Shown: positions 1 to 64,000 of the stretch, one piece after another | Layout: each line of letters begins with the position of its first letter | Numbering within the stretch: the first letter of the stretch is position 1 | NCBI RefSeq assembly: GCF_010993745.1 | Contig: NZ_WOTN01000002.1 | Coordinates: 1,302,001-1,366,000 of the forward strand | Length of the DNA: 64,000 nt | Reading direction: 5' to 3' | DNA from: Fodinicola acaciae | Lineage (GTDB): Bacteria; Actinomycetota; Actinomycetes; Mycobacteriales; HKI-0501 | Made by a program: the position numbers and the translations under genes | The notes under the pieces: model-generated | What the model was told of the DNA's origin: nothing | What the model saw: only the letters and a program-made list of their open reading frames with translations | The model's database searches: none

Positions 1-1308
1 CCGTGGCCGGCGACCTGGTGGAACCTGAACGTACAGTTGGAATACTGGCTGATCCACGGGTCCAACCACCTGGAGCTGGACGCCGTGACGTACGCGCTGC
101 ATCGCTATGCCGACAGGCTGTCCTCGCAGCTCGCCGCGCCATATCGGGCCGATTCGGCCGGGATTCCCCGGACGACGGACATGACGCTGCTGAACGGCGC
201 CGGCTCGGGCACGAGCGGTTTCGCGGTCGGCATTCCCGGCCAGGATCCGCCGACGCCGGAGGTCGGCAACCTGACCTGGGCGCTGCACAACGTGTGGCTG
301 TCCTATCGACACACGATGGACGCGTCCATCCTGCACCGGGTCGTCGTTCCGTTGCTGCGCAAGGCAGTCAACTACTACCTGCATTTCCTTTCGCCGGATC
401 CGGACGGATTCTTGCACCTGCCGGCGACCTTCTCGCCCGAATACGGTGTCGACGCTCCGGACTGCAACTATGACCTCTCGTTGATCCGATGGGGATGCCA
501 GACGCTCCTGGAGTCTGCCGCCGACGACCCACTGGCGCAGCGCTGGCGTGAGGTGCTGGCGAAGCTGGCGCCGTATCCGGTCGACGCCAACGGATTCATG
601 ATCGGAGCCGGTGTGCCTTTTGCCAAGTCGCATCGGCATTATTCGCACATGCTCTCGGTCTATCCGCTTTATCTGGTGAACTGGGAACAGCCGTCACAAC
701 GTACGCTCATCGAGACGTCGTTGAACCACTGGATTTCCTTCACCGGCGCCCTGCAGGGCTACTCCTACACCGGAGCCGCCTCGATTTCCGCGCAGATGCT
801 GCGAGGTGACGTGGCCGCCGGTTACCTGGGCGATCTGTTGCGGTTGTTCGTACAGCCGAACACGATGTACAAGGAGTCGGGGCCGGTGATCGAGACGCCG
901 TTGTCCGCGGCGCAGTCGATCCACGACATGATCTGCCAGAGCTGGGGCGGCGTGGTACGGGTTTTTCCGGCCGTGCCGGCGAGTTGGCCGGACATCGCGG
1001 TGCGCGACTTCCGCACGCAAGGCGCGTTTCTGCTTAGTGCCGTGCGCAGCGGCGGCGTCACGCGTTGGGTCCGGTTGCACAGCGAAGCAGGTGCGCCATG
1101 TGTCGTACGGCCAGGAATCGCGGGACCGCTGACCGTACGCGACGACGCCGGTCGCGAACTCCGTTCGCATGATCTTGGAAACGGCACGCTGGCCATCGAC
1201 CTTCGTCGCGGCCAGGACGCGTACATCTGTCGCGCCGGCGACCGGCCGGATTTCCGTGTCACGCCGGTGACTCCGAGTGGTTCGTCGCAACCGTGGGGAC
1301 TGCCATAG
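1..1308 (+). CDS. GH95-like glycoside hydrolase, C-terminal part (5' end outside window)
   Basis: The frame is open from base 1, so this is the last 435 residues of a longer protein; the first in-window start-like codon (TTG at 37) is internal. The fragment begins with a W-N-L-N-V-Q segment matching the N-x-N substrate/catalytic motif of GH95 alpha-fucosidases, has an F-S-P-E segment near residue 145 corresponding to the general acid Glu, and H-R-H-Y-S-H-M-L-S-V-Y-P-L-Y matching the family's His-rich loop. The end (V-F-P-A-V-P-A-S-W) matches the GH95 C-terminal all-beta domain. The place where classical GH95 enzymes have D-G-N-F-G reads I-E-T-P-L-S, so it belongs to a divergent branch and substrate specificity is open. 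Likely exported, but the N-terminus is not visible. A GH29 fucosidase lies 8 kb downstream. Confidence 0.75.
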   Translation, partial: PWPATWWNLNVQLEYWLIHGSNHLELDAVTYALHRYADRLSSQLAAPYRADSAGIPRTTDMTLLNGAGSGTSGFAVGIPGQDPPTPEVGNLTWALHNVWLSYRHTMDASILHRVVVPLLRKAVNYYLHFLSPDPDGFLHLPATFSPEYGVDAPDCNYDLSLIRWGCQTLLESAADDPLAQRWREVLAKLAPYPVDANGFMIGAGVPFAKSHRHYSHMLSVYPLYLVNWEQPSQRTLIETSLNHWISFTGALQGYSYTGAASISAQMLRGDVAAGYLGDLLRLFVQPNTMYKESGPVIETPLSAAQSIHDMICQSWGGVVRVFPAVPASWPDIAVRDFRTQGAFLLSAVRSGGVTRWVRLHSEAGAPCVVRPGIAGPLTVRDDAGRELRSHDLGNGTLAIDLRRGQDAYICRAGDRPDFRVTPVTPSGSSQPWGLP

Positions 1309-1428
1309 CATACTTTCGTATGACGTCGGTCGATGCCCGCGACGTAGGTGCGGATCGCGCTGGCGTACGACGACGAGGCGGTGTCTGTCGCTCTACCGTT
1401 GGCCTAACGCCAAGGTGAGGAGACAGAC

Positions 1429-2097
1429 ATGCGCAACGGCTTGCTGCTGCTCGCGGTCGTCGGGGTCGGCGCGAGCCTGGTGAGCGCGTGCGGTGTCGTG
1501 CCGCAGTCGGTGGCTCGCGACGCGGCCACGCTTACGTCGCAGGTGAGGACCGTACGGTTGGACAACAAGGCCGGTGACGTGACGGTCCGCGGAGCCAGCG
1601 GTGTCCGGCAGGTGAGCGTCGAGCGGGTCGTCCACTTTGTCGGCAGCAAACCAGGTCTGCCGAGCCTGCGCGTCAACAATGGCATCCTGCAGTTGGACGG
1701 CTGCCCCGCGCCCCGATGCGACATCGACTATGTCGTCACGGTGCCGACCGGCACGACAGTCGAAGGAAAACTGACCGCCGGCGACATCACGCTGTCGACA
1801 CTTGCCAAGGTCAGCGTCGAGTCGACCTTCGGCGACATCAACGCGGACGGCATTTCCGGCGACGTACGCGTCCAAAGCCAGAACGGCACGGTCAACGTCG
1901 CGCTGGCCAAGCCGGCCAACGTACAGGCGACGCTCGTCAACGGCGACGTGACCGTCAGTGTCCCGGCCGGCCGCTATCGCGTCGACGCCCAAACCACCCG
2001 TGGCGACCGGAATGTCAGCCTCAGCAACGATTCCGCCGCGGCCTACCACGTCGACGTCCGTACGACCAACGGCGATGTGACCGTCAAACAGTTCTAG
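1429..2097 (+). CDS. DUF4097-family (putative adhesin-like) lipoprotein
   Basis: Protein of 222 residues. The N-terminus is a lipoprotein signal peptide: charged start, hydrophobic run, lipobox L-V-S-A-C with lipidated Cys21. The rest is a repetitive beta-rich fold with recurring G-D-V/I-T-V, G-D-I and N-G-D-V-T-V strands, as in DUF4097 right-handed beta-helix proteins. Function of this family is not established; it is likely anchored on the outer face of the membrane. The ATG follows a GGTGAGGAG-type ribosome site. The TAG stop lies inside the CTAG target duplication of the IS1380 element that follows, so the insertion sits exactly at the 3' end of the gene without altering the reading frame. 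Confidence 0.8.
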   Translation: MRNGLLLLAVVGVGASLVSACGVVPQSVARDAATLTSQVRTVRLDNKAGDVTVRGASGVRQVSVERVVHFVGSKPGLPSLRVNNGILQLDGCPAPRCDIDYVVTVPTGTTVEGKLTAGDITLSTLAKVSVESTFGDINADGISGDVRVQSQNGTVNVALAKPANVQATLVNGDVTVSVPAGRYRVDAQTTRGDRNVSLSNDSAAAYHVDVRTTNGDVTVKQF

Positions 2098-2146
2098 CCT
2101 CGGGCTTTCATCTGTTGGCCGGTGACACGGCCTAGAAATGCACGGA

Positions 2147-2212
2147 AGTGCCTGTCCAGTGCGGGAAACTTGGGATTGCGACGTCTCAAGGGTCACTGCA
2201 CTGGAAGGCACT
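2147..2212. repeat. Sub-terminal inverted repeat inside the IS left end
   Basis: AGTGCCTGTCCAGTGC (2147-2162) and GCACTGGAAGGCACT (2198-2212) are complementary apart from a one-base bulge. They lie between the IS end and the GTG start of the transposase (2219). Such an arrangement can bind transposase or form an mRNA hairpin that occludes the ribosome site against read-through transcription; which applies here is not known. Confidence 0.6.
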
Positions 2213-2218
2213 CCGTAG

Positions 2219-3619
2219 GTGAAGGTTAACAGGGTTGGCGGGTTGGTTCTGGATCCGGCTCGCGAGTCGTTGGTGTCCTCTGCTGGCGGACTGTTGTTAC
2301 GGCAGACGATCCGGTTGTCAGGTGTGCGGCGAGCGTTGTCGGTAGCCCTTGATCCGTGGCGTGGTCGCCGGGTCCGCCACGGTCCGGGGAAGATCGTTTG
2401 CGACCTGGCGACCGCGGTTGCGCTCGGCGGTGACTGTTTAGCGGATGTGAGCGTGGTCCGGGCGCAACCTGGACTGTTCGGGCCGGTGGCCAGCGATCCG
2501 ACGATATCGCGGCTGGTCAGCACGTTGGCTGGCGATGTTGATGCTGTCCTGCCGGCGATCCGGTCCGCGCGGGCTCAGGCGCGGTGCGCGGTCTGGAAGC
2601 GGCGCCGGCCGTTGGCCGGCCGTGCGGGTAGTCGCGACGGCGGCCAAGTCATCATCGATCTGGACTCGACATTGGTGACCGCGCACTCGGACAAAGAACG
2701 TGCCTGCGCTACCCACAAACGCGGGTTCGGATTCGCGCCGATGTGCGCGTTCGTCGACCATGGCCAGTACGGGACCGGAGAAAGCCTGGTGCTGCAACTG
2801 CGTCCTGGCAACGCTTCACCGTGGAACAAGCAGGACCATGTCCAGGCTCTGGATCTGGCGCTGGCCCAGCTGCCCGAAGGCGAGCGCGCGCAGGTGTTGG
2901 TCCGTGCCGATTCCGGCGCGTGTTCCAAGGCGTTCCTGCATCACATCACCGATCTGGGGTTGGAGTATTCGATCGGATTCCCGGCCCATGAAACGGTCAA
3001 AGCCGCGATGGAGGCTATCCCGCCGCAGGCCTGGAGACCGGCTGTTGACGGTGACGGCCAGCCGCGCGAGGGCGCGCAGGTCGCCGAGCTCACGCGATGG
3101 ATGCCCGACCCGACCCCGGCAACCCGACCCGGTCCTCAACAATGGCCAGCCGGGATGCGGGTGATCGCCCGCCGGGAACGACCACACCCCGGCGCGCAAC
3201 TACGCCTCACCGACCAGGACGGGTGGCGCATCACCTGCTTCGCCACCAACACCCACGGCCCCGGCTGGACACTGGACACACTGGAAGTACGCCACCGGCA
3301 ACGAGCCCGTTGCGAGGACCGTATCCGCGCGCAGAAAGACACCGGCATGCGCAACCTGCCCTTCCACGGATACGCCCACAACCAGATCTGGCTGGAAATC
3401 GCCGCACTAGCGGCGGACTTGCTGGCCTGGACCCAAACCCTGGCCTGGGACACACACCAACCCGCCAGACGCTGGGAACCCAAACGCCTACGGCTACGCA
3501 TCCTGGCCGTCGCCGGCCGCATCATCCACAGCGGCCGACGACGACGCCTACGACTACCCCGCAACTGGCCCTTCAACCACCTCATCGACAACGCCTGGAA
3601 ATCCCTACAACCCAGCTAA
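2219..3619 (+). CDS. IS1380-family DDE transposase
   Basis: Protein of 466 residues, the normal length for IS1380 transposases, so probably intact. The N-terminal part carries the family helical DNA-binding region; the RNase-H-like catalytic core shows D-L-D-S-T-L-V (first Asp), V-R-A-D-S-G-A-C-S (second Asp) and a C-terminal R-A-R-C-E-D-R-I-R (likely catalytic Glu). The start is GTG. Codon use toward the 3' end is C/A-rich (many ACC, CAC, AAC) and differs from neighbouring genes, consistent with a mobile gene. It catalyses cut-and-paste transposition of the surrounding element. Confidence 0.9.
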   Translation: MKVNRVGGLVLDPARESLVSSAGGLLLRQTIRLSGVRRALSVALDPWRGRRVRHGPGKIVCDLATAVALGGDCLADVSVVRAQPGLFGPVASDPTISRLVSTLAGDVDAVLPAIRSARAQARCAVWKRRRPLAGRAGSRDGGQVIIDLDSTLVTAHSDKERACATHKRGFGFAPMCAFVDHGQYGTGESLVLQLRPGNASPWNKQDHVQALDLALAQLPEGERAQVLVRADSGACSKAFLHHITDLGLEYSIGFPAHETVKAAMEAIPPQAWRPAVDGDGQPREGAQVAELTRWMPDPTPATRPGPQQWPAGMRVIARRERPHPGAQLRLTDQDGWRITCFATNTHGPGWTLDTLEVRHRQRARCEDRIRAQKDTGMRNLPFHGYAHNQIWLEIAALAADLLAWTQTLAWDTHQPARRWEPKRLRLRILAVAGRIIHSGRRRRLRLPRNWPFNHLIDNAWKSLQPS

Positions 3620-3753
3620 AAACGACGAACCAACCCCACAACCAGGACCGGAGAACCGGCGACACAGCGCCGGAAACCAGCCCTGCCACAAACAAACACA
3701 CAGACCCCACAACCAGCCAAACAGTCACTCAACTCCCACGCGAAAGATCGAGG

Positions 3754-3874
3754 CTAGGGCCTGTTTCGAAGTCCCACGCGGCGATAGCCGATCCGCTGTC
3801 ACATCTGTCTCGGGCCGCCTGACGGCGTTTGGATGTCGACTCTTATCCACGTGGGACTTCGAAACAGACCCTAG
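3754..3874. repeat. Intergenic hairpin element, copy A (GATAGC core)
   Basis: The 25-bp outer arms (CTAGGGCCTGTTTCGAAG... and ...CTTCGAAACAGACCCTAG) are complementary with one mismatch, and continue through CCCACG/CGTGGG. Inside lies the asymmetric core GCGATAGCCGA ... GTTTGGATGTCGACTC that is shared with the copies at 9108, 20274 and 56753. The left CTAG is one copy of the IS1380 target duplication. Before the IS inserted, the element began at the stop codon of the DUF4097 gene. It could act as a terminator, but the shared core argues for a repeated element or structured RNA/DNA motif. Confidence 0.8.
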
Positions 3875-3926
3875 CGCTATGGAGGCTTGGCAGAAACCTC
3901 CACTACGAAGCGAGAGAATGAATTAG

Positions 3927-4460
3927 ATGGATCTTCGACTGCGACCGTTCCAACAGCGCGATCTGGACATGCTGCGCCGGTTCGCCACCGAGCCGGGCTT
4001 GATCGGCTTGGACTGGTCCGGTTTCCGGGACGCCGAAGCGCCGGCGCGGAGGTTTGCCGAGGACGGCTATCTGTCCACTGTAGACGGACGCGATGCGCGA
4101 CTGGTCGTCGAGACGCCCCAGGAGACGTCCGCCGCCGGGTTCGTCAGCTGGCGGGTCGGTCCGGTCAGCGAACATCACTGGGAAATCGGCATCGCCCTGT
4201 TGCCTGAGTGCCGTGGCCAGGGCATTGGTTGGCGCGCGCAGGCGATGCTGTGCGACTACCTTTTCCACCACACGCCGGCGCAACGCATCCAGGCCGGTAC
4301 GCACCCGGAGAACGCCGCCGAGCAGAAGGCGTTGGAGAAGGCCGGATTCCGGTTGGAAGGGGTGATCCGCGCGGTCGAGTTCCGCGCCGGCCAGTGGCGG
4401 GACGGCTGGCTCTACAGCCGGCTCCGCGACGATCCGTCGCCACTGGCCGGCGCCGGCTAG
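3927..4460 (+). CDS. GNAT-family N-acetyltransferase (RimJ/RimL-like)
   Basis: Protein of 177 residues. It starts M-D-L-R-L-R-P-F, the typical first strand of RimJ/RimL-type GNATs. The acetyl-CoA pyrophosphate-binding motif A is G-I-A-L-L-P-E-C-R-G-Q-G-I-G around residues 90-105, followed by N-A-A-E-Q-K-A-L-E-K-A-G-F near residue 133, the standard motif B. It should transfer acetyl from acetyl-CoA to an amine (protein N-terminus or small molecule); the substrate cannot be told. The gene is bracketed by two related palindromes (3754-3874 and 4457-4484). The ribosome site before the ATG is weak. Confidence 0.85.
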   Translation: MDLRLRPFQQRDLDMLRRFATEPGLIGLDWSGFRDAEAPARRFAEDGYLSTVDGRDARLVVETPQETSAAGFVSWRVGPVSEHHWEIGIALLPECRGQGIGWRAQAMLCDYLFHHTPAQRIQAGTHPENAAEQKALEKAGFRLEGVIRAVEFRAGQWRDGWLYSRLRDDPSPLAGAG

Positions 4461-4484
4461 GGTCTGTTTCGAAACAGGACCTAG
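4457..4484. terminator. Bidirectional hairpin between convergent genes (short palindrome E)
   Basis: CTAGGGTCTGTTTC is followed directly by GAAACAGGACCTAG, complementary with two mismatches. The CTAG ends contain the TAG stop codons of both the upstream acetyltransferase and the downstream minus-strand glycosidase. Its sequence equals the outer arms of the hairpin element at 3754-3874 with the whole interior removed at TTCGAA. Confidence 0.7.
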
Positions 4485-6925
4485 TTGTAGAGCTTGATCT
4501 CGCCGAGTTGGAACAGATAGAAGCCGTTCTCCGGCAGACGTTGCAGATGGCTGGCATAGACGCGTACGCACCGCGCGTTGACCGGCGCGAATCCAAGCGT
4601 CTGACGGAAACCGCCGGGGTTGGCCTGACCGGTGCGGCTGGCGACGGTGGTGAAGGTGGCGCAGTCCGGCGAGGTCTGGATGCTGACATCCACCGGGAAA
4701 CCCTTGCCTTCGTTGCCGGCGTCGTCACGCGGAAACAGGTCGACGCGGCTGATCGTCCTGGCGCTGCCGAGATCCAGCTGGATCCACTCCGGATGGTCGG
4801 TCGACACACCCCACTGGCTTGACCAACCGTGCGCCGCGCCGCCGGTGCTTTCCGTGCCGTCGTTGACGAACGCCGTCGACCAACCCCAGTCCTGGATCGA
4901 GCTGGAGGCGCTCACGGTGCTCGACACGGCCTGGTTGGCGCTGCCGTAGACCTGCATTTCAGCCAGTTGGAAATAGTGGTTGGTGTCCGCGACGCCAGGA
5001 CAGCCGAGAGCCAGGTTGGAGCCGACGGCGCGGATGTAGCGATGGCTGCCGGAGACCGAGAAAACCTGCGCGGTGGCCGGTTGTGGCAGCGGCTGCGCGA
5101 AATTCGACGTGCTCAGTGTCGTCCATCCGGCGTTGGGGTCGTTGCTGCCTTGGATCTGTACGGTCCCTGGAAAGCCGTAACCTTCGCAGTCCTTGTCGTC
5201 GCGAGGAAACAGCTTCACGCTGTCGACATGCATCGAGCTGCCGAGGTCGACGTACGCCCATTCCGTGTGGTTGGCGTCCGGGTATCCGGCACTGGCCCAG
5301 CCATTCACCGCCGGACCGTTGTCGGCGCGCGGAAAAGTGTGGTTGAGTCCGTCGGTCAGCGCGGCTCGTGACCAGCCCCAGTTTTCCACCGAGCTGCTGC
5401 TCGTGACCGGCCGGCCGAAGGCCAGGTCACGTGAACCGATCGCGATCGGTGTCGGACCCACCTGGGCGGCGTCGGTCACGGCGTCGCCGGTTGGTTCGAG
5501 GACGTACGCGACCACGGCTGAAGCGCCGAGGTTGAGCGTACGAGTAAATGCCTGTGTCGGCGCGACGATCCGACTTTCCTGTGGATCCGCATTCTCCCGC
5601 GGCCCCACGTCCCAACCGCGAGTGCCGGCGGCGAAATCCGCGTAATAGTTGCCATGTGTGGCGTCGACCAGATATTGGGTGACCTTGAGATTCGACGTGC
5701 CAGGAAGGTGGTCGAGGGTCAGCGTCAGGTTGGTGGCCGCGTTTTGGTCGTTCCAGGCGAGGATGGTGACCTTTCCGGTCGCCGGATCCTTGGTGGCGAT
5801 GGCGCCGACCGGCTCGTCCGTGCCGGTGCCGGAGGTCGACAGGATCGTCGGCTGCATCAGGTCATAGAGCTTGACCGCGTTGTACGTGGCCTTCCGGTGG
5901 TTGTCGACGGTCATGATGCCGAGGTCACCATTGAACAACTGGCTCGGCGTGAGACCTTCCTTGGGGGAGAAGAAGAAAATCTTCGCGAGCTCCGGCTTGC
6001 CCACCGCGCGGTTGATCTGCCTGGCCACGTACGCCGCGTTGATGTCGGTCGACGTGCCGGGGCCGTTGGCCATGTTGGCGGTGCTGTTCCACTCGGTGAC
6101 GAAGATCGGCGTGCCGCCACGGCCGGCGTTCTGCAGTGCCGCCATCGTGCCTTGCGTGTCGAAGGCACCGCCGTACTCGTGGAAACTCAGGAAGTCCAGC
6201 GGGACTGCCGGGTTGTCCTTCAGAAAGGCCAAGAACGAGTTGGTGAAGGCAAGGTTTGGTGCGTGTACGACCGGACCGCCGACCTTGGCTGACGGGTCGC
6301 CGGCACGTACGCCTTCCGCGGTCGCCTGATACATCAGGTCGTAGGTCGAGACGTCCGCGTCCTTCCAGAAGTTCGGCGCCGACGGCTCGTTCCACACCTC
6401 CCAGTACCAACCCCGATAGCCGAGATCGGCGTAATGCTGGACCAGGTTCTGCACGACGGACTTCCACCGCCGGTTGTCGTTGGGGATCGCGTTGTTGAAT
6501 CCCTGCGTACGGTCCGCACCGCCGAGCGCCTGCGGCGTGAATCCGATCTCCATCACCGGCGTCATGCCGTGGCGTACGAGCGGGAGCACGACGCGGTCGA
6601 GCCTGCTGAAGTCATAGAGCAGGTCATCTTTGCCTTTTGTGACAACATTGTAGAAATTCTCGTTGGGCAGGTGGGTGATGGTCACCATCCGCAGGCCGGC
6701 ACCGGCGAAACCATCGTAGGCCTCCGGCAGCCAGTTGAGGCTGGTGTGGGTGAGATAGCCACCTTCGTTTGCGTTCAAATACTTGGACTTGTCGAAAGTC
6801 CCGGCGGCGGTGTCGTAGTGCGAGGTGATGCTGACGGTGGCGGCCTGCGCGGACGGCGGTGCGAGCAGCGCCGACGCGGCGATCGTGACGGCAGCGCACA
6901 GCGTGCCGATCTTTGCCTTGGTCAC
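4481..6925 (-). CDS. Secreted GH39-family glycosidase with two C-terminal F5/8-type C (discoidin/CBM32-like) domains
   Basis: Protein of 814 residues with a Sec signal peptide ending near A-Q-A-A. Residues about 30-470 form a TIM-barrel glycosidase of the GH39 (beta-xylosidase/iduronidase) type: W-E-V-W-N-E-P-S carries the acid/base Glu, and F-V-T-E-W-N the likely nucleophile Glu. Residues about 490-640 and 660-814 are two tandem F5/8 type C domains (V-D-L-G-S-S-M-H-V-D and L-D-L-G-S-A-R-T-I-S strands, terminal L-G-E-I-K-L-Y), which usually bind glycans. Retaining exo-glycosidase on xylose- or uronate-containing polymers is likely but unproven. The GTG start follows a strong GGGGGAG ribosome site. 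It ends tail-to-tail with the acetyltransferase. Confidence 0.85.
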   Translation of the reverse strand: MTKAKIGTLCAAVTIAASALLAPPSAQAATVSITSHYDTAAGTFDKSKYLNANEGGYLTHTSLNWLPEAYDGFAGAGLRMVTITHLPNENFYNVVTKGKDDLLYDFSRLDRVVLPLVRHGMTPVMEIGFTPQALGGADRTQGFNNAIPNDNRRWKSVVQNLVQHYADLGYRGWYWEVWNEPSAPNFWKDADVSTYDLMYQATAEGVRAGDPSAKVGGPVVHAPNLAFTNSFLAFLKDNPAVPLDFLSFHEYGGAFDTQGTMAALQNAGRGGTPIFVTEWNSTANMANGPGTSTDINAAYVARQINRAVGKPELAKIFFFSPKEGLTPSQLFNGDLGIMTVDNHRKATYNAVKLYDLMQPTILSTSGTGTDEPVGAIATKDPATGKVTILAWNDQNAATNLTLTLDHLPGTSNLKVTQYLVDATHGNYYADFAAGTRGWDVGPRENADPQESRIVAPTQAFTRTLNLGASAVVAYVLEPTGDAVTDAAQVGPTPIAIGSRDLAFGRPVTSSSSVENWGWSRAALTDGLNHTFPRADNGPAVNGWASAGYPDANHTEWAYVDLGSSMHVDSVKLFPRDDKDCEGYGFPGTVQIQGSNDPNAGWTTLSTSNFAQPLPQPATAQVFSVSGSHRYIRAVGSNLALGCPGVADTNHYFQLAEMQVYGSANQAVSSTVSASSSIQDWGWSTAFVNDGTESTGGAAHGWSSQWGVSTDHPEWIQLDLGSARTISRVDLFPRDDAGNEGKGFPVDVSIQTSPDCATFTTVASRTGQANPGGFRQTLGFAPVNARCVRVYASHLQRLPENGFYLFQLGEIKLYN

Positions 6926-7313
6926 GGCGTTCTCCCCCTGCAGAGAGCGGTCGATGCGCGCGGCAAGCTACCCGCCGGCCTCGGTCGACCACAAGAGCAG
7001 CGCAGGAAAAGCCGGAAATCAGCAGCGCACGTACGGCTGACAGAGCGGCACGATGACCCGGTCGACCAGATCGATCACGCATTCCTCGGAAGATCCAGCA
7101 ACACGGCACGGCGAACATCATCGAAACTCCGACGCTTGCGATCAACACGTCGTCCGCTGCGTTTTCGGTCAGCTCGCCGCGAGCTGTCGCGCGCCGCATG
7201 GTGGCTCACAGGATTTCTCGCCGAGACGGTTGCCTGGTATCGCGGCAACAGGGACAGGTCGCGACGTACGCTGCCGGTGTGATCGCGGCACACTGCGGAG
7301 CTATGCTCGCACT
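6926..7313. other. Divergent intergenic region (388 bp) between the GH39 gene and the AraC regulator
   Basis: No convincing gene is seen; possible short frames on the minus strand have no ribosome site or recognisable fold. The stretch must hold promoters for both directions. The only clear structure is the inverted repeat at 7229-7249, annotated separately. Confidence 0.5.
7229..7249. promoter_or_regulatory. Candidate operator: inverted repeat GTTGCC-N9-GGCAAC
   Basis: Perfect 6-bp arms with 9-bp spacing lie 65 bp upstream of the AraC-type gene start and about 300 bp from the GH39 gene start. The position suits autoregulation or control of the divergent pair. No binding protein can be assigned. 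Confidence 0.3.
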
Positions 7314-8156
7314 GTGCGGGAAAGCGGTTCCGGCGGCATACCGGTCGCCGAATGTGCTGTGTGGAGGCGTGTCGCCGGGGTCGGGGCCGAGCCGTTGGAC
7401 CTCTTCGACGCGCGATTCAAACGCGGCCATTTCACCATGCACAGCCACGACGAGTATTCGATCGGCGTGTGCCTGGACGGTGTGGAGCTGATCCGGCACC
7501 GCGGCCAGCTGCATCGCCTCGGACCCGGCACCGTGGTGGTGATCGAGCCGGGCGAGCCGCACACCGGCGGACCGGCCGACGCGGCCGGCTTTGCCTATCG
7601 CGTGATGTACCCGGCGATCGGCATGTTTGCCAATGAAACACCGCATTTCGCCGATCTCATTCAGTACGATCCGCAGCTTGCCGAGCAGTTTCGGGTCGCG
7701 CACGAGTCGCTGAGTCGCGGCGACGACCGGATCGAGGCGGAGTCGCGGCTCACCGCCGCACTCGCCGAACTCGTGGCGCGGCACGCGAAAACCGCGCCAC
7801 CGGCGCAGCCGCGGATCGGCGGACGCACGGCCAGGCTGGTGATGGCGCGGTTGGAGGACCAGATCGTCGCGCCGCCGACGCTCACCGACATCGCCGACGA
7901 CCTCGGACTGTCGCGTTTCCAGGTCGTACGCGGATTCCGCGACACGGTCGGCATGCCGCCGTACGCGTGGCTCGCGCAACGCCGTGTCGCCAAGGCGCGC
8001 GTGCTGCTGGCCGGCGGTGCACGGCCGTCGGAGGCCGCCGCGCGGGTCGGTTTCGCCGACCAGGCCCACATGACGCGCTGGTTTCGCCGCGTCATCGGTG
8101 TGACGCCAGGCACATATCGCAACAGCGTTCAAGACAGCCACGGCTCGCGTTGCTGA
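7314..8156 (+). CDS. AraC-family transcriptional regulator with N-terminal cupin sensor
   Basis: Protein of 280 residues from the GTG at 7314; the open frame extends upstream but that part has no homology-like features. The N-terminal half has the AraC cupin arm (F-T-M-H-S-H-D-E-Y-S-I-G-V, then G-T-V-V-V-I-E-P-G-E-P-H) with the histidines typical of this group. The C-terminal 100 residues hold two helix-turn-helix units (L-T-D-I-A-D-D-L-G-L-S-R-F-Q-V-V-R and A-A-R-V-G-F-A-D-Q-A-H-M-T-R-W-F-R-R). The EamA exporter begins 37 bp downstream on the same strand and is the most likely target and operon partner. Confidence 0.85.
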   Translation: MRESGSGGIPVAECAVWRRVAGVGAEPLDLFDARFKRGHFTMHSHDEYSIGVCLDGVELIRHRGQLHRLGPGTVVVIEPGEPHTGGPADAAGFAYRVMYPAIGMFANETPHFADLIQYDPQLAEQFRVAHESLSRGDDRIEAESRLTAALAELVARHAKTAPPAQPRIGGRTARLVMARLEDQIVAPPTLTDIADDLGLSRFQVVRGFRDTVGMPPYAWLAQRRVAKARVLLAGGARPSEAAARVGFADQAHMTRWFRRVIGVTPGTYRNSVQDSHGSRC

Positions 8157-8192
8157 TCATTTCCGCGTGATGACGACAACGCGGAGCGCGCG

Positions 8193-9110
8193 GTGAGCCG
8201 GCGCGGGTGGCTGCTTTTCGCGGCGATGTGCCTGATCTGGGGTATTCCGTATCTGATGATCAAGGTCGCGGTGCTGGAGGTTGCCGCTCCGGTGCTGGTG
8301 GTGGCGCGTACGGCGGTGGCGGCCGCGGTGTTGCTGCCGCTGGCGATCCGGTCCGGCCGGTTTGACCTGATACGCAAATACTGGCTGCCGATCACGGCTT
8401 TCGCCGTGCTGGAAATCATCGGACCGTGGTGGCTGCTCGCCGACGCCGAACGCAGCCTCACCAGCTCGACGACCGGCCTGCTGATCGCCGCCGTGCCGAT
8501 CTTCAGCGCGATCATCTCGCGGCTGACCGGATCCGCCGAGCGGCTCACCAAAACCCGGTGGACCGGCCTGCTGATCGGCCTCGCCGGCGTCGCATTGCTG
8601 GCCGCGCCGGACCTGCGCGTCGGCAGCATGTTGCCGGTGTTGGAGGTGTTGCTGGTGGCCGTCGGATACGCCAGCGCGCCATTGATCGTCGCGCGAAAGC
8701 TGCCGGACGTGCCCAGCATCACGATGAATTTCGTCTGCCTGACCGGCGCTGCGCTGGTCTACACACCGGCGGCGATCGCGAGCTGGCCGGCGCAGCTGCC
8801 GAGTTTTCGCGCGTTGGCGGCGTTGGCCGGGCTCGGCGTGCTCTGCACCGCGATCGCGCTGGTGATTTTCTTCGCGCTCATTCGCGAGGTCGGACCGACG
8901 CGGGCGATGGTCATCACCTACTTCAACCCGGCGATTGCCGTTGTCGCCGGTGTTTCCCTGCTCGGAGAGCCGTTGACGGTGCCGATCGTGATCGCGTTCG
9001 CGCTCATTCTCGGTGGCTCGTTTCTGGCCACCTCTCGTACGCGCGAACCGGTCGACGGCGCCGCGATCTCAGGAGAGCCGGAGCCGGGGCTGGCCGAAAA
9101 GTCCGCCTAA
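8193..9110 (+). CDS. EamA/DMT-family inner-membrane exporter
   Basis: Protein of 305 residues, predicted ten transmembrane helices in two EamA repeats, starting from GTG. The first repeat contains W-G-I-P-Y-L-M-I-K, the typical first-helix motif of DMT drug/metabolite transporters; the second ends G-E-P-L-T-V-P-I-V-I-A. It probably exports a small metabolite or drug. An AraC regulator sits directly upstream on the same strand, an arrangement common for inducible exporters. Its TAA stop is the first three bases of the hairpin element at 9108-9273. Confidence 0.85.
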   Translation: MSRRGWLLFAAMCLIWGIPYLMIKVAVLEVAAPVLVVARTAVAAAVLLPLAIRSGRFDLIRKYWLPITAFAVLEIIGPWWLLADAERSLTSSTTGLLIAAVPIFSAIISRLTGSAERLTKTRWTGLLIGLAGVALLAAPDLRVGSMLPVLEVLLVAVGYASAPLIVARKLPDVPSITMNFVCLTGAALVYTPAAIASWPAQLPSFRALAALAGLGVLCTAIALVIFFALIREVGPTRAMVITYFNPAIAVVAGVSLLGEPLTVPIVIAFALILGGSFLATSRTREPVDGAAISGEPEPGLAEKSA

Positions 9111-9273
9111 GGCGTTTCTCCAAAACCAGGCACGCGATAGCCGAGCCCAAACGCCGGCTGCCAGCACCGGACGATGACCCACCATAGCGCTGCTATTTGG
9201 GCCATCGTCCGGCGCAGGCAGGCCGACGTTGGATCTCGACTCTCGAGCACCTGGATTTTGGAGACACGCCTTA
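9108..9273. repeat. Intergenic hairpin element, copy B (GATAGC core, nested stem)
   Basis: Outer arms TAAGGCGTTTCTCCAAAA and TTTTGGAGACACGCCTTA are complementary with one mismatch. The TAA at each end is the stop codon of the EamA gene (plus) and of the GH29 gene (minus). Inside are the shared core halves GCGATAGCCGAGCCCAAACG and GTTGGATCTCGACTCTC, then a nested perfect stem CCGGACGATG / CATCGTCCGG. The arms have no similarity to those of copy A or C, only the core does. Confidence 0.8.
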
Positions 9274-10710
9274 AACCGGATCGGTTGCCGCGGTGGCCGG
9301 ATGGAGCTCGACGGTCGTCGCGTACGGATCGCGGTGGCCGTCCGGCAGCCAGATCCGCGTGCCCTGCGGCGACTGCTGCCAACGCAGGTCGCGACCGTCC
9401 ATGGCGCGGACGCGTGCGACGACCGGCAGGCGGACGTCAATGTCCACTGTGGACGACGGCGGCGAGCCTAGTACGGTCGCGTAGAGGCTCGATTTCGCCG
9501 TCGTGTAACGGATGTCCTGACCGTCGGTGGTGGCGCCCTTGGCACGGCGCCACGGCCGGCTGCCGTAGATGGCCTTTCCGTTCGTACGCAACCACCGCCC
9601 GAGACTCAGCAGCGGCACGGCCTGCCGCGCGACGATCTCACCTGTCTCGGTCGGTCCGACGTTGATGAGCAGGTTGCCGCCGGCGGCCACGATGTCGACG
9701 AAGAGGTGCAGCAACGCTCTCGCGTCCAGGTAGGTGCTGGCGTCCTCCTGGCGGTTGTAGCCAAACGAATAGCCGATGCCACGGCACGCCTCCCATTTCC
9801 GGCCTGCCGGCCCGTTGGTCTGCGCGTATTCCAACGTGACGAAGTCGGCGCGTGCCTTTCCGGTGCTCTGCCGGCCGACGTCGAAGCGGTCGTTGACAAT
9901 GCCGTCCGGCACGGTTTTGGCGTACGCGCCGAAAAGCGCGTCGAGCCCATCATAGGGTTGGAAGCCGTAGTCGCTCCACAACACGCTCGGCCGATATTTG
10001 GCGATCAGCTCGCGCCAGTGAGCGTCCGCGTAGCGCAGATATTCCCTGCCGCGTGGCACAGCGGCGAAAAGCGACTCGCTGTCGACGATCGGAATGCCAC
10101 CGAACGTCCAGTCCATCCCGGTCGAGTAGTATGTGCCGAAGCGGAGGCCGCGCTGCCGTACGGCCACCGCCAGCTCGCCGACGATGTCCCGGCCGGCCTG
10201 CCATTTCGCTTTGCGAGGATTGGCGTGCGCACTCGGCCAGAGCAGAAAACCATCCTCGGTCTTGGTCGTCAGCACGGCATATTTCGCGCCGTACAAACGA
10301 AACTGCTCGGCCCAGGCGGCCGGGTCGACGGCCGCGATCGACCGCAGGCGAAATCGCTCGACGAACGCGTCGTATGGCAGGCCGCCGTATTTTTCCTGGT
10401 GGTGCCGGCCGGTTTCACTGCCTGGCACCGCCATCGTGTTCTGATACATCTCGGCATACGGCAGCGCGCGCCACAGCTGTTGTTGCTGCCAGCGCGGCAC
10501 GGAGCCGGGATCGCCGACGCTGGCGAGATTCGGCCGGACCAGCGGCGCGAATGCCGGAATGGACGCGGCGTTCCAGTGTATGAAGACGCCGAGTTTCGCG
10601 TCGTCATACCAGGAAGTCGAAGCGCTGGAGGGAATGGCCGTTGCCGCGATCCCGACCGCCGAAACTCCAAGAAATCCGCGCCGTGTCATCGGAAGCTGGG
10701 GGATATGCAT
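9271..10710 (-). CDS. GH29 alpha-L-fucosidase, Tat-exported
   Basis: Protein of 479 residues from the ATG at 10710 (an ATG at 10689 is also possible). A twin-arginine signal T-R-R-G-F-L-G-V-S lies near residue 8, ending about P-S-S-A-S. The catalytic barrel begins S-W-Y-D-D-A-K-L-G-V-F-I-H-W, the GH29 signature; V-L-W-S-D-Y-G-F carries the nucleophile Asp and G-I-V-N-D-R-F follows as in the family. It should release terminal alpha-L-fucose by a retaining mechanism outside the cell. A GH95-like gene lies 8 kb upstream, which suggests use of fucosylated plant or fungal glycans. The TAA stop is inside hairpin element B. Confidence 0.88.
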   Translation of the reverse strand: MHIPQLPMTRRGFLGVSAVGIAATAIPSSASTSWYDDAKLGVFIHWNAASIPAFAPLVRPNLASVGDPGSVPRWQQQQLWRALPYAEMYQNTMAVPGSETGRHHQEKYGGLPYDAFVERFRLRSIAAVDPAAWAEQFRLYGAKYAVLTTKTEDGFLLWPSAHANPRKAKWQAGRDIVGELAVAVRQRGLRFGTYYSTGMDWTFGGIPIVDSESLFAAVPRGREYLRYADAHWRELIAKYRPSVLWSDYGFQPYDGLDALFGAYAKTVPDGIVNDRFDVGRQSTGKARADFVTLEYAQTNGPAGRKWEACRGIGYSFGYNRQEDASTYLDARALLHLFVDIVAAGGNLLINVGPTETGEIVARQAVPLLSLGRWLRTNGKAIYGSRPWRRAKGATTDGQDIRYTTAKSSLYATVLGSPPSSTVDIDVRLPVVARVRAMDGRDLRWQQSPQGTRIWLPDGHRDPYATTVELHPATAATDPV

Positions 10711-10789
10711 AAGAAGTGACGATAGGATGGTGGTCCGTCGCGGAGAAAGCGCGATACGTCGGCCGATCGGCGACGATCGAAGTCTTGTG

Positions 10790-12034
10790 CTATCGACCGG
10801 AAGCTGGTAGGGCGTCCAACAGCCGCAAAGCGCGCAGTGACAGCTCGATGTCGAAGCGTTTGTTGGGATCCTGCAACCGGTCGCCGAACAGACCCTCCAG
10901 CTGGTGAAGGCGATAGCGTACGGTCTGCGGGTGGACGCCGAGCCGGGTGGCGATTTCCGGAGCACCGCTGTTGGTCTGCAGCCAGGCAAGCAGCGTCTCG
11001 GACAGCCGGAGCCGTTGTTTGTCGGTCAGTCCGGCCAGTGGCGCGAGCGCCTGGCTGGCGAGCGTACGCAGCAGCAGCTCGTCGGAAAGCATCAACAGCA
11101 CGGAAAGATGGTCGGCGCAGTCGGTCACCGTGCGGTCCGGCAGTTGGCCGCGCTGCATCGCGTGCAGGGCGCGCTGGGCAAGCTGCCACGATTTCCTTGA
11201 CTCGGCAGGAGAAACCGCCGGACCGACGACCGCGCGCCAGCCTGGCAGCTCGGCCGGCAGGTCGCCGGCGAACAGCCGCGGATCCTCGGCGATCAGGCAC
11301 GGGTTGGTGCCTTCGAGGTCGACCAGCACGGCGTCGTCGAATGTCGGTGCCAGCTGCTCGCTGGCAGGTCGGCAGCGGTCCAACACCACCACGGAAAGGC
11401 GGTGCGGCAACGGCCAGTCCGCGGCGACAGCCAGATCCGCGAGTGCTTCCGGCGATGGCGGGGGATCGGCCAGCAACAGGTCGACCAGCCGCTTGCGACG
11501 ACGGTGGATCGCGCCGGCCGTGCGCGCCTGCGCTGCCGTGTATCCTTCCACCGACAGCGTCGACAACTCTTCTATGTAAGCGAAAATCGACTCGGCCAGC
11601 AGGCAGAGAACGGCGGTCGGTACGCCGACCCGCTGGCACACCTCGGCCATCCGCCGCCACGCCGTACGCGCGCCGATCCGGTAGGCGGCCTGCAGGCTGT
11701 CCAGGCTGCGCCCCTCGCTGAACTCGAGTTTTCCCAGTGTGCGGAACAACTCCGCCTCGTCGGCCGGCAGGCCTTCGCGGCGGCCGAGCCGGTCGATGAA
11801 CTGGACGATGGCCGACTCGACGCCGGCGGTGATGACCTCGCCGAACGGACCTTCCAGCGGACGCGCGTATTCCGGCACGCCGCGCTGGATCTCGCGGATG
11901 ATGTCGCGCGCCGAGTCGGCCGCACGGGGCCGGAAAACCTTTCCGAGGTCAGCTGGCAACGCGGCCCACAGTCGGCGGGTGCGGTCCTCCCGCGCCGCGT
12001 CGGCCTCGATCCCGTTCGTCAGTCTCACCGCCAT
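10790..12034 (-). CDS. PucR-family transcriptional regulator (CdaR-like C-terminal HTH)
   Basis: Protein of 414 residues. The N-terminal 200 residues are helical (RsbT co-antagonist/PucR-associated type, F-I-D-R-L-G-R-R-E), followed by a GGDEF-like degenerate middle region. The C-terminus has the PucR helix-turn-helix: A-T-R-L-G-V-H-P-Q-T-V-R-Y-R-L-H-Q-L-E, then D-P-N-K-R-F-D-I-E-L-S-L. It should bind DNA and respond to an unknown ligand. A paralogue lies immediately upstream on the same strand (stop at 12120, 85 bp away). The divergent or downstream target is not evident; the GH29 gene follows 79 bp after its stop on the same strand. Confidence 0.85.
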   Translation of the reverse strand: MAVRLTNGIEADAAREDRTRRLWAALPADLGKVFRPRAADSARDIIREIQRGVPEYARPLEGPFGEVITAGVESAIVQFIDRLGRREGLPADEAELFRTLGKLEFSEGRSLDSLQAAYRIGARTAWRRMAEVCQRVGVPTAVLCLLAESIFAYIEELSTLSVEGYTAAQARTAGAIHRRRKRLVDLLLADPPPSPEALADLAVAADWPLPHRLSVVVLDRCRPASEQLAPTFDDAVLVDLEGTNPCLIAEDPRLFAGDLPAELPGWRAVVGPAVSPAESRKSWQLAQRALHAMQRGQLPDRTVTDCADHLSVLLMLSDELLLRTLASQALAPLAGLTDKQRLRLSETLLAWLQTNSGAPEIATRLGVHPQTVRYRLHQLEGLFGDRLQDPNKRFDIELSLRALRLLDALPASGR

Positions 12035-12119
12035 GGTGAACCAAATCTCCCCTGTGCACCTTATGCCAGGTACGTGGCGAGACTATTTTCCGATCAGCGG
12101 GAAGTCAATGCCTGCCGAG

Positions 12120-13199
12120 TCAGCCCAGACCCGGCATCCGCTTCTCCGCGATCCGCAGCGCGTACAACGGATGGTTGGCACCCAAGGCCGCTGGTGCCGC
12201 GTGATGCGAGTGTCCACTGTGGTCGGTCGGCCGGTGCACCGGTTCGGTGACCCACGGCACCAAAGTCTCACACAGCCTGGCGCGCTGGCGCTCCGACAAC
12301 GCTCCGAGCGGCGTCGGCGACCGGTCGGTGGACGTGCGCCGGAGCAACGGATGCAGGTCGCACCAGATGACCGGCTGGTCGGCGAGTACGCCGCGGTCGG
12401 TCAGCTCCAAAGCACGGATCGCGGCGGCCCAGGACTCGCGCGCCGCCGTCACCGGCAGCAGTGGACCGACTACGATCCGGCGGATCTTTCCTTTGCTGGC
12501 AAGCCTCGACAGCGCGCGCGGCTCGGCGGTGATCAGCCGCGCCGGCGTGCTTTCGTCGTCGAACAGGCTGGAGTGGCCGGGGTCGAACTCGTCGCCTTCG
12601 ACCAGGACGACGGAGATTTCCGCTGGCAGCGGCCATTGTGCGGCGGCCGCCAGGGCCAGCAGCACGTCGGCGTCCGGTGGCGATGGCGCTAGCAGCTGGC
12701 GGAGCAGCGTTCGCCGGAATGCGGGCAATTCCCGACCGGCCGGCGCGGTGATCGCGCGATAACCCTGTGCGGTGATGGTAAACAGCTCGTTCGCGTACCG
12801 ATACGCCGCGTCACTCAGCTCGCACAAGGCGGCACCGGACAGGCCGAGCCGCTGGCACTCGCCGGACAGGTGCCGCCAGCCGATCCAGGCACCGGCCAGA
12901 AACGCGTTATGCACGGTTTCCAGGGAGAAACCGTCACGGGCCTGCTCGGATCCGAAGTGGCGCAGCCAGAAAACGTCTTCCGCGCGGCGTACGGCCGGAT
13001 TCTCCAGTCGGTCGATGAAGCCGCTCAGCGCCTTTTCGATGACCTGTTGGCGAACACCGATCGACCGGGGCGCACGCCAGCATTCCGGCATCCGCTCGGC
13101 GAGGTGCGCGGCGATCTCGGCCGCCACCAGCGGAGCCTGCCGGCGTAGCGCGGCTGGCAGACGAAGCGAGACGACCTCTGCGACCGCGGGCTGCGCCAT
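12120..13199 (-). CDS. PucR-like regulator paralogue with degenerate C-terminal HTH
   Basis: Protein of 359 residues from the ATG at 13199, preceded by GGTGGAGGGGG, a strong ribosome site. Its N-terminal and middle regions follow the neighbouring PucR protein (F-I-D-R-L-E-N-P, Y-R-A-I-T-A-P-A-G, P-L-P-A-E-I-S-V-V-L-V, L-S-E-R-Q-R-A-R-L-C-E-T-L). After that point the expected H-P-Q-T-V-R-Y-R-L helix is replaced by a short H/A-rich tail, A-L-G-A-N-H-P-L-Y-A-L-R-I. The other two frames do not restore the motif. It may not bind DNA alone; it could act as a partner or sensor for its paralogue. Confidence 0.75.
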   Translation of the reverse strand: MAQPAVAEVVSLRLPAALRRQAPLVAAEIAAHLAERMPECWRAPRSIGVRQQVIEKALSGFIDRLENPAVRRAEDVFWLRHFGSEQARDGFSLETVHNAFLAGAWIGWRHLSGECQRLGLSGAALCELSDAAYRYANELFTITAQGYRAITAPAGRELPAFRRTLLRQLLAPSPPDADVLLALAAAAQWPLPAEISVVLVEGDEFDPGHSSLFDDESTPARLITAEPRALSRLASKGKIRRIVVGPLLPVTAARESWAAAIRALELTDRGVLADQPVIWCDLHPLLRRTSTDRSPTPLGALSERQRARLCETLVPWVTEPVHRPTDHSGHSHHAAPAALGANHPLYALRIAEKRMPGLG

Positions 13200-13387
13200 G
13201 GACCCCCTCCACCCGAAACGGCCCGAGCGGGGGAAGATTTTCGCTCGGAGCCAGGAAATCGTAAAATCGGCCGACAATCCGTGTCAACCTCGCAAAAAGC
13301 GCGCGGGCCTGCGGACGTCCGACGGGTGGAAACCACGCAGTGTGGTGCGGGATCCGGGGACGAATGTGTGTCCCCGGATGACAAAAA

Positions 13388-14311
13388 CTACGGTACGAGC
13401 ACGAGCTTGCCGCGGGTGTGCCGCTTCTCCAGCTCGCGGAAGGCGTCCTGGACCCGCTCGAGCGGATACGTCGCGGCCACCGGAATCTTCAGCTTTCCGG
13501 CCACGATCAGCTCGGCGAGCTCGGCCAGTACGTCCGCCGTCGAGGCCGCCGCGTTGCCGTCGGCCTTCACACCGTGCTTCTCCACCGCGGCGAAGTTGAT
13601 GATGGTGTCGACTCGTTCCGGCCGTACGCCGAGCTCCTCGACCGCGATGTCGACGTAGTCGGCGCCGTACGTGTCGATGAACGCGTCGAGCTTGCCGCCG
13701 GCCGCTGCCAGAATGCGCTGCGCGACGCCTTCGCCGTACGCGACCGGGACCACGGCGTGCTCGGTCAACCAGCTGTGATTCGCTTCACCGGCAATGCCGA
13801 TCACGCTCGCGCCGGCGTTACGTGCGAGCTGCACGACGACCGAGCCGACGCCGCCGGCCGCGCCGGAGACGGCGACCGTGTCGCCCGGCTTGAGGTTGAC
13901 CGCGGCCACCGCGGCGTACGCCGTCGTGCCGACGACATAAAGTCCGCCGGCAGCCTCCCAGGACACGTCGGCCGGCTTCGGTGTCACGTTGGCCGCTTCG
14001 ACCACCGTGTATTCGGCGTGACTGCTGCGATTTTCGACGAAGCCGATCACCTCGTCGCCGACGTTGATGCCGGACACTCCGTCGCCGGTCGCGGCGACGA
14101 CGCCGGCCAGATCACTGCCTTGCCCACTGGGAAAGGTCGCCGGCCAGCGCTCGTGCAGGGCGCCCTTGCGGATCATCGCCTCGCCGGGGTTGATCCCGGC
14201 GGCCTTCACCTCGACGAGCAGCTGTCCCGGCCCCGGCGTCGGCCGCGGCACGTCGACCACCTGAAGCACGTCGATGTCACCGTATTCGCGGAACCTGACC
14301 GCTTTGGTCAT
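13388..14311 (-). CDS. Zinc-less MDR-family NADP-dependent quinone-type oxidoreductase
   Basis: Protein of 307 residues; the ATG at 14311 follows AAGGAGAC. The N-terminal GroES-like domain has A-G-I-N-P-G-E-A-M-I-R and lacks the Cys/His zinc ligands of alcohol dehydrogenases. The Rossmann domain contains V-S-G-A-A-G-G-V-G-S-V-V-V-Q-L-A, the cofactor-binding motif of quinone oxidoreductases. The C-terminal H-T-R-G-K-L-V-L is the usual ending. It likely reduces quinones or alpha,beta-unsaturated carbonyls with NADPH. No operon partner is apparent; the neighbouring sugar-binding gene upstream is separated by a strong terminator. Confidence 0.87.
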   Translation of the reverse strand: MTKAVRFREYGDIDVLQVVDVPRPTPGPGQLLVEVKAAGINPGEAMIRKGALHERWPATFPSGQGSDLAGVVAATGDGVSGINVGDEVIGFVENRSSHAEYTVVEAANVTPKPADVSWEAAGGLYVVGTTAYAAVAAVNLKPGDTVAVSGAAGGVGSVVVQLARNAGASVIGIAGEANHSWLTEHAVVPVAYGEGVAQRILAAAGGKLDAFIDTYGADYVDIAVEELGVRPERVDTIINFAAVEKHGVKADGNAAASTADVLAELAELIVAGKLKIPVAATYPLERVQDAFRELEKRHTRGKLVLVP

Positions 14312-14372
14312 GTCGGTCTCCTTTGCGTCCGTACTCGTGGACGGCAAACAGCGACCGGCGGCGAATCATTCC

Positions 14373-14405
14373 CCGAGGGTGACGCCGTTAAAGCGTCACC
14401 CTCGG
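14373..14405 (-). terminator. Strong hairpin terminator after the sugar-binding protein gene
   Basis: CCGAGGGTGACGC and GCGTCACCCTCGG form a perfect 13-bp stem with a 7-nt loop, 9 bp after the stop of the gene at 14414-15835 and 62 bp before the start of the oxidoreductase gene. There is no T-run, as is common for actinobacterial terminators. Confidence 0.75.
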
Positions 14406-14413
14406 CGGGGTTG

Positions 14414-15835
14414 TCAGTGCTTGAACTTCTTGATGGAGGAATCCTTGGCCGTACGGTCGGAGAGCGCCTGCGCGCGCGTGATCCAGTCGGCCACCGAGAG
14501 CTGTTTGTTCATCAGCAGGCCGGTGTTCTGGCCGATCTGCTTGGCCATCGGGCCGTACCAGGTGGCGACCTTCGGCTGGATGGTGTTGTCGCCGGCCGCT
14601 TTCAGTGCCGCGTCGGCCGACTTGACGCCAGGTGGGAGGTTGCCGCCCCCGGCGTCCTGAACGCAGGTCAGCGCGCTCACCTTCTGCGAGAAGTTTTGCG
14701 CCTGTGCCTTGGAAAGCATGACGCGCAGGAACTCAAGGCCGCCGAGCTGGTTCTTCGCGTCCTTCGGCACGACGAACATCTCGGTGGAGGACGACCAGAT
14801 GGTGCCGTACGGAAGTTTGTCGGCGGCGGAAACCGACGGCGGCGCCTGTACGGCCATGCCGAAGTCGGCCGGCGTGGTGCTCTTCGACTCGTTCTCCACC
14901 CACGAGCCGTTGGGAATGAACGCCGCTTTTCCTTGGTTCCACGCGGTTTGCGACTCGATGTGGGTCAGTCCCGCGCTGCCGGCCAGCACATATCCCTTGG
15001 CGGCCAGCTCGGCGTAGGGCTCCAGCGCCGACTTGACCGCCGGATTCTTCCACGCGTTGGGCTCGAGGTTGTCGATGGCGATCATCGCCTCTTTGCCGCC
15101 GACCTTGGCGATCTGCGTCCACAGCGAGAAATGCATGTAGTCCGGATACTTGCCGGCGTACGTCCAGCCGGCGATGCCTGCTTTCTTGAGCTTTTCGCAG
15201 GCTGCCAGCATCTCCTGCCAGGTCTGCGGCGGCGTGATGCCCTGCTTCTGCAGCAACGTCGAGGAATACCAGATGCCGTAGACGGCCTGCACGTAGTTGA
15301 GCGCGTAAACCTCCTTGCCGCCGTACTGGCCGTTTTCGACGATCCCCGGCCGCAGCGTGTCGCGTACTTTCTTGTTGGGATCGTCAAGAGACGGCGCGTC
15401 GAGCAGCGGTGTGAGGTCGGCGAGCTGACCCTTGCTGGTCAACGCGTTCATGTCCATGCTCTGCGCGCCGGAGTTGTCGATCACGTCCGGCGGGTTGCCG
15501 CCGACGAAACGCGGCGCGAGCTGCTGCTGGATCTGTTGCGTGCCGGTGTGTTTGATGGTCGCCTTCGGATATTTCTTCTTGTACGAGTTCTCCGCGTCGA
15601 TCGCGTACTGGTCGCCGTAGCCGCCCTTGAAGATGACCACGTCCAGCGGTCCGTCTTCCTTGACACCGAGCGGGTTTTCCTTGCTGACCGCGCCCTTCAG
15701 CTGACCGCCGCCGGAGCCAGAACCGCCGCCGGCCGCGCAGGCGTCCAGCACGGCGACTCCGGGGACGGCTAACGCGCCGAGTGCGGCCGCACGGCCGAGC
15801 AGGGTTCGCCGGGACACGTTGGTCGGTTCTGCCAT
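14414..15835 (-). CDS. NgcE-like carbohydrate ABC transporter substrate-binding lipoprotein (orphan)
   Basis: Protein of 473 residues; the ATG follows ACGAGGAG. The N-terminus has a twin-arginine segment (S-R-R-T-L-L-G-R) and a lipobox-like V-L-D-A-C, then a Gly/Ser linker. The body is a family-1 sugar-binding fold resembling the N-acetylglucosamine/diacetylchitobiose binding protein NgcE (P-L-D-V-V-I-F-K-G-G-Y-G, G-I-W-Y-S-S-T-L-L, G-W-T-Y-A-G-K-Y-P-D-Y). It should deliver an amino-sugar oligomer to a permease. No permease or ATPase genes are next to it, so it is either an orphan or uses permeases encoded elsewhere, possibly those at 34.6-36.4 kb. Confidence 0.83.
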   Translation of the reverse strand: MAEPTNVSRRTLLGRAAALGALAVPGVAVLDACAAGGGSGSGGGQLKGAVSKENPLGVKEDGPLDVVIFKGGYGDQYAIDAENSYKKKYPKATIKHTGTQQIQQQLAPRFVGGNPPDVIDNSGAQSMDMNALTSKGQLADLTPLLDAPSLDDPNKKVRDTLRPGIVENGQYGGKEVYALNYVQAVYGIWYSSTLLQKQGITPPQTWQEMLAACEKLKKAGIAGWTYAGKYPDYMHFSLWTQIAKVGGKEAMIAIDNLEPNAWKNPAVKSALEPYAELAAKGYVLAGSAGLTHIESQTAWNQGKAAFIPNGSWVENESKSTTPADFGMAVQAPPSVSAADKLPYGTIWSSSTEMFVVPKDAKNQLGGLEFLRVMLSKAQAQNFSQKVSALTCVQDAGGGNLPPGVKSADAALKAAGDNTIQPKVATWYGPMAKQIGQNTGLLMNKQLSVADWITRAQALSDRTAKDSSIKKFKH

Positions 15836-16017
15836 CTCGTACTCCTCGTGCCTCCGGAAGCTTTTTGACCTGGCCTCCGTGTGGTGGAAAACATAATGCC
15901 GCTCGTGGCCGGTACGCGTCAGGCATTGCCAGGTGTTGACCGTTCCCGGACGTGAACATGACCGCGCGGCTCGTGACCGGTCGTGGCAGACTGCCGGCAA
16001 ATAGTCGTGAATGCGAG

Positions 16018-17631
16018 GTGAGAACGATTCAGCTCCTGCTCGTGGTGGTCGGCGCCATCGCGGTCGCGGCAATCGCCAACCGGCGCGGCATGCAGCCGTC
16101 ACTGGTCGTCGTCATCCTGGCGGCGGCCGTCTCCTTCGTCCCCGGCCTGCCGCGTTTCACGCTGCCGCCGGAGCTGATCCTCGGCGTGGTGCTGCCGCCG
16201 CTGCTCTATTCGGCCGCGCTGGACTTCTCGTTTGTGAGTTTTGCGCGCAACCTGCGGCCGATCCTGTCGCTTGGTGTCGCGTTGGTGCTGGTGTCCACCT
16301 TCGCCACCGGACTGGTCGCGTGGTGGGTCGTGCCGGGACTCGCGTTCGCGCCGGCGCTGGTGCTCGGTGCGGTGGTGGCGCCGACCGACGCGGTCGCCGC
16401 GATCGCGGTCGGCAAGCAGCTCAGCCTGCCGAAGAAGCTGATGGCGATCCTGACCGGCGAGAGCCTGGTCAACGACGCCGCCGCGTTGACGATCTTCACG
16501 CTGACCGTCACGGCGGTGACCGGCGGCGCGACGGCGGCCGGCGGCCCGGTCGGTCTTTTCGCGTACGAGGTGGTCGCCGGCGTGCTGGTCGGACTCGCGG
16601 TCGGCGGTTTCGTCATCCAGATCCGCCGGCGACTGCTGGACAGCGGGTTGGAGACGGCCTTCGGCTTGGTCGTGCCGTTCGCCGCGTACCTGGTCGCCGA
16701 GCAGGTGCACGGCTCTGGCGTACTGGCCGTCGTCGCCGCCGGTTTCATGCTTGGCCACAACGAAACCAGTGCCGGATTCGCGACGCGGCTGCAGGGGCGC
16801 GGTGTGTGGCAGAGCGCGGACGTGTTGTTGGAGTCGTTTGTTTTCGCTTACATGGGGCTGCAGACGCGGTTTGTCTTCGAGGATCTGGCCACTGCCGGCA
16901 TCGACTGGCGCGATTTCGTACTCGGCGCGGCGATCCTGTTGCTCGTGGTGATCCTCGTGCGGCCGTTGTGGGTTTTCCTCACGTACGGAAACAGCGTGCT
17001 GCTGCGCAGAATCACGCGGCGAAAGCTGCCGGATGCGTTGCCATGGCGTTACGCGGTGGTGATTTCGTGGTCGGGAATGCGTGGCGTCGTGACGCTGGCG
17101 GCGGCCGCCGGCATCCCGACCGTCATCGCCAACGGCCAGCCTTTTCCCGGCAGAGCACTGATCCAGGCGCTGGCGTTCGTGCTGGCGATCGGCACTCTGC
17201 TCGCACAGAGTCCGACCCTGCCGATGCTCATCCGGCGGCTGCGGATCTCCGCGCCGGAGGAGCAGCGGCGGCAGAGCGAGGCCGTACGAAAGGCACGGAA
17301 AATCGCCCGTGACGCCACCAGCCGCGCATTGGCGCAGGCGATGAAACACCCACCGGAAGGCGCCGATCCGAAAATGATGGAACGGTTTGCCAGCCGGATG
17401 CGCGCGGCGCTGGCCGAACGACAGCGGGGCTCGGACGCCGACGCGGTCGAGGCCGCGGAGAATTCCACCGCCCGTGCGACGATGTGGGTCGTACGCCAGG
17501 AACTGCTTGCCGCGCAACGTAAAGCGCTCATCCGAGCGCGCGACGAGCGTAAGCTCGATGACGATGTGTTACGGCGGGAGCTGGAACGCCTCGATTACGA
17601 GGAGGCGGCCGCCGCCACTTCGATGGAATGA
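16018..17631 (+). CDS. CPA1-family Na+(K+)/H+ antiporter
   Basis: Protein of 537 residues from the GTG at 16018; the frame is open further upstream but the first helix begins here (I-Q-L-L-L-V-V-V-G-A-I). About twelve transmembrane helices span residues 1-400. Signature motifs of monovalent cation:proton antiporter-1 are present: V-V-A-P-T-D-A-V-A-A-I with the ion-binding Asp, and G-E-S-L-V-N-D-A-A-A-L. The last 120 residues are a charged helical cytoplasmic tail (R-K-A-R-K-I-A-R-D-A, C-terminal L-E-R-L-D-Y-E-E-A), typical of bacterial NhaP/YjcE-like members. It exports Na+ or K+ in exchange for protons. Confidence 0.87.
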   Translation: MRTIQLLLVVVGAIAVAAIANRRGMQPSLVVVILAAAVSFVPGLPRFTLPPELILGVVLPPLLYSAALDFSFVSFARNLRPILSLGVALVLVSTFATGLVAWWVVPGLAFAPALVLGAVVAPTDAVAAIAVGKQLSLPKKLMAILTGESLVNDAAALTIFTLTVTAVTGGATAAGGPVGLFAYEVVAGVLVGLAVGGFVIQIRRRLLDSGLETAFGLVVPFAAYLVAEQVHGSGVLAVVAAGFMLGHNETSAGFATRLQGRGVWQSADVLLESFVFAYMGLQTRFVFEDLATAGIDWRDFVLGAAILLLVVILVRPLWVFLTYGNSVLLRRITRRKLPDALPWRYAVVISWSGMRGVVTLAAAAGIPTVIANGQPFPGRALIQALAFVLAIGTLLAQSPTLPMLIRRLRISAPEEQRRQSEAVRKARKIARDATSRALAQAMKHPPEGADPKMMERFASRMRAALAERQRGSDADAVEAAENSTARATMWVVRQELLAAQRKALIRARDERKLDDDVLRRELERLDYEEAAAATSME

Positions 17632-17715
17632 GCCGGCGCGTTACAGAAAATACAAAATGTTGGCGATCACACAGAATCCGCCGGCCGGCCGGAGCGTCGC
17701 CTAATCTTCGCCTTG

Positions 17716-18597
17716 ATGAGGATCAGCGTGGCGACCGGCCTGACGCCGCCGGTCGACCGGGGGATGGCCGAGTTGCGCGCGTACGAGCGGGCCGGCTGCT
17801 ACGACGCGGTCTTTCTGCCCGACGATCCGGAAATTCTGGACGTTTTCGCCACGATGGCGGCTGCCGGCATGGTGACCGAGCGGATTCGTTTCGGCACCGC
17901 GGTCAGCGATGTGATCCGGCGCCATCCGGTGTTGCTCGCGCACCAGGCGGTGACCATCGACCACCTGACCCGCGGCCGGCTGATCCTCGGCGTCGGTGCC
18001 GGCAAGGCGGAGAACCTGCTGCCATACGGTTTCGACCTGGCGCGGCCGGTGGACCGGCTGGCGGAGGCGCTCACTGTCGTCCGCAAGCTCTGGCGGGGCA
18101 CCGAGCCGGTCGACTTCGACGGCGAGTTTTACCAGCTCAGAGGCGCCGAGAGCGCGCTGAGGCCGTACACTCCGGGCGGTCCGCCGGTGTGGATCGGCGC
18201 GCAGGGTGCGCTGATGCTCGACCTGGTCGGCCAGCACGCCGACGGGTGGCTGCCGGCGCTGATGCCGGTCGACGCGTACGAGGACGCCATGGACGAGATC
18301 GACGACGCCGCGCTGGCCGCCGGTCGCAACCCGTCGTCGATCACGCGCGCGCTGTTTCCGGTCATCGCGCTGACCGACGACCGGGACCAGCGGCCGGTCA
18401 CCGATCTCACGTTCGACAAGCGGACGCAGGCGTCGGCGATGTGCGGCACGGTCGACCAGGTGGAGGAGCGGCTGCGCGCATACGAGAAGGCCGGCTGCGA
18501 GCACGTGGTGATGGTCAACCTGACCCCGGTCGCGTACCCGGACCAGGCCGCGCACGCCGGCGGCCTCTTCGACACCCTGGCCAGCCGCTTCGCCTGA
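17716..18597 (+). CDS. F420-dependent LLM-class (luciferase-like) oxidoreductase
   Basis: Protein of 293 residues from the ATG at 17716. It starts M-R-I-S-V-A-T-G-L-T-P-P as in the luciferase-like TIM-barrel family, with R-I-R-F-G-T-A-V, H-L-T-R-G-R-L-I-L-G-V-G-A-G and P-P-V-W-I-G-A-Q-G motifs that line the flavin/F420 pocket. Actinobacterial members of this branch mostly use coenzyme F420; substrate unknown. The gene stands alone between the antiporter and a terminator shared with the convergent amidase operon. Confidence 0.83.
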   Translation: MRISVATGLTPPVDRGMAELRAYERAGCYDAVFLPDDPEILDVFATMAAAGMVTERIRFGTAVSDVIRRHPVLLAHQAVTIDHLTRGRLILGVGAGKAENLLPYGFDLARPVDRLAEALTVVRKLWRGTEPVDFDGEFYQLRGAESALRPYTPGGPPVWIGAQGALMLDLVGQHADGWLPALMPVDAYEDAMDEIDDAALAAGRNPSSITRALFPVIALTDDRDQRPVTDLTFDKRTQASAMCGTVDQVEERLRAYEKAGCEHVVMVNLTPVAYPDQAAHAGGLFDTLASRFA

Positions 18598-18655
18598 CGG
18601 CGTTTTGCCCGATTGCCGCTTTGTTGACGCTCTGAATCGGTGCAGCAGGTCAAGA

Positions 18656-18698
18656 AGGTGACAATCGGTCGGCGCCGGGCGGGGTCCGATTGTCACCT
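18656..18698. terminator. Bidirectional terminator between convergent genes
   Basis: AGGTGACAATCGG and CCGATTGTCACCT form a perfect 13-bp stem around a 17-nt GC-rich loop. It lies between the 3' ends of the LLM oxidoreductase (plus) and the amidase (minus), so it can serve both transcripts. Confidence 0.75.
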
Positions 18699-18733
18699 GG
18701 CGAAGCATCAGTGCTGGTCAGGCGGATGCGGCG

Positions 18734-19813
18734 CTAGGTAGCCTCGATGATGGCGGCCCCGGCGAGCAGGTCGGCCTCGGTGTCGGGAGCGCCGACAAGC
18801 TGCACCGACGCGTACGGAAACGCGCCATCGGCCGGCACGCACACGGCCGGCAGGCCGGTGCCGTTGACCGCCCCGTTGGCATGCGGGAAGCGCGAGCCGG
18901 CGGCGCTGACCAGCGGTGGCGCATCCAACACGGCCGGCAGCGCGATGACGACCCCTGGCCGCAACAGCGCCACCAGCTTCGCGCGCCACACCGACAACAT
19001 CTCGCGAGCCGCGGCCTGCGCCTCGGCCGAGACCGTCGAGCCGAAGTCCCAGGCCTCGGCGACCGCAGGGTCCACTGTGGACAGTCCGGCCACCAGCGGC
19101 CGTTGCACGGCGTACGCCTCGGCGTCGCTGAGCGTGCCGGCGGCGATGCCGATGTCCCACCACTGCGGCAGCGCGAGATCGCGCACCTCGAAGTCGGCCA
19201 GCGCCTTGTCGACGGCGGCGTCGATCTCCGGATGGACGCTGCGTCCCGGGGTACGCAGCCGCAGCACCACCCGCGGCGGCTCGCCGGCGGCCTCGTCCGG
19301 CACCAGCCAGCCATAGCCGAGCCGCAGGCCGGCGACATCGCGAGCGAGTACGCCGACGGTGTCGCAGGTCGGCGACAGCGGAAAGACACCGTCGAGCGGC
19401 ACCTTGCCGTTCGTCGGCTTCAGCGCGGCCACGCCACAGGCAGCGGCCGGGATGCGGACCGATCCGGTCGTGTCGGTGCCGTACGCGACATCCGCCGCAC
19501 CGGTGGCGACCGCGACGGCCGAGCCGCTGGACGATCCACCGGGCACCCGCAGCGGATCGATCGGGTTGACCGGCGTGCCAAAAGTCGGGTTGATGCCGCT
19601 CGCGCTGTGGCACAGCTCGGAAAGGTTGGTCTTGCCGACGACCGTCACACCGGCCGCGCGGGCGCCGGCCAGGCAGGCCGCGTCCTTCGTCGCGGGCTCG
19701 GCGCCAAGCCGCGGATTTCCCACTGTGGTCGGCAAACCGGCCACGTCGATGCAGTCCTTGACGGCCAGCCGCAGACCGGCCGGACCCGGCCGCACCTCGC
19801 CGATGAAGCTCAT
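18734..19813 (-). CDS. Amidase-signature family hydrolase
   Basis: Protein of 359 residues, shorter than most amidases because the N-terminal helical region is reduced. The Ser-cisSer-Lys triad is visible: A-V-K-D-C-I-D-V-A-G (Lys19), G-G-S-S-S-G-S-A (cis-Ser) and D-T-T-G-S-V-R-I-P (nucleophile Ser). It should hydrolyse an amide to acid and ammonia; the substrate is not known. Its ATG overlaps the TGA of the upstream DUF1772-like gene by ATGA, so the two are translationally coupled. Confidence 0.87.
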   Translation of the reverse strand: MSFIGEVRPGPAGLRLAVKDCIDVAGLPTTVGNPRLGAEPATKDAACLAGARAAGVTVVGKTNLSELCHSASGINPTFGTPVNPIDPLRVPGGSSSGSAVAVATGAADVAYGTDTTGSVRIPAAACGVAALKPTNGKVPLDGVFPLSPTCDTVGVLARDVAGLRLGYGWLVPDEAAGEPPRVVLRLRTPGRSVHPEIDAAVDKALADFEVRDLALPQWWDIGIAAGTLSDAEAYAVQRPLVAGLSTVDPAVAEAWDFGSTVSAEAQAAAREMLSVWRAKLVALLRPGVVIALPAVLDAPPLVSAAGSRFPHANGAVNGTGLPAVCVPADGAFPYASVQLVGAPDTEADLLAGAAIIEAT

Positions 19814-20229
19814 TTCGTGGCCCAGTGAAAGGTGATCGCGGCCAGCGCGGTCGCCCCGATGCGTGCGTAGTTGATCCGGTGCCAGCGTGCCACGGCTTCG
19901 TCCGATGTGGACTCGCCTTTGAGCATCGGCACGTTGACCGTACGCACCAGATAACCGGTCATGCCGACCGCGGCCGCCGTGCTCGCCGCACTCGCCACGA
20001 TCGCCGTTTTGTTTCCCGTACGCCATTTCCGTGCCAACGCGACACTGGTGGCGCCGATGGCAAACGGCGCAATCGGCGCGAAATACCGTAAAGGCGAGCC
20101 GACCGCGAGCAATCCCGGCGAGCGGCGTTCCCGCGCCGCGACCAGCAACTCCGGCACGCCGGCGGCGGCTTCGTAGACATTTCCGCACAACCAGGCGGCC
20201 TGTCCGAGCTTGCCGAGCGTCCGCCACAT
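19810..20229 (-). CDS. DUF1772-like small membrane protein
   Basis: Protein of 139 residues with a GGAGG ribosome site before the ATG. Three or four hydrophobic helices are predicted (Y-F-A-P-I-A-P-F-A-I-G, A-A-A-V-G-M-T-G-Y-L, I-G-A-T-A-L-A-A-I). The segment V-N-V-P-M-L followed by W-H-R-I-N-Y-A-R-I matches the signature of DUF1772 (anthrone oxygenase-like) membrane proteins. No function is established. The coupled amidase downstream suggests the two are co-produced. Confidence 0.7.
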   Translation of the reverse strand: MWRTLGKLGQAAWLCGNVYEAAAGVPELLVAARERRSPGLLAVGSPLRYFAPIAPFAIGATSVALARKWRTGNKTAIVASAASTAAAVGMTGYLVRTVNVPMLKGESTSDEAVARWHRINYARIGATALAAITFHWATK

Positions 20230-20273
20230 CCGCGCCTCCAGTGACCCAACCAGATGTCCTCGGATTGGATCCT

Positions 20274-20348
20274 AGAGGTCGCGTAGACAGGGGAGCGGGC
20301 GATAGCTGGATCTCGACTCTCACCCGCTCCTCTGTCTGCGCGACCTCT
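20274..20348. repeat. Intergenic hairpin element, copy C (GATAGC core)
   Basis: A 26-bp stem starts AGAGGTCGCGTAGACAGG on the left and ends CTGTCTGCGCGACCTCT on the right; its only two non-Watson-Crick positions become G-U pairs in plus-strand RNA. The 23-nt apical region is CGATAGC-TGGATCTCGACTCTCA, the same core as in copies A, B and D in compact form. Unlike the others it lies between two divergently transcribed genes, so a simple terminator role does not fit. Confidence 0.8.
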
Positions 20349-20383
20349 TAATGATCCGCCGCCGCCTCGATACGGTGTGGAGC

Positions 20384-21076
20384 ATGGCAGATCTGGACAG
20401 GGCGATCCGCAACGCGGCGACTTTTTGGACCGCGCAGGCGCAGGCGCGCGGAAACGAGCTCGTCATGCGCGACGGTTTGCTTGTCGCCAACGGTACGAAA
20501 CGTGCCGGCCAGCGCATTATGGTGCTGTCGCCGGACACGCGCACGGATGACATCGCCGCGGTGCTCGTGCCGACCGGCCGTGCGGTCGTGGAAGACGCAT
20601 ACAGCACACTCGATCTCAGCCGTCTCGGCCTGACCTCACGGCAACTGCCGGTGATGATCCGCGATCCGGCCCCGGTCCCCGAGCCGTCACGTGAGGTCAC
20701 CAAAGTCGAGTCGGTCGACCAGCTCGAGCTGGCCGAGCGGATGATCGTGCACGGCTTCAGCCTTGAGCAGTTCCAGCCGTACGAGCCCGGCGAGGTGTTT
20801 CCGAAGAGCCTGCTCGACCGGCCGGAGTTCGAGGTCTTTCTGGCCGGCGAGGCCGGCGCGTGCATTGCGGTGCACAGCGGTGACGCCAGTGGCGTCTATT
20901 ACGTGACGACCATGCCGGAACATCGTTCGCGTGGCATCGGGCGCGCGCTCATGCACGCGATGCTCGCACGCACCGAGTTGCCGATGACGTTGACAGCGTC
21001 GACCTCCGGCCGGCCACTCTATGACTCGCTCGGCTTCCGTACGGTCAATCTTTCGACGTGGTGGTCTCGCGCCTAG
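20384..21076 (+). CDS. GNAT-family N-acetyltransferase
   Basis: Protein of 230 residues from the ATG at 20384 (an upstream ATG at 20351 lies too near hairpin C to be preferred). The N-terminal half is non-conserved. The C-terminal GNAT domain shows V-Y-Y-V-T-T-M-P-E-H-R-S-R-G-I-G-R-A-L (motif A) and S-T-S-G-R-P-L-Y-D-S-L-G-F-R (motif B). It should acetylate an amine substrate; which one is unknown. The 3' end overlaps the convergent methyltransferase gene by 32 bp. Confidence 0.82.
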   Translation: MADLDRAIRNAATFWTAQAQARGNELVMRDGLLVANGTKRAGQRIMVLSPDTRTDDIAAVLVPTGRAVVEDAYSTLDLSRLGLTSRQLPVMIRDPAPVPEPSREVTKVESVDQLELAERMIVHGFSLEQFQPYEPGEVFPKSLLDRPEFEVFLAGEAGACIAVHSGDASGVYYVTTMPEHRSRGIGRALMHAMLARTELPMTLTASTSGRPLYDSLGFRTVNLSTWWSRA

Positions 21077-21668
21077 CGCGCAGCACGGCGTCGCGGATTT
21101 CGATGCCATGGTGCGTACGCGCCGGCGCGGCTGCCGTGACGATCGTCCAGTCGTCGGAGAGAAGCGCGGCAACGTCCTCGGCCGTGTAGTAGGCGTCGGC
21201 GAACTGCGGCCGTTCCACGTGCGTCTCCAGGTCCGACGGATGGTGGCCGACGATCAGCAGCGTGCCACCGGGAGCGACCGCGTCGGCGAGCCGGCGAAAC
21301 AGCGGATCGCGTACGGCCGGCGGAAAATGCACGAAGTGCGCGGTGACCAGGTCGTACGCGCCAGCTCCCGGTGTCCAGGAGCGCAGGTCGTGCTGCTGCC
21401 AGGAGATCTCCAGGTCACCGGCCGCCTCGGCGGCGCGGCGCAGCCCGGCCGCCGCGAAGTCGACGGCAGTGACCTGCCAGCCACGGCTGGCCAGCCAGAT
21501 CGCGTCGCCGCCGCTGCCGCAGCCGGCGTCCAGCGCGCGACCCGGCGTGAGGCCGGAGACCTCGTCGACCAGCGACGGATTGGGGTTGCCACTCCAGGCG
21601 TTTTCCCCGGACGAATAGCGCTCTTCCCAGTATGCCGCGTCAAACTGTTCGGAAATGTCGTGTGTCAT
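21045..21668 (-). CDS. Class I SAM-dependent methyltransferase (TPMT/TehB-like)
   Basis: Protein of 207 residues from the ATG at 21668. It opens F-D-A-A-Y-W-E-E-R-Y-S-S-G, the typical start of thiopurine-methyltransferase-like enzymes. Motif I is A-L-D-A-G-C-G-S-G-G-D-A-I-W-L-A, and the acidic end of strand 2 is V-T-A-V-D-F. It should methylate a small molecule with S-adenosylmethionine. It lies in a row with the monooxygenase and valS on the same strand; the 57-bp gap to the monooxygenase stop permits read-through. Confidence 0.85.
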   Translation of the reverse strand: MTHDISEQFDAAYWEERYSSGENAWSGNPNPSLVDEVSGLTPGRALDAGCGSGGDAIWLASRGWQVTAVDFAAAGLRRAAEAAGDLEISWQQHDLRSWTPGAGAYDLVTAHFVHFPPAVRDPLFRRLADAVAPGGTLLIVGHHPSDLETHVERPQFADAYYTAEDVAALLSDDWTIVTAAAPARTHHGIEIRDAVLRARRETTTSKD

Positions 21669-21725
21669 GCGTGCATGATGCGCCGGCCATTCCGGAAAGC
21701 GCCAATCCTGTTGCCGGAATGGCAA

Positions 21726-22859
21726 CTATTCCAGGGCCAGGAAGACCCATTTCTGGCCCTCGGCCAGGCCGGCGAGCTCACGGCCGGCCTCGGCGAGCAC
21801 TCCGTTGGCCGACAGGATGTGCTGCGTGCCGGCGTGCATGTCGCGAAACAGCCGCTGCATGACGCCGTCGCACAGTGCGCTCGTGCCGCCGTTCTTGTAC
21901 GCCCACTGGCTGACTTCCTGCGTCGTCCAGGTGATGTTGGTCAGCGCGATCCGCAGCAGCGTACGCTGCCGGGTCGTCAGCTGGTCGCCGGCGCTGAGCG
22001 TGTTCCACACGTCGTGCCAGGTCTCGAACACCAGCGCTGCGGCAGCCCGGAACTTTCCCTCCATGGTGCCGAAACCGAGGTGGAAATGCTCGCTGCTGGC
22101 GAGCTGGCCGGGTCGGCCGGCCTTCTTCCGCGCCGAGGCCGCCAGCTCGTCGAGGATCCGCCGGCCGATGCCGAGCGTCCAGCCGGAGTGGCAGATCAAC
22201 GCGATCTGCACGACGCCGAGGTCGTAGAACGGACCACCGCGTGTCGACCCTTCGACCAGTCCGTCGTGCGACCAGCCCGGCGGGATGAAGACGTCCGTCA
22301 TCGTGTAGTCGATGCTGCCGGTCGCCACCAGGCCGAGCACGTCCCAGTTGTCGATCAGCGTCGCTTTTTCCAGCGGCGCAACGCAGACGCGAAACTGCTC
22401 GGTGTCGGTCGTGACGACCGCATTGTGCGTGTAGCTGGCGTGCTTGATGCCAGACGCGAAACTCCACGAGCCGCTGATGTCATAGCCGCCGTCGCGCGGC
22501 ACCGCCGTGCCAGGACGCGTGCCTTGTCCGCCGAGCACCGGAAAACGCTCGCCGGCGAACAGCTCGGCGACGGCCTCGTCGCCGAGATACGCGCCGGCCG
22601 TGCCGGTTTCCAACGCGGTGGCGGCGAGGACCCAGCCGGCGGACGGCTGTGCGTAGCTCAACGCCTCGAGGACGCGCAGCGCCGAGATCGGGTCGAGCTC
22701 GCTGCCGCCGAGCGAACGCGGCACCCACATGCCGTAGAGGCCGCGCTCGTGGTAGGCCGCGTCGATGTCGTCGGTCAGCCGGCCCAACCGTTCACATTCC
22801 GCGGCTCGCTCGTCCAGCAGCGGCTGCAGCTCACGCGCCTGCTTGACCAGGTCGGACAT
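21726..22859 (-). CDS. Acyl-CoA dehydrogenase-fold flavin monooxygenase-like protein
   Basis: Protein of 377 residues, with A-G-G-A-G before the ATG. The fold is that of acyl-CoA dehydrogenases (helical N-domain with G-L-Y-G-M-W-V-P-R-S-L-G-G-S-E, middle beta-domain, C-terminal four-helix bundle). The sequence is closest to the two-component flavin monooxygenase group (HsaA/DszC/HpaB-like) since it carries G-S-W-S-F-A-S-G-I and lacks the acyl-CoA dehydrogenase catalytic Glu motif. A reduced-flavin oxygenase acting on an unknown ring or sulfur compound is likely. The gene starts 8 bp after the valS stop codon; the valS TAG is part of this gene's ribosome site. Confidence 0.8.
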   Translation of the reverse strand: MSDLVKQARELQPLLDERAAECERLGRLTDDIDAAYHERGLYGMWVPRSLGGSELDPISALRVLEALSYAQPSAGWVLAATALETGTAGAYLGDEAVAELFAGERFPVLGGQGTRPGTAVPRDGGYDISGSWSFASGIKHASYTHNAVVTTDTEQFRVCVAPLEKATLIDNWDVLGLVATGSIDYTMTDVFIPPGWSHDGLVEGSTRGGPFYDLGVVQIALICHSGWTLGIGRRILDELAASARKKAGRPGQLASSEHFHLGFGTMEGKFRAAAALVFETWHDVWNTLSAGDQLTTRQRTLLRIALTNITWTTQEVSQWAYKNGGTSALCDGVMQRLFRDMHAGTQHILSANGVLAEAGRELAGLAEGQKWVFLALE

Positions 22860-22867
22860 CGACACTC

Positions 22868-25402
22868 CTAGCTCGTGGGTGAGCCCCCAGTCTCCATGAC
22901 TACCGCGAAACTCGGCTCGCCGTCGCCGGTTTCGGTCACGATCTGCGCGATCGTGCCAGCGGCGCGCAGATCTTCCAACGCTGGCGCCAGATTTGCCAGG
23001 TACGCCACCGGCGCGGTGACGGTCAGCCGCTCGACCGGCTGCCGCATCGACAGCCGCCGGTCCGACTTTGCCTTGCGTACGGCCCCGATCGCGGTCGACG
23101 CGGCGGCGAGGACGGCCGGATCCGCGCCGGGCCGCACAAGCTCGTCGGCGGTCGGCCACGGCGCCCGGTGCACCGAGCCGTCCTGCCACCACGACCACAC
23201 TTCCTCGGTGACGAAAGGCAGGAATGGCGCGAAAAGCCGGAGCAGTGTGGAGACCGCCAGCGTGAGCGTGGCGCGTGCCGAGCCGCTGGCGCCAGCACCG
23301 TACGCACGTGCCTTCACCAGCTCCAGGTAGTCGTCGCAGAACGACCAGAAGAACTCCTCGGTGCTCTCCAGCGCCGAGGTGTAGTCGTACGCCTCGAAAC
23401 TCGCGGTCGCCCGCTCCACCAGGCCGGCCAGGCCGGACAGCAACGCGAGGTCGATCGGCTCGGTGATCTCGTCGTCGGACGGTCCGAAACCGAGCGCGAA
23501 CCGGCTCGCGTTGAGGATCTTCGTGGCCAGCCGCCGGCCGACCTTCATCTGCGCGGTGTCGAATGCGGTGTCGGTGCCTGGTCGGCCTTTCGCGGCCCAG
23601 TAACGCACCGCGTCGGTGCCGTGCTCCTCCAGCAGGCCGAGCGGTGTGATCACGTTTCCCTTGGACTTGGCCATTTTCTTGCGGTCCGGGTCGAGGATCC
23701 AGCCGGACAGCACGGCGTGCCGCCACGGCAGCGAACCCTGCTCCACGTGTGCCCGCAACACCGAGGAAAACAGCCAGGTGCGGATGATCTCGTGCGCCTG
23801 CGGGCGCAGGTCCATCGGAAAGACGCGCCCGAACAGGTCGTCGTCGGTCGTCCAGCCGGAGACCAGTTGCGGGGTGAGCGACGAGGTGGCCCAGGTGTCC
23901 ATGACATCCGGGTCGGCGACGAAACCGCCGGCCACGCCGCGCTGGTCGGCGGTGAAACCGGGCGGGGCGTCGCTGGACGGGTCGACCGGCAGGTTTTCGT
24001 CCAGCGGAAGCAACAACTCGCCGCGCTCGCCGTTGTCGTCGAGCCGATACCAGACCGGGATCGGTACGCCGAAAAACCGCTGCCGGCTGATCAGCCAGTC
24101 GCCGCTCAGCCCCTCCACCCAGTGCTCATAGCGCGTACGCATGAAATCCGGATGCCACTGCAACTCGCGACCGCGGTCGAGCAATGCTGTGCGCAGCAAC
24201 GGATCGCGGCCACCGTTGCGGATGTACCACTGCCTGGTGGTGAGGATCTCCAGCGGCTTGTCGCCTTTTTCATAGAACTTCACCGCATGCGTGATCGTCC
24301 GCGGCTCGCCCTCGAGGTCACCGGCGTCGCGCAACATCGCCACCACGCGCTCGCGCGCGGTGAACGCCGTCGCACCGGCGAGCGGCGCGTACGCCTCAGC
24401 GTCCACATCGGACGGTGGGGTGGCGACGAAGCGGCCGTCGGAGCCGACCACCGTACGCGTTGGCAGGTCGAGCTCGCGCCACCAGACAACGTCAGTGGTG
24501 TCACCGAAAGTGCACACCATCGCGATGCCGGATCCCTTCGACGGGTCGGCCAGATGGTGTGCCTTCACCGGCACCTCGACACCGAAGACCGGCGTACGCA
24601 CCGATTTTCCGAACAGCGACCGATAACGCTCGTCGCCCGGATGCGCCACCAGCGCCACACAGGCCGGCAGCAACTCCGGCCGGGTCGTCTCGATGGAGAT
24701 CTTTTCACCGTCGGGACCGTGAAAACTGATCCGGTGGAAGGCGCCGGGACGCTCGCGGTCCTCCAGCTCGGCCTGCGCGACGGCGGTCTGGAAGGTCACG
24801 TCCCACAATGTCGGCGCGTCCGCCTGATAGGCGTCACCGCGCGAAAGTGAGCGCAGGAAGGCGCGTTGCGAAATGGCGCGCGCCTTGTCGCCGATCGTCT
24901 GGTAGGTCATCGACCAGTCGACCGACAGGCCAGCGCGCCGCCACAGCTGCTCGAAGGCCTGCTCGTCCAGCTCCGTCATTCGCTGGCACAGGGCCACGAA
25001 ATTGCGCCGCGAAATCGGCAGCTGGCGCTTGCCCGGCTCGGCCGGCGGCACGAAATCCGGGTCGTAGGGCAGGCTCGGATCGCACCGCACGCCGTAGCGG
25101 ATCTGCACCCGCCGCTCGGTCGGCAGGCCGTTGTCGTCCCACCCCATCGGATAGAACACGTTTTTCCCGCGCATACGGTGGAAACGTGCGATCACGTCGG
25201 TGTGCGTGTAGGAGAAGACGTGGCCGACGTGCAGCTCGCCGCTGACCGTCGGCGGCGGTGTGTCGATGGAATATACCTGCTCGCGGGTGGTCGACCGGTC
25301 GAACCGGTACACCCCCGACTCCTCCCAGCTGCGCGACCATTTCTCCGCCAGCCCGTCCAGTGACGGCCTGTCCGGCATATTCACGGCACGTAGCGAGGTC
25401 AT
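22868..25402 (-). CDS. valS: Valyl-tRNA synthetase
   Basis: Protein of 844 residues from the ATG at 25402, normal for bacterial ValRS lacking an extended coiled-coil tail. The class I signatures are H-V-G-H (residues 58-61, HIGH motif) and K-K-M-A-K-S-K-G-N (KMSKS loop). An editing domain (residues about 190-390) and the anticodon-binding domain (I-R-T-W-L-F-S then W-S-F-C-D-D-Y-L-E-L-V-K) follow in the usual order. It charges tRNA-Val with valine in the cytoplasm. The open frame reaches further upstream, but that part overlaps a GC-rich leader hairpin and shows no family similarity. The downstream monooxygenase gene is coupled. Confidence 0.93.
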   Translation of the reverse strand: MTSLRAVNMPDRPSLDGLAEKWSRSWEESGVYRFDRSTTREQVYSIDTPPPTVSGELHVGHVFSYTHTDVIARFHRMRGKNVFYPMGWDDNGLPTERRVQIRYGVRCDPSLPYDPDFVPPAEPGKRQLPISRRNFVALCQRMTELDEQAFEQLWRRAGLSVDWSMTYQTIGDKARAISQRAFLRSLSRGDAYQADAPTLWDVTFQTAVAQAELEDRERPGAFHRISFHGPDGEKISIETTRPELLPACVALVAHPGDERYRSLFGKSVRTPVFGVEVPVKAHHLADPSKGSGIAMVCTFGDTTDVVWWRELDLPTRTVVGSDGRFVATPPSDVDAEAYAPLAGATAFTARERVVAMLRDAGDLEGEPRTITHAVKFYEKGDKPLEILTTRQWYIRNGGRDPLLRTALLDRGRELQWHPDFMRTRYEHWVEGLSGDWLISRQRFFGVPIPVWYRLDDNGERGELLLPLDENLPVDPSSDAPPGFTADQRGVAGGFVADPDVMDTWATSSLTPQLVSGWTTDDDLFGRVFPMDLRPQAHEIIRTWLFSSVLRAHVEQGSLPWRHAVLSGWILDPDRKKMAKSKGNVITPLGLLEEHGTDAVRYWAAKGRPGTDTAFDTAQMKVGRRLATKILNASRFALGFGPSDDEITEPIDLALLSGLAGLVERATASFEAYDYTSALESTEEFFWSFCDDYLELVKARAYGAGASGSARATLTLAVSTLLRLFAPFLPFVTEEVWSWWQDGSVHRAPWPTADELVRPGADPAVLAAASTAIGAVRKAKSDRRLSMRQPVERLTVTAPVAYLANLAPALEDLRAAGTIAQIVTETGDGEPSFAVVMETGGSPTS

Positions 25403-25471
25403 GCCCAGACGATACAGAGCACCGCAACCCAATTCGGCCATCGCGACGGTCACCTTCGCAACGGGTCCGGA

Positions 25472-25510
25472 GCGCGCTCCTCGGGGCTTTTCCGCCACCG
25501 AGGAGCGCGC
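25472..25510 (-). promoter_or_regulatory. Leader hairpin upstream of valS (candidate attenuator)
   Basis: GCGCGCTCCTCGG and CCGAGGAGCGCGC form a perfect 13-bp stem with a 13-nt loop, 70-108 nt before the valS ATG. Its position in an aminoacyl-tRNA synthetase leader suggests attenuation, but the conserved T-box sequence TGGNACCGCG is absent, so a classical T-box cannot be claimed. Confidence 0.45.
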
Positions 25511-25703
25511 CGGTCCGGAGGATTGGGGAGGCCTCCGGTGTTGGTGCTCTCCCGGAAACCAACGGCAGGGATCGGTTTCCGCGAGTGTGATCACCCTAGC
25601 GAGCGCCGCTGACAGATCCCTTTCATTGCACTTTCATGCCAGGGTGGTGCCGGTGTGACTGCTGTGGCTGACAATGCAGGTGAGGCGGCTCGGCTGCGTA
25701 ATA

Positions 25704-25735
25704 CTTGTTTAACAAGATATCAAAATGGACATTTT
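25704..25735. promoter_or_regulatory. Adjacent AT-rich palindromes (candidate operator)
   Basis: CTTGTTTAACAAG (25704-25716) and AAAATGGACATTTT (25722-25735) are two palindromes separated by 5 bp within the only AT-rich island of the area. On the minus strand they lie about 300 bp upstream of valS and could form part of its promoter or an operator; no regulator can be named. Confidence 0.35.
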
Positions 25736-25768
25736 TGCCAACCGGCAGTCACAACAGCATTACCAGCC

Positions 25769-25930
25769 TCAGTAGTCACACCCGTCACAGCATCCGGAGA
25801 TCACGGCGGCGTGAAAGCCTTGTTCCTTGCGTCCAACGCAAGTAACTCGACATTCATGCCATCCGCGACCGTCGCAAGCCGGACATTTAGCGCTCCACAC
25901 GCCTTCGCATCCCACATACTGGACCTTCAC
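25769..25930 (-). CDS. Possible small Cys-rich zinc-ribbon-like protein (53 aa)
   Basis: From a GTG at 25930 the frame encodes 53 residues with seven cysteines, including C-P-A-C-D-G-R-G-W-H-E-C, which matches the CxxCxGxG pattern of DnaJ-type zinc fingers, and a terminal G-C-C-D-G-C-D-Y. Codon third positions are not GC-biased as in other genes here and the ribosome site is weak, so it may be chance or recently acquired. The pattern of cysteines is the only support. Confidence 0.3.
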   Translation of the reverse strand: MKVQYVGCEGVWSAKCPACDGRGWHECRVTCVGRKEQGFHAAVISGCCDGCDY

Positions 25931-26111
25931 GTCACCCACCGAGACGCCACCGCGGCTCCGGCGCCCCAGCCACACTCCTGGACCACGCCACGCACGAAAC
26001 CGCACCCGCCGCACCCAACCCAACCAACAACGAAACCCCGCGCGCCCCTCCCCTTGAGGTCGCCCGCCGCGCAGGCGCCACCACCGCCAAAACGCAACAA
26101 ACATGAAAACC

Positions 26112-26168
26112 CGCCCTACCCCAACGCAACAATCAGAAACGCCCTACCCCCAACCGCACCAATCAGAA
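26112..26168. repeat. Imperfect tandem repeat (two units of 27-29 bp)
   Basis: Two successive units begin CGCCCTACCCC and end CAATCAGAA with small differences in the middle. The minus strand carries runs of 3-5 G in each unit and could form a G-quadruplex. The repeat lies 90-146 bp upstream of the nitrobindin-like gene. Confidence 0.55.
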
Positions 26169-26257
26169 CCGCAACGCCCCCGCCACCGGCGAGCGCGGCG
26201 AAGGGCAGCTCGGATCACCGCACACTGTCCCAATCATCGCGATAAACTCCCGGCCTC

Positions 26258-26743
26258 ATGACGACGGAGCTCAATCCAGCCTGCCGGCCGCTGCGGTCAC
26301 TGCTTGGAAAGTGGCGTGGCGACGGCGCGGTCGACTATCCGACGATCGACGGTCCGCGGCGGTTTTCGCAGGAGATCACGGTCGCCCACGACGGACGGCC
26401 GTTTCTGTCGTACGAGTCGCGCACCTGGCTGCTCGACGCGGACGGCACCGTCGTACGTCCGGCGGCGCGTGAGGTCGGTTGGTGGCGGCCGCAGCCGGAA
26501 TCGGTGGAGCTGGTGCTGGCTCACTCGTCCGGCATCGTCGAGGTTTTCTACGGAAAATTCACCGGCGGCGGTTGGCAGCTGCAGACGGACGTGGTCGTCC
26601 CGACGCGTACGGCCAAATCCGTGGACGCGGCCACCCGGCTCTATCGGATCTCAGATGGTGTCCTGGAGATCGCCGAGCAACGCGCGATGGTCGGCCAGCC
26701 GCTGCAGCCGCACACGTCGGCGCGGCTCACCATCGCACCTTAA
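26258..26743 (+). CDS. Nitrobindin-like (FABP/DUF1794, THAP4-type) beta-barrel protein
   Basis: Protein of 161 residues. The opening L-R-S-L-L-G-K-W-R-G-D-G-A-V-D-Y-P-T-I is the GxWxGxG signature of nitrobindins, ten-stranded barrels that bind heme and isomerise peroxynitrite. The C-terminal Q-P-H-T-S-A-R-L matches the closing strand with its His. Several actinobacterial relatives are Fe(III)-heme proteins; heme binding here is inferred, not shown. The last 17 bp overlap the convergent maleylpyruvate isomerase-type gene. Confidence 0.8.
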   Translation: MTTELNPACRPLRSLLGKWRGDGAVDYPTIDGPRRFSQEITVAHDGRPFLSYESRTWLLDADGTVVRPAAREVGWWRPQPESVELVLAHSSGIVEVFYGKFTGGGWQLQTDVVVPTRTAKSVDAATRLYRISDGVLEIAEQRAMVGQPLQPHTSARLTIAP

Positions 26744-27446
26744 CCAGGTCCCGGCACTGGTTGTCGAGCTGTTTTCGGTTCCACAGCTGCAAATAAAGCT
26801 CGGCCGCCGGTCCATCGACCCGTTCGTCGGCCGGCTGCCGCTGGTCGTGCCGTGCCGCTGTCGCCGGTCCGTCGCCGAAGCGTACGAGCCAGTGACCACC
26901 GGTGTCGGTCGTGTCGACGGCGAGCGTACGAGGCGCCTGGTCGCGTGCGCGCCGGCCGCGCGGCAGAAAGCCGGTCAGCAACTCGTCGATCCCGTCGTGT
27001 GCCAGATCAGCCGGCACCTCACTGGACCTGCCGGCCGCCAGCTCGGCGTCGACCCGGTGGACGGTCGCCTCGTGCGCCTGCCGCCGCGACCAGAAATCGC
27101 GGCCAGGCATGGAAAGCTGGAACGTCCAGCACTCCAGGCCAGCCGGCGCGCTGGTCAAGGCGCGCACCAACGCGGTGTTGCTGTCCAGATACCAGTCGAG
27201 CAGGTCAGCGTCCGCCGGCAGCGCGTCGACGGCCTCGGTCGGCTCCGCCGGATCCCACGGCTCGGTGACCGGAGTGCGTACGATCGTCGCGGCCCAGTGG
27301 TGCACGGCGCCGGTGTGGACAAGCAGGTCACGCACCTGCCAGCCGGGACAGCTCGGCACCTGCGCGGCGAGGCCGGCTGCCCGCGCGGCGGCGGTCAGTG
27401 CGACACCGGCGTCCGCGACCGCCGCGATCCACTCTTCGGTGTCCAT
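26727..27446 (-). CDS. Maleylpyruvate isomerase-family (mycothiol-dependent, DinB-like) protein
   Basis: Protein of 239 residues from the ATG at 27446. The N-terminal four-helix DinB/MDMPI domain has V-P-S-C-P-G-W-Q-V-R-D-L-L-V-H-T-G and H-E-A-T-V-H-R-V-D, whose histidines and acidic residue form the divalent metal site. The C-terminal domain (G-H-W-L-V-R-F, D-G-P-A-A-E-L-Y-L-Q-L-W) is the MDMPI_C fold. Members use mycothiol, an actinobacterial thiol, in isomerisation or transfer reactions. The substrate is unknown. Confidence 0.83.
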   Translation of the reverse strand: MDTEEWIAAVADAGVALTAAARAAGLAAQVPSCPGWQVRDLLVHTGAVHHWAATIVRTPVTEPWDPAEPTEAVDALPADADLLDWYLDSNTALVRALTSAPAGLECWTFQLSMPGRDFWSRRQAHEATVHRVDAELAAGRSSEVPADLAHDGIDELLTGFLPRGRRARDQAPRTLAVDTTDTGGHWLVRFGDGPATAARHDQRQPADERVDGPAAELYLQLWNRKQLDNQCRDLVKVRW

Positions 27447-27994
27447 GCGGCCGATACTAAGCCCGGATGAGCCAGCCGCGTGGGTCGTTGCCCGCGGTAT
27501 TCGAAGTGCCACCATTCGTTGTCATAGATGCGATAAAGCGAGTACGGTCCACCGTTTTCCTCCAGCCAGCGCGCGCCTTCGGTCGGCCGGATGTCCAGCG
27601 CGGTGCCCAGTACGTGCGCCGAGTCGGCCGGCCGCAGGATGCGTTTTCGCGCCCGTTGCGGCGATCCCGACCGCCGCACCTCGGCGGTGAACAGCCGCAG
27701 CTGCTCGCCCGGATCGCGATAGCCGGAGGTGAGGCCGATCAGCTGGCCGTCCCGCCAGAATGCCTCGGTACGCGCCGCGGCGAAGGCCGCCGCGGTCTGC
27801 GGGCTGAGACCGTCGAGGTTCTCCGCCGGATAGCGCACGGCCAAAGCCCACTGACACGCCAGTTGGCGTGCGCGCCGCGGCGCGCGTACGAACGCGAAAG
27901 GAAGGAAAACTATCGCCAGCGCCTTGGTGCACACCGCGTAGACACGGTCGCGCCGGCGGTCCGGAGTCGCACAGGGTTCGGTCATGACGTTCAC
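27395..27994 (-). CDS. VanY/M15B-family D-alanyl-D-alanine carboxypeptidase-like protein
   Basis: Protein of 199 residues from GTG 27994 (ATG 27985 also possible). A membrane segment (A-L-A-I-V-F-L-P-F-A-F-V) follows a basic N-terminus. The M15B zinc motifs are present: T-S-G-Y-R-D-P, A-D-S-A-H-V-L-G-T-A-L-D-I (His and Asp ligands) and E-W-W-H-F-E-Y (catalytic Glu and His ligand). It should trim the terminal D-Ala from peptidoglycan stem peptides. It overlaps the start of the next gene by 52 bp. A PAP2 phosphatase gene is divergent from it. Confidence 0.85.
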   Translation of the reverse strand: MNVMTEPCATPDRRRDRVYAVCTKALAIVFLPFAFVRAPRRARQLACQWALAVRYPAENLDGLSPQTAAAFAAARTEAFWRDGQLIGLTSGYRDPGEQLRLFTAEVRRSGSPQRARKRILRPADSAHVLGTALDIRPTEGARWLEENGGPYSLYRIYDNEWWHFEYRGQRPTRLAHPGLVSAAWTPKSGSRRSRTPVSH

Positions 27995-28138
27995 AGTCCA
28001 CGCCGACTGTGCGCTGCCAATGTTGGCGGTGTGACAGCTCCACCACGGCTTTGTAACAGTTCGGCACGGAGGCGACTGTTACACAACCATGACATTGCGC
28101 GGACCGTACGGACGACTGGGCGCACCAGGATTGCCGGC

Positions 28139-28843
28139 ATGACACAGACATCCCTGTCGCCGGCCGCCGGTTACCGGCCGGCGACCGCGACATACGGCCG
28201 GCCACGGTCGAGCGCCGGACATCTGCTCGGCGTCGCGATCGTGTGCCTGGTCGCCTTCGGCATGACCTGTTACGTCTTCGTCTGGTTGCCGGCCGGTCAG
28301 CAGGCCGACCAGTCGCTGCTCACCGCCGCCAAGTCGTACGCGCAGGACTCCGCGCTGCTGACCACCGCGGAGGCGATGCTGCGGTTCTTCGGCAACCCGC
28401 TGGTGCTCGCGGTCATGCTCGGGGGAGTGCTGCTGCTCGGGCTGCTCAGCCGCCGGCCGCTCGCCGGAGTCGCCGGTGTCGGCGTCTTCGTCGGCTCGGT
28501 CGCGCTCGCCACCATCCTGAAGACGGTGATCTCGCGGCCGGACCTCGACGTCGCCGGCTCGACGACACACAACAGCTTTCCGAGCGGTCACGTGTCGGCC
28601 GCGGCCGGCCTGCTGTTCGCGTTTCTGCTCGCCGCCCCACTCTGGCTGCGCTGGCTGCTGGTCCTGCCGGGTCTCGGCGCGGTGGGCGCGGTGGCCGCCG
28701 CGACCATGCTCGCCGGCTGGCACCGCTTCAGCGACGCGGTCGGCGGCGTCCTGCTCGCCGGCGCGCTGTGCTGCCTGGCGGCCGCCGTGCTGGCTGGCGT
28801 GTCGCAGGCGGGGACCGCGCGACACAGATCCGTTTTGCGATAG
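28139..28843 (+). CDS. PAP2-superfamily membrane phosphatase
   Basis: Protein of 234 residues from the ATG at 28139. Five to six transmembrane helices are predicted. The lipid phosphate phosphatase triad is complete: K-T-V-I-S-R-P, P-S-G-H (with catalytic His) and G-W-H-R-F-S-D-A-V-G-G. The active site should face the outside of the membrane and hydrolyse a lipid pyrophosphate or phosphatidate. The response regulator begins 8 bp after its stop, so it probably belongs to the same operon. Confidence 0.88.
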   Translation: MTQTSLSPAAGYRPATATYGRPRSSAGHLLGVAIVCLVAFGMTCYVFVWLPAGQQADQSLLTAAKSYAQDSALLTTAEAMLRFFGNPLVLAVMLGGVLLLGLLSRRPLAGVAGVGVFVGSVALATILKTVISRPDLDVAGSTTHNSFPSGHVSAAAGLLFAFLLAAPLWLRWLLVLPGLGAVGAVAAATMLAGWHRFSDAVGGVLLAGALCCLAAAVLAGVSQAGTARHRSVLR

Positions 28844-28850
28844 TAGGCGC

Positions 28851-29540
28851 ATGTCTCGCGTGTTGTTGATCGAGGACGACCCGGCCGTACGCGACGGGTT
28901 GCAGCTGGCGCTCACCCGCCAGGGCCACGCCGTCGACGCGGTGGGGACCGGCGAGCGGGGGCTCGACCGGCTGCGCGAGTCGCCGGCGGACGTGGTCGTC
29001 CTCGACCTCATGCTGCCGGGCATGGACGGCTTCGAGGTCTGCCGGCGGATCCGCGCCACCGGCACGCTGCCGATCATCATGCTGACCGCGCGCAGCGACG
29101 ACATGGACGTGGTGGCCGGCCTGGAGGCCGGCGCCGACGATTACGTCGTCAAGCCGGTGCAACCGCGCGTACTGGAGGCCAGGATCAGAGCCGTGTTGCG
29201 CCGGGTCGGCGCCGAGCAGCCGCCGGCCGAACCGAAACAGCTGGAGAAATACGGCGATCTGGCGATCGACCGGGTCGGCCTGGTGGTCAGCAAGGCCGAC
29301 GCGCCGGTCGCGCTCGCGCCGACCGAGCTGCGGCTGCTGCTCGAGCTGTCACGCAAGCCGGGCCAGGTGCTCAGCCGCCAGCAGCTGCTGGAATCGGTGT
29401 GGGAACACGGATATCTCGGGGACTCGCGGCTCGTCGACGCGTGCGTACAACGGCTGCGCGCGAAAATCGAGGACGACTCCACCGCACCGGTCTACGTGCA
29501 GACCGTACGCGGCTTCGGCTATCGGTTTGGTCCGTTGTGA
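28851..29540 (+). CDS. OmpR-family response regulator (CseB-like)
   Basis: Protein of 229 residues. The receiver domain has I-E-D-D, phospho-acceptor Asp52 in V-V-V-L-D-L-M-L-P, and Lys in Y-V-V-K-P-V. The C-terminal winged helix shows L-A-P-T-E-L-R-L-L-L-E-L and R-G-F-G-Y-R-F. Together with the kinase and lipoprotein that follow it resembles actinobacterial envelope-stress systems such as CseBC, though no sigma factor gene is present. Its TGA overlaps the GTG of the kinase. Confidence 0.9.
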   Translation: MSRVLLIEDDPAVRDGLQLALTRQGHAVDAVGTGERGLDRLRESPADVVVLDLMLPGMDGFEVCRRIRATGTLPIIMLTARSDDMDVVAGLEAGADDYVVKPVQPRVLEARIRAVLRRVGAEQPPAEPKQLEKYGDLAIDRVGLVVSKADAPVALAPTELRLLLELSRKPGQVLSRQQLLESVWEHGYLGDSRLVDACVQRLRAKIEDDSTAPVYVQTVRGFGYRFGPL

Positions 29541-30964
29541 TCGCTCGCTGGTGGAACGCGGTGCGCCATTCCGGCCTGCGCGCGCGGCTCGTCCTCATTT
29601 TCGCCCTGCTCGGCGTGGTGACCGCGGTGGCGGTCTCCGGCGGCATGTACATCCAGGCGCGTACGGCCATCCTGCAGACCGCGCAGGACACCAGCGCCAA
29701 CCAGCTGATCAACAGCATCACCGCGGTCGTCTCGATCCCCAACCTGCCACCGACCCAGAGCGATCTGGACACCATCGCCAACAGGTTGTCCAACCGCAAC
29801 AACGACGTACTGGTCGTCTACAGAGGACGGACGTCCCGGCAGAACACGTTGACTCTCGGGGAAATTCCACCGGAACTGCAGGACCGGATCGGCGGCGGCA
29901 GCGTGGTCTGGCAGCGGGTTTCCCGGTTTCACCAGACATATCTGCTGGTCGGCACCAGGGTCGGCGTACGGATGGCCAACGGCCGGGTCGTGCTGTCGGA
30001 GCTGGAGGTCTACTCGGCGCGCAGCCTCAGCGCGGAGCAGGCCAATGTCGACGCGTTGGCCGTGCAGGCCGCCCTGACCGGTCTCCTGTCGCTGGTTTTC
30101 GCCGTACTGCTGGCTTTGCTGGCCGCCCGCGGTGTGCTGCGGCCGGTGCGCCAGCTCGGCCAGGCCGCCCGCCGGCTCGGTGAAGGCGACCTGAGCACGC
30201 GCGTACCGGTGCGCGGGTCGGACGAGCTTGCCAGCGTCGCGAGGACTTTCAACAGCACGGCGGAGGTTTTGGAGCGATACGTCGGAGATCTGCGCCGGAT
30301 GGAGGCCGACGCCAGGCGCTTTGTGGCGGACGTGTCGCACGAGTTGCGAACGCCGCTCGCGGCGATGACCGCGGTCACCGACGTGCTCGACGAGGAGGCG
30401 CCGCACATGCCCGGCGACGCGGCCCAGGCGGCCAACCTGGTCAGCCAGGAAACTCACAAGTTGACCAGGCTGGTCAACGATCTGATGGAGATCAGCCGTT
30501 TCGACTCCGGTGCCGCCGCGCTCGCGCTCAACGAGGTCGACATGGCCGAGATCGTCCGCGCGTCGCTGCGCGCTCGCGGCTGGTCGGACAAGGTGCAGAC
30601 CGACCTGCAGACCGGCGTGATCGCGTCGGTGGACCCGCGCCGGATGGACGTGATCATCGCCAACCTGGTGGGAAACGCACTGAAATACGGTGAGCCGCCG
30701 GTGACCGTACGGCTGCACGCGGACGGTATCTGGATCACCGTCGAGGTGTCCGACCATGGCGACGGCTTGGCGCCGGAGGTGTTGCCGCGGGTCTTCGACC
30801 GGTTCTACAAGGCCGACTCGGCGCGTCCGCGCTCGGAAGGCAGCGGTCTCGGATTGGCGATCGCCTGGGAAAACGCCAGACTGCACCGCGGCGTACTGGC
30901 GGCCGGCAACGGTCCGGACGGCGGCGCGGTGTTCACGTTGCGACTTCCGGTGGAGCCACGGTGA
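29537..30964 (+). CDS. Membrane sensor histidine kinase (CseC-like)
   Basis: Protein of 475 residues from GTG 29537. Two transmembrane helices (L-V-L-I-F-A-L-L-G-V-V-T near residue 20; L-L-S-L-V-F-A-V-L-L-A-L-L near 190) enclose an extracytoplasmic sensor of about 150 residues. A HAMP domain follows, then the H-box F-V-A-D-V-S-H-E-L-R-T-P, N-box N-L-V-G-N-A-L-K-Y-G and G-box G-S-G-L-G-L-A-I-A. It autophosphorylates and passes phosphate to the upstream-encoded regulator. Start and stop codons overlap those of both neighbours, indicating translational coupling. Confidence 0.92.
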   Translation: MIARWWNAVRHSGLRARLVLIFALLGVVTAVAVSGGMYIQARTAILQTAQDTSANQLINSITAVVSIPNLPPTQSDLDTIANRLSNRNNDVLVVYRGRTSRQNTLTLGEIPPELQDRIGGGSVVWQRVSRFHQTYLLVGTRVGVRMANGRVVLSELEVYSARSLSAEQANVDALAVQAALTGLLSLVFAVLLALLAARGVLRPVRQLGQAARRLGEGDLSTRVPVRGSDELASVARTFNSTAEVLERYVGDLRRMEADARRFVADVSHELRTPLAAMTAVTDVLDEEAPHMPGDAAQAANLVSQETHKLTRLVNDLMEISRFDSGAAALALNEVDMAEIVRASLRARGWSDKVQTDLQTGVIASVDPRRMDVIIANLVGNALKYGEPPVTVRLHADGIWITVEVSDHGDGLAPEVLPRVFDRFYKADSARPRSEGSGLGLAIAWENARLHRGVLAAGNGPDGGAVFTLRLPVEPR

Positions 30965-31425
30965 AAATCCTGTCCATCCTGTTGGCCGTGCTGTTGGTCG
31001 CCGGCTGCGGCGTACGCGCAAGCGGGACGATCCCCGGTGGTCCGGCACCGAACGTATCCGCCGTCGGCATCGCCCTTTTCTTCGTCTCCAACGGAAAAGT
31101 GAGCCTGGTGCTGCGGCCGGGACCGGAGCCACCGCTGCCGGAGATTCTCAACACGCTCGGTGCCGGACCCAACGCGTTCGAACGCGCCGCCGGTTTCAGC
31201 ACCGCGATCCCGGCCAAAGCCGCGCCGATCACCGTGATGATGGACGAAAGCTCCGTCGACGTCCACATTTCGATGGCTCCGTCGGCTCTTTCCGAGCTGG
31301 CCGTCGAGCAACTCGCCTGCACCGCCCTGGCCAACCAACCGACCGTCGCGCCCGGCGGAGAGGTCCGGCTGGCCGGCGACGGCCAACGTATCGACATCTC
31401 CTGCCCGCAAATCTCCCTGCGGTGA
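30961..31425 (+). CDS. Small lipoprotein coupled to the two-component system
   Basis: Protein of 154 residues. The signal peptide ends L-L-V-A-G-C with lipidated Cys16. The rest resembles short GerMN-type accessory lipoproteins (A-L-F-F-V-S-N-G-K-V-S-L-V-L-R, then E-L-A-V-E-Q-L-A-C-T) but the match is weak. The GTG overlaps the kinase TGA. In Streptomyces the lipoprotein CseA modulates the CseBC system, and an analogous sensor-modulating role is a reasonable inference. Confidence 0.7.
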   Translation: MKILSILLAVLLVAGCGVRASGTIPGGPAPNVSAVGIALFFVSNGKVSLVLRPGPEPPLPEILNTLGAGPNAFERAAGFSTAIPAKAAPITVMMDESSVDVHISMAPSALSELAVEQLACTALANQPTVAPGGEVRLAGDGQRIDISCPQISLR

Positions 31426-31512
31426 CGCGGCTCGCGCCACCGGCCTTCGCCGCGGCGCCTCCCCTGTGGACAGTCGCAGCGAGCGGACGGTGACAACCAG
31501 GATGATGGATAT

Positions 31513-31964
31513 GTGAGCGAGCAGTTGCGCGGCAGCAGAGGCGAACATCTGCCCTCTCTGCACAAGCTCAACGGCGGCACCGTGCCGCGCGGCCGGCTGC
31601 TCGGACCAGATTATGCGCGAGCGTTCTGCAACGTCTACCTGACCGCCGGTTCGCTCCGCGACACGGATGCTGTTTTGGCCGCGGGCTGGCTTCTGTAGGA
31701 CCAGACTGTGTGCTGAGTCATGTGACGGCTGCACTGGCCACGTCGCGGCGCGAGTCGATCTCGGCATAAAGATGTTGAAGATCGCGATCGAATACGACGG
31801 TTCGCATCAGATGACGCCGGAGCAGCAGCGTGCCCGACGTACGCCGCCTCCAGCGGTTGCAACGGCTGGATTGGCTCGTTCTCCGCTACGCACGAAGATC
31901 TCGCCAGCTCACCCACTCGAATCATCGACGAGGTCCGCGCGGCCATCGACTCGCACCAGGCCGC
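31513..31964 (+). pseudogene. Decayed DUF559 (Vsr-like endonuclease fold) gene
   Basis: Pieces of one DUF559 protein appear in successive frames. The 5' part (GTG 31513) reads R-G-R-L-L-G-P-D-Y-A-R-A-F-C-N-V-Y-L and stops at 31698. In frame 2 follows H-V-A-A-R-V-D-L-G-I, then L-K-I-A-I-E-Y-D-G-S-H (about 31735-31840), which is the endonuclease core. The next frame gives D-V-R-R-L-Q-R-L-Q-R-L-D-W-L-V-L-R-Y, and the third T-H-E-D-L-A-S-S-P-T-R-I-I-D-E-V-R-A-A-I (31888-31947). At least two frameshifts and an internal loss separate the pieces, so no functional product is expected. The 3' end abuts the convergent ROK gene. Confidence 0.75.
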
Positions 31965-33161
31965 TTACGGCACCGCGCGGATTCCGCGGCGGAACAACGC
32001 ATCCCGGGCCTCGCGCAGCGCGATCGCCAGCGCGCCATGCAAAGCCGCCTGTTCACGCAACAAACTCGTCTCGATCCGCGCCATCAGCGGCACCAGTGCG
32101 GCGGTCGTTTCGCGTACCGGTCGCAAAAGTGCCGGATTGGAGCCAATCCCGCCGCCGAGCACCACCAAAGCCGGATCGAGCATCGCGCAAACAGCGGCGA
32201 TCGCCGTACCGACGTGTTTCGCCTCGTCCTGCACGATCTCCTGCGCCGCGGGTTCATCGGCGGCACGCGCGAAAAGCTCCTCGACGGTCTGGGGCCGGTC
32301 GCCGATCCAGTCGGTACGCGCCGCCGCCGCAGCCATCACCCCGGCCGCCGCGACCTCGTCCTCGAAGGCGCCGTGCATCCGGTGCCGGTCGTCGAAAGGG
32401 TCGGCGGTGAAAGGCAAATAGCAGATCTCACCAGCCGCGCCGTGTGCACCGCGTACGAGCTCGTCGGACAGCACGATCCCCATGCCGACACCGGCACCGA
32501 TGGAAACAAAGACAAAGTTGCTGACACCGGTCGCCAGGCCACGCCACTTCTCGCCGATCGCGGCGAGATTGATGTTGTTGTCGACCAAAAGTGGCACGTC
32601 ATAGCGGTCGCGGATCAGCGCCAGCGGGTCGTACGCGCCGTCCGGGCTGATGTTGTATGCGAGTGAGGTGACCCGGTGCGTCACCGGATCGACCACCCCG
32701 GGCGTGGAAACGCCGAGGCCGAGCAGTTGGCCATGGGTGGCGCCGGCGGTACGGATCGCGTCGCGCACCATTTCGTACACCTGCCGCGCGACCGCGCGAG
32801 TGCTGTCCTTGTCGGTCGGCTGCTCCTCGGACGCCAGCTTCTCGCCATAGATGTCGACGGCGGCGACCCGCAGATTGGTGCCGCCGATGTCGACGCCGAC
32901 GACGAAACCGGCGGCGTTGTCGACCGCGTACGACACCGGCGAGCGGCCGGGTTTGCCGGGCCGGACCCCCATCGGCCGCACCAGGCGGGCCTGCACCAGC
33001 CGGCGTACGGCGTCGGACACCGTCGGCTTGGACAGGCCGGTGTGCTCGGCGATCTCCGGCCTGGTGATCGGGCCGTCCCGGAAGATCACTTCGAGCACGG
33101 CCTGGTCGCTGAGCTCCCGCAACAGGTTCAGCGAGCGGCCGCCAGAGTCCGACTGGGTCAT
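31965..33161 (-). CDS. ROK-family transcriptional regulator of the amino-sugar locus
   Basis: Protein of 398 residues. An N-terminal winged helix (I-T-R-P-E-I-A-E-H-T-G-L-S-K-P-T-V-S-D-A-V) precedes the ROK sugar-kinase-like domain (V-G-V-D-I-G-G-T-N-L-R-V; G-V-S-T-P-G-V-V-D-P). The zinc-binding CxCGxxGC motif found in most ROK proteins is missing; the segment after G-A-H-G-A-A-G-E-I-C-Y is divergent. It should repress until a sugar inducer binds. It is divergent from the chitosan-type operon at 33.3-40.1 kb and is its most likely regulator, as CsnR is for chitosan use in Streptomyces. Confidence 0.87.
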   Translation of the reverse strand: MTQSDSGGRSLNLLRELSDQAVLEVIFRDGPITRPEIAEHTGLSKPTVSDAVRRLVQARLVRPMGVRPGKPGRSPVSYAVDNAAGFVVGVDIGGTNLRVAAVDIYGEKLASEEQPTDKDSTRAVARQVYEMVRDAIRTAGATHGQLLGLGVSTPGVVDPVTHRVTSLAYNISPDGAYDPLALIRDRYDVPLLVDNNINLAAIGEKWRGLATGVSNFVFVSIGAGVGMGIVLSDELVRGAHGAAGEICYLPFTADPFDDRHRMHGAFEDEVAAAGVMAAAAARTDWIGDRPQTVEELFARAADEPAAQEIVQDEAKHVGTAIAAVCAMLDPALVVLGGGIGSNPALLRPVRETTAALVPLMARIETSLLREQAALHGALAIALREARDALFRRGIRAVP

Positions 33162-33254
33162 GCTCGCACCCCTTTTCGACAGGAAGCTTACCTATCAACT
33201 ATTACCCATGAACCCCTTGACCACACAAGTCCTACGCGGCTACGGTGCTCATTT

Positions 33255-33273
33255 ATTCGGAGCCTTAACGAAT
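33255..33273. promoter_or_regulatory. Candidate ROK operator: ATTCG-N9-CGAAT
   Basis: A 5-bp inverted repeat with 9-bp spacing lies in the 134-bp region between the ROK gene and the binding-protein gene, 23 bp before the latter's start. NagC/Mlc-type ROK repressors favour TTCG/CGAA half-sites, which fits, but short arms make this tentative. Confidence 0.35.
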
Positions 33274-33295
33274 GGCAGCGGCGCGGAGGGACGGC

Positions 33296-34600
33296 ATGGC
33301 GATGCGGCCTGACCACAACCACAACCTGACGATGAGCCGGCGGGGGTTTCTCACCGCCGCCATGGGGGTCGGCGCCGGCGCGGCACTGGCGGCCTGCGGC
33401 AGCGGCTCCGGCGGCAGCGGCGCAAAGGTGACGATCCGCGCGTTGCACCAGCAACAGGCCGGTTACAGCGCGTCCGACATCCAGGGCATGACCGCCGCGT
33501 TCATGAAGGCCAATCCGAACATCAAGGTCGAAAACACACTGGTCGCGTACGACGCGCTGCACGACAAGATCGTGGCCGCTGCGCCGGCCGGCACGTACGA
33601 CGTGGTGCTGATGGACTGCATCTGGCCGGCCGAGTTTGCCAAGAAGCACATCGTCGCCGACATCTCGGCCAAGGTGAAGGGCCTGTCCGGGCTGGACGGC
33701 ATCTTCCCCGGCGCGATCGAGACCGCGCAATACCAGGGCAAGTATTACGGCATGCCGTGGTTGCTCGACACGAAATATCTCTTCTACAACACCGAAATGC
33801 TGCAGAAGGCCGGCATCAAGCCGGACCAGCTGGCCACCTGGGACGGGGTGAAGGCGGCCGCGCAGACGTTGAAAGCCAAGAACATCGTGCAATATCCGAT
33901 CACCGGCAGCTGGCAACAGGCCGAGGCGGTGATCTGTGATTACGCGGCGCTGGTCGGTGCCTTCGGCGGCCGTTTCCTTGACGACGCGGGCAAACCGGCG
34001 TTCACCAGCGGCGGCGGTGTGCAGGCGCTGCAGTTCATGGTCGACCTGGTCAAGTCGGGCCTGGCCAACCCGGCCGCGCGTACGTCCGTCGAGGACGACG
34101 TGGTGAAGACGTTTTCGCAGGGAAACGCGGCAATGGCGCTCAACTGGACGTTCATGTACGGGCTGGCCAACGATCCCAAGCAGAGCAAGATCGCCGGCAA
34201 GGTCGGGATGGCGCACACGCCGGCCGGTCCCGGTGGAAAGGCGCCCGGAGTCAACGGCGCCTCCGCGCTGGCGATCACCTCCGGCAGCCAGCACCAGGAC
34301 GCGGCCTGGGAATACGTCAAATATCTGACCAGCAAGGCCGTGCAGGACAAGTTCGCGACCAGCTCGCTGCCGATCTGGAAGGCGTCTTACGACGATCCGG
34401 CCGTGCAGAAAGCCGGCACGCCGGCGGTGGTCGCCGTCGCCAAGACCCAGCTGCAGGACATGATCCTGCGGCCGCAGGTCGCCAACTACAACTCGGCCTC
34501 GCAGCAGTTGCAGGTCAGCATCCAGAAGGCCTTGCTGGGTCAGGAAACCCCGCAGGCCGCTCTGGCGGAAGCCGCCAATGCCTTCACGGCTTCCAGTTAG
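33296..34600 (+). CDS. Sugar ABC transporter substrate-binding lipoprotein (amino-sugar/chitosan-oligomer type)
   Basis: Protein of 434 residues from ATG 33296, with GGAGGGAC before it. A twin-arginine signal (S-R-R-G-F-L-T-A) leads to the lipobox L-A-A-C followed by a Gly/Ser linker. The family-1 binding fold is seen in P-A-G-T-Y-D-V-V-L-M-D, G-K-Y-Y-G-M-P-W-L-L-D and W-E-Y-V-K-Y-L-T. It captures the sugar outside the cell and delivers it to the two permeases encoded next. No ATPase gene is in the cluster, as is usual in actinobacteria, where a shared MsiK-type ATPase serves many such systems. Confidence 0.88.
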   Translation: MAMRPDHNHNLTMSRRGFLTAAMGVGAGAALAACGSGSGGSGAKVTIRALHQQQAGYSASDIQGMTAAFMKANPNIKVENTLVAYDALHDKIVAAAPAGTYDVVLMDCIWPAEFAKKHIVADISAKVKGLSGLDGIFPGAIETAQYQGKYYGMPWLLDTKYLFYNTEMLQKAGIKPDQLATWDGVKAAAQTLKAKNIVQYPITGSWQQAEAVICDYAALVGAFGGRFLDDAGKPAFTSGGGVQALQFMVDLVKSGLANPAARTSVEDDVVKTFSQGNAAMALNWTFMYGLANDPKQSKIAGKVGMAHTPAGPGGKAPGVNGASALAITSGSQHQDAAWEYVKYLTSKAVQDKFATSSLPIWKASYDDPAVQKAGTPAVVAVAKTQLQDMILRPQVANYNSASQQLQVSIQKALLGQETPQAALAEAANAFTASS

Positions 34601-34607
34601 GACACCG

Positions 34608-35552
34608 GTGAGCGGCGCCGTGGTCGCGCCGGCGCCGCTCACCGGTCCCCAGAAACGACCCTGGCGGGTCCGCACGCGCGAGGCGCGTTTCGCCACGATG
34701 CTGCTCATTCCGAGCGTGGTGGTGGTTTTCGGGATCGTCCTCTATCCGATCCTGCGTACGCTCTACACCTCGTTCTTCGACGTGGAGAGCGCGCTGCCGG
34801 GCGACTTTCCGTTCGTCGGCCTGGAAAACTACGGCAAGATCATCGGCGACGGGGCGGTCTGGTCGGCGGTCGGCCGGACGGCGTACTTCACCTTCTTCTC
34901 CACCGCGCTGGAAATCGGCCTCGGCATCGGACTCGCGGTGCTGCTCAACGCGCCCTTGCGCCTGCGTTGGCTTTTCCGTGCGATCGTTGTGCTTCCATGG
35001 GCATTGCCGACGATCGTCAACGCGCAGATGTGGCGCTTCATCCTCAACTCCGAATACGGCGCGCTCAACGCGCTGCTGACGCAGCTGCACATCATCGACA
35101 CCTACCAGTCGTGGCTCGGCAGCCCTTTTCTGGCGCTGAACATGGTGGCGCTGGCCGACGTGTGGAAAAACACGCCGCTGGTAGCGTTTTTCCTGCTGGC
35201 CGGTCTGCAGACAATTCCGTCCGACCTACATGAGGCGGCCGTCGTCGACGGTGCCTCGGTGTGGCAGCGGTTCTGGCGGATCACTATGCCGCTGCTCAAA
35301 TCCTCGATCCTGGTGGTGCTGGTGTTGCGTACGATCGAGGCCTTCAAGGTCTTCGACATCATCTACGTGATGACCCGCGGTGGTCCGGCCAACGGCACCC
35401 AGAGCATCGCCTATTTCACTTACGTACGCGCGTTTTCCGACCAGAACTTCGGCTACGGATCGGCGCTGTCGTATCTGATCGTGATCGTCATCCTTGTCCT
35501 CGCGGTGTTCTACATCCGCGCACTTCGCAGCACTACGGCAAACGAGATATGA
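34608..35552 (+). CDS. Sugar ABC transporter permease (MalF-type)
   Basis: Protein of 314 residues from GTG 34608, with AGGA eight bases upstream. Six transmembrane helices are predicted, preceded by a basic cytoplasmic tail. The EAA loop that contacts the ATPase is H-E-A-A-V-V-D-G-A-S-V-W-Q-R-F. It forms a heterodimer with the next gene's product. The TGA overlaps the ATG of that gene (ATGA). Confidence 0.9.
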   Translation: MSGAVVAPAPLTGPQKRPWRVRTREARFATMLLIPSVVVVFGIVLYPILRTLYTSFFDVESALPGDFPFVGLENYGKIIGDGAVWSAVGRTAYFTFFSTALEIGLGIGLAVLLNAPLRLRWLFRAIVVLPWALPTIVNAQMWRFILNSEYGALNALLTQLHIIDTYQSWLGSPFLALNMVALADVWKNTPLVAFFLLAGLQTIPSDLHEAAVVDGASVWQRFWRITMPLLKSSILVVLVLRTIEAFKVFDIIYVMTRGGPANGTQSIAYFTYVRAFSDQNFGYGSALSYLIVIVILVLAVFYIRALRSTTANEI

Positions 35553-36406
35553 GTGCACTGACGCCGTCCCGGCGATACCGAGTGTTCGTCCACCTGATGG
35601 CGGTGGTCGTGAGCGTGCTGATCCTGGCGCCCTTCGGCTGGCTGGTCATCGCGAGCATCGCCAACGACAACGACCTGCTGTCCAAACCGCTGCACTGGAT
35701 CCCGCAGCATCCGACCTTCGACCGTTATCTGCAGATTTTCACCGCACAGGGCGACAACGTGTTCGCCGGTTTCCGCGCCGGTCTGCTCAACAGCGTCATC
35801 GTGGCCAGTGTGACCGTGCTGGTGTCCACTGTGGTGGGTGTGTTCGGCGCGTACGCTTTCGCGCGACTGCGGTTCCGCGGCCGCCGTGCGGTGTTGCTTT
35901 TCTTCCTGTCCACCTACATGGTGCCGCCGATCGCGCTGGTCATCCCGATGTATCTGGTGATGGTGCAACTGCACCTGCTCGACACCACGCTCGGCCTGAT
36001 CGTCGTCTACAGCTCGTTCGCGACGCCGTTCGTCCTTTGGATCATGGGAAACTACTTTCAGACCATTCCGGTCGAGCTGGAGGAGGCGGCCCGCATCGAC
36101 GGCTGCAGCCGGCTCGGCGCGCTTTTCCGGGTCATCCTTCCACTCGCTCGGCCGGGCCTGCTCGCGATGATGCTGTTCGCGTTTCTGATCGCCTGGGACG
36201 AGTTCCTTTACGCGCTGATCTTTACCTCCACCGCGGCGTCCAAGACGATTCCGGTCGCGATCAGCGAGTTTACCGGCCGCTACACGACAAACTTCGGGCT
36301 GCAGGCGGCCGGCGGTGTGCTCGCCGCGCTGCCGCCGGTGATCCTCGCGGCGATTTTCCAGCGACAGATCGTTGGCGGGCTGTCCGGCGGGGCGGTGAAG
36401 GGATGA
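35549..36406 (+). CDS. Sugar ABC transporter permease (MalG-type)
   Basis: Protein of 285 residues with six predicted helices and the EAA loop E-E-A-A-R-I-D-G-C-S-R-L-G-A-L-F. The last residues, G-G-A-V-K-G, are the typical MalG-type ending. It pairs with the upstream MalF-type permease to import the ligand of the binding protein. The start overlaps the preceding stop, and its own TGA overlaps the ATG of the kinase gene. Confidence 0.9.
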   Translation: MSALTPSRRYRVFVHLMAVVVSVLILAPFGWLVIASIANDNDLLSKPLHWIPQHPTFDRYLQIFTAQGDNVFAGFRAGLLNSVIVASVTVLVSTVVGVFGAYAFARLRFRGRRAVLLFFLSTYMVPPIALVIPMYLVMVQLHLLDTTLGLIVVYSSFATPFVLWIMGNYFQTIPVELEEAARIDGCSRLGALFRVILPLARPGLLAMMLFAFLIAWDEFLYALIFTSTAASKTIPVAISEFTGRYTTNFGLQAAGGVLAALPPVILAAIFQRQIVGGLSGGAVKG

Positions 36407-37329
36407 CCGTCAGCGTCATCGGCGCCGTGCAGCTGGACGTGATCGCCAGTCCGGTCGGTGAGCTGCCGGCGCCGGGAGCCGCACTTTTCGTCGACACGAT
36501 GGCGATGCGGGTCGGTGGCGCCGGTGCCAACGCGGCGCTGGCGATGGTCGAGCTCGGCCTGCCGACCCGGCTTTTCGGCTGTGTCGGGGACGATTTCGTC
36601 GGCCGGCAGTTGCTCGCGGAGATCGGCGACCTTGCCGCGGACGTGCTCGTCGTGCCCGGCCAGCCGACCGGAGTCACGGTGGCCTGCGAGAAGCCCGGCC
36701 GCGACCGCTCGTTCGTCACCTTGCTCGGCGTCTGCGGGACGTACGACTTTTCCATGATCCCAACGGATGCACTGCGCTCGGAGAGCCTGTTGGTGTGCGA
36801 TTACTTCTGCGCGCCGGCGCTGCGTGGCGAGCCGACGCGCAAGCTGTTGGAAGGCGCGCGTGCGCAAGGAGCGCGGACTTTCTTCGACACGGCTTGGGAT
36901 CCGGACGGCTTCGGGGCGCAGGCGCGCGCGGAGGTGCACGACCTGCTGCCGCTGGTCGATGTCTTCCTGCCCAACGAAGACGAAGCGTGCGCGTTGTCCG
37001 GCGGTTCGGATCCGCACCGCGCGGCGCACCTGCTTCAGGAGGTTTCCCACGGCTGGGTGGTGGTGAAGCTCGGTGCCGCCGGTTGTTACGCGGTCGGTCC
37101 CGGCGGTGTCACTTTCACCGAGCCGGCACCAAAAGTCGAGGTCGCCGACACCACCGGTGCCGGCGACACGTTCAACGCCGGACTGGTGGCTGGCCTGCGT
37201 GACGGCCAGGCACTGGCGCAGGCGTTGCCTGCCGCTCTCCGTTCCGCGATCCGGTTCGCCTCGGCCGTGGTGTCCCGGCCGTCCAGCGAGCGTTACGCAT
37301 CCCGTACGCGATCATCTGAGCCTTCGTAG
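36403..37329 (+). CDS. PfkB-family carbohydrate kinase
   Basis: Protein of 308 residues. Both PfkB signatures are visible: R-V-G-G-A-G-A-N-A-A-L-A near residue 38 and D-T-T-G-A-G-D-T-F-N-A-G near residue 250, where the second Asp is the catalytic base. It should phosphorylate a monosaccharide with ATP. Its place between the permeases and the exo-glucosaminidase suggests that it acts on imported glucosamine or a related sugar. Known chitosan clusters in Streptomyces carry a ROK-type kinase instead, so the substrate is open. Confidence 0.88.
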   Translation: MTVSVIGAVQLDVIASPVGELPAPGAALFVDTMAMRVGGAGANAALAMVELGLPTRLFGCVGDDFVGRQLLAEIGDLAADVLVVPGQPTGVTVACEKPGRDRSFVTLLGVCGTYDFSMIPTDALRSESLLVCDYFCAPALRGEPTRKLLEGARAQGARTFFDTAWDPDGFGAQARAEVHDLLPLVDVFLPNEDEACALSGGSDPHRAAHLLQEVSHGWVVVKLGAAGCYAVGPGGVTFTEPAPKVEVADTTGAGDTFNAGLVAGLRDGQALAQALPAALRSAIRFASAVVSRPSSERYASRTRSSEPS

Positions 37330-37339
37330 GAGGGGCTGA

Positions 37340-40132
37340 ATGTCAGCACGCAAACCCAGAAGAGGGGCCGTACTGGCAAGCGTCTTGTTGGCCGTGGGGC
37401 TGTTACCCGCGGCCGCGTGGGGGACGAACACCAGTGGTGCCGACACGGTCCTCGGCAGCGCCACTGGCACGACCGAGCTGACCAAGGGCTGGACCGTACA
37501 GTCGTCCGCGGTGGCCAAGGAAACCGGCGACCAGGTCTCGCTGCCGGGCTATTCCACGGCCGGTTGGCTGAAGCTCTCCAAACCGGAGACACTGATGGCG
37601 GCACTGCTGGAAAACGGTCGCTATCCAGACATCTTCTATTCCAACAACCTCACCTCGGTGCCGACCGCGCAGTTCGACGTGAACTGGTGGTATCGCAACC
37701 AGCTCACCGTGCATCCGCGGCCGGGACAGCACACCTACCTGATCATGAACGGCATCTCCGGCCGCGCCAATCTCTGGGTCAACGGCAAGAAGGTCGCCGA
37801 CCAGGCGCAACTGCAGGGCTCGTACTCGCAGCTGGAATACGACATCACCTCACTGGTGACCAACGGATCCAACGCGATCGCGCTGGACGTCTACAAAAAC
37901 GACGACTCGAAATACCTGACCAGTGGCACGATCGACTGGAACCCTAAGGCGCCGGACCGCAACACCGGCCTGGTATTCGCGCCACAGCTGGCACAGGACG
38001 GTGCCATCTCGGTACGCGACACGCATGTGTTGCAGGACAACGCGAAGGATCTGAGCACCTCCGACCTCACCGTCAAGACCAACCTGCGCAACAACGCCGA
38101 CACGGCACAGACGGCCACCTTCGCCGGCACGATTTCGCGGCCAGGGACACGGATCCCGTTCGCGAAGAAGGTCACCGTGCCGGCCGGCAAGACGGTGACG
38201 GTGACGGTGACCAAGGCGGACGCGCCAGGTCTGCACATCGTACGTCCGGCGGTCTGGTGGCCATACCAGATGGGTGACCAGCCGCTTTATCACTTGGACA
38301 GCAACGCTTTCGCCAATGGCGAGCGTGCCGACGGCTATTCCACCGACTTCGGCATCCGTACGGTCACGTCGTATCTGACCAAGGTCGTCCCCGGAAAGAC
38401 GCACGGTCCGTACGGCTATCGGCAGTTCGTCATCAACGGTGTGCCGTTCGTGATCCGCGGTGGCGGCTGGTCGCCGGACATGTTCCTGCGCTATTCCGCG
38501 CAGAACATCGCCGACCAGATCAGCTACATCAAGAACCTCGGCCTGAACACGTTGCGGTTCGAGGGAAACTTCACGCCGGACGACATGCTGCGGCAGATGG
38601 ACCGTGCCGGCCTGCTGGCGATGGAAGGCTGGCAGTGCTGCGACCGCTGGGAGGACCCGTCCAAGACGTGGCCGGCCGAGCTGAAGGCAAACGCGGCCAA
38701 CCAGGCCTTCCACGTGGCCCAGATGCTCCGCGACCACCCGAGCGTTTTCACCTTCTACCACGGAAGTGACAACGAGCCGGACGCCGACAAGGAAGCCATC
38801 TACCTGACCGCGTTCACCGCCGCCGACTGGCAGACGCCACAGATCGCCAGCGCCGAATACAAGTCATCGGCCAAACTCGGGCCGTCCGGTTCGAAGGAAG
38901 GTCCGTACAACTACGTGCCGCCAAACTACTGGTGGGCCAACGGTACGCAGACCAAGCCGACCGACGACGACACCTTCACCAACGCCGGCAGTGCCTACGG
39001 TCTGGACACGGAGTCCAGCGCTGGCAACACGATCCCGACGACCAACTCGTTGAACCGGTTTCTGAGCAGCGCCGACCAGGACAAGATCTGGGACCTCAGC
39101 TCCACCAACGGCGGTGGCTCCGGGCCGGATATTTTCCACGTGTACAAATACAACAACTACACCAAGACCGGTCGGCTGGGTCAGTACAACACCCCGCTGT
39201 GGAACCGCTATGGCAAGTGGTCGGACCTCGCGTCGTACCAGCGGATCGCGCAGGTCGGCGAGTACGAGATCGCCCGCGCCCAGTTCGAGGCATATCTGGG
39301 AAACTCCAAGGACGAGGCCAACCCGAGCACCGGCCTGATCTACTGGATGATGAACAAGGCTTGGCCGTCGCTGCAGTGGAACATCTATGGCTATGACTTC
39401 GACCAGTCCGGTGTGTATTTCGGCACCAAGAAAGCCGGTGAGCCGGTGCATGTGATGTACGGCTACGACGACGGCTCGATCCGGGTGGCCAACCTGACCA
39501 ACGACCGGCAGTCCGGCCTGACGGCCACCGCGAAGTTCATCGACATCAACGGAAAGGTGCAGGGCACCAGCCAGGCGGCCGTGCCGGCGCTGTTCAGCCA
39601 GGACGTACGCACGGTGCTGATGCCCAAGGTGCCGGCGGGCATTTCCAAGACCTACTTCCTTGAGCTGACGCTGACTCGCGGCCACGCGGTGGTCAGCCGC
39701 AATGTCTACTGGCTGTCCACCAAGAAGGACGACATCGACTGGAAGAAGACGCTCGGCGAAGGTTTCGGTGTCACCTATGGCAGCGGCGGTTATGCCGACC
39801 TGACCGGGTTGCAAAACCTGGGAAAGGCGACGGTCAAGGCGGCCGCGCACACCAGGATCGAGGGCCGTGACGCGGTGACAACGGTGACGATCCGCAACGT
39901 CAGCGGCGACCGTACGCCGGCGTTCTTCACCCGTGCGGATGTGTTGCGTGCGAACGTTTCCGGTGACAACCAGGTGTTGCCGATCCAGTGGAGCGACAAC
40001 GAGGTCACGCTGTGGCCCGGTCAGCGCCAGACGATCACCGCGCGCTATCGGTTGTCGGAGCTGAAAGGTGCGAGCCCGCTGGTCAGCCTTTCCGGCTGGA
40101 ACATCGGGAACCAGACAGTGCGAGCTCGATAG
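37340..40132 (+). CDS. csxA: Secreted exo-beta-D-glucosaminidase (GH2, CsxA-like)
   Basis: Protein of 930 residues; the ATG follows AGGAGGGG. A Sec signal peptide ends near A-A-A-W-G. The whole chain parallels Amycolatopsis CsxA: sugar-binding beta domain (F-D-V-N-W-W-Y-R-N-Q-L), immunoglobulin-like domain, TIM barrel (V-I-R-G-G-G-W-S-P-D-M-F-L-R, G-W-Q-C-C-D-R-W-E) and two C-terminal beta domains. The GH2 subgroup's acid Asp is in Y-H-G-S-D-N-E-P-D and the nucleophile Glu in D-T-E-S-S-A-G. It should remove glucosamine units from the non-reducing end of chitosan oligomers outside the cell (EC 3.2.1.165). C-terminal carbohydrate-binding modules present in some relatives are absent. Confidence 0.92.
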   Translation: MSARKPRRGAVLASVLLAVGLLPAAAWGTNTSGADTVLGSATGTTELTKGWTVQSSAVAKETGDQVSLPGYSTAGWLKLSKPETLMAALLENGRYPDIFYSNNLTSVPTAQFDVNWWYRNQLTVHPRPGQHTYLIMNGISGRANLWVNGKKVADQAQLQGSYSQLEYDITSLVTNGSNAIALDVYKNDDSKYLTSGTIDWNPKAPDRNTGLVFAPQLAQDGAISVRDTHVLQDNAKDLSTSDLTVKTNLRNNADTAQTATFAGTISRPGTRIPFAKKVTVPAGKTVTVTVTKADAPGLHIVRPAVWWPYQMGDQPLYHLDSNAFANGERADGYSTDFGIRTVTSYLTKVVPGKTHGPYGYRQFVINGVPFVIRGGGWSPDMFLRYSAQNIADQISYIKNLGLNTLRFEGNFTPDDMLRQMDRAGLLAMEGWQCCDRWEDPSKTWPAELKANAANQAFHVAQMLRDHPSVFTFYHGSDNEPDADKEAIYLTAFTAADWQTPQIASAEYKSSAKLGPSGSKEGPYNYVPPNYWWANGTQTKPTDDDTFTNAGSAYGLDTESSAGNTIPTTNSLNRFLSSADQDKIWDLSSTNGGGSGPDIFHVYKYNNYTKTGRLGQYNTPLWNRYGKWSDLASYQRIAQVGEYEIARAQFEAYLGNSKDEANPSTGLIYWMMNKAWPSLQWNIYGYDFDQSGVYFGTKKAGEPVHVMYGYDDGSIRVANLTNDRQSGLTATAKFIDINGKVQGTSQAAVPALFSQDVRTVLMPKVPAGISKTYFLELTLTRGHAVVSRNVYWLSTKKDDIDWKKTLGEGFGVTYGSGGYADLTGLQNLGKATVKAAAHTRIEGRDAVTTVTIRNVSGDRTPAFFTRADVLRANVSGDNQVLPIQWSDNEVTLWPGQRQTITARYRLSELKGASPLVSLSGWNIGNQTVRAR

Positions 40133-40162
40133 ATCTGTGACGCAGCTCACAATCTGATCGAT

Positions 40163-40223
40163 GGCGGTCGCGCCGTGGGACCTCCGTTTTCACTGGTGGT
40201 GTCCCGAAAACGGCGCGGCCGCC
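40163..40223 (+). terminator. Long hairpin after the glucosaminidase operon
   Basis: GGCGGTCGCGCCG pairs with CGGCGCGGCCGCC (one G-U position), with an inner GGGAC/GTCCC stem. It lies 30 bp after the stop of the last operon gene and would end its transcript. Confidence 0.65.
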
Positions 40224-40325
40224 AGCTCGCTGTCGGCAAGTCCGTGATCTGCGAACGCGCCAGGCCGCCACTAACGTGGCTGATCTGCAGGATTTGTTGG
40301 ACAGCGAGGAACGGAAGAGGTACGC

Positions 40326-40625
40326 ATGCTTGTTCTCACGCCAACGGCCGCGCAGCTTGTGCACAACATCACCTCCGCACAGGGCGCACCGGACGGCGCC
40401 GGCCTGCGGATAGCACCAGCTGGTGACGCCCCACAGGACAACGCGATGGAGCTCCGGATCGCCACGGTGCCGGCCGAGAACGACCAGGTCATCGCCTCGG
40501 AGGATGCCAAGATCTTCCTTGCGCCGGAAGCATCGTCCTATCTGGACGACAAGATCCTGGACGCCGGCCTGGACGACAAGGGCAACCCGGCCTTCGTGCT
40601 GGCCGAGCAGAAAGCGCAGCAGTAA
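40326..40625 (+). CDS. HesB/IscA-like protein lacking the cluster-binding cysteines
   Basis: Protein of 99 residues. The sequence L-T-P-T-A-A-Q-L-V-H-N-I, then G-A-G-L-R-I-A and F-L-A-P-E-A-S-S-Y-L-D-D-K-I-L-D-A, follows the actinobacterial HesB-like group. Unlike IscA/SufA, which bind iron-sulfur clusters through three cysteines, this protein has no cysteine at all, so direct cluster assembly is unlikely. Its role is not known. It stands alone between a terminator and the convergent GntR-TetR regulator. Confidence 0.8.
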   Translation: MLVLTPTAAQLVHNITSAQGAPDGAGLRIAPAGDAPQDNAMELRIATVPAENDQVIASEDAKIFLAPEASSYLDDKILDAGLDDKGNPAFVLAEQKAQQ

Positions 40626-40668
40626 CAACTAGACTCTGGCGAACTGGCTCGGCTGCCGAGCCGGTTCG

Positions 40669-41580
40669 CTATCTCCCGGCCAGATACGCGGCCAAGCCGT
40701 CAAGGTGTTGCCGCAGGCCAAACTCGAAAAGTGCGTCGATGTCGCTGGCCTCCTCGTCGGTGACCTGGAGCGTTGCGACCAACGGGAAACGGCCACCCGC
40801 GAAGATCTCGTCGACCAGCGGCTGCAGCCGGCCCCACTTCTGTTCGGTGCTGACACCGGAGTTCAGCTGGTTTTCCAGCTCGATGCCGCGGCTGAGCGCC
40901 AGGCCGCCCACGTAGACGTGCACGCTGGTGATCGCTCGCAGTTTCTCCAGGTCTGACAGCGCCAGGCCGGCCATCCCGTGGAGTTCCCATTCCACCTGGG
41001 AAATGCCGCTCGGCAGCAGCGGTGGCCGGCTGATCGAGCCGAGGATCACCGAGGCGGCCCAGGGGTGGCGGCGATACGTCCGCCAATGCAGACGCGCGAC
41101 GGCGTCGAGGTGCGCCCGCCAGCCGGCCGGCCGGGGATCTGGCAGCGGCTCGGCGCCGAGCACGGTGTTGGCCATCCGCCGCTCGAGTTCTTCTTTGCTT
41201 GGCACGTAATGGTAGAGCGACATCGTGCCGACACCGAGGTCGGCGGCGATCCGGCGCATGGAAAGCGCTGACAGGCCTTCCGCGTCGGCCAGTGCGATGC
41301 CGGCGCGTACGACCGCGTCCACCGTCAAGGTGGGTGATGCCAAGGATTTCGCCAGCGGCGGCGGCGTACGCACCGCCGTCCCGGCTCCGGGCCGGGTCTC
41401 GACGAGTTCTTGCTGCCGCAGCCAGCTGAGCACCTTCGTCGCCGTCGCCATCGCGACACCCCAGTCCGCGGCGATCCGCCGCGTCGACGGCACCCGGTCT
41501 CCGGGTCGCAGCTCACCGCTCTCGATCTGCCGGCGGATTTCCTTGCCGATGACCACATACGGTGGATCGTCCGTCGCCAT
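40669..41580 (-). CDS. GntR-TetR fused transcriptional regulator
   Basis: Protein of 303 residues with two DNA-binding domains. Residues about 5-75 are a GntR winged helix (G-D-R-V-P-S-T-R-R-I-A-A-D-W-G-V-A-M-A-T). Residues about 85-135 are a TetR helix-turn-helix (S-M-R-R-I-A-A-D-L-G-V-G-T-M-S-L-Y-H-Y-V), followed by the TetR_C_1 ligand-binding helices to the end. The ATG follows GAGGAG. A pair of identical 14-bp sites lies just upstream (41593-41639), suggesting autoregulation and control of the divergent DUF2306 gene. Ligand unknown; TetR_C_1 members often respond to drug-like molecules. Confidence 0.88.
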   Translation of the reverse strand: MATDDPPYVVIGKEIRRQIESGELRPGDRVPSTRRIAADWGVAMATATKVLSWLRQQELVETRPGAGTAVRTPPPLAKSLASPTLTVDAVVRAGIALADAEGLSALSMRRIAADLGVGTMSLYHYVPSKEELERRMANTVLGAEPLPDPRPAGWRAHLDAVARLHWRTYRRHPWAASVILGSISRPPLLPSGISQVEWELHGMAGLALSDLEKLRAITSVHVYVGGLALSRGIELENQLNSGVSTEQKWGRLQPLVDEIFAGGRFPLVATLQVTDEEASDIDALFEFGLRQHLDGLAAYLAGR

Positions 41581-41592
41581 CGTCGTCTCCTC

Positions 41593-41639
41593 GCGTACTA
41601 GTGCGCTTTGCGTCTGACCATATCAGCGTACTAGTGCGC
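41593..41639. promoter_or_regulatory. Twin operator, two copies of GCGTACTAGTGCGC
   Basis: Two identical, near-palindromic 14-bp sites (41593-41606 and 41626-41639) start exactly 33 bp apart, three helical turns. They lie in the divergent promoter region between the GntR-TetR regulator (minus) and the DUF2306 gene (plus). A minus-strand -10-like TGATAT sits between them. Confidence 0.7.
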
Positions 41640-41738
41640 ACTGCTACCTGAGGCGTAGTTTCTGCTTGCTGTCGCGGCAAAAGGCGATCGCGTTGGTACG
41701 GTGTACGAACAATCGGCCGGACCAGAGGATCGGGACGT

Positions 41739-42407
41739 ATGACGACCACAGTTCAGGGAAAGTCCATCGCGGCGGGACCCCGGCGGTCCTGGTGGCGCCG
41801 GCCGTGGATCGTGCCGTTGGCCTTGCTGGCGTTGCTGTTCCTCGCCTTCTCGTTGCCGCCGTACGCGACGCTCAATCCGGCGCTTTCGCGCGTCCCATCC
41901 TCGTTTCCGTTGCACTATCCGCTGTTGGTCGCGCACGTCGGCTTTGCCACGGTCGCGATGGTGACCTGTTGTTTCCAGGTGTGGCCGTGGTTTCGGCAGC
42001 ACTATCCGGTGGCGCACCGCTGGCTCGGCCGGACGTACGTCTTCGCCGGTGTGTTGCCGGCTGGACTATGCGGCCTGATCATCGGCGCGGGCACGCCATT
42101 TGGCCTCGTCGCCGCCGGAAGTGACATCTCGCTCGCGTTGTTGTGGCTGTTCTGCACGATGGCCGGCTATCGCATGGCGCGGCGGCGCCGCTTCGCCGAT
42201 CACCGGCGCTGGATGATCCGCAGCTTCGCGCTCACGTTTTCCATCATCACCAACAGGATCTGGGGGATCATCCTGTTCATTGTGTTCCTGCCGCAGGCGA
42301 CCGGACCGGAGGCGGCACAGCAGATCGGTCCGCTCGGCGCTTGGCTGGGCTGGACGACCGTGTTGCTGTTCACCGAATGGTGGCTGGTCGAACGCCGGAA
42401 AGCCTAG
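41739..42407 (+). CDS. DUF2306 membrane protein
   Basis: Protein of 222 residues with six predicted helices. H-Y-P-L-L-V-A-H-V-G-F-A-T and V-A-H-R-W-L-G-R-T-Y-V, then F-A-D-H-R-R-W-M-I-R-S-F-A-L-T-F, are the conserved histidine segments of DUF2306; they may bind heme. No enzymatic activity is established for the family. The twin operator and divergent GntR-TetR regulator upstream suggest it is the regulated target. Its TAG lies in the terminator palindrome. Confidence 0.83.
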   Translation: MTTTVQGKSIAAGPRRSWWRRPWIVPLALLALLFLAFSLPPYATLNPALSRVPSSFPLHYPLLVAHVGFATVAMVTCCFQVWPWFRQHYPVAHRWLGRTYVFAGVLPAGLCGLIIGAGTPFGLVAAGSDISLALLWLFCTMAGYRMARRRRFADHRRWMIRSFALTFSIITNRIWGIILFIVFLPQATGPEAAQQIGPLGAWLGWTTVLLFTEWWLVERRKA

Positions 42408-42434
42408 TGTCCCGAGTCTGACTCGGGACACTAG
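42404..42434. terminator. Perfect palindromic terminator between convergent genes
   Basis: CTAGTGTCCCGAGTC and GACTCGGGACACTAG form a perfect 15-bp stem separated by one base. The first CTAG contains the stop codon of the DUF2306 gene; the stop codon of the minus-strand gene lies 5 bp beyond the other end. Confidence 0.8.
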
Positions 42435-42438
42435 ATCA

Positions 42439-43431
42439 CTAGACTCGGTGCGTCTCCAGGGATTCCGGTGCGAACAGCTCGGCCGGCGTCAGCAGCCGCT
42501 CGGCCAGGCCCTGCTCGTACGAATAACGCAGGAAGGTGCTCAGCGTCTTTTCGTTGGCGCGCAGGCCATACGGCCAGAAGTCGGCGCCCATCACGCGGCG
42601 CGTGTGCTCGACCGCGTCGTAGAGCCACGGCAGCATGTAGCGCGTCGCGGCCGTTTCCGCCAGCTGCGCCTGGACCTCGTGTTTTGCCGCCGTGAACGCC
42701 TGAAAGAGTGACCGTGCCAGCCAGCGGTGCTGGTCGTAGATCTCGCGCCGCAGCACGATCACATGCATGATCGGGAAAATCCCGGTCTCGGCGAAGTAGG
42801 CCTCCTCCGCCAGCCGCGGTGCCGCCAACAGCCGGCGCAACGACCTGTCACCGTCCAACATGGACGGTGGCGTACGCGGACTGTAGAGCGCGTCGATCTC
42901 GCCGGCCAACAGCATCTCGGTCAGCGTACGGTCAGCCGGAATCGGCTCCACCTCGACACCACCTGGCAGCCGCAACTCGATTTTCTCCACGCGTCCCGGC
43001 TGGTGCAGGCCACCGGTCCGATAGCGAACGGATTCCACCGGCACATCGTGAAACTCGGCCAGGATGCCGCGCTGCCAGACGGCCGCGGTGACCTGGTATT
43101 CCGGCACGCCGACGACTTTTCCGCGCAGCTGCGCCAACTCGTGCATCGCATTGTCTGCACGTACGTAAATGCCGTTGTGCCGGAACGCGCGCGACGGAAA
43201 CACTGGGATGGCGACGAACGGCGCGGCACCAAAAAGAGACAGGACGTACGACGAGAGCGACATCTCCGCGGCGTCGAACTCCTGATAGCGCGCCATCCGG
43301 AAGAAGGTCTCCTCGACCGGCAGCCGCAGATAGGTCAGATCGACCCCCTCGGGCCGGATCCGGCCGTCCGCGAGCGCCTGCGTGCGGTCGTAATCCCAGC
43401 ATGCCAACGTGATCGGCACTCGTACGCTCAC
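42439..43431 (-). CDS. NMT1/THI5-like substrate-binding protein (4,5-dihydroxyphthalate decarboxylase-like)
   Basis: Protein of 330 residues from GTG 43431, with GGAGGCGC just before it. No signal peptide is seen. The sequence I-T-L-A-C-W-D-Y-D-R-T-Q-A-L then G-V-D-L-T-Y-L-R-L-P-V-E-E-T-F-F-R-M fits the periplasmic-binding-fold family annotated as 4,5-dihydroxyphthalate decarboxylase, and H-N-G-I-Y-V-R and G-V-P-E-Y-Q-V-T-A follow its conserved order. It could decarboxylate an aromatic acid or bind one. It is divergent from the PadR regulator at 43524. Confidence 0.75.
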   Translation of the reverse strand: MSVRVPITLACWDYDRTQALADGRIRPEGVDLTYLRLPVEETFFRMARYQEFDAAEMSLSSYVLSLFGAAPFVAIPVFPSRAFRHNGIYVRADNAMHELAQLRGKVVGVPEYQVTAAVWQRGILAEFHDVPVESVRYRTGGLHQPGRVEKIELRLPGGVEVEPIPADRTLTEMLLAGEIDALYSPRTPPSMLDGDRSLRRLLAAPRLAEEAYFAETGIFPIMHVIVLRREIYDQHRWLARSLFQAFTAAKHEVQAQLAETAATRYMLPWLYDAVEHTRRVMGADFWPYGLRANEKTLSTFLRYSYEQGLAERLLTPAELFAPESLETHRV

Positions 43432-43523
43432 CGCGCCTCCAGGTAGGTCGCCGGGTATATGCCTATGCGTCGTAGTATTACCGGAACCAACTGAGCGTCC
43501 GGCCGGAACAGGAGGAGCGGACG

Positions 43524-44150
43524 GTGTCGCTGCGCCACGCGTTGCTCGCTTTGCTGGAGGCCGAGCCGATGAGCGGTTACAGCCTGGCCAGGTTTTTCGA
43601 GCAGTCGGTGGCCTACGTCTGGCACGCACCGCATTCGCAGATTTATCCGGAGCTGCGGCGGATGCACGAGGCGGGGCTGATTTCCGGCCGGTCGGAAGCG
43701 CGCGGCACCCACGCGACCAAGACGATTTACACGCTCACCAAAGAAGGACGCGCGGAGTTGGCGCGCTGGGTCGAGGAGGTCACGCCGTCGCAGCGCGAAC
43801 GGGACGCCGGCTATCTCAAGGCGAGCTATCTGGAATACGCCAGCTTTGCCAGTGCGCGCAAGCAGTTTGAGGCACACCGCGCGCATCACGAGGAACAGCG
43901 GCGGCGCTGGGAGGCGCACGTACGCAACCTGGAAAACCGCGACACCGACCTGCTGCGCATCCGGCTCGCGCAAAACGCTGAGCTGGCCGACGCGGTGGTC
44001 GCGTACAAGGTGCACGTCTATCACGGCCTCATCGACCGTGCGAAACACGAAGTCCGCTGGGCCACCGCCGGCCTGAAGCTGGTCGACGAGCTGGAAGCCG
44101 GATTTCGCGCCGGAAAGAAGGCGGCGCCGCGCAAACGCAGGACCGGATAG
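43524..44150 (+). CDS. PadR-family transcriptional regulator
   Basis: Protein of 208 residues from GTG 43524 with GGAGGAG upstream. The N-terminal winged helix has L-R-H-A-L-L-A-L-L-E-A-E-P-M-S-G-Y-S-L-A and Q-I-Y-P-E-L-R-R-M-H-E-A-G-L-I, diagnostic of PadR. The C-terminal half is a helical Vir_act_alpha_C-type dimerisation domain, with a basic tail K-K-A-A-P-R-K-R-R. It is likely to control the divergent gene for the dihydroxyphthalate decarboxylase-like protein, as PadR classically does for phenolic acid decarboxylase. Confidence 0.85.
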   Translation: MSLRHALLALLEAEPMSGYSLARFFEQSVAYVWHAPHSQIYPELRRMHEAGLISGRSEARGTHATKTIYTLTKEGRAELARWVEEVTPSQRERDAGYLKASYLEYASFASARKQFEAHRAHHEEQRRRWEAHVRNLENRDTDLLRIRLAQNAELADAVVAYKVHVYHGLIDRAKHEVRWATAGLKLVDELEAGFRAGKKAAPRKRRTG

Positions 44151-44626
44151 CCGGCGCGCCCTGGCGTCTGGTTTCGCGCATCCAAGTGCCTCCCGACCCG
44201 CCGACGACTCAAGATATACGTATCGAGTGACCTAAACAACGCGGTGCGTAGTCTTTGCGGTGATTTCACGCGCTATGTCCGCGGAGACTGTTGTTTATGT
44301 CTCGCCATACCTATATCTTGGAATACGCGCCGGACCGGGCCCCCGACCGGCCCGGCGCACTCGACCGATGGTGCTGCCTGGTCGTCGGGCACGACTTCCA
44401 TGGCGGATCGGTCATCGTTGTTTTTCCTGGGGTCGGAGCCCCCGGACCCCCGTCCGTGTGGTCGGGTCGCGTCGGGTGCCTGCGAGTTGGCGGCAGGCCT
44501 TTCCCCGCGTCGGATCGGATGGTCCGGTTCCGTTGGAAGTGGTGCGGCGATCGTCGATGGCGGCGCGGGCGTGTGATGTGGTCGCGGCGCGGGGCTCCTT
44601 GACACTGCGGAAACGGCTGTGGTTGC
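44151..44626. other. 476-bp intergenic region before the cobalamin riboswitch
   Basis: No convincing gene. A 9-bp inverted repeat with long spacing (CAAGATATA at 44210-44218, TATATCTTG at 44312-44320) and a small hairpin GGGGTC/GACCCC at 44429-44450 are the only structures seen. The promoter for the cobalamin operon must lie in the last part. A possible 103-codon frame at 44291 has no recognisable fold. Confidence 0.5.
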
Positions 44627-44742
44627 GTACGAGGGTTCGTCGACGGCAGTGGAGGAAGCCGGTGTGAATCCGGCGCGGTCCCGCCACTGTTAGCCAGGCC
44701 ACCCAGCCCGGCAGCCAGGAACTCCGGCCGTCGATCCTTCGT
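44627..44742 (+). ncRNA. Cobalamin (AdoCbl) riboswitch
   Basis: The conserved core is plain: GAAGCCGGTGTGAATCCGGC, then GCGGTCCCGCCACTG, the B12-box type segment. The flanks ACGAGGG...CGACGGC and GCCGTCG...CTTCGT can pair as the closing stem. It lies directly upstream of eight cobalamin assembly genes and should switch off their expression when adenosylcobalamin is abundant. Confidence 0.93.
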
Positions 44743-44744
44743 CC

Positions 44745-44769
44745 CGAGGCGTGGACACCTCGAGGAAGG
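44745..44769 (+). promoter_or_regulatory. Expression-platform hairpin next to the ribosome site of cbiB
   Basis: CGAGG (44745-44749) pairs with CCTCG (44758-44762), the latter overlapping the GAGGAAGG ribosome site of the first gene. The layout fits translational control by the riboswitch. The site favours ATG 44777 over GTG 44771 as start. Confidence 0.55.
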
Positions 44770-44776
44770 CGTGTCG

Positions 44777-45685
44777 ATGCTGCGTGGCGTGCCGCTCGCA
44801 CTGCTCGCGGGTACGTTGCTCGACGGCGTTCTCGGCGACCCGCGGCGCGGCCACCCGGTCGCGGTTTTCGGCCGCGTCGCGGCATCCCTGGAAAACCGGA
44901 TGTGGGCCGACAGCCGACCACGCGGCGCGGCGTACGCCGCAACCCTCGTCGGCGGCGCGGCCCTGGTCGGCGTCGCCGGACAGCGGTCGTGGACGATCAC
45001 CGCGGCGGCGACCTGGACCGTTCTTGGCGGCACCTCGCTCGTACGCGAAGGCCGGCACATGCGGACTTTGCTGGCCGGCGGCGATCTCCCGGCGGCACGG
45101 CAGCGGCTGAGCCACCTGTGCGGCCGCGACGCCACCGAGCTGGACGCGTCCGAGCTCAGCCGGGCGACCGTCGAATCGATTGCCGAAAACACCTCCGACG
45201 CGGTCGTCGCGCCGCTGTTCTGGGGTGCCGTGGCTGGACTGCCGGGCCTGCTGGCATACCGAGCGGTCAACACCTTGGACGCGATGGTCGGTCATCACAA
45301 CCCGCGCTACGCGCGTTTTGGCTGGGCTGCGGCCAGACTCGACGACCTGGCCAACTGGCTGCCGGCGAGGATGACCGGCTTTCTCGCCGCGGCACTGGCC
45401 CCGACGGTCGGCGGCAATCCCGTCCACACCTTGCGAACGATGTTTCGGGACGGCGGCGACCATCCGAGCCCGAATGCCGGCCGGTGCGAGGCCGCGTTCG
45501 CCGGCGCGCTCGGCGTACGGCTCGGCGGCGCCAACCGCTACGGCGATCGCGTGGAGATACGCGGAAATCTCGGATCCGGCAGGGCACCGACGGCCGACGA
45601 CATCGCGCGTGCTGCTCTGCTTTCCCGCCTGGTCGGCGCTGCGGCGGCGGTTTTGTTCGCGTTTACGCGAAAGGTGCTGTCATGA
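44777..45685 (+). CDS. cobD: Adenosylcobinamide-phosphate synthase
   Basis: Protein of 302 residues (CbiB/CobD). It starts with a hydrophobic helix followed by [12 protein letters not shown], the family's hallmark, and has further membrane helices plus [18 protein letters not shown] and G-G-A-N-R-Y. It attaches aminopropanol phosphate to cobyric acid at the membrane. First gene of the riboswitch-controlled operon; its TGA overlaps the ATG of cobQ. Confidence 0.92.
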
Positions 45686-47190
45686 GCGGCGCGTTGTTGG
45701 TCGCCGGCACCACATCGGACGCCGGCAAGAGCATGGTGACCGCTGGCCTGTGCCGCTGGCTTGCTCGCCAGGGGGTCAAGGTCGCGCCGTTCAAGGCGCA
45801 GAACATGTCGCTCAACTCCGCGGTTACCCGCGATGGCGCGGAAATCGGCCGCGCGCAGGCCGCGCAGGCGGCCGCCGCCGGGATCGAGCCGGAGGCCGCG
45901 ATGAACCCGGTACTGCTCAAACCCGGCAGCGACCGGCACAGCCAGGTCGTGTTGCTCGGCCGGCCGATCGCCGAAGTCAGCGCACTTTCCTACCATGAGG
46001 TGAAAGCGCGGCTCCGCGACGCCGTACTCGACTCGCTCGCGGACCTGCGCTCACGCTATGACGCGGTGATCTGCGAAGGCGCCGGCAGCCCGACCGAGAT
46101 CAACCTGCGCGCCACCGACATCGCCAATCTCGGCCTGGCCCGCGCCGCTGGCCTGCCGACGCTGGTGGTGGGTGACATCGACCGTGGCGGTGTTTTCGCA
46201 GCCATGTTTGGCACATTGGCGCTCCTCGAACCCGCCGACCAGGCGCTGATCTGTGGTTTCGTCGTCAACAAGTTCCGCGGCGATCCAGGCCTGCTCGGTC
46301 CGGGTCTGGCCGGCCTGCGGCAGTTGACCGACCGCCCGGTGGCAGGCGTGTTGCCGTGGGTACGTGGACTTTGGCTGGACCTCGAGGATTCACTGGCGCT
46401 CGCCGCGGACCTGCCGGCCGTAGGACCGCCGGTCGGTGCGGACATGTTGCGCGTCGCGGTCGTACGTTTTCCGCGGATTTCGAATTTCACCGATGTCGAT
46501 CCATTGGTCGCCGAGCCAGGCGTCGCCGTACGTTTCGTTACACGCCCGGAAGAACTGTCCGACGCCGACCTCGTCGTGTTGCCTGGCACACGCGCCACAG
46601 TCTCGGATCTGTCCTGGATGCGCGACAACGGCATCGCCGACGCGATTTCGCGACGTGCGGCGGCGAGGCAACCGGTGCTTGGCATCTGCGGTGGTTACCA
46701 GATGCTCGCCGGTGTCATCCACGACGATGTGGAGAGCAGACAGGGGAAAGTCACCGGGCTTGGCGTCCTTCCCACGGCTGTCCACTTTGCAGCCGAAAAG
46801 GTGCTCGGGCGGCCGACCGGACGCGCGTACGACCAGGATGTCGATGGCTACGAGATCCACCACGGCCGCGTTTCGGTCTCCTCCGGTGATTCTTTTCTGG
46901 ACGGCTGCCGGTCCGACAGCGTCTGGGGGACCAGCTGGCACGGAATCCTCGAAAACGACGGGTTTCGGCGATGCTTTCTCGCCGAGGTCGCGGCGGTCGC
47001 CAACCGCCGCTTCGTCCCGGCCGAGGTGAGCTTTTCCGCCGTACGACAAAGATCGCTGGACATCGCCGGGGATCTGGTGGCCGACAACCTGGACACCGGT
47101 TATGTGCTGCGACTGCTGGAAGCCGGTCCGCCGGCCGGACTGCCGTTCGTGCCGCCAGGTGCGCCGGACCTTGAGGGGGAAAGCCCGTGA
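45682..47190 (+). CDS. cobQ: Cobyric acid synthase
   Basis: Protein of 502 residues. The ATP-binding part begins [13 protein letters not shown] and Q-N-M-S-L-N-S, and the C-terminal glutamine amidotransferase domain has nucleophile Cys in G-I-C-G-G-Y-Q-M and His in T-S-W-H-G-I-L-E-N. It amidates four side chains of adenosylcobyrinic acid a,c-diamide. Overlaps cobD and the chelatase gene at both ends. Confidence 0.94.
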
Positions 47191-49115
47191 CTGCGCCGAT
47201 CTTTCCGCTCAGCGCGGTCGTCGGGATGGACGACCTGCGCCTCGCGCTGGTGCTGAACGCGGTTTCTCCGGCGATCGGCGGTGTGCTCGTACGCGGTGAG
47301 AAAGGCACGGCGAAGTCCACCGCTGTGCGCGCGTTGGCAGCGGTCCTGCCGGCGGTGGCCGTCGTCGGCGGCTGCCGTTTCAGCTGCGATCCGGCCGATG
47401 CCGACCCGTCATGTCCGGACGGGCCGCACTGCTCGACGGATCCGGCCGAGAACCGTCCGGCGCGGCTGGTCGAGCTGCCGGTCGGCGCGAGCGAGGACCG
47501 GTTGGTCGGCGCGCTGGACATCGAGCGTGCGCTGGCCGAAGGTGTCAAGGCGTACGAGCCGGGCCTGCTCGCGGCGGCACATCGCGGGATTCTCTACGTC
47601 GACGAGGTCAACCTGCTCGGCGACCATCTGGTCGACCTGCTGCTCGACGCGGCCGCACTCGGCACGTCCTATGTGGAGCGAGAAGGGGTGTCGGTGCGGC
47701 ACCGCTCGCGTTTTCTGTTGGTCGGCACGATGAATCCGGAGGAAGGCGAGCTGCGGCCGCAGCTGCTCGACCGATTTGGCCTGACCGTCGAGGTGGCCGC
47801 GCCACGGAAGGTCGACGACCGTGCCGAGGTGGTCCGCCGGCGGCTCGGATTCGACGCGGATCCGGCCGCCTTCACCGCTCGTTTCGCTGAACAGGAACGA
47901 AAGTTGTCGGAGCGGATCGTACGCGCGCAGGCGTCGCTGTCCGATGTGGACCTGCCCGATGCCGCGCTGCGACAGATCGCGTCGGTGTGTGCCTCCTTCG
48001 AGGTGGACGGCCTGCGCGCCGACATTGTCATTGCTCGCACGGCAATCGCGCACGCGGCCTGGCAGGAGCGGCAGACCGTCGACGCCGAGGACGTCCGTGT
48101 CGCGGCTCGGCTCGCGTTGCCGCACCGGCGTCGCCGGAATCCGTTCGACGCACCGGGACTGGACGAGGAGCAGCTCGACAATGCCTTGTCTGAAGCCGAT
48201 CCGCCGCCGGGGCCTGCTGGGCCGGACGACGACGGACCTGGCTCCGGCGCCGCCGCCAGCGGAGAAAATGCGATGGGGCCGTCCAAAGAGTCGGTCGCAG
48301 CGCCGACCGAGACCTTCCGTACGCGCCGGCTGGAAGTGCCAGGTGTCGGCAGCGGCGTCGCCGGCCGCCGGTCGCGCGCGAAGACCGACTCCGGTCGGGT
48401 GACCGGATCTCGTCCGTCCACCGGAAAATCCGGTCGTCCGCATCTGGTTGCGACGATGGCCGCCGCGGCACCGCAGCAGAAGGCTCGGGGACGCAGCGGC
48501 ACTGGACTGGTCGTCCGGCGGGAGGACGTGCGGCTCGCGCGTCGCGAAGGACGCGAGTCGAACCTGGTGCTTTTCGCCGTGGACGCCAGCGGATCGATGG
48601 CGGCGCGAGCCCGGATGAGTGCGGTCAAAGGCGCTGTCCTGTCGCTGCTTCTCGACGCCTACCAGCGGCGCGACAAGGTCGGCCTGGTGACTTTTCGTGG
48701 TGACAGCGCGGAAGTGGTGCTGCCACCGACCTCATCGGTGGATGCCGCGGCGGCTCGGTTGACCGCATTGCCGACCGGCGGACGTACGCCCCTGGCGGAG
48801 GGTTTGTTGCGAGCACGCGAAGTCCTGCGGGTCGAACGCCTGCGAGACGCGCGCCGGCGGCCGCTTCTCGTCGTCGTCACCGACGGACGAGCGACGGGTC
48901 GCGCCGGCAGCCCCCTGGAGGACGCGCATCGCACGGCCGCGTTGTTGGCCTCCGAAGGCGTCGCGGCCGTTGTCGTGGATTGCGAGAACGGTCCGATCCG
49001 GTTGGGTTTGGCGGAAAAGCTGGCGACGGTGCTGGACGGTCCGGTGCTCCGGCTGGAGGAGCTGGCGGTCGAGACACTTGCTGCCTCGGTGCGTACGCTC
49101 ACCGGAGCGGCCTGA
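47187..49115 (+). CDS. Magnesium/cobalt chelatase ChlI-ChlD-type protein
   Basis: Protein of 642 residues that joins an AAA+ ChlI domain to a VWA ChlD domain. Walker A is G-E-K-G-T-A-K-S-T near residue 40 and Walker B is L-Y-V-D-E-V-N-L; the C-terminal VWA domain has the metal site F-A-V-D-A-S-G-S-M with T-D-G-R downstream. A Pro/Gly/Ser-rich linker (about 340-440) separates them. In cobalamin operons such proteins serve as motor subunits of the aerobic cobaltochelatase with CobN, which is not in this window. GTG start overlaps the cobQ stop. Confidence 0.88.
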
Positions 49116-49729
49116 TGCCGCAAGGAAAACCGAGCGTGGTGCCGGACGACGGCCTGACGACGCGCCAACGGCGCAACCGTCCGCTGTTGATCGTCCACAC
49201 TGGACAGATGCGCGGCAAGTCCACGGCCGCCTTTGGCATGGCGATGCGCGCCTGGAACCAGGGATGGTCGATCGGCGTCTTCCAGTTTGTCAAGAGTGCC
49301 AAGTGGAAGGTCGGCGAGGAGTCGGCTTTTCGCGCGCTCGGCGCGATGCACCGGCAGACCGGCGAAGGTGGACCGGTCGCCTGGCACAAGATGGGTGAGG
49401 GTTGGTCGTGGATCCAGCGGCCAGGCAGCGAGCAGGACCACGCTGCCAGTGCCGCCGAGGGATGGGCTCAGATCAGGCGGGATCTGGCGGCGGAGACGTA
49501 CGACTTCTATGTGCTGGACGAGTTCACGTATCCACTGAAATGGGGTTGGGTCGACGTTGACGACGTGGTCGCGACGCTGCGAGACCGGCCGGGGCGCCAG
49601 CATGTCGTGATCACCGGCCGCGATGCCGCCGCGCCACTGGTCGAAGCCGCCGACATGGTGGTGGAGATGACGAAGATCAAGCATCCGATGGACAGCGGCC
49701 AGAAAGGTCAGCGAGGCATCGAATGGTGA
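49115..49729 (+). CDS. cobO: Cob(I)yrinic acid a,c-diamide adenosyltransferase
   Basis: Protein of 204 residues (CobO/BtuR/CobA type). The P-loop is T-G-Q-M-R-G-K-S-T-A-A-F-G, and V-L-D-E-F-T-Y-P-L and H-V-V-I-T-G-R-D-A match the family; the C-terminal K-H-P-M-D-S-G-Q-K-G-Q-R-G-I-E-W is the diagnostic ending. It adds the adenosyl group to Co(I) corrinoids. The ATG shares its A with the preceding TGA. Confidence 0.94.
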   Translation: MPQGKPSVVPDDGLTTRQRRNRPLLIVHTGQMRGKSTAAFGMAMRAWNQGWSIGVFQFVKSAKWKVGEESAFRALGAMHRQTGEGGPVAWHKMGEGWSWIQRPGSEQDHAASAAEGWAQIRRDLAAETYDFYVLDEFTYPLKWGWVDVDDVVATLRDRPGRQHVVITGRDAAAPLVEAADMVVEMTKIKHPMDSGQKGQRGIEW

Positions 49730-51042
49730 CCGTCCCCCGGCTGGTCGTCGCGGCACCGGCGTCGGGACACGGCAAGACGACGGTGGCGACCGGTCTGATG
49801 GCGGCCTTGACTGCCAGCGGACTTTCCGTGTCACCGCACAAAATCGGCCCGGACTACATCGACCCCGGCTATCACGCACTGGCCGCCGGCCGGCCGGGCC
49901 GCAACCTGGATGCCGTGTTGTGCGGCGAAGAACTCGTGGTGCCCCTGTTCCTGCACGGCGCAAGCGGTTGTGACATCGCGATTGTCGAAGGTGTCATGGG
50001 GTTGTACGACGGACGCGGCACGACCTCGTACGGATCGACGGCGCACGTGGCCAGTCTTCTGGACGCTCCGGTGCTGTTCGTGGTGGACGCCGCCGCGCAG
50101 GGTCGATCGGTGGCCGCGGCTGTCGCGGGTTTTCAGGCGTACGACCAGAGGATCCGGATTGCCGGCGTCGTCCTCAACCGCGTCGGCTCCGACCGGCACG
50201 AGGAGATCCTGCGCACCGCACTGAGCGAGCTCGGCATTGCGGTGTTGGGGGTCCTGCGGCGCGACGACGCGATTTCGGCGCCATCGCGCCATCTCGGACT
50301 GGTGCCGGCCGCCGAACGCGCCGCGACGGCGGTGTCCACTGTGGACAACCTCGGCGCCGCGATGGCGGCATCCGTCGACCTGGCCGCGGTCGTGGGCATT
50401 GCGCGCTCCGCCGGCTCGCTGGCTGGCCGGCCGTGGCAGGCACCGGTCCGTCAGGTGTCGCGACGACCGATCGTGGCGATCGCGGCCGGACCGGCATTCA
50501 CCTTCTCGTACGCCGAAACCGCCGAGCTGCTGACGGCAGCCGGTGCCCAGGCGGTGCCCTTCGATCCGCTGCACGATCCGCAGCTTCCGCACGGCACCGC
50601 CGGACTGGTGATCGGTGGCGGGTTTCCGGAGATCCATGCCGAAACGTTGTCTGGCAACGAGCCGCTTCGGCGCGCGGTCGCCGCGTTCGATGGCCCGATC
50701 GCCGCCGAGTGTGCCGGTTTGCTGTATCTGTCCAGAGAACTTGACGGCCATCCGATGTGTGGCGTGCTGGATGCCAAAGCCGCGATGACGCCTCGGTTGT
50801 CGCTGGGTTATCGAGACGCGGTGTCGGCGACGGACTCCGTGCTGTTGCCGCGCGGCGTTTCGGTCACCGGGCACGAGTTTCACCGCACGGCCGTCGAACC
50901 GGCGGCAGGACCGGCGGCCTGGTCGTACGACGGACGATCCGAAGGTTTCGCGATCGGCTCCGTCCATGCCTCGTATCTGCACCTGCACTGGGCCGGCCAC
51001 CCGGAGATCGCCAGCCGGTTCGTCCAGGCAGCGGCCGGATGA
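49723..51042 (+). CDS. cobB: Cobyrinic acid a,c-diamide synthase
   Basis: Protein of 439 residues (CobB/CbiA). N-terminal P-loop A-P-A-S-G-H-G-K-T-T and K-I-G-P-D-Y-I-D-P-G-Y-H are the substrate and ATP sites; the C-terminal glutamine amidotransferase domain has G-G-G-F-P-E-I-H and A-E-C-A-G-L-L-Y with the nucleophile Cys, and H-A-S-Y-L-H-L-H-W near the end. It amidates side chains a and c. ATG 49723 overlaps the cobO stop by 7 bp; GTG 49726 is an alternative. Confidence 0.94.
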   Translation: MVTVPRLVVAAPASGHGKTTVATGLMAALTASGLSVSPHKIGPDYIDPGYHALAAGRPGRNLDAVLCGEELVVPLFLHGASGCDIAIVEGVMGLYDGRGTTSYGSTAHVASLLDAPVLFVVDAAAQGRSVAAAVAGFQAYDQRIRIAGVVLNRVGSDRHEEILRTALSELGIAVLGVLRRDDAISAPSRHLGLVPAAERAATAVSTVDNLGAAMAASVDLAAVVGIARSAGSLAGRPWQAPVRQVSRRPIVAIAAGPAFTFSYAETAELLTAAGAQAVPFDPLHDPQLPHGTAGLVIGGGFPEIHAETLSGNEPLRRAVAAFDGPIAAECAGLLYLSRELDGHPMCGVLDAKAAMTPRLSLGYRDAVSATDSVLLPRGVSVTGHEFHRTAVEPAAGPAAWSYDGRSEGFAIGSVHASYLHLHWAGHPEIASRFVQAAAG

Positions 51043-52418
51043 GCGCGCTCGTCGTCGGCGTCGGATGCCGGTCAGGCGCGACCGCGGACGACATCCTTGC
51101 GCTGCTCTCCAATACGCTCGCCGAGGCCGGGCTGTCGATCGGCGCCGTCAGCCAACTGTCCACTGTGGACGTCAAGGCGACGGAGCCGGCCGTGGTCGAA
51201 GCGGCCCGGCGTTTGGGCGTGCCTGTTGTCGCCTGTCCGGCGACGACGCTGGCCAGTATCGAGGTCTCGCAAATGAGCGACGCGGCGGCGTGTGCGGTCG
51301 GCACGGGCAGTGTCGCCGAAGCGGCTGTCCTTGCCGCCGGTGCGGAGATCGTTGTGCAGCGTGAGAAATCGGCCGTCGCGACCGTCTCGGTGGGACGGCT
51401 GACATTTGACCTGTCGCATCACGGTGACGCCGACGCGGAGCCGGGTTTGGTGGACCTCGCCGTGAACGTACGCGCCGGCGCACCGCCGGGCTGGCTGCGC
51501 GACCAGTTGACCCAGGCGCTGCGGGAAATCTCCGCGTATCCGGATGTCACGACCGCTCGCCTCGCGGTGGCGCGGCGGCATAGCCGCGACCCGGCCGAGG
51601 TGCTGCTGACCGCTGGTGCGGCGGAAGCCTTCGTATTGCTGGCAAGGACGACACGAGCACGCCGGATCGTCGTCGTGCATCCGCAGTTCACGGAGCCGGA
51701 GGCGGCGATGCGCGCTGCCGGTCACCGTGTCGAACGGGTCGTATTGCCGGCCGAGTCGGGATTTTTCCTTGATCCTGCCCTGGTTCCGACGGATGCGGAT
51801 CTCGTGCTGGTGGGGAATCCGACGAACCCTACGTCGGTGCTGCATCCGGCCGCCACCCTGCGCCAGCTGGCACGTCCAGGCCGGATGCTCGTTGTCGACG
51901 AGGCGTTCGCCGACACCATCGCCGGCGAACCCGAGTCGCTGTCCGCAGATGCGGACGTGCCGGGCCTGGTGGTGTTACGCAGCCTGACAAAAACCTGGGG
52001 CCTGGCCGGCCTGCGGGTCGGTTACCTGCTTGCCGAACGTTCCGTGGTGTCCACTGTGGAGCGTGCACAGCCGCTGTGGTCTGTGTCGAGCCTGGCAGCC
52101 GTCGCCGCCGAAGCATGCTCCACACCGGTCGCGGTCGCCGAGGCCGCCGCCGCGGCTGAGGTCCTGGCACGCCACCGGGGCTATCTCGTGAGCCGTTTGC
52201 GCGCTCTGGGAATTGACTTGCCGGTGGAGCCGGCGTCGTCGTTCGTGTTGCTGCGGCTGGCCGATGGCCCCGGCGTACGCGATCGGCTTCGCAAGCGCGG
52301 TTTCGCGGTCCGGCGCGGTGACACTTTTCCCGGTCTGGGACCGGACTGGCTGCGGATCGCGGTGCGCGATCCGGCGACGACCGACGCCTTCGTCGGTGTT
52401 CTTGCGGAGGTCTTATGA
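51039..52418 (+). CDS. Fusion of CobE/CbiG C-terminal domain with CobC/CobD-like PLP decarboxylase
   Basis: Protein of 459 residues. Residues 1 to about 125 match CobE/CbiG_C (V-V-G-V-G-C-R-S-G-A-T-A-D-D-I at the start, then R-L-G-V-P-V-V-A-C-P). From about 135 to the end is a fold-type I PLP enzyme of the CobC/threonine-phosphate decarboxylase group, with V-G-N-P-T-N-P-T-S-V-L-H, V-D-E-A-F-A-D and the PLP Lys in S-L-T-K-T-W-G-L-A-G-L-R-V-G. One half works early (ring opening), the other makes or supplies the aminopropanol phosphate arm. ATGA overlap with cobB. Confidence 0.88.
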   Translation: MSALVVGVGCRSGATADDILALLSNTLAEAGLSIGAVSQLSTVDVKATEPAVVEAARRLGVPVVACPATTLASIEVSQMSDAAACAVGTGSVAEAAVLAAGAEIVVQREKSAVATVSVGRLTFDLSHHGDADAEPGLVDLAVNVRAGAPPGWLRDQLTQALREISAYPDVTTARLAVARRHSRDPAEVLLTAGAAEAFVLLARTTRARRIVVVHPQFTEPEAAMRAAGHRVERVVLPAESGFFLDPALVPTDADLVLVGNPTNPTSVLHPAATLRQLARPGRMLVVDEAFADTIAGEPESLSADADVPGLVVLRSLTKTWGLAGLRVGYLLAERSVVSTVERAQPLWSVSSLAAVAAEACSTPVAVAEAAAAAEVLARHRGYLVSRLRALGIDLPVEPASSFVLLRLADGPGVRDRLRKRGFAVRRGDTFPGLGPDWLRIAVRDPATTDAFVGVLAEVL

Positions 52419-54043
52419 GTGCCGTGCTGGAGGAGACGTTGGCCGCGATCCGGCCGGCGGACCAGGCCGCGATGCGAGCCGCGCAGGAGCGGCAGAGCCG
52501 GCTCACCAAACCGCCGGGATCGCTTGGAGCGCTGGAAACCGAGTCGATCCGGCTGGCCGGCCTGGCCGGCGAATGTCCGCCGCCACTGGCGGAACCGGCC
52601 GCGGTCGCGGTGTTCGCCGCCGACCACGGCGTCCACGCGCAGGGCGTGTCGCCGTGGCCGCAGGAGGTGACCGGCCAGATGGTGGCGAATTTCGCCGTTG
52701 GCGGCGCCGTTGTGAACGCGATTGCTCGGCAGAGCGGCGCGGAGGTCATGGTCGTGGACGTCGGTGTCGCCGCGGAGCTGCCGCCGGCAGTTGGCGTGCT
52801 GGCGCGGAAAGTGCGGCCAGGCACCGCGGACATCACTGTGGAGGCAGCGATGTCGCGGGCGGAGGCCGTACGAGCCATCGAGGTCGGCATCGAGGTGGCG
52901 CGCCTGCTTTACGACACCGGCAATCGGTGCCTTTTGACCGGTGACATGGGGATCGCCAACACGACGGCCTCCGCCGCGTTGATCGCGGCCTTCACCGGCG
53001 CTGACCCCGCGGCGGTGACCGGCCGCGGCACCGGCATCGACGATGCCATGTATGACAGGAAAATCCAGGTCGTGCAGCGCGCGCTTTCCTTGCATTCTCC
53101 CGATCCTGCCGATCCTGTCGGCGTACTAGCCGCGGTCGGTGGCCTGGAGCATGCTGCTCTGGCCGGATTCGTGCTCGGTGCGGCCGCATTGCGGGTGCCT
53201 GTCGTGCTCGACGGTGTGATTGCCTGCTCGGCAGCGCTTGCCGCACGAGCGGTTGCCGCGGACTCTGTCGCGGCGATGGTGGCCGGCCATCGCTCGGCCG
53301 AGCCAGGTGCGGCGATTGCCCTGGCCAGCCTCGGACTGCGGCCACTGGTCGACCTCGACCTGCGGCTCGGCGAAGGCTCCGGCGCGGTTTTGGCTCTGCC
53401 GTTGGTGCAAAGTGCCGTACGCGTGCTGCGTGAGGTAGCCACCTTCGACAGTGCCGGTGTCACCGACAAGAACGTGTCGCCGGCCGCGGCCGAGGGTCCG
53501 CGACCGGCAGGCCGGCGCGTGCTCGTACTCGGCGGTGCGCGGTCAGGCAAATCCGCCGAAGCGGAGGCACTTCTGTCCGATGTGGACACGGTCGATTACG
53601 TCGCGCCTGGACCGCTGCCGGCGGCGGACGATCCGGAATGGACCGCCCGAGTGGCCGCACATCGCGCCAGCCGGCCGGCTTCCTGGCGTACGCACGAGAC
53701 GCGTGATCTGGTGCCGCTGTTGGCCGAGGACACCTCCGTGCCGCTGATGGTCGACTGCCTGTCGACCTGGCTCAGCGGGGTGATGGACGACTGCGGTCTG
53801 TGGGCGGAGAAACCGGACGCTGACCAGATGTTGGCCGACCGAGTGGATTCCCTGGTGTCCGCCTGGCAGACGACCGGTCGTCAGGTGGTCGCGGTCAGCA
53901 ACGAGGTCGGCTCCGGCGTGGTGCCGCCGACGCCGGCCGGTCGACGTTTTCGCGACGAACTCGGACGTGTCAACGCGCGGATCGCCGCGGTCAGTGATCA
54001 AGTGGTGCACATGATCGCAGGAATACCGACCAGGCTCAAATGA
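52415..54043 (+). CDS. Fusion of CobT phosphoribosyltransferase and CobU kinase/guanylyltransferase
   Basis: Protein of 542 residues. Residues 1 to about 350 are nicotinate-nucleotide:DMB phosphoribosyltransferase (L-T-K-P-P-G-S-L-G, F-A-A-D-H-G-V-H, G-D-M-G-I-A-N-T-T, ending G-V-T-D-K-N). Residues about 365-542 are CobU: P-loop V-L-G-G-A-R-S-G-K-S, guanylylated His in V-A-A-H-R-A-S-R-P, and V-S-N-E-V-G-S-G-V. The first half activates the lower-ligand base, the second phosphorylates and guanylylates adenosylcobinamide. Both feed CobS, whose gene overlaps by ATGA. Confidence 0.92.
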   Translation: MSAVLEETLAAIRPADQAAMRAAQERQSRLTKPPGSLGALETESIRLAGLAGECPPPLAEPAAVAVFAADHGVHAQGVSPWPQEVTGQMVANFAVGGAVVNAIARQSGAEVMVVDVGVAAELPPAVGVLARKVRPGTADITVEAAMSRAEAVRAIEVGIEVARLLYDTGNRCLLTGDMGIANTTASAALIAAFTGADPAAVTGRGTGIDDAMYDRKIQVVQRALSLHSPDPADPVGVLAAVGGLEHAALAGFVLGAAALRVPVVLDGVIACSAALAARAVAADSVAAMVAGHRSAEPGAAIALASLGLRPLVDLDLRLGEGSGAVLALPLVQSAVRVLREVATFDSAGVTDKNVSPAAAEGPRPAGRRVLVLGGARSGKSAEAEALLSDVDTVDYVAPGPLPAADDPEWTARVAAHRASRPASWRTHETRDLVPLLAEDTSVPLMVDCLSTWLSGVMDDCGLWAEKPDADQMLADRVDSLVSAWQTTGRQVVAVSNEVGSGVVPPTPAGRRFRDELGRVNARIAAVSDQVVHMIAGIPTRLK

Positions 54044-54840
54044 GTGCCGTACGTCGCGGCGTCGTTTCGCTGTTGCTCGCGGTGACGATGTTCACCGTCA
54101 CACCGGTCCCGGTGACCGCGACGGTGCGCGCCGACCGGCGTACGGCTCGGTTGGCGATCGTGTGGCTTCCGACCATCGGGATCGCATTGGGCGCGGTGGC
54201 GGCGGCGGTGCTCTACGCCGTCCATTTTCTCGCGCTCGGACCGATCGGCGACTATCTCGCCGCGACGTTGGCGATCTCGTTGCTGGCGGCCGCGACTCGA
54301 TGCCTGCACCTTGACGGACTCGCCGACACCGCGGACGGCCTCGGCTCGCGAGCAGCACCGGCACGTGCGCTGGAGATCATGCGCCGGTCCGACATCGGTC
54401 CGTTTGGCGTCGTGACACTGCTTCTCTTGGTGATCGTGCAGATTTCCGCGCTGGCGCAATGCATGCACCTCGGCTGGCAGTTTGGGATGCTGGCGGTGAT
54501 CGCCGCAGTCGTCGCCGGCCGGATCGCGGTCGTGGTGGCGTGTTCGCGGCACGTGCCGTCAGCGCGGCCGGACGGTTTCGGCGCATTGGTGGCCGGGAGC
54601 CTGAGCCGTCTGGTCGGCTGGTCGTGGAGTCTTGTCGTGCTCGGATTGGCCTGGACCGGTGGAAATCTCCTCGACAAGGGGATAGTGACAGTCGCCGCCG
54701 TGCTCGCTGGTTTGGTCGCGGCGGCGATCCTGCGCGGACTGGCGGTGCGTCGGTTCGGTGGCGTCACCGGCGATGTCTTCGGCGCATTGGTGGAAACCAC
54801 GACGACTGTCGTCCTCGTCGTACTGGCTCTCGGCGGTTAA
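54040..54840 (+). CDS. cobS: Adenosylcobinamide-GDP ribazoletransferase (cobalamin synthase)
   Basis: Protein of 266 residues with six or so membrane helices. The signature H-L-D-G-L-A-D-T-A-D-G-L-G binds divalent metal, and R-S-D-I-G-P-F-G-V follows. It joins GDP-cobinamide to alpha-ribazole (phosphate) in the membrane, the last or next-to-last step. Last gene of the riboswitch operon; no terminator hairpin is obvious in the 51 bp before the next gene. Confidence 0.93.
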   Translation: MSAVRRGVVSLLLAVTMFTVTPVPVTATVRADRRTARLAIVWLPTIGIALGAVAAAVLYAVHFLALGPIGDYLAATLAISLLAAATRCLHLDGLADTADGLGSRAAPARALEIMRRSDIGPFGVVTLLLLVIVQISALAQCMHLGWQFGMLAVIAAVVAGRIAVVVACSRHVPSARPDGFGALVAGSLSRLVGWSWSLVVLGLAWTGGNLLDKGIVTVAAVLAGLVAAAILRGLAVRRFGGVTGDVFGALVETTTTVVLVVLALGG

Positions 54841-54891
54841 ACGAGTGCTTCGCTACGCGTGCGATCCCAGAGCTCCGGGTAGGCTGTTTTT

Positions 54892-55308
54892 ATGAGTGAG
54901 GCAAACATTGACTTGGCACTCCGCTATCACGAAGCAGTGGCCGCTGGCGCTGTTGGTGACGAGTTGTCGGCGTTTTTTACCGCCGACGCGGTGCATCACG
55001 AGCTGCCGAATTCGATCATACCAGCGGGTGCGCGACGTGACCTGGAGGGCATTCTGACCGCGGCTGAGGGAGGCCAGCAGGTCGTCAGTGAGCAATCCTT
55101 CGACATCGAGAACGTGTTCGCCGCTGACGACCAGGTGCTGGTCGAGTCGTTGTGGACCGGAAAACTGCGTAACGCGATGGGAGATCTGCCGGCCGGCCAC
55201 GTGATACGGGCACATATCGCGACCGTCCTGCGGATCCGTGACGGACGCATTGCCGAGCAACGAAACTACGACTGTTACCAGCCGTTCAGCCAACCCGCGG
55301 AGCGGTGA
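54892..55308 (+). CDS. SnoaL/NTF2-like protein
   Basis: Protein of 138 residues from ATG 54892. The order A-L-R-Y-H-E-A-V-A-A-G, F-F-T-A-D-A-V-H-H-E-L-P, V-F-A-A-D-D-Q-V-L-V-E, A-H-I-A-T-V-L-R-I-R-D-G-R-I-A-E-Q-R-N-Y-D is typical for the SnoaL-like cone fold. These proteins are isomerases, hydrolases or ligand-binding modules; no catalytic identity can be read here. The 3' end overlaps the convergent lipoprotein gene by 23 bp. Confidence 0.83.
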   Translation: MSEANIDLALRYHEAVAAGAVGDELSAFFTADAVHHELPNSIIPAGARRDLEGILTAAEGGQQVVSEQSFDIENVFAADDQVLVESLWTGKLRNAMGDLPAGHVIRAHIATVLRIRDGRIAEQRNYDCYQPFSQPAER

Positions 55309-56032
55309 CGGTGACCGGCGTTCCGTAGTCGAAAAATGCGACCGTTCCGTCGCTGACCAGGTCGGCGCCGCGAGCCTTCGCGTCGAAACGGTATTTGATC
55401 TGCGCGAGCCGGCCCTGGTTGTCGAGCCAGATGTCGATCGGCGCGGTCGTGATGCCGCCGGACTGGACGCTTTGCAACAGGCTGTTCGCACCACCGGGCG
55501 AGTTCTTGACCGCTTTGGCGAAGTCGACGGTGACTTTGTAGCCGGTGGCGGGCGATCCGTGTACGTCGGTCGTGCCGGTCGAGGTGACCGGACCGGTCAC
55601 GCCTTTCAGGAATCCCAGATAGTCGACCGGATTGTTGGAGCTGCCGCTGGTCTTGCTGGTGTCCAGCTTCGACCATTTCTTGTCGGTGCCCTGAATGTAG
55701 ACGTCCCTGCCGATGGTGATGATGTGGACGTCGGTGCCTTTGCCTTTCAGGGTGGAGTCACCGGCCAGCGGATTGAACTGGATGCTGCCGTCACCGGTCA
55801 GGCTGATCTTGTTGCCGCTGATCGTCGTGTCGAGCAGCGCGCTGAATTTCGCGGTGTTGGCGGCCAGTGTCTTGTCGTACGCGGCGGCGATGGCGTCGGC
55901 CGGATTCGCCGCGACCGCCGCTTTGGGCTGGCCGGCCGGTGCACTGCCGGTTTTGCTGGCGGTCGGTCCGCAGGCGCTCAGCGCGAGTGCAGCGGTGGCG
56001 GCCGCGATGATGACCGCGACTGTGCGGCGCAT
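55286..56032 (-). CDS. LppX/LprAFG-like lipoprotein
   Basis: Protein of 248 residues from ATG 56032. The signal peptide ends A-L-A-L-S-A-C with lipidated Cys21. The body alternates strands and helices as in LppX_LprAFG proteins (G-D-G-S-I-Q-F-N-P-L, G-R-D-V-Y-I-Q-G-T-D-K-K-W, I-D-I-W-L-D-N-Q-G-R-L, and the last strands V-T-V-T-A-P). The mycobacterial relatives carry lipids between the inner membrane and cell wall through a hydrophobic pocket. Such a role is possible here. Confidence 0.78.
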   Translation of the reverse strand: MRRTVAVIIAAATAALALSACGPTASKTGSAPAGQPKAAVAANPADAIAAAYDKTLAANTAKFSALLDTTISGNKISLTGDGSIQFNPLAGDSTLKGKGTDVHIITIGRDVYIQGTDKKWSKLDTSKTSGSSNNPVDYLGFLKGVTGPVTSTGTTDVHGSPATGYKVTVDFAKAVKNSPGGANSLLQSVQSGGITTAPIDIWLDNQGRLAQIKYRFDAKARGADLVSDGTVAFFDYGTPVTVTAPRVG

Positions 56033-56237
56033 GGACGTTCCTCTCGGTCGGTGTGGCGAGCGACTGCCACGATATGTGCGGCACACCATGACAAACAGGA
56101 GGATTGCCCTAACGGACCGCGGTCGCGGCCCGATCAGTCGTCGATCTCACCGACGGCTATCGCCGGCAAACGGTGTGTTTCGGCCGCCGGTCGGCGGTGC
56201 TATGTTGAGGCTGGCCAGCCAGGATGGGGAAGTGGAC

Positions 56238-56756
56238 ATGCCGCAACCACAAGGCGAGGAACTGGAAAAGATCCGCGCGCGGCGCGACGAGCTGCGCGAC
56301 CGATATCTGCGTCCGGCCGGTGAGCGTCCGACGACTGCGGTGCGAGGCGTCCACCACATCGCGTTGATCTGCCGGGATGTCGAGGAGACGATCAGGTTCT
56401 ATCAGGAGTTCCTTGGCTTTCCGCTGGTCGAGCTGGTGGAAAACCGGGACTACAGCGGCTCCAGCCATTTCTTCTTCGACATCGGCAACCGCAATCTGCT
56501 CGGTTTTTTCGACTTTCCCGGTCACGGCCACCCCGACTTCAGCGAGACGATCGGCGCCGTGCAGCACCTGGCGTTGTCCACCTCACCGGAGAACTTCGTC
56601 CGGATCAAGGAGATACTCGACGCCGAGGGGATCGAATACCTCGGTCCGGACCGTGGGGTGGAGGACAGCCTCTACATCCGCGATCCCAACGGCATCGGCC
56701 TGGAGTTCTATCGCGAGGAGCTCGGCACCTTCAACGGCCAGAAAATTCTCGGCTAG
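56238..56756 (+). CDS. Glyoxalase/VOC-family metalloprotein
   Basis: Protein of 172 residues from ATG 56238, eight bases after GGGGA. Two beta-alpha-beta-beta-beta units are seen, with metal-ligand positions H-H-I-A-L-I-C-R-D, V-Q-H-L-A-L-S-T and G-L-E-F-Y-R-E-E-L. It could be a dioxygenase or isomerase; the substrate is unknown. The first 35 residues are a charged helical extension. Its TAG lies in the first bases of the hairpin element D. Confidence 0.85.
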   Translation: MPQPQGEELEKIRARRDELRDRYLRPAGERPTTAVRGVHHIALICRDVEETIRFYQEFLGFPLVELVENRDYSGSSHFFFDIGNRNLLGFFDFPGHGHPDFSETIGAVQHLALSTSPENFVRIKEILDAEGIEYLGPDRGVEDSLYIRDPNGIGLEFYREELGTFNGQKILG

Positions 56757-56835
56757 GGTCTGTGTCGATGTTCCGAGGGGATGAGAGTCGTTTGGGCTCG
56801 GCTATCGCCCCGCGGAATATGGAGACAGACCCTGG
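56753..56835. repeat. Intergenic hairpin element, copy D (GATAGC core, reverse orientation)
   Basis: Arms CTAGGGTCTGTGTC... and ...GAGACAGACCCTGG pair over 28 bp with several mismatches. Read on the minus strand, the interior has CGATAGCCGAGCCCAAACG followed by GACTCTCATCC, the same core as copies A-C. The left end holds the TAG stop of the VOC gene; the GTG start of the next gene is 7 bp after the right end. Confidence 0.78.
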
Positions 56836-56841
56836 ACCGCG

Positions 56842-57644
56842 GTGGAGGCAAGCCGCGAGGTGCTCAGCAGGCCGGCCGCGCCGCCGGACCTGACCCTCGC
56901 GTACGGACCGCATCCCGACCAGGTGGCGGACGTACGCGCGTCGGCCGCGACAGGTCCACTGGTGATGTTCTGGCACGGCGGTTTCTGGCGCGATCCGATC
57001 ACACGTGCGTACACCGGCCCGCTCGCCGTCGACCTGGCCGGTCGCGGTTTTACGGTGGTCAGCGTGGAATATCGGCGCACCGGCGGTGCCGGCGGATGGC
57101 CGGCGACCTTCGACGACGTCGAACTGGCGGCGCGGCAGGTGCCGGATCTCGTCGCGGCCGCAGGAGTGTCGTTTGCCGGTGTCATGTACGCCGGCCATTC
57201 CGCCGGCGGCCACCTCGCGGTCTGGGCCGCCGCGCAGGACCTGGCAGCCGACATTCTCGGCGTGGTCGCGTTGGCGCCGGTCATCGATCTCGTCGAAGCA
57301 TCTCGGCGTGATCTTGACGAAGGCGCGGCACGTGCGTTGCTCGGCGCCGGTCCGACGACGCGCCGGAGCGCTATGCGCTCGCCGACACGGCGCGGATTCG
57401 GGCGCCTCGCGTGCCGGTGACGCTGATCCACGGAGACCGCGATACGCGCGTGCCAGTGGAAATGTCACGCGCGTACGCGGAAAAGACCGGCCATCGACTG
57501 ACTGAGCTGCCTGGCGTCGGTCACTTCGAGATCGTCGATCCACTCAGCAAACCGTGGCGCGTTGTGGTCGACGCATTCGCCAAAGCGGGTTATCTGGTCG
57601 GAGCCGGCGCCGGCAGGTGCACCGTCGTCTCGATCAGGTCATAG
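56842..57644 (+). pseudogene. Frameshifted alpha/beta-hydrolase (kynurenine formamidase-like esterase)
   Basis: The first frame (GTG 56842 to 57420) encodes H-G-G-F-W, S-V-E-Y-R-R and the nucleophile elbow A-G-H-S-A-G-G-H, then degenerates after L-L-G-A-G-P. The second frame (about 57354-57644) gives the missing end: L-I-H-G-D-R-D-T-R-V-P-V and L-P-G-V-G-H-F-E-I-V-D with catalytic Asp and His. One lost base near 57352-57356 (CCGAC in place of CCGGAC) accounts for the break. The product of the first frame alone would lack two triad residues. A sequencing error is the main alternative. Confidence 0.8.
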
Positions 57645-58348
57645 CCGAGATCCGGCCGTACGCCGTCGGGGTTGTCCAGCCGCGCGTCGGAATACCAGGA
57701 CTGGTCGGCCTCCGGATGCGGACCGACGACGCCGACCCTGCCGCGGCCGTACGTCGTCGCCACGGCAGCGGCCGCGCCGGTCGGATACGTCGCCAGCACC
57801 GTCGCGGTGGATCCCCGTCTCAGCTGGAAAATCGGTCCATCCTGGAAGTACATGTGCCGCCGCTGCCCGCGCCAGGTCACCGCGACGACCGTGTCGTCGG
57901 AGCTGGCGACCGTGGCACCGCGCGAGTCGATGTAGGCGTTGGTGTCGCCGGGAAGCAGGCCGAAACCCGGTGTCGCGCCGGCCAGATAGCCGCCGAGGCA
58001 AAAGCCGAGATACGTGCCACCGCCGCGGACCCACGCCCGGATGTCGTCGGCGTAATGTCGCATCCGCCGCCAGGCCGGGTCAAGGCTGCCACCGCCTGGC
58101 TGCGCGTAGACGACGGCGGTTTTCAGCGTGGCGGCCGAAAGTGGCTGGTCGCCGTCGGGTCCGACGAACATTACGCGGAAATGGCTCGGTGAGTTTCGCA
58201 GCAGCTTGGCGACCGCGTCCGCGCAGCCGGAACAGGCCGCCGGTCCGCGATAGACCAGTGCCAGCGGACCAGATTGCTGCTGACCGCCACATGCCGCCAG
58301 AGCCGCCACCAGCGCGGCTGTCAGGGCCAGTGCGATCCAGCGTCTCAT
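57590..58348 (-). CDS. BPL_N-domain (class I GATase-like) lipoprotein
   Basis: Protein of 252 residues from ATG 58348. The signal peptide ends L-A-A-C with lipidated Cys20. The rest is a biotin-protein-ligase N-terminal-like, class I amidotransferase fold: L-A-L-V-Y-R-G-P-A, V-Y-A-Q-P-G-G-G and Y-L-G-F-C-L-G-G-Y-L-A-G-A-T-P-G with a nucleophile-position Cys. A near-twin without a signal peptide is encoded at 59814-60539, so the pair is presumably split between inside and outside of the membrane. Last gene of the minus-strand Pls-like operon. Function unknown. Confidence 0.82.
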   Translation of the reverse strand: MRRWIALALTAALVAALAACGGQQQSGPLALVYRGPAACSGCADAVAKLLRNSPSHFRVMFVGPDGDQPLSAATLKTAVVYAQPGGGSLDPAWRRMRHYADDIRAWVRGGGTYLGFCLGGYLAGATPGFGLLPGDTNAYIDSRGATVASSDDTVVAVTWRGQRRHMYFQDGPIFQLRRGSTATVLATYPTGAAAAVATTYGRGRVGVVGPHPEADQSWYSDARLDNPDGVRPDLGYDLIETTVHLPAPAPTR

Positions 58349-59817
58349 TCCTTGGGTTTCTCGTCGAAGATGTCCAGCAGGTATTCCGACCTTATCGCCG
58401 GCATCTCCATGGTGGTCTCCTCGGCGGTGGCCACCGCCGAGACGAACCGCAGTGCCGGCAGCTCCATCGTCATCTCCGGATCGAACCGCTGTGCCGTCGC
58501 GGCATCGACGACGGGCAGCGGAATCAGCTCGGTCGCATCGTCGGACGGCCGCGGGACGACCGCCGGACTGACCGGCGCCGGCCTGGGTTTGCGTGGCCTG
58601 GCAAGGCGATCGGCGACCCAGCGCCGGCTTCGGCCGGACAATGCCGAAGTGAGCGTCTCCAGCGGACCTTTTCCAGCGGTGGCCCGCCACGCCAGCCCGA
58701 TCGCCAGCACGGCGATGACCTGCAGCGTGTAGCCGACACCGGCCGAATACACGTCGTAATCGGAGTTCAGGAACCAGATGTGCGCGGTGTAGAAGGTCAG
58801 CGTCATGCCGCCGGCGGCGGCGAGCGGCGCCATCAGCACGCGGATCACCGGTCGCAGATAACCGAGACCGACGTGCCCGAGCAGCAACATCGCGCCGAGC
58901 AAGGCCATCGCGGCACCGATCGTGCCGACCATGTCGGGCGTCGTTCCGGTGTGCGGCGAGTCGACGGCGAGCCACCACCAGGTCGACGACGGTACGGTCC
59001 CGTCGGCGCCGAGCGAGAGCACCTCGCTGGTTTCCGCGGCGGTCCAGACACTGCCGGGCTGCGCCATCCAGATCTGCGACAGTCCGCCATATTGGTGCAG
59101 CAGGACCCAGGACGCGTACGCTGCGCCGGCCGCCAACACGATTCCGGTGCCCAGCAACGAAACCGCGACGCGGATCTTCTGCAGCGACAGCCGGCCGACG
59201 ACAATGCCGGCACACGCGTACGCCAGCCACGACAACGCCGGATACTCACCGGTGATCGTGAGCTCGGTGAGGATCGTGACCGGATGCCGGATGACGTCGA
59301 TGAACTCCGGGTTGTCCAATGACGGCACCGCAAGATGGGGCAGCCACAGATGTGTCAGCACGGGGACGCCGCCGGCGGCCGCCACACCGACCACCGCGAC
59401 CAGCCAGGTCGGCATGAAGACGAGCGGGATGGCGAGGACGAAAAGCACGGCATAGTACGGCAGGATCACCGCGGCCAGCCGCGCGTCCGCGTAACCCATG
59501 AAAAGTCCGATGGCGCCAATGACCAGCGCGCGTACGAGCAGGCCAGTCGCCACCGCCGGTCCGGACCGCAGCGGCACGCGTTTGCGTCCGGTCATGAAGG
59601 CGATGCCGACGCCGGCCAGCACGGCGAAGGTGGCGGCCGCGCGGCCGCCGAAGATCGCGAACGACAGGGTCGGCGAGCCGTCCGGATTGGACTCGTACAA
59701 GGAATGGACGGCCATCATCCCGAGCAGCGCCACACCGCGGGTGGCGTCCACGGCGATCAGCCGCTGCGCCTTCGCGGCGACGGAGGTCGTCGTTTTCCGT
59801 ACCGGCAGGTCGGTCAT
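58345..59817 (-). CDS. HGSNAT/DUF1624-DUF418-type membrane acyltransferase
   Basis: Protein of 490 residues with ten or more predicted helices. A-V-D-A-T-R-G-V-A-L-L-G-M-M-A-V-H near residue 25 is the N-terminal signature of heparan-alpha-glucosaminide acetyltransferase-like proteins, and T-F-Y-T-A-H-I-W-F-L near residue 340 is the later DUF418-like part. The last 110 residues are a cytoplasmic acidic tail with repeats of E-M-T-M-E-L-P-A-L and T-T-M-E-M-P-A-I. It could acylate a product of the pathway at the membrane. It overlaps the two BPL_N genes at both ends (ATGA). Confidence 0.8.
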   Translation of the reverse strand: MTDLPVRKTTTSVAAKAQRLIAVDATRGVALLGMMAVHSLYESNPDGSPTLSFAIFGGRAAATFAVLAGVGIAFMTGRKRVPLRSGPAVATGLLVRALVIGAIGLFMGYADARLAAVILPYYAVLFVLAIPLVFMPTWLVAVVGVAAAGGVPVLTHLWLPHLAVPSLDNPEFIDVIRHPVTILTELTITGEYPALSWLAYACAGIVVGRLSLQKIRVAVSLLGTGIVLAAGAAYASWVLLHQYGGLSQIWMAQPGSVWTAAETSEVLSLGADGTVPSSTWWWLAVDSPHTGTTPDMVGTIGAAMALLGAMLLLGHVGLGYLRPVIRVLMAPLAAAGGMTLTFYTAHIWFLNSDYDVYSAGVGYTLQVIAVLAIGLAWRATAGKGPLETLTSALSGRSRRWVADRLARPRKPRPAPVSPAVVPRPSDDATELIPLPVVDAATAQRFDPEMTMELPALRFVSAVATAEETTMEMPAIRSEYLLDIFDEKPKE

Positions 59818-60539
59818 CGCGCCATCACGGCCGAGACCAGGTCGTGGCCGAGGTCGAGCGCGAGCGGTCGCGGCACCGGCAGGCCGGCGTCGGTGAACCA
59901 GTCACGGGTCGCCTCCGGATGCGGTCCGACGACGCCGACCTTTCCACGGCCGAAAGGCACGACCGCGGCGGCGACGGTGCCGTTGGTGTAGGTGGCGAGC
60001 ACGTTGGCCGACCGTCGCTTGATGTCGAAATGCGGGCCGTCCTGGAAGAAAACCGTGCGGCGCCGGCCGTTCCAGACGACCTCGACCAGTGTGTTGCCGT
60101 CGTCGTCGATGGTCGCGTCGTCGGTCTCGATGTACTGGTCGGTGTCGCCAGGCAGCAGGTCGAAACCCGGCGTCGCGCCGGCCAGATAGCCGCCGACGCA
60201 GAAACCGAGATATTTTCCACCGTCGGCGATGAAATCGCGGATCTCGTCGCGGTGGTGCTTCATGTGCTTGTACGCGCGTTTCAGCGTGCCGCCACCCGGC
60301 TGCGCATACAGATCGGCCTCGGCCAGCGAGTCCTCGGACAGCTCGTGGTCTTTCGGTCCCACGTAACGCACGTGGAAGCCGGCCGGACTCGACTCCAGCA
60401 GCGCGGCCACCGCCTCCGGACATCCCGGCAGGCTGGCCGGTCCGCGATAGACCAGCGCCAGCGGGCGGTCACCGGACGGCTCGTCGGAGGACAGCAGCGA
60501 GTCGAAGGCTCGGCGGACGGCGGCAAACGGCCCGGACAT
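59814..60539 (-). CDS. Cytoplasmic BPL_N-domain (class I GATase-like) protein
   Basis: Protein of 241 residues with no signal peptide. Same fold as the protein at 57590-58348: L-A-L-V-Y-R-G-P-A, L-Y-A-Q-P-G-G-G-T-L, Y-L-G-F-C-V-G-G-Y-L-A-G-A-T-P-G and G-V-V-G-P-H-P-E-A. The Cys in the GFC segment sits at the nucleophile position of class I amidotransferases, but the usual His-Glu pair is not clear. The ATG shares a base with the stop of the DDAH-like gene. Role in the cluster unknown. Confidence 0.82.
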   Translation of the reverse strand: MSGPFAAVRRAFDSLLSSDEPSGDRPLALVYRGPASLPGCPEAVAALLESSPAGFHVRYVGPKDHELSEDSLAEADLYAQPGGGTLKRAYKHMKHHRDEIRDFIADGGKYLGFCVGGYLAGATPGFDLLPGDTDQYIETDDATIDDDGNTLVEVVWNGRRRTVFFQDGPHFDIKRRSANVLATYTNGTVAAAVVPFGRGKVGVVGPHPEATRDWFTDAGLPVPRPLALDLGHDLVSAVMAR

Positions 60540-61330
60540 CAGGCGTTGTCCAGTGTCAGAGCCGTGCACCTGATCCCGCCGCCGCCTTTGCGCAGCTCGG
60601 TGGTTTCCAGTTGTACAACGGTCTTGCCGCGCTCGCGCAGCCGCGCGGCCAGCACCGGCGCTCCGGTCGTCATCGTCACCGTCGTCCCGTCACTCACCAG
60701 GTTCAGTGCGAAATTGTCCGCCTCCGCGCGCGAAACCTCAATAAGGTCCAGGCCGGCGGAGTGCAACTCGGCCAGGCTCGGCTGGTCGAAGGCCTCCGGA
60801 CAGTAGGCCAGGGTGTCCGCGTCGATGACCGACAACGCCAGATCCAGGTCATACCAACGCGCGCTGACCGTACGCAGCGGAACGACGCGATAGTCCAGAA
60901 AATCGGCCAGCAGGTCGAGCGTACGCCGGTCGGTGCGCTGGCCGTGTCCGGCGAAGAGCAGGTCACCGCAGGCAAGCGCGTCGCCTTGGCCGCTGAACGC
61001 GTACGGTGCCTGGACAATCCGATAGTCGCGCTCGGCGAACCAGGCGCGGTGGTAGGGCGTTTCCGCCTGCCGTTCCGGCGGCAGGTTGGCCAGCACGACG
61101 TGGTCACCACGGACGACCGCGGCATTGGCCGTGTAGACCATGTCCGGGCAGTCCGGCGCCGCGGCGACGTACTCGACCTTGCGGCCGGCGGCCAGGTGCG
61201 CGGCCACGATCGCCTCGTGTTCGGCGGTCGCCGCGGCCAGCTCTGGCTGCGTTTCGGTGTGCATGTAGGGATTGATCTCGTAGTCGATGCGGAAGTGTCG
61301 CGGGTCGCACACGAGCAGTCGGGAGTTCAT
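60539..61330 (-). CDS. DDAH/amidinotransferase-fold hydrolase-like protein
   Basis: Protein of 263 residues. The pentein fold is shown by M-V-Y-T-A-N-A-A-V-V, G-Q-G-D-A-L-A-C-G-D-L-L-F-A-G-H-G, F-A-L-N-L-V and the Cys in G-G-I-R-C-T-A-L-T-L near the C-terminus, the catalytic Cys of dimethylarginine dimethylaminohydrolases. The catalytic His usually found in a Y-H-L-D segment appears as W-Y-D-L-D, with Asp in its place. It may hydrolyse or transfer a guanidino-type group, or have lost that activity. Coupled to the NRPS gene upstream and the BPL_N gene downstream by TGATG overlaps. Confidence 0.8.
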   Translation of the reverse strand: MNSRLLVCDPRHFRIDYEINPYMHTETQPELAAATAEHEAIVAAHLAAGRKVEYVAAAPDCPDMVYTANAAVVRGDHVVLANLPPERQAETPYHRAWFAERDYRIVQAPYAFSGQGDALACGDLLFAGHGQRTDRRTLDLLADFLDYRVVPLRTVSARWYDLDLALSVIDADTLAYCPEAFDQPSLAELHSAGLDLIEVSRAEADNFALNLVSDGTTVTMTTGAPVLAARLRERGKTVVQLETTELRKGGGGIRCTALTLDNA

Positions 61331-64000
61331 CAGCGGACCGATTCTGTGGTGGAGCGAGAGGACGGGATCGCACGCCGCCGTCCGGCGCGGTGTACGCCAC
61401 GCACGGCTTTGTCGGCGATCACTTTGAAATCCAGGTGGACGGCGTCGCCGGCGCCCTGTGCCGGAATGCCGATCCACCGCGTGCCTGGGGTGAGGTGCTC
61501 GCCTTTCATCAACAGCGACAGCGATCCGAGCGTCACCTCGCTGTCGACGACCGCGTCGTAGAGGACCACCGAGCGCGTGCCGACGCTGGCGCCGCGTTTC
61601 ACCGTGACCTTGGACATCTTCATGACCCGGTCTTCGAAAAGGTGAGTCTGCAACGAAACACCAGTGCCGATGGTCGCGTCGTCGCCGATCTCGACCAGGT
61701 CGAACTCGGTGAGAAACGTGGTGCCGATCCAGGTGCGCCGGCCGACCGACGCGCCGAACCAGCGCAGGATCGGTGGCAGGAAAGGCGTACCGACCAGCAT
61801 GCCGACGCCGGCCGGCACCGCGGCGGCCTCGAACATGCCGGTGACGAACTCGCTGCGGCGGACCCACGGACTCCACAGCGGCTCGACCCGCGGCACGTAG
61901 GTGCCGATCAGGTTTCGTTTGATGGCAACGCAATAGACGATCACCGCGACACTCGCGACGATCGCCATCAGCGGCGAGGCCAGCGCCGGGACCGGCAGGT
62001 CGCGGCCGTGCGCGACGCCGGACAGCGCGAGCAGGTAGAGATAGAAACTGAGGCCGAGCACCGAAGCCGGCAGCGTCGCGCGGAAGAACTCGATCGCGAG
62101 CCGCTGCCACACCAGCCGCCGGATCGGCCGGAACGTCTCCTGTTCGGAGTAGGAGCCGCTGTCCTGCCGCAGCGGCAGGTGCATCGCCGGGGAGCCGAGC
62201 CAGGAGGTGCCTTCCGGCACTTTTTCCTCCGGTGGTACGGTCCCGACGCCGACCAGCGACCCGTCGCCGAGGTTGGTGCCGGCCGGCACGAACGCGGCGT
62301 TGCCGACGAACGCGCGGCTGCCGACCTCGGTCGGCAGGAAGGCGACCCGGCCGTTGGCGAAGGTCGCGGCGCCGACGCTGGCCATGTCGGCGACGAAACT
62401 TTCGTTGCCGAGCACCAGAAGATCCGGGTCCAGGTGCGCGGCCGTGGAGACCTCGGCGCGCCGGCCGACGCGTGCGCCGAGCATCCGCAGCCACGGCACG
62501 GTGTAGAGCGTCGCGTAGAGCGAGTTGGTGAAGGTCAGGCTGAATTCCAGCAGCTTGTCGGAAATCCACTTCCGTACGCCGAGACCGGACCGCACGGGAT
62601 GGATGCCGATGGGCGTGTTCGGCATGATGACGCGCTTGCCGACGGCCACCACACCGCAGACGGTGAGGACGAAAACCGGCCCGGCGATGACGGTCGCGAT
62701 CATGCCGGCGAGCACACCCCAGGCCAGCAGGGCCCACCAGACCAGCGCGACGCCAGGCACGATCATCGCGATCGCGCCGACCTCCAGGCCGGCCAGGCCG
62801 AAAAATGCGCCGAGCAGGTGCCAAAACCGCCAGCCGCGGGTTTCCTGGTGGCCGCGCATCATCATCTCGACGACGACATCCAGCTCGTCGGTCGGCTGCG
62901 CAGGTGAACCCGACCAGCGCTGGCCGATTGGGACCCATTGGCCTTCGCCGATCACGGACTGCTGCGCCAAGGAAGCGCCGGCGTCGATGGTGCTGCCGGG
63001 TTCGAGAACGGCGTTCGCGCCGACGAATGCGCCTGGTCCGACGGTGATGGGCGCGACCGTCACCAGGCCATCCTCGACGCGCCACGGCCGCAACGTCACG
63101 CCATAGCCGATGGACGCGTCGGCGCCGACGTAAACCATGCTCGGCATGGCGATCGCGCTGGTCTCGATGGTCGTACGCCGGCCGACGTGCGCGCCGAGCA
63201 GCCGCAGATACGTGGACGTCAAAGGAGAACCGCTCACCACCGGCAGTGGACCGATGGCCAGCAACATGTCCAGCGCCCACAGCCGCAGATAGGTCAGGCC
63301 CCACAACGGATATCGGCCCGGCTTGATCCCCCAGGCCAGCGGCCGCGCCACCACCAGCGGCACGATCCACCGTACGCCGAGATAGCTGACCAGGATCGCG
63401 CCGAGCAGCTGCACCAGCACGTCGACCGACACGTCACCGTTGTTGACGGTGTAGACGTACGACACCGGCAACGTGATGACGAGCAACAACAAGTAGATCA
63501 CCACGGCCTGCGCGGCACCGGCGCGCGCGATCCGGCCGGTGCGGTGCCGCATGCCCGGCGCCTTGGCGGCCGCCGGTGCGGCTCCGCGCTGTTGCCGTTC
63601 CTCCAGATGTGCCGCCAGCTCGCGGACCGTCTGGTTGGCGTAGAGGTCGCGTACGGCCGGGTTGGAGCCGATGTTTTCGTTACGTAGGAAGGAGACCACC
63701 GTGGCGGCGAGCAGCGAGTGGCCGCCGAGGTCGGTGAAGAAGTTGGCCTCGACCGACAGATCCTCGGCCGCCAGGCCGAAAGCCTGAGCCCACGCGTCGC
63801 GTACGCGCGTCTCCATCTCGGTTTGCGGTGCCACCACTGGCCCCGACGACAACGCCAGCCGGCGGCCGCTGGGCAGCGGCAGCCGCTTGCGGTCGACCTT
63901 GCCGCTCGGCATCGTCGGCAGCGACGCGACGACGTCCAGGAAGGACGGCACCATGTATGGCGGCACGCGGTCCTTGAGCTGACCGTGCAGCCGCCGCACG
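61330..64000 (-). CDS. Pls/PosA-type NRPS, C-terminal part (5' end outside window)
   Basis: The frame is open to the window edge; 889 residues are visible. The first part is the end of an adenylation domain (P-S-G-K-V-D-R-K-R-L). A carrier domain follows, with the phosphopantetheine Ser in F-F-T-D-L-G-G-H-S-L-L. After that come predicted membrane helices that alternate with left-handed beta-helix segments (hexapeptide-like I-G-x-G-V/T repeats), the NRPS terminal domain of Pls, the epsilon-poly-L-lysine synthetase. Such enzymes polymerise or condense an amino acid without a classical condensation or thioesterase domain. The substrate of the missing A domain core cannot be read. First visible gene of a five-gene overlapping operon. 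Confidence 0.85.
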   Translation of the reverse strand, partial: VRRLHGQLKDRVPPYMVPSFLDVVASLPTMPSGKVDRKRLPLPSGRRLALSSGPVVAPQTEMETRVRDAWAQAFGLAAEDLSVEANFFTDLGGHSLLAATVVSFLRNENIGSNPAVRDLYANQTVRELAAHLEERQQRGAAPAAAKAPGMRHRTGRIARAGAAQAVVIYLLLLVITLPVSYVYTVNNGDVSVDVLVQLLGAILVSYLGVRWIVPLVVARPLAWGIKPGRYPLWGLTYLRLWALDMLLAIGPLPVVSGSPLTSTYLRLLGAHVGRRTTIETSAIAMPSMVYVGADASIGYGVTLRPWRVEDGLVTVAPITVGPGAFVGANAVLEPGSTIDAGASLAQQSVIGEGQWVPIGQRWSGSPAQPTDELDVVVEMMMRGHQETRGWRFWHLLGAFFGLAGLEVGAIAMIVPGVALVWWALLAWGVLAGMIATVIAGPVFVLTVCGVVAVGKRVIMPNTPIGIHPVRSGLGVRKWISDKLLEFSLTFTNSLYATLYTVPWLRMLGARVGRRAEVSTAAHLDPDLLVLGNESFVADMASVGAATFANGRVAFLPTEVGSRAFVGNAAFVPAGTNLGDGSLVGVGTVPPEEKVPEGTSWLGSPAMHLPLRQDSGSYSEQETFRPIRRLVWQRLAIEFFRATLPASVLGLSFYLYLLALSGVAHGRDLPVPALASPLMAIVASVAVIVYCVAIKRNLIGTYVPRVEPLWSPWVRRSEFVTGMFEAAAVPAGVGMLVGTPFLPPILRWFGASVGRRTWIGTTFLTEFDLVEIGDDATIGTGVSLQTHLFEDRVMKMSKVTVKRGASVGTRSVVLYDAVVDSEVTLGSLSLLMKGEHLTPGTRWIGIPAQGAGDAVHLDFKVIADKAVRGVHRAGRRRAIPSSRSTTESVR

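Follow-up and report, generated by a model that had tools for sequence, protein, structure and literature searches.

A regulator with fused GntR and TetR DNA-binding heads and two types of predicted operators in Actinomycetes

A gene of Fodinicola acaciae encodes a regulator that joins two DNA-binding heads of different families, GntR and TetR, in a single chain, and the region upstream of this and of related fused genes contains two types of palindromic sites, which we refer to as A and B. In the 64,000-nucleotide stretch of contig NZ_WOTN01000002.1 analyzed here (the window), two copies of B are located at the start of the regulator gene and a single A site precedes the divergent gene (Table 1). 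Among the relatives, B in its strict form occurs with fused regulators only whereas A is found in fused and TetR-only loci, which suggests that the GntR head acts on B and the TetR head on A. As judged from the sequence, both twin B sites are most likely read by the GntR head, with the TetR head most likely reading the third site, GTACGGTGTAC, and we consider it probable that the protein is a ligand-controlled repressor that employs its TetR head on the target and its GntR head for autoregulation.

Table 1. Features of the regulator gene, its predicted operators and the divergent gene (positions in the window).
Feature	Position	Strand	Basis
GntR-TetR fused one-component regulator	40669..41580	-	ORF, 303 aa; Pfam GntR + TetR_N + TetR_C_1
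GntR winged-helix head, N-terminal, residues 8-70	41371..41559	-	Pfam PF00392, E 4.6e-14
TetR helix-turn-helix head, residues 92-132	41185..41307	-	Pfam PF00440, E 1.2e-8
TetR_C_1 ligand-binding/dimerisation domain, residues 147-298	40687..41142	-	Pfam PF02909, E 1.1e-15
GAGGAG, Shine-Dalgarno-like sequence of regulator gene	41587..41592	-	direct sequence reading
Operator B1 (predicted), GCGTACTAGTGCGC, adjoins the regulator's GAGGAG	41593..41606		sequence and B motif in relatives
Operator B2 (predicted), GCGTACTAGTGCGC, 33 bp from B1	41626..41639		sequence and B motif in relatives
Operator A (predicted), TTGGTACGGTGTACGAA, core GTACGGTGTAC 41696-41706	41693..41709		GTAC-N3-GTAC also in TetR-only relatives
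DUF2306 membrane-protein gene, divergent, presumed target	41739..42407	+	Pfam PF10067, E 2.5e-25

The presence of both DNA-binding domains in one chain, as proposed in the preliminary description of this locus, is borne out by Pfam matches above the curated cut-offs, with 52.3 bits for GntR (cut-off 27), 35 bits for TetR_N (cut-off 24) and 58.2 bits for TetR_C_1 (cut-off 21). The regulator contains the N-terminal winged helix that characterizes the GntR family (PF00392) as well as the domains of a TetR protein of the TetR_C_1 or SimR/ActR type (PF00440 and PF02909). An effector domain of the FadR, HutC, MocR, YtrA, AraR or PlmA type is absent, the remaining chain consisting of TetR_N and TetR_C_1. 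NCBIfam models of GntR subfamilies match only the head and remain below cut-off; the HutC and PdxR models align partially, over their N-terminal parts, at scores far below the curated cut-offs. In a model of the regulator predicted by AlphaFold2 from an input of 65 fused sequences (mean pLDDT 94.1, pTM 0.73), both heads are confidently folded, the linker between them is of low confidence (pLDDT 66 in the block 71-80), and the fold resembles that of SimR and ActR. This linker comprises 15 residues in the window's protein and 10-38 residues across the 65 proteins of a set (A3) that combines 64 of our named loci (from the best 80 of 404 matches) with the window; another set (A1) comprises 14 of 17 fused loci. 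Within the GntR head, the helix positions A43, A45, T46 and A47 are invariant across the 65 fused proteins. In the recognition helix of the TetR head, residues 124-125 differ between fused and TetR-only proteins, with position 124 being an Arg in 96% of 97 fused and a Thr in 73% of 52 TetR-only proteins, thus indicating that the specificity of this head may have shifted. The window's regulator carries a His at this position.

Upstream of the gene, we find the two identical near-palindromic sites that had been noted previously, at the described distance of 33 bp from start to start. B1 is placed directly upstream of the GAGGAG sequence, with its center some 20 nt before the start codon, and a scan of 41500-41800 found no sigma-70-like promoter. 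A search of the genome for the 14-mer, suggested in the preliminary description, located exact copies only at these two sites of the same promoter region in 8.86 Mb (8,860,993 bases). With up to three mismatches there are 13 matches in the 64-kb window versus 10.7 expected, and with up to one mismatch five strand-matches in the whole genome versus eight for the reversed pattern. The motif is thus neither rare nor enriched at loose stringency and it is the exact 14-mer that is special. The genome contains four occurrences of the 10-bp core GYACTAGTRC, including B1 and B2, and the reversed core used as control matches 72 times per strand. As genomes of this kind are generally poor in CTAG, this control is a generous one. 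A matrix derived from relatives gives both sites of the window 18.5 bits, with the runner-up within the 64 kb reaching 6.5 bits. The two further occurrences of the core (L186, G000:C1:2295010, and L187, G000:C2:958440) presumably precede pdxS in one case and, in the other, a PaiB-like gene oriented convergently to one of the MocR type. The sequence GTACTAGTAC is found in front of pdxS in this genome and in a same-genus genome and in none of 28 other genomes (30 loci examined, from 58 genomes with a match). The idea that B is tied to the genes of vitamin B6 was not borne out, the pdxS site being confined to two genomes of a single genus among the 30. Another observation concerns CTAGTGCACTAG, which, according to the accessible part of the respective article, forms part of a gel-shift fragment assayed with Rv0081 (PMC6177252).

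The relationship between B and the fused architecture emerges from a scan of genome contigs, in which we have named the best 80 of 404 matches across GntR and TetR parts. These 80 fused loci are all from Actinomycetes and represent seven orders with 27 genera. In a sample of 296 genomes of the phylum, 4 (the window's own among them) yielded a full-length match at E 1e-45. By a strict definition (CTAGTRC on either strand in the 300 bp upstream), B precedes 75 of the 80 fused genes (best 80 of 404), with a mean of 4.5 and a maximum of 12 in 200 Markov shuffles, and 20 of 21 further fused loci outside the 80. Among 52 TetR-only relatives, which share 33-43% identity with the window's protein in the TetR part, none has strict B upstream, and neither does any of the 26 members of a second TetR-only set, six of which repeat the first, amounting to 0 of 72 distinct loci with both sets pooled. 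One locus (L162) was dropped from the tallies (TetR-only 53 examined, 52 counted; further fused 22 examined, 21 counted), its removal from the TetR-only set being a consequence of a GntR match upstream. The earlier proposal of two different domains facing two identical sites is not supported by these results, as both sites belong to the type that accompanies the fusion (75 of the best 80 of 404 loci) and is absent from the 72 TetR-only loci.

The same association is obtained with other measures. In a leave-one-out matrix analysis, at least one B is present in 77 and at least two in 69 of the 80 fused regions (best 80 of 404), with 6 of 52 TetR-only regions passing the same low threshold. A de novo search for 7-mers enriched in the 300 bp upstream of the fused genes (best 80 of 404) places words of B on top, with CTAGTGC found in 59 of the 80 regions (3.1 expected) and ACTAGTG in 52 (1.3 expected), and words of A further down (GCGTACA in 35, 6.2 expected; GGTGTAC in 28, 3.7 expected). 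The consensus GYACTAGTRC, compiled from 133 sites in these best 80 of 404 loci and with one half fixed by the search pattern, corresponds to a palindromic GT...AC operator of the GntR type, which makes the GntR head its probable reader. Within 600 bp upstream (best 80 of 404 loci), the centers of the 133 strict sites distribute as 84, 36, 10 and 3 per 50-bp bin, with none at 200-600 bp, and the first 900 bp of the fused genes contain nine matches. The median distance of B to the start codon in fused relatives is 19 nt.

Strict B is missing in five of the best 80 of 404 fused loci. In two of them (L073 and L111), a same-strand frame of 432 or 440 codons ends 15-22 bp before the start of the regulator, as in an operon, and these genes may thus have no promoter of their own. 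A third (L091) carries a degenerate site, and for the remaining two (L072 and L102) no explanation was found. In addition, a fused gene with an altered helix in its GntR head (L144, VAHATATKAL) contains neither A nor B upstream, possibly reflecting a head with a new specificity. We have also considered B as a general GntR motif and discarded this idea in light of its absence from all 17 GntR-only relatives, although their heads, being at most 55% identical, provide a weak control, and this result (0 of 17) lends no support to a dependence of B on the GntR head by itself.

The A site has a different distribution. The predicted core GTACGGTGTAC, with its center 38 bp before the DUF2306 start codon, would constitute the short palindromic operator between divergent genes that is typical of the TetR family. 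The preliminary description correctly encompassed the regulator and the twin sites within 40669-41639 but stopped short of this core at 41696-41706. Defined strictly as GTAC-N2-4-GTAC with the exclusion of sites containing CTAG, A is present in 37 of the 80 fused loci (best 80 of 404; shuffle mean 1.5, maximum 5) and in 24 of 52 TetR-only relatives (shuffle mean 0.8, maximum 4). If one mismatch is allowed, these numbers increase to 64 of the best 80 of 404 (Markov mean 9.4) and 43 of 52 (Markov mean 4.8). In a tally of GTAC pairs with gaps of 0-5, the half-sites are separated by 3 bp in 45 of 48 pairs from fused loci (best 80 of 404) and in 41 of 48 TetR-only pairs. No strict A was detected in 43 of the 80 named loci (best 80 of 404) and in 15 of the 21 further fused ones. 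In fused loci (best 80 of 404), the centers of A peak 100-150 bp upstream of the regulator, and wherever both types coincide, the nearest B is closer to the regulator than A (37 of 37 loci), with A situated beyond all B sites in 35 of 37 cases, thus placing the two types at opposite ends of the region.

The fused proteins appear to share a single origin. In a tree of 54 TetR parts, containing 28 fused and 26 TetR-only rows in a random subset from which 13 long or repeated TetR-only rows had been removed beforehand, all 28 fused rows form one clade (support 99/94), and no natural loss of the GntR head was found within the fused clade of this 54-row tree. Larger quick trees required two changes, which we attribute to a row on a long branch (L115). 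With a single fused clade, the link between fusion and B is a clade-wide association of one origin rather than the result of repeated gains.

The divergent genes provide a view of the likely targets. Five fused regulators (L036, L037, L038, L040 and L043) face divergent genes whose products share 54-60% identity with the DUF2306 protein of the window. Among 79 divergent proteins, 78 from the named loci (best 80 of 404) and the window's, where the choice of frame in 78 of 80 loci relied on length and codon G+C and may be wrong in some cases, Pfam matches include FAD_binding_3 (38), MFS_1 (9), DUF2306 (6), ABC_tran (5) and COesterase (4). The commonest partners of fused regulators in these best 80 of 404 loci are thus FAD-binding enzymes, transporters or DUF2306 genes, which would fit a TetR-type control of detoxification or transport. 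A same-genus relative has retained a DUF2306-like divergent ORF and carries an A-type GTACAGCGTAC at the corresponding position together with B sites that are 83-99 bp apart. The closest relative of the regulator, in the same-genus genome (L016 / L117 / L251), neighbors a DUF2306 gene and spans more than one reading frame, either because the gene is broken or due to an error in the assembly. Other genes in the vicinity include one for a PadR-family regulator (Pfam) at 43524-44150 of the window, which is unrelated as far as seen, and, at 37340-40132, one encoding a member of glycoside hydrolase family 2 (930 aa) that contains an exo-beta-D-glucosaminidase Ig domain.

In the mechanism that we favor, the chain would present two DNA-reading heads of different families on a short linker and dimerize via a TetR C-terminal domain of the SimR/ActR type. 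Bound to operator A, the TetR head would repress the divergent DUF2306 gene until a small molecule in the C-terminal pocket ends this repression, and the GntR head bound to the twin B operators, which are placed between the ribosome-binding site of the regulator and the region upstream, would repress the regulator's own gene. The absence of strict A from many fused loci, the five loci lacking strict B, the lack of both sites at L144 with its altered head, the difference at residue 124, the single origin, the 17 GntR-only relatives devoid of B and the negative sigma-70 promoter scan of 41500-41800 count against this model. As an extension, a ligand might free the TetR head from the target operator only, with the GntR head staying on B, which would keep the regulator level fixed and the protein tethered near the target promoter for fast re-repression. 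This extension is speculative, and if it were true, such a two-headed design would be used by a whole clade of actinomycetes. TetR repressors usually serve their target and their own gene with a single head, which couples induction to autoregulation. A naturally occurring repressor whose two heads each have an operator of their own would separate both processes directly, and the fused regulators would supply ready-made orthogonal operator pairs for testing this uncoupling and for building sensors. Moreover, DUF2306, a domain of unknown function, would gain a regulatory handle.

A different arrangement, where one dimer has to hold A and B simultaneously and thereby loops the divergent intergenic DNA, would make the spacing of the sites mechanically important and comes closest to the preliminary description. 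Both types share one intergenic region (158 bp in the window), and simultaneous binding is conceivable for a dimer whose chains each carry two heads, yet the geometry renders this bivalent binding unlikely. The 58 gaps between strict B sites (best 80 of 404 loci) cover 8-100 bp, with none at 33 bp and two at 31-35 bp. In the 101 gaps defined by the matrix (best 80 of 404 loci), we find no periodicity at 10.5 bp (R = 0.06), and a value of R = 0.22 at 11.5 bp. The distance from A to B differs from locus to locus, and so does the length of the linker in the 65 proteins. Collectively, the varied gaps, the lack of phasing and the varied linker argue against a rigid two-site ruler, and we have thus abandoned the fixed ruler of three helical turns, a spacing to which the preliminary description had ascribed a meaning.

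The difference at recognition-helix residues 124-125 and the 43 of 80 fused loci (best 80 of 404) without strict A could also be accounted for if the TetR head of the fused clade had switched its specificity to B, leaving the GntR head as an accessory or as the reader of A. Such a switch is improbable in light of the equal enrichment of A in both fused and TetR-only relatives, where the 3-bp gap is the same, the lack of B in all 72 distinct loci that have no GntR head and the resemblance of B to the GntR-type palindrome NyGTNxACNy, as given in the accessible part of the source (PMC4494728). Even less credence is given to B as a promoter or other element for an unrelated factor that acts independently of the fused regulator. 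Its position at the edge of the promoter and ribosome-binding site of the regulator, at the short median distance given above, would be in line with this role, and so would the same core in front of pdxS and of the PaiB-like gene near the MocR gene in this genome. However, B is absent in the 72 TetR-only loci, 46 of which are from the window's own order, as well as upstream of the 17 GntR-only relatives, and pdxS carries the core in only the two genomes of one genus.

Solved relatives cover one part of the regulator each, with SimR and ActR corresponding to the TetR part and a plasmid-type repressor and other GntR proteins to the head, and none of the 37 solved sequences listed spans both whole parts. 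SimR is the closest solved relative by sequence (E 5.1e-28, residues 80-300 of the regulator) and also accounts for the seven best solved chains in a Foldseek comparison with the fold of the model. In a Streptomyces, it acts as a ligand-released repressor of the divergent efflux gene simX with two intergenic operators, as described in the available portion of the article (PMC5812520). On this basis, both systems share the TetR_C_1 type and a divergent gene pair with known or predicted operators in the intergenic region, whereas SimR lacks the GntR domain. The winged helix at the N-terminus is a feature shared with GntR-family regulators such as HutC, YtrA and MocR/PdxR, whose operators are, in the part of the source at hand, of the palindromic GT...AC type (PMC4494728). 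In these proteins the partner is a UTRA, FCD or aminotransferase domain, whereas in the window it is a complete TetR repressor.

The searched literature, whose coverage excludes most subscription journals, contains no natural GntR-TetR fusion, although protein databases may well annotate the architecture. The only such fusion encountered is an engineered one, the gluconate switches that combine both proteins in one chain in mammalian cells (PMC10450161). As far as the accessible text of this source extends, these differ from the window's regulator in being man-made and in using the whole GntR protein as a gluconate-driven dimerization module. The nearest natural analogue that we met is Mce3R, which, according to the available sections of its description, is an autoregulated double TetR protein of a single chain with two non-identical helix-turn-helix motifs and two operator sites 53 bp apart, and whose halves jointly bind one asymmetric 25-bp site (PMC11667970). 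The likeness, within the limits of that text, concerns the two different DNA-binding motifs in one chain, together with the paired operator sites and the autoregulation proposed for the window's regulator. Both halves of Mce3R are of the TetR type, whereas the heads of the window's regulator belong to two families and would engage two different palindromes.
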